Assembly: GCA_030628225.1 (NCBI GenBank)
Contig: DAOVRJ010000107.1
Location: 1-8,184 of the forward strand
DNA: 8,184 nt
DNA from: Candidatus Zixiibacteriota bacterium
GTDB taxonomy: Bacteria > SM23-81
Direction of reading: 5' to 3'
Of the stretch, positions 1 through 8,184 are shown one piece after another. The stretch's first letter is position 1; each line of letters begins with the position of its first letter. Made by a program: the position numbers and the translations under genes. The notes under the pieces are model-generated. The model worked only from the letters and a program-made list of their open reading frames with translations, did not search any database and was not told the origin of the DNA.

Positions 1-376
1 AGTGAGGACCGGCCAGGCTGGGCATGCCTCCCTGGGCGATCTTTTCCAGGAATTTCAGACGTCCATTAATGTTCCACTCCATGAAGGCCTCGTCCAACTC
101 CGTCACGTGGTACTCTTCCCAGCGACCGTTTATTCTGGCCCCGATGATCCCCTGGTCGATCTTGCTCATATTCACGTTGTCCTGGACGAAGATGCCCTGG
201 TGCCAGTGGTTTTTCTCCCCGTGCTCCCATCGGCCGGCCAGGGCCTGGGGGACCTTGCCCAGAAAGGCCACCAGGGGGATGGCCAGCCCGGTGATTTTCA
301 GGAAGGCTCGGCGAGGTAGGGAGGAGTTGTGGGGGACTTGCTGATTGGATTCGACTTCGCCTGTCCGTTTTTTCAC
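1..376 (-). CDS. Tat-exported protein of unknown function (5' part only)
   Basis: The first 125 codons of a gene that continues beyond the left edge. It starts at GTG (374-376) behind a strong Shine-Dalgarno (AAAGGAGG on the minus strand, 385-392, seven bases before the start). The N-terminus is a twin-arginine signal: Pro-Arg22-Arg23-Ala-Phe-Leu-Lys, then a hydrophobic stretch at about residues 28-40 and a likely signal-peptidase site after Ala45-Leu46-Ala47. The protein should therefore be folded, or loaded with a cofactor, in the cytoplasm before export. The mature part is charged and aromatic-rich (Gly-Arg-Trp-Glu-His-Gly-Glu-Lys-Asn-His-Trp-His near the cleavage site) and has no CxxC or CxxCH motif in the visible portion. 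I do not recognise the family. It lies 188 bp beyond feoB on the same strand, separated by a repeat-rich spacer. No clear promoter is visible, so it may be a separate unit or a distal part of the feo transcript. Confidence 0.8.
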   Translation of the reverse strand, partial: MKKRTGEVESNQQVPHNSSLPRRAFLKITGLAIPLVAFLGKVPQALAGRWEHGEKNHWHQGIFVQDNVNMSKIDQGIIGARINGRWEEYHVTELDEAFMEWNINGRLKFLEKIAQGGMPSLAGPH

Positions 377-437
377 CTCGTTGACCTCCTTTGTTTGTGA
401 GTGAGAAAGCTCGGGATTCGTGTTTGTCGGAAAGATG

Positions 438-558
438 AGGATTCAAGGATTCTAGGATTCGAGGATTCAAGGGAAAGACCATGACCAAAACGTGACGATA
501 TGAAAAGGTGTGGTGGGGGGTCACTTGAATCCTTGACCCCTCGAACCCTAGGCCCCAT
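438..558. repeat. 8-bp-periodic repeat arrays in inverted orientation
   Basis: AGGATTC occurs four times at exact 8-bp spacing (438, 446, 454 and 462), with only the base between units varying. About 60 bp further on, four related units in the opposite orientation (GAATCCTT, GACCCCTC, GAACCCTA, GGCCCCAT) start at 527, 535, 543 and 551. The best-matching arms, 452-472 and 531-551, agree at 18 of 21 positions. In a minus-strand transcript two of the three differences become G-U pairs, whereas in a plus-strand transcript they are A-C mismatches. The element ends 7 bp after the feoB stop and could fold in its 3' RNA. It resembles a dispersed intergenic repeat, but no second copy occurs in this window. 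Confidence 0.75.
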
Positions 559-564
559 ATTTTC

Positions 565-2274
565 TCATAAAACCCAGTTCAACACACCCCCCACCAAAAA
601 CGTGGCGACGATCATGATCAGCATGGACAGGATCATGTCCCGCAGCCCCAGCTCTTTGGCCATGACCACGAAGGTGGCCACGCAGGGAAAATACATGGCC
701 AAGACCACGCTGGCCACAACCAGCTGGTTGAGGTTGAGGCCCAGGGGAGAGAGCATGCCCACGGCCACGTCCTTGCGCAGAAAGCCGACCATCAGCGCGG
801 CCACCGCCTCCCGGGGGAGCCCCAGGACGCCGGTGATCACCGGAGCGGTGATTTTGCCCACGAACTCGATGATCCTCAGAGTGTAAAGCACGTTGACGAT
901 CAGAACGCCCAGGATCACGAAGGGCACCGCCTCCCGCAGAAAGCCCTCGATCCGCATCCAGATCTTCTTGGCCAGCCCCGAGAAGTAGGGCAGGCGGTAG
1001 GGAGGGATCTCCACGAAGATCTCCGGGCTCTCACCGCGGATGAGCAGATTCATCAGATATCCCAGGATGATCCAGACAAGGAACAGGGTTCCGAAAACCA
1101 CCAGCAGCCCCCGGGTGCCGGCTTTGCCCACCAGCCCCACGATCATGGCTAACTGGGCTGCACAGGGAATGCAGATGGCCATAAGGGTGACGGAGATGAA
1201 CCGCTCCTTGCGGGTTTCCAGGATGCGGGTGGACATGGTGCCGGGAACGTTACAGCCCAGACCAAGGAGCATCGGTATGATGGCCAGGCCGTGTAACCCC
1301 ATCCGGTGCATGACGGTATCCACCAACACGGCCAGGCGGGGCAGATACCCCGAGTCTTCCAGAAAGCTCAGTATCAGGTAGAAGGCAAAAACGTAGGGGA
1401 GCACCATGGCCAAGGGAACGAACAGGCCGGTGGTCAACAGGCCCATGGACTCCACGAAATCGATCTCGCCGCCCACTAATTTGCCGATGAGGATGTTGTG
1501 CAGGAACCCCCCTGAGCCCAGAATAGCAGACAGTTTCATCATCAAAGGAGCCCAGAGGCCATTGAAGATAGGTTCGAAAAGGTAGCCGATGAGCCCCTCA
1601 CCGATGAAGCGAATGATGTAAAAGGTGAGAAATAGGGCCACCAGGGCAAGGGGGATGCCGGTTATGGGATGGATGGAGGCGTCGCCCAGACGCTCCAGGA
1701 AGGTGTGGTGGCGATGGGTGACCTGCTGCACCTGTTCGGTGATCCTGCCGATCTCATGCCACCGTTCCTCATCCTCGTAGGTGAGCTGTCCGAGCTTTGC
1801 CTCCGGCAACCTGTTGACCAGGTGCAGAATGCCCTCGCCGGTCACGGCCACTGTGGGGATCACGGGAACCCCGAGGAGCTCTTCCAGTTTTTTTTCATCG
1901 ATGGTAATACCGATGTGTTTGGCCTCATCCCACAGGTTCAGGGCCACCACCAGGGGAATGTTCTTTTTTAAAAGCTGCAGGGTGAGGTTGAGGTTTCGCT
2001 CTAAATTGGTGGCGTCCATTACGTTGATGATAAGGTCGCCATCCGCGCACATCTCCACGGCCACCTCTTCGGCCTTGCAGGTGGGATCCAGGGTGTAGGT
2101 ACCGGGAACGTCGATCACCTCGACCTTTTCACCCCCCAGCCTCATTGTGCCGCGGGTGTAACCCACGGTGGTCCCCGGATAGTTGGAGGCGATGACCCGC
2201 ACACCCGTCAGACGGGAGAAGATCACACTTTTGCCCACGTTGGGGCTGCCCATCAACAGGATTTTTTTCATCAT
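565..2274 (-). CDS. feoB: Ferrous iron transporter FeoB
   Basis: Inner-membrane GTPase-coupled Fe(II) uptake protein. From the chosen ATG (2272-2274) it is 569 aa. That start follows GAAGGG in minus-strand reading. A TTG at 2284-2286 is in frame but has no better ribosome site, and the next codon (2269-2271) is also ATG. The N-terminal G domain has G1 GSPNVGKS (residues 9-16), G3 DVPG (55-58), G4 NLWD (113-116) and a G5-like VTGEG (144-148). A short helical linker follows, then a membrane domain from about residue 205. The first Gate region carries GLGCNVPGTMSTR (about 338-350) with its conserved Cys, followed by IPCAAQ. The second Gate region ends in YFPCVATF (528-535). The protein is shorter than the 700-770 aa of enterobacterial FeoB but appears complete, because both Gate motifs are present. 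It is the last feo gene, 27 bp after feoA. No U-tract terminator follows. Confidence 0.96.
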   Translation of the reverse strand: MMKKILLMGSPNVGKSVIFSRLTGVRVIASNYPGTTVGYTRGTMRLGGEKVEVIDVPGTYTLDPTCKAEEVAVEMCADGDLIINVMDATNLERNLNLTLQLLKKNIPLVVALNLWDEAKHIGITIDEKKLEELLGVPVIPTVAVTGEGILHLVNRLPEAKLGQLTYEDEERWHEIGRITEQVQQVTHRHHTFLERLGDASIHPITGIPLALVALFLTFYIIRFIGEGLIGYLFEPIFNGLWAPLMMKLSAILGSGGFLHNILIGKLVGGEIDFVESMGLLTTGLFVPLAMVLPYVFAFYLILSFLEDSGYLPRLAVLVDTVMHRMGLHGLAIIPMLLGLGCNVPGTMSTRILETRKERFISVTLMAICIPCAAQLAMIVGLVGKAGTRGLLVVFGTLFLVWIILGYLMNLLIRGESPEIFVEIPPYRLPYFSGLAKKIWMRIEGFLREAVPFVILGVLIVNVLYTLRIIEFVGKITAPVITGVLGLPREAVAALMVGFLRKDVAVGMLSPLGLNLNQLVVASVVLAMYFPCVATFVVMAKELGLRDMILSMLIMIVATFLVGGVLNWVL

Positions 2275-2301
2275 ATCCCTTCTCAAAAGATGATAACCGG
2301 T

Positions 2302-2538
2302 TTACCCCTCCAGCCCCACGATGATGTGCCTGGCCATTCCGAATCCGACGGCCACCTGGGTGTTTCCCATACTGATGGTGACCGGGCCGCGCATCAGCTG
2401 GGCGCTCACCTTGGTGATCTTGGTTCCCGGCCGGATTCCCATGGCGGTCAGACGCATTTTCATCCCCCGGCCGCCTCTAATCTGGGCGATAGTGCCCCGA
2501 TCTCCAGATTTCATCCTGGTCAGATTTACTGTTTCCAT
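2302..2538 (-). CDS. feoA: Ferrous iron transport accessory protein FeoA
   Basis: A small cytoplasmic protein of 78 aa, the usual size for the family, with an SH3-like beta-barrel fold. Family features are visible: the N-terminal LTRMKSGDRGTIAQI strand region, the central RLTAMGIRPGTKI segment (about residues 30-42), and a C-terminal strand ending in GMARHIIV. FeoA is thought to bind FeoB and support Fe(II) uptake; this is family knowledge and is not shown here. The ATG (2536-2538) has a good Shine-Dalgarno (GAGGT in minus-strand reading). It sits between fur (42 bp upstream) and feoB (27 bp downstream) with no promoter or terminator in either gap, so the three genes should be cotranscribed. 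Confidence 0.96.
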   Translation of the reverse strand: METVNLTRMKSGDRGTIAQIRGGRGMKMRLTAMGIRPGTKITKVSAQLMRGPVTISMGNTQVAVGFGMARHIIVGLEG

Positions 2539-2580
2539 TCCAACCTCGCGTTTCGCATGCAGTCGTGTTTGTCCTCTTGG

Positions 2581-3009
2581 TCAACGACGGCGACATTTCT
2601 GGCAATAGCCGTAGAGTTCCAGATTATGTCTCAGTATGGTGAATTTGTGTTTTTTGGCCACCTCTTCCTGTAGATCTTCCAGGTCCTGGTTCTCAAACTC
2701 GATGATGGCGCCGCAGTTGATGCAGATGAAATGATCGTGGTGCTCGTCTCCGGCCACGGGCTCAAAGCGGGTGATGCGTTCCCCGAGTCGACGTTGGCTG
2801 GCCAGGCCGGCCTCCACCAACAGCTTCAATGTGCGGTAGACGGTGGAAAGCCCCACCTTGGGATAGATCTCCCGTATCTGTTGATGCAGTTGTTCGGCGC
2901 TGATGTGTCGTTTTGAACCCAGGAAGATCTGGGCGATTTCCTCCCGCTGTTGGGTGACCTTCAGTCCCCTGTGCCGCAAATACTGACGAAGTGTTTTTGT
3001 CTCGTTCAT
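2581..3009 (-). CDS. fur: Fur-family ferric uptake regulator
   Basis: A 142-aa metal-responsive repressor of normal Fur length. The N-terminal winged helix is recognisable from QYLRHRGLKVTQQRE (about residues 9-23) and the recognition region PKVGLSTVYRTLKLL (50-64). The dimerisation and metal-binding half carries the HHDHF motif (90-94) and two CxxC pairs, Cys96/Cys99 and Cys136/Cys139, which form the structural zinc site in zinc-containing Fur proteins. Its position at the head of feoAB, and the Fur box at its own promoter, favour true iron-sensing Fur over Zur or PerR, although sequence alone does not settle metal specificity. The ATG (3007-3009) has only a weak Shine-Dalgarno (GAG about six bases before it), and no alternative start is better. 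Confidence 0.93.
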   Translation of the reverse strand: MNETKTLRQYLRHRGLKVTQQREEIAQIFLGSKRHISAEQLHQQIREIYPKVGLSTVYRTLKLLVEAGLASQRRLGERITRFEPVAGDEHHDHFICINCGAIIEFENQDLEDLQEEVAKKHKFTILRHNLELYGYCQKCRRR

Positions 3010-3030
3010 ATTTCACTCGAATTTTGATTT

Positions 3031-3045
3031 TGATTGTCAATATCA
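3031..3045 (-). promoter_or_regulatory. Fur box at the fur-feoAB promoter
   Basis: The minus strand reads TGATATTGACAATCA, which matches 12 of 15 positions of the 7-1-7 Fur consensus TGATAATnATTATCA (counting the free centre as a match). It directly follows the -10 hexamer and covers the expected transcription start, so bound Fur would block the polymerase. Neighbouring TTGATT-like units at 3024-3035 may extend the site. This supports iron-dependent autorepression of the whole operon. Confidence 0.72.
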
Positions 3046-3074
3046 ATTATAGCATGTTCCCCCCTTTTTGTCAA
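3046..3074 (-). promoter_or_regulatory. Sigma-70 promoter of fur-feoA-feoB
   Basis: On the minus strand a perfect -35 TTGACA (3069-3074) is separated by exactly 17 bp (3052-3068) from a perfect -10 TATAAT (3046-3051). The predicted start is near 3039, giving a leader of about 30 nt before the fur ATG. This is a fully consensus housekeeping promoter, as would suit an operon held down by a repressor. Confidence 0.9.
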
Positions 3075-3128
3075 GGGAAAAGTGCTCTTTTGACCTTCCT
3101 CATCCAGGTTGATTGGGGGAGAAGATAT

Positions 3129-3154
3129 AAAAAAGGCGGGCTCCGCAGCCCGCC
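3129..3154 (-). terminator. Intrinsic terminator of the beta-helix/FN3 gene
   Basis: An eight-pair GC-rich stem (GGCGGGCT 3135-3142 with AGCCCGCC 3147-3154) and a four-base loop. In minus-strand transcription it is followed by six U residues (A6 at 3129-3134 on the plus strand). It lies 27 bp after the stop at 3182, or only 4 bp after the TAA at 3159-3161 in the neighbouring frame, which bears on the frameshift suspected at the end of that gene. Confidence 0.93.
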
Positions 3155-3181
3155 TCTCTTACTTCAGCTTGATCATTGATC

Positions 3182-4885
3182 TCACCGAGTGTGCAGCGCC
3201 CGCCGGAACTGTCTCAACCCCTTGCTGAAATACGGCCAGACGGCATCTGCAGTGATCTCCACCCGGTAGGCCCTTCCCGGCCTGACAGGGAAGTCGGTGA
3301 AGGGTATGCCCAGGTATTTGTTGTAGGTCTGGGCCGTGGCGTTCCACTCGGCGATGGTTTTGCAGGTGGTGTTGTCGGAGCTGTGTGCCTCGATGTGGTC
3401 CCACAGGTCCGAGGTCATCTGCAGGCTATCCAGATGCAAGGGAATGGAGATCCAGGTGTAATCGGAACCGGTGGTGGTCTTCAGCTGGAAGCTCACCGAG
3501 TCGCTGGGCAGCACATCTCCGGTCAGGGTCCAGATGGTCTCGTCGCTTATCTCCACCCGGTAGGCGTGTCCCGGCTGCAGGGGGAAGTCGGTGAAGGGTA
3601 TGCCCAGGTATTTGTTGTAGGTCTGGGCCGTGGCGTTCCACTCGGCGATGGTTTTGCAGGTGGTGCTGTCGGAGCTGTGCGCCTCGATGTGGTCCCACAG
3701 GTCCGAGGTCATGACCAGGTCCGTGTCGCCCAGGCAGAAGACGATCCAGGTGTAGTCGCTTCCGGTGGTGGTCTTCAGGGCGTAGTCGTACTCGCCCACG
3801 CGATTGGAGAGAGCGCTTTTGTTCCCGGCATCGTCCGCGGCCATCACCAGATAGAAGGAATTCGTGGAAACGTCACCCACGTTGCTTGTGAAGTCAGTGT
3901 AGAAAGTATCCGTGCTGGCGGCGATGGAATCGGAGCTTTGGGGGTTGAAATAAGCGGTGGTGTCCCGGTAGATGACGTAGTGACTCAGATTCTCCTGGGA
4001 TCCTGAGGTGTCCGTGGTGACCGCCGACCAGGTCAGGGATACGTTGGTGTCTGCCAGAGAAGCGGCCAGGTCGGCGATGGATTGTGGTGGGATGACGTCG
4101 TAGATGGGGATGAACACCACCTGTCCGTACGGGCCCTCGTCGTCGTCCACGATGATGCTGTCGATGTATGTATAACTCGGGGTTCCCCAGTTATTGTGAG
4201 TTGCCGTTATGGTGTTGGCTGTGAAGTTCTTGAAAGTGAACCCCGTGGGCGGTAGAGCGTTGTACATGGTGTTGGATGCTGCCAGACTTCCACCCAGCAG
4301 AGGAGCGGAGTTGCCCGTGCAGACGATGCCGCTGCCGGCAAAATCGGTGAGCGTACAGTTGCTGATAGTGGGGGAGGAATTTTTCAAGGATAGGCCGTTG
4401 GATCCCACTTTGGAGATGTTAACATTGCTGATGGTGGCCAGGGCTGAACTGTCACAGCTCAGGGCAGTGGCGGCATATGAGATGTTACAGTGATCAAAGA
4501 TGCTGCCCGCCGGGTTCTTCTCGAACTCGATGCGGCCCCAATTGGAGGTGTCCGGGCTGGACTCGTTGGATGTGAAGACGATGGGATTCTGCGCAGTACC
4601 ATCGGCCAGGAGATATCCGTTGATCTTAAGGACGATGACCGGAGAGATTTTCTGGAAGCAGAGCGAATCTCCCGGATCGATGAGCAGGGTATCGCCGGCA
4701 GAGATGGTGATCAGCTCTGTGATCACGAATTTCACCGAATCGGCGGTGGTGACGGCGCCATAGGAAGAGTCCACCAGGTCTTCCATGGTGTACAGAACAT
4801 TCACTCCGGAAGATTCCCAGGCGATGACGGTGAGGGGAGCTAGAATGAACATCAATAGAGATAGGACAAAGGATGAGCTTCGCAC
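3182..4885 (-). CDS. Secreted beta-helix/FN3 protein with tandem C-terminal repeats (3' end probably frameshifted)
   Basis: A 567-aa secreted or surface protein of unknown function. The GTG start (4883-4885) follows AAGGAG at an 8-base spacing. A signal peptide covers about residues 1-22 (cleavage near VIA/WES). Residues about 60-235 look like a right-handed parallel beta-helix, with short Asn/Ser-rich turns such as GLSLKNSSPTISNCTLTDF and a closing HNNWGTPS. Residues about 265-365 resemble fibronectin type III. Two 98-residue repeats begin at 371 and 469 with KTTTGSDYTWI; each contains SDLWDHIEAHSSD, AEWNATAQTYNKYLGIPFTDF and an AYRVEI strand. The second copy loses similarity after DAVWP (about 551) and ends in FSKGLRQFRRALHTR. 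The next frame instead gives a Val-Pro-rich ending that aligns with GDVLPSDSVSFQLK of copy one and stops at 3159, beside the terminator. An adhesin or cell-surface scaffold is plausible, but no catalytic site is visible. Confidence 0.85.
   Translation of the reverse strand: MRSSSFVLSLLMFILAPLTVIAWESSGVNVLYTMEDLVDSSYGAVTTADSVKFVITELITISAGDTLLIDPGDSLCFQKISPVIVLKINGYLLADGTAQNPIVFTSNESSPDTSNWGRIEFEKNPAGSIFDHCNISYAATALSCDSSALATISNVNISKVGSNGLSLKNSSPTISNCTLTDFAGSGIVCTGNSAPLLGGSLAASNTMYNALPPTGFTFKNFTANTITATHNNWGTPSYTYIDSIIVDDDEGPYGQVVFIPIYDVIPPQSIADLAASLADTNVSLTWSAVTTDTSGSQENLSHYVIYRDTTAYFNPQSSDSIAASTDTFYTDFTSNVGDVSTNSFYLVMAADDAGNKSALSNRVGEYDYALKTTTGSDYTWIVFCLGDTDLVMTSDLWDHIEAHSSDSTTCKTIAEWNATAQTYNKYLGIPFTDFPLQPGHAYRVEISDETIWTLTGDVLPSDSVSFQLKTTTGSDYTWISIPLHLDSLQMTSDLWDHIEAHSSDNTTCKTIAEWNATAQTYNKYLGIPFTDFPVRPGRAYRVEITADAVWPYFSKGLRQFRRALHTR
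3288..3418 (-). repeat. Near-identical repeat core, downstream copy
   Basis: A 131-bp segment that matches 3582-3712 at all but two positions, offset by 294 bp (98 codons), and encodes the core of the second C-terminal repeat. One difference is silent (a GCA/GCG alanine codon) and the other changes Asn to Ser. Sequence on both sides of the core is clearly more diverged. Confidence 0.95.
3582..3712 (-). repeat. Near-identical repeat core, upstream copy
   Basis: Partner of 3288-3418, encoding the core of the first C-terminal repeat (roughly residues 392-435 of the protein). The reading frame is kept between copies, as expected of an in-frame domain duplication. Confidence 0.95.
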
Positions 4886-4914
4886 CGATGAGTCTCCTTA
4901 TGCTACATTTGGTG

Positions 4915-4929
4915 GTTGGGTAACCCAAC
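4915..4929. promoter_or_regulatory. 15-bp perfect dyad upstream of the beta-helix gene
   Basis: GTTGGGT-A-ACCCAAC is a perfect palindrome with 7-bp arms and a single central base. It sits between the candidate -10 region (4938-4943) and the ribosome site of the gene starting at 4885. A one-base centre cannot form a good RNA hairpin, so a protein-binding operator is the likelier reading. The regulator is unknown. Confidence 0.45.
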
Positions 4930-4937
4930 AAACACAA

Positions 4938-4966
4938 AACTTAATACATCTAGGCACTTTTGTCAA
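4938..4966 (-). promoter_or_regulatory. Candidate promoter of the beta-helix/FN3 gene
   Basis: On the minus strand a perfect -35 TTGACA (4961-4966) stands 17 bp before TAAGTT (4938-4943), which is a poor -10 with three of six consensus bases. TATTAA, at a 15-bp spacing, is an alternative. The position just upstream of a strong ribosome site and downstream of a terminator is right for a promoter, but the weak -10 suggests it needs help or is poorly expressed. Confidence 0.45.
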
Positions 4967-4986
4967 GACTTTTGCTGACCGAAGAT

Positions 4987-5018
4987 AAAAAAAGAGAGGA
5001 GAACTCCTCTCTTTTTTT
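4987..5018 (-). terminator. Terminator of the PEP-CTERM gene (symmetrical)
   Basis: GAGAGGAG (4994-5001) and CTCCTCTC (5004-5011) form a perfect stem with a two-base AA gap, flanked by A7 (4987-4993) and T7 (5012-5018). In minus-strand reading it has the stem plus U-tract of an intrinsic terminator, 33 bp after the stop of the gene at 5052-5576. The symmetry would let it stop transcription in both directions, insulating the beta-helix gene downstream. Confidence 0.88.
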
Positions 5019-5051
5019 ATCTCACCATGTTCGAAGATGTCCAGAGACCTG

Positions 5052-5576
5052 TCAGCAGCCCTTTCTCTTGATCCGATATCGTCCGTAGCTGGCTATTCCC
5101 ACCAGGCCCATTCCCAGGAGCAAGAGGGTGTTGGGTTCTGGTATCTCAGTGTTTTGGGGAGTGTAATCGCCGGTGAATTCAGAGGAGAGCATGTGAAAGG
5201 CGAAATCGTAAGGATCTCCGGTCAACTGATCGGCGAATATGGTAACATCCAAAATCTCATGATTCCAAAAATTCAGGATAGTCAGATCCGCCCTGTTCCA
5301 TGTCCATATCTGGCTTTGCGCATCCCATGTCCCGGCCATGTGCAGAATGGAGCCGTCCTCGATGAGCTCTCCGTATATGGAAAGACTGGCACTGTTGATG
5401 ATCCCATCGGGGCGCTGGTGAACGTAGCTAAAGGGCTCATCATTCCACACCCATCCCGAAAAAGGATTCCAGATCAGCATATCGCTGAAGGAGGTTGCCG
5501 ATGCCCCGGCGAAAGTGCCCAGGATAAACAGGACAGCTATCAGCGGAACACTCACCGATAGGGTTTTAAATTTCAT
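5052..5576 (-). CDS. PEP-CTERM sorting-domain surface protein
   Basis: A 174-aa exported protein with the two ends of a PEP-CTERM substrate. An N-terminal signal peptide covers about residues 1-27 (hydrophobic core PLIAVLFILG, cleavage near GASA/TSF). At the C-terminus Ile-Pro146-Glu147-Pro148-Asn leads a hydrophobic segment (about 150-164) and a basic tail, YGRYRIKRKGC. Such proteins are processed and anchored or released by an exosortase and are often linked to exopolysaccharide or floc formation; this is family knowledge. The central region (28-140) is rich in Trp, Asp and Ser and is probably a beta-sandwich; I do not recognise it. The ATG (5574-5576) follows GAGG-rich sequence, and an in-frame TGA lies just upstream. 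A strong sigma-54 promoter precedes the gene. No exosortase or glycan genes occur in the window. A single Cys (174) ends the protein. Confidence 0.92.
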   Translation of the reverse strand: MKFKTLSVSVPLIAVLFILGTFAGASATSFSDMLIWNPFSGWVWNDEPFSYVHQRPDGIINSASLSIYGELIEDGSILHMAGTWDAQSQIWTWNRADLTILNFWNHEILDVTIFADQLTGDPYDFAFHMLSSEFTGDYTPQNTEIPEPNTLLLLGMGLVGIASYGRYRIKRKGC

Positions 5577-5651
5577 GATCTCCTCATCTCCTCACTTTTT
5601 CAAGATTCTAGAATAATTGCGAACAATAATCCTACCATTTTACTTGTGAAC

Positions 5652-5666
5652 GCAACTAACGTGCCA
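5652..5666 (-). promoter_or_regulatory. Sigma-54 (-24/-12) promoter of the PEP-CTERM gene
   Basis: The minus strand reads TGGCACGTTAGTTGC, preceded by T. It agrees with the sigma-54 consensus YTGGCACG-N4-TTGC, with exactly 10 bp between the GG (5664-5665) and the GC (5652-5653). Transcription should start near 5640, giving a leader of about 64 nt to the ATG at 5576. No sigma-70 promoter of comparable quality precedes this gene. Expression should therefore depend on RpoN and on an ATP-driven activator protein. Confidence 0.85.
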
Positions 5667-5751
5667 AATTTTCCATGAGCAGCCCCAGAGGAAACTTAAG
5701 GACCTATTTCACTATGTGTTATGCAATCTGGCTCTTTTGCCGAACAATCGA

Positions 5752-5774
5752 TTTCGCGAAAAAAATGGTAACCA
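5752..5774. promoter_or_regulatory. Two adjacent short palindromes
   Basis: TTTCGCGAAA (5752-5761) and TGGTAACCA (5766-5774) are perfect short dyads four bases apart, lying between the sigma-54 promoter and the two 17-bp dyads. They could bind an additional regulator or a DNA-bending protein. The GGTAACC core also occurs in the dyad at 4915-4929. Each is short enough to arise by chance. Confidence 0.3.
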
Positions 5775-5786
5775 GAAAATCGTAAT

Positions 5787-5803
5787 TGTCTGGAAATCCG
5801 ACA
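5787..5803. promoter_or_regulatory. Candidate activator site (UAS) 1
   Basis: TGTCTGGAAATCCGACA has dyad symmetry of the form TGTCnG-N5-CnGACA. It lies about 155 bp upstream of the predicted sigma-54 start on the minus strand, in the normal range for enhancer-binding-protein sites. It matches the second site at 15 of 17 positions. Confidence 0.6.
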
Positions 5804-5854
5804 TTAAACTTGGATAGTATGTGCTAACCCTCTTAAATTTATGATATTAAGTCA

Positions 5855-5871
5855 TGTTTGGAAAACCGACA
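5855..5871. promoter_or_regulatory. Candidate activator site (UAS) 2
   Basis: TGTTTGGAAAACCGACA, the second copy of the 17-bp dyad, is in the same orientation and centred 68 bp from the first (about 6.5 helical turns). It is about 223 bp upstream of the sigma-54 start. The right half-site CCGACA is identical in both copies; the left half differs at one base. Confidence 0.6.
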
Positions 5872-6020
5872 ACAGGGAAGCTTTTTCTACTGCTGGGGTT
5901 TTTGTAGGTTTCCTCTTAAGCCTCAGGCATTCAAGCGAATTCCCAGATATAGTATTCATTAGGGTGCAAACTCCATACTATTGACCTGGTCCGATGAAGT
6001 CAGATATTGAAAAATTTCTC

Positions 6021-6049
6021 TTGACAAAGGGGCTTTTCGTTAGTATAGT
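6021..6049 (+). promoter_or_regulatory. Sigma-70 promoter of the histidine kinase gene
   Basis: A perfect -35 TTGACA (6021-6026), a 17-bp spacer, and -10 TATAGT (6044-6049, five of six consensus bases). The expected start near 6056 lies only about 15 nt before the ATG at 6071, so the leader is very short. The kinase and regulator should thus be made constitutively, independent of the sigma-54 promoter on the other strand. Confidence 0.82.
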
Positions 6050-6070
6050 GCAAAATGTTGCAAACTCAGC

Positions 6071-7852
6071 ATGGTAAATCACGGCTATATGAGGCTCACA
6101 GTGACGGATAAAAAATACAATAGTCTGTTAGCGGAGCTGACCGAAAAGAACGCCAGTTTAAAGGTAAAGCTCAAAGAGCTGAATTCTCTCTACCGTGCCT
6201 CGAAGCTGCTGACATCCATGCAGGATTTAGATAAGTTGCTGGATGGAATTATCGGATTGGCTGCCAATGTTCTCCAGGCAAGAACTGGCTCACTGATGCT
6301 GCTGAATGAGGAGACAAACGAGCTCAGCATTTCGGCATCCAAGGGATTGGATGCCGAGACCGTACGCACCGTCAGAATGAAGATCGGGGAGGGCATTGCC
6401 GGATGGGTGGTGGAATACGGAAAGCCCCTGCTGGTGAAGAATGTGGAGAAGGACAGTCGATTCAGGCGGGTGAACAGGGAGAGATATGAGACTAAATCTC
6501 TCATCTCTGTTCCTCTGGAAACACAGGGCAAAATATTAGGTGTTCTGAACCTGAATAACAAGCGGTCTGGAAAGGCATTCACTGCCGCAGATCTCCGACT
6601 GCTGACCTCCTTCGCCGCCCAGGCCGCCGTGGCCGTCGACAACGCTTATCTTCTTGAGCAAAATCGTCGTAAAATTCAGGAGCTTTCCATTCTTTATGAG
6701 ATTGCCAGCAACGTGGGAACGGCGGATGGTTTGAAGAAAGCGGTGGAGAATGTCTTCAGCGGCATATGTCAGATCGTGGATATCGATCATTGCTACTGGT
6801 TTATGTGGGAGGAAAGATACAAAAGGCTCAGCCTGGCCTTCGCCATGGTGGCCGGCAGTCAAATCAGCCAATGGCTGGAGGGGCGTGAGATCTATTTGAC
6901 CGAGGACCTTCTCATCCATCTGAAAGACAGGAGAAAGGATCGGCTGAACAAAACCATCAGGGATTCTCTGATCGATTGGGAGCTGTGCGGCCGGCAGCTT
7001 TCCTTCTTCGATTCCTTCTCCATCCTGGCCAGGGGAAATCTTCACGGTTTGTTCTGTGCTGGGAGCATCACCCTGAAGAGCATTTCCGAGAACGAACTGC
7101 AGTTGATCTCCATCGTTATTTCCCAGGCTGCCTCTTTGTATGAACAGCACTCGGCCCTCAGCAGTGCCACCCATATGATGACCATGAGCAAAGTGGCATC
7201 GGAAATCGCACACGATCTGCGCCATCCCCTGACCAACATCAAGGGGGTCCTGCAGGTTCTGGAGACAAAGTGGTACGATCAGAATTTCCGGGTAGAGTCA
7301 CTCAAACTCATCAATCAGGAGATCTACCGGTTGACGGAGTTGACCAAGGAACTGGTGCGTTTCTCCAATCCCAGCCGATTCCAGGTGAAACACCGAGACA
7401 TCCATCGTATTTTAGACCGAGCTCTGGATCTGGTCAAGGAGGATCTGAGCCGGGGTAAGATCGAACTATGTAAAGAATACGGTCAAGACCTGCCGTTGGT
7501 TTACGTGCACGAAAACGAGGTTTTTGAGATTTTCCTGAACATCCTGCTCAACAGCATCGAAAGCATGGCCGATGGTGGCCAGCTGACCATCGTCACTGAT
7601 CTCCGGGATCACCTCAAGGACGAATCGGGAAAGCCGCTGACCTTCTTGCGGGTGAACTTCACCGACACAGGCGTGGGCATTGCTCCCGAGCACCGGGATC
7701 GGATTTTCGAGCGCTATTTCACTACCAAGGAGGGCGGAACGGGCCTGGGTCTCTCCATCGCTAAAAGAATAGTTGCCGTCCATCGCGGGTTTATCGAGGT
7801 GCACAGCGTTCCCAACAAGGGGTCCACCTTCTCGGTCCACCTTCCCGTCTGA
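6071..7852 (+). CDS. Soluble dual-GAF sensor histidine kinase
   Basis: A 593-aa kinase with no signal peptide or membrane segment, so it should sense a cytoplasmic signal. Domains in order: a short coiled coil (about 14-45); a clear GAF domain (about 50-195, with GEGIAGWVVEYGKPLLVKNV and SLISVPLETQGKILGVLNL); a second, more diverged GAF-like region (about 205-358); HisKA with H-box EIAHDLRHPLTN and phospho-acceptor His381; and HATPase_c with N-box around Asn490-Asn494, G1 DTGVGI (532-537), F-box FERYFTTK (546-553) and G2 GGTGLGLS (555-562). All catalytic motifs are intact. The ATG at 6071 and a second ATG at 6089 are both in frame, and neither has a good Shine-Dalgarno. The response regulator follows after 62 bp and is its likely partner. 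It differs from PrsK of PEP-CTERM systems as I know that family, because PrsK has an N-terminal membrane domain. Confidence 0.93.
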   Translation: MVNHGYMRLTVTDKKYNSLLAELTEKNASLKVKLKELNSLYRASKLLTSMQDLDKLLDGIIGLAANVLQARTGSLMLLNEETNELSISASKGLDAETVRTVRMKIGEGIAGWVVEYGKPLLVKNVEKDSRFRRVNRERYETKSLISVPLETQGKILGVLNLNNKRSGKAFTAADLRLLTSFAAQAAVAVDNAYLLEQNRRKIQELSILYEIASNVGTADGLKKAVENVFSGICQIVDIDHCYWFMWEERYKRLSLAFAMVAGSQISQWLEGREIYLTEDLLIHLKDRRKDRLNKTIRDSLIDWELCGRQLSFFDSFSILARGNLHGLFCAGSITLKSISENELQLISIVISQAASLYEQHSALSSATHMMTMSKVASEIAHDLRHPLTNIKGVLQVLETKWYDQNFRVESLKLINQEIYRLTELTKELVRFSNPSRFQVKHRDIHRILDRALDLVKEDLSRGKIELCKEYGQDLPLVYVHENEVFEIFLNILLNSIESMADGGQLTIVTDLRDHLKDESGKPLTFLRVNFTDTGVGIAPEHRDRIFERYFTTKEGGTGLGLSIAKRIVAVHRGFIEVHSVPNKGSTFSVHLPV

Positions 7853-7914
7853 TGAGTTGGGGGCTCCAGAGCTGAATTCGGATCCTGTTTTTTTTCTGAG
7901 GAGAAAGAGTTATC

Positions 7915-8184
7915 ATGGCCAAGGAGAAGATCAAGCTTTTGGTCGTCGACGACAATCCAAAGGTGGTCTGGATGTTGCGTGAGGGGTTGGGAGAAGATGA
8001 GTACGAGATCATCGATGCCCCGAACGGAAAGGTTGGCATCCAGAAGATGATCGATGAGCAACCCCAGGTGATCATTCTGGACATCAAGCTGCCGGGCATG
8101 GATGGAATGGAGGTCCTGGAGAGGATCAGATCCATCAACCAGCGTGTGGAGATCATCATGCTCTCCGGCTACGGGGAGACCAAG
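7915..8184 (+). CDS. Response regulator, receiver domain (3' end outside window)
   Basis: The first 90 codons of a response regulator cut by the right edge. The ATG (7915-7917) follows a GAGGAG at 7898-7903, 11 bases upstream, which is rather far. The receiver domain shows the acidic pair Asp12-Asp13 in LLVVDDN, the phospho-acceptor Asp56 in IILDIKLPGMDG, and the conserved Ser84 in MLSGYG. The DIKLPGMDG and SGYG features are common in NtrC-type regulators, but the output domain is not visible, so DNA binding or sigma-54 activation cannot be claimed from the window. It lies 62 bp after the kinase with no promoter between them, and a T8 run at 7888-7895 lacks a convincing stem, so the two genes are probably cotranscribed. 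Confidence 0.9.
   Translation, partial: MAKEKIKLLVVDDNPKVVWMLREGLGEDEYEIIDAPNGKVGIQKMIDEQPQVIILDIKLPGMDGMEVLERIRSINQRVEIIMLSGYGETK

Follow-up and report, generated by a model that had tools for sequence, protein, structure and literature searches.

The PEP-CTERM/exosortase system is a widespread surface-protein sorting system, and its control is poorly known outside Proteobacteria. Upstream activating sequences of the NtrC type consist of two roughly dyad-symmetric sites, located 100-250 bp before a -24/-12 promoter, and the spacing of the classical NtrC pair is smaller than the ~67 bp seen here. A 17-nt motif (motif 1), ending in TTTACA and sometimes repeated (R. rubrum), was described in 2006 from Proteobacteria only; it lies about 63 nt (32-92) before a sigma-54 motif and was predicted to be the site of the regulator PrsR (PMC1569441). 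All five predicted PEP-CTERM targets of the Desulfovibrio vulgaris PrsR (DVUA0057) were enriched in vitro (PMC3333781), and a PEP-CTERM gene of Aquincola is dependent on RpoN (PMC9850573).

The window, the whole stretch of 8184 nucleotides analyzed here, contains two 17-bp sites in the divergent spacer that separates a minus-strand PEP-CTERM gene from a GAF histidine kinase gene on the other side (Table 1). The two sites are identical at 15 of 17 positions and share the same orientation, as the preliminary description had reported, and they are 68 bp apart. The window scan with up to three mismatches returned 2 matches to the 17-mer, only these two sites and both with 0 mismatches; shuffled controls had a mean of 0.14 matches, and 2 matches were reached in 4 of 200 shuffles at this loose setting. 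The symmetry TGTCnG-N5-CnGACA proposed for both sites holds completely for the first one, while the second departs from it once (TGTT), and the dyads are imperfect, with 10 and 8 positions, respectively, equal to their own reverse complement. The strong sigma-54 promoter, reading from 5666 on the minus strand, is directed at the PEP-CTERM gene. Transcription would start at ~5640, about 12 bases beyond the GC of the -12 element, and with this start the site centres agree with the distances of about 155 and 223 bp given earlier. The start of the proximal site and the -24 box are 137 bp apart, and a spacer of about 120 nt separates this site from the sigma-54 element. No structured RNA was matched in the comparison of the window with Rfam.

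Table 1. Features of the window and of the divergent spacer with the two sites
Feature	Position	Strand	Sequence or evidence
feoB-like gene	565..2286	-	tested
Small ORF	2302..2538	-	
ORF resembling a Fur-type regulator	2581..3009	-	by reading
PEP-CTERM protein gene, 174 aa, presumed target	5052..5576	-	PF07589 25.7 bits, cut-off 20.7
Sigma-54 (-24/-12) promoter	5651..5666	-	TGGCACGTTAGTTGCG; 1 mismatch to TGGCACGNNNNTTGCW
Promoter-proximal site, putative PrsR-box-like	5787..5803	gene orientation -	TGTCTGGAAATCCGACA (+ strand letters); TGTCGGATTTCCAGACA (gene orientation)
Promoter-distal site, putative PrsR-box-like	5855..5871	gene orientation -	TGTTTGGAAAACCGACA (+ strand letters); TGTCGGTTTTCCAAACA (gene orientation)
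Sigma-70-like promoter of the kinase gene	6023..6051	+	TTGACA-17-TATAGT, read from sequence
GAF-domain histidine kinase, divergent neighbour	6071..7852	+	GAF, HisKA, HATPase_c
Response regulator, gene cut by contig end	7915..8184	+	receiver domain; full-length counterparts in G001, G002, and G003

The literal 17-mer, which had been put forward as a genome-wide query, defined no regulon. With up to three mismatches it had 26 matches in its own genome (G000) against 42 for the reversed control, showing no excess; at one mismatch or none it matched nothing beyond the two sites of the window, and among five genomes it was not enriched relative to the reversed controls. One match in G012 near a kinase homologue was discarded, as it falls within coding sequence of the opposite strand. 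The motif is searchable in another form, TGTCRG-N8-ACA in gene orientation, with pairs ~67 bp apart. The independent test of the pair was a whole-genome search of four genomes of the phylum for TGTC-N10-ACA occurring twice with a gap of 44-58, which returned 7 matches against 0 for the reversed control on either strand. Two of these precede PEP-CTERM genes of the own genome (the window and C169), two are located in the gap between prsR and the neighbouring GGDEF gene in G000 and G001, one belongs to the promoter of a PEP-CTERM gene in G002, two genes after prsR, and the remaining two, in G002 and G003, lie downstream of the kinase-regulator locus. The earlier proposal of putative paired enhancer sites, serving a specific activator at the sigma-54 promoter that precedes a PEP-CTERM gene, thus gained support, since further PEP-CTERM genes, both in this genome and in its relatives within the phylum, show the same layout.

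Five PEP-CTERM genes were found in the own genome, on C278, C47 (the window), C44, C95, and C169, and the strict pair is present upstream of two of them (the window and C169). When the five upstream regions were dinucleotide-shuffled 20,000 times, it appeared in one region once and in two regions never, a figure that serves as an illustration only, because the pattern was fixed after the five regions had been seen. On C169, TGTCAGGAAAAGATACA and TGTCGGGAAAATTGACA are 66 bp apart and are followed by the promoter TGGCATAACTATTGCT. C95 carries three looser copies, the nearest to the promoter being TGTCGGGATTGTTTACA, followed by the sigma-54-like promoter AGGCGCGGATTTTGCA. Upstream of the C278 gene a sigma-54-like promoter is present and the site was not found; upstream of the C44 gene neither the site nor a close sigma-54-like promoter was found.

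Eleven promoters from the phylum were compiled, comprising the seven paired matches and four weaker ones added by inspection. Their 23 sites have the consensus TGTCGG-N5-WTTWACA. By inspection, the sites are spaced 65-69 bp apart in nine of the eleven, a descriptive figure because the promoters were partly picked by eye after the first ones had been seen. The exceptions are C95 (89 and 81) and G002 PEP1 (50, with a doubtful upstream copy). A sigma-54-like element follows the sites in all eleven promoters, although that of G003 PEP1 is imperfect; the distance from the proximal site start to the -24 box is 90-148 bp, and the motif-to-sigma-54 spacer is about 73 to 131 nt. The recurring pairs always precede a sigma-54-like promoter and match the known PrsR-box class, in line with the former assignment of the two sites as putative activator sites.

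The proteobacterial motif was re-derived from 60 genomes of Burkholderiales (the order of a Rhodocyclaceae record). The combination of TGTCnG-N5-TTTACA and a sigma-54 promoter was found 21 times among the matches listed, in 13 of the 60 genomes, and 0 times in controls. These matches lie mostly 61-65 nt from the promoter, several have a PEP-CTERM gene directly downstream, and the motif recovered before PEP-CTERM genes is TGTCGG-N5-TTTACA. PrsR scored above the family cut-off in 12 of the 13 motif-bearing genomes. None of 14 genomes of Burkholderiales and Syntrophaceae that carry the single proteobacterial motif contained the paired pattern. Among named PrsR-like loci of many phyla, only three motif-plus-promoter matches were obtained, all loose, and the strict proteobacterial pattern matched one of 32 whole genomes. 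Compared with TGTCGG-N5-TTTACA, the window sites retain TGTCGG and ACA and are missing TTT, with 3 mismatches each; the C95 site nearest to its promoter is a full match. The window spacer is outside the range of 32-92 of the proteobacterial set (PMC1569441). Two other features of a PrsR-box regulon, a downstream sigma-54 promoter and a PEP-CTERM target gene, are present in the window.

A true PrsK-PrsR pair is encoded in the own genome, on C205, a contig other than that of the window, with 579.6 bits for PrsR (cut-off 502.6) and 396.1 bits for PrsK (cut-off 300). The genome encodes many sigma-54 activators. Judging from the sequence comparisons, the two sites very probably form a pair of upstream activating sites at which PrsR acts. 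This NtrC-type response regulator, encoded together with the kinase PrsK, would bind both sites in its phosphorylated form, reach the sigma-54 RNA polymerase at the promoter through a DNA loop, and use ATP hydrolysis for promoter opening, following the usual sigma-54 scheme. The PEP-CTERM gene product would then be made while the PrsK signal is on. Both sites of the pair are presumably needed, and their spacing is likely to have a role. As this class of site and the regulator acting on it had already been predicted in the 2006 study (PMC1569441), the type of regulon is not new. The assignment to PrsR is weakened by the absence of TTT from the window sites and by the 137 bp between the proximal site and the -24 box, against a spacer of ~63 nt in Proteobacteria. 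It is also weakened by the orthologous spacer of G001, which keeps one weak site, and by the two PEP-CTERM genes of the own genome (C278 and C44) without a site.

The pair had been expected to be conserved in orthologous spacers; in G001, the nearest relative, it is absent, and the gene adjoining that spacer does not encode a PEP-CTERM protein. Exosortase was not found in the G001 or G003 genomes, though PrsR scored above the cut-off in both; the gene may have been missed, since these assemblies are about 90% complete. The genes after prsR in G002 and G003 are PEP-CTERM genes according to Pfam, those of G003 despite no exosortase being found there. The only exosortase gene of G000 (C173, L114 6292-10714) is located two genes upstream of another NtrC-type regulator, which has 342 bits to TIGR02915, below the cut-off.

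The activator could instead be the response regulator encoded next door, with the GAF kinase as its sensor, in a local control of the PEP-CTERM gene. This is unlikely, and less likely than control by PrsR. The regulator gene adjoins the sites, and its full-length counterparts in G001, G002, and G003 are NtrC-type sigma-54 activators, those of G001 and G002 supporting such a role; the occurrence in G002 and G003 of a paired site downstream of this locus of kinase and regulator, and the position of the regulator before polysaccharide export genes in G001, point in the same direction. Yet the same sites are found beside prsR and at PEP-CTERM genes distant from the kinase locus. The TIGR02915 (PrsR) scores of the counterparts are below the cut-off in all three genomes; that of G001, the window copy being partial, is 408.1 bits against 502.6. 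The DNA-reading helix of the neighbouring regulator, read as SYRSLLYKIKEY in the G001 counterpart, differs from the PrsR helices, which are SRATLYDML and SRPSLYDLM in this phylum, and SRPTLYDLM and close forms in other phyla. G001 keeps both the kinase (78% identity) and the regulator without the pair. The score of the counterpart, the different helix, and the retention of kinase and regulator in G001 beside one weak site favor PrsR and leave the neighbour as a live rival. The kinase itself was rejected as a PrsK, with 76.9 bits against the cut-off of 300. Between the local response regulator and the polysaccharide export genes of G001 (L069, 10857), which are related to XrtA/PEP-CTERM export and chain-length families, there is a sigma-54-like promoter TGGCATATATCTTGCT, and no PrsR-type pair was seen by eye in this promoter region.

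It is far less probable that the sites control the kinase operon on the other side of the spacer, for example, by repressing or activating its sigma-70-like promoter. They do share a spacer with this promoter, 150-240 bp upstream of it, but G001, without the pair, keeps a sigma-70-like promoter at the matching position (TTGACA-17-TAAAAT, read from sequence), and at its other occurrences the pair is followed, in the opposite direction, by sigma-54-like promoters. A chance repeat with no function, to which the literal 17-mer being no commoner than its reversed control at loose settings would fit, is the least credible explanation, given the paired layout in the four genomes against none in controls and its presence in two of the five regions, which no shuffle reproduced.

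Similar pairs also occur in a few genomes of other phyla. A stricter pair was matched in nine of 386 genomes, including G000 and G001, and the reversed control was matched in two (G158 and G429). In G045, G281, and G419, which belong to other phyla, 62-65 bp separate the two sites, and a sigma-54-like element follows after 95-127 bp; PEP-CTERM genes are found at the pairs in G045 (two of four matches) and G419. At the pairs of G235, G263, G274, and G413 (L237, L239, L240, and L242), no sigma-54 element was found, and these may be chance matches or cut short. Behind prsR, both on C205 of G000 (L113, 10605-10836) and in G001 (C9, L115, 5033-4805), there is a paired site, then a sigma-54-like promoter, and then a small gene. 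Because the small gene after prsR in G000 matches the GGDEF model, cyclic-di-GMP control may be included in the PrsR regulon. The paired box ties exopolysaccharide, the GGDEF gene, and PEP-CTERM proteins into one predicted regulon, and, with 7 matches against 0 in the four genomes, it is a sharper query than the single 17-mer for PrsR targets in uncultivated phyla. Plausibly, the non-proteobacterial PrsR regulon has an architecture of its own, with two boxes ~62-69 bp apart, further from the sigma-54 promoter, and a diguanylate-cyclase-like gene beside prsR. If so, the two-box architecture would mean that the activator assembles differently on the DNA.

The locus resembles NtrC-type upstream activating sequences in having two roughly dyad-symmetric sites upstream of a -24/-12 promoter, while it differs from NtrC-type sites in general in its sequence class, which is that of PrsR. 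It shares with the PrsR box of 2006 the length of 17 nt, the TGTCGG left half, the ACA end, and the downstream sigma-54 promoter of a PEP-CTERM gene, and PrsK and PrsR are encoded in the same genome as the sites, as in those systems. Departures from the PrsR box of 2006 are the pairing, with 65-69 bp between sites in most of this phylum's promoters; the separation of 90-148 bp between the start of the proximal site and the -24 box, where the earlier motif had a spacer of ~63 nt; the frequent loss of TTT from the right half; and a host outside Proteobacteria. While this class of site is already known, novelty lies in the fixed pair, its greater distance from the promoter, and its occurrence in a non-proteobacterial host.
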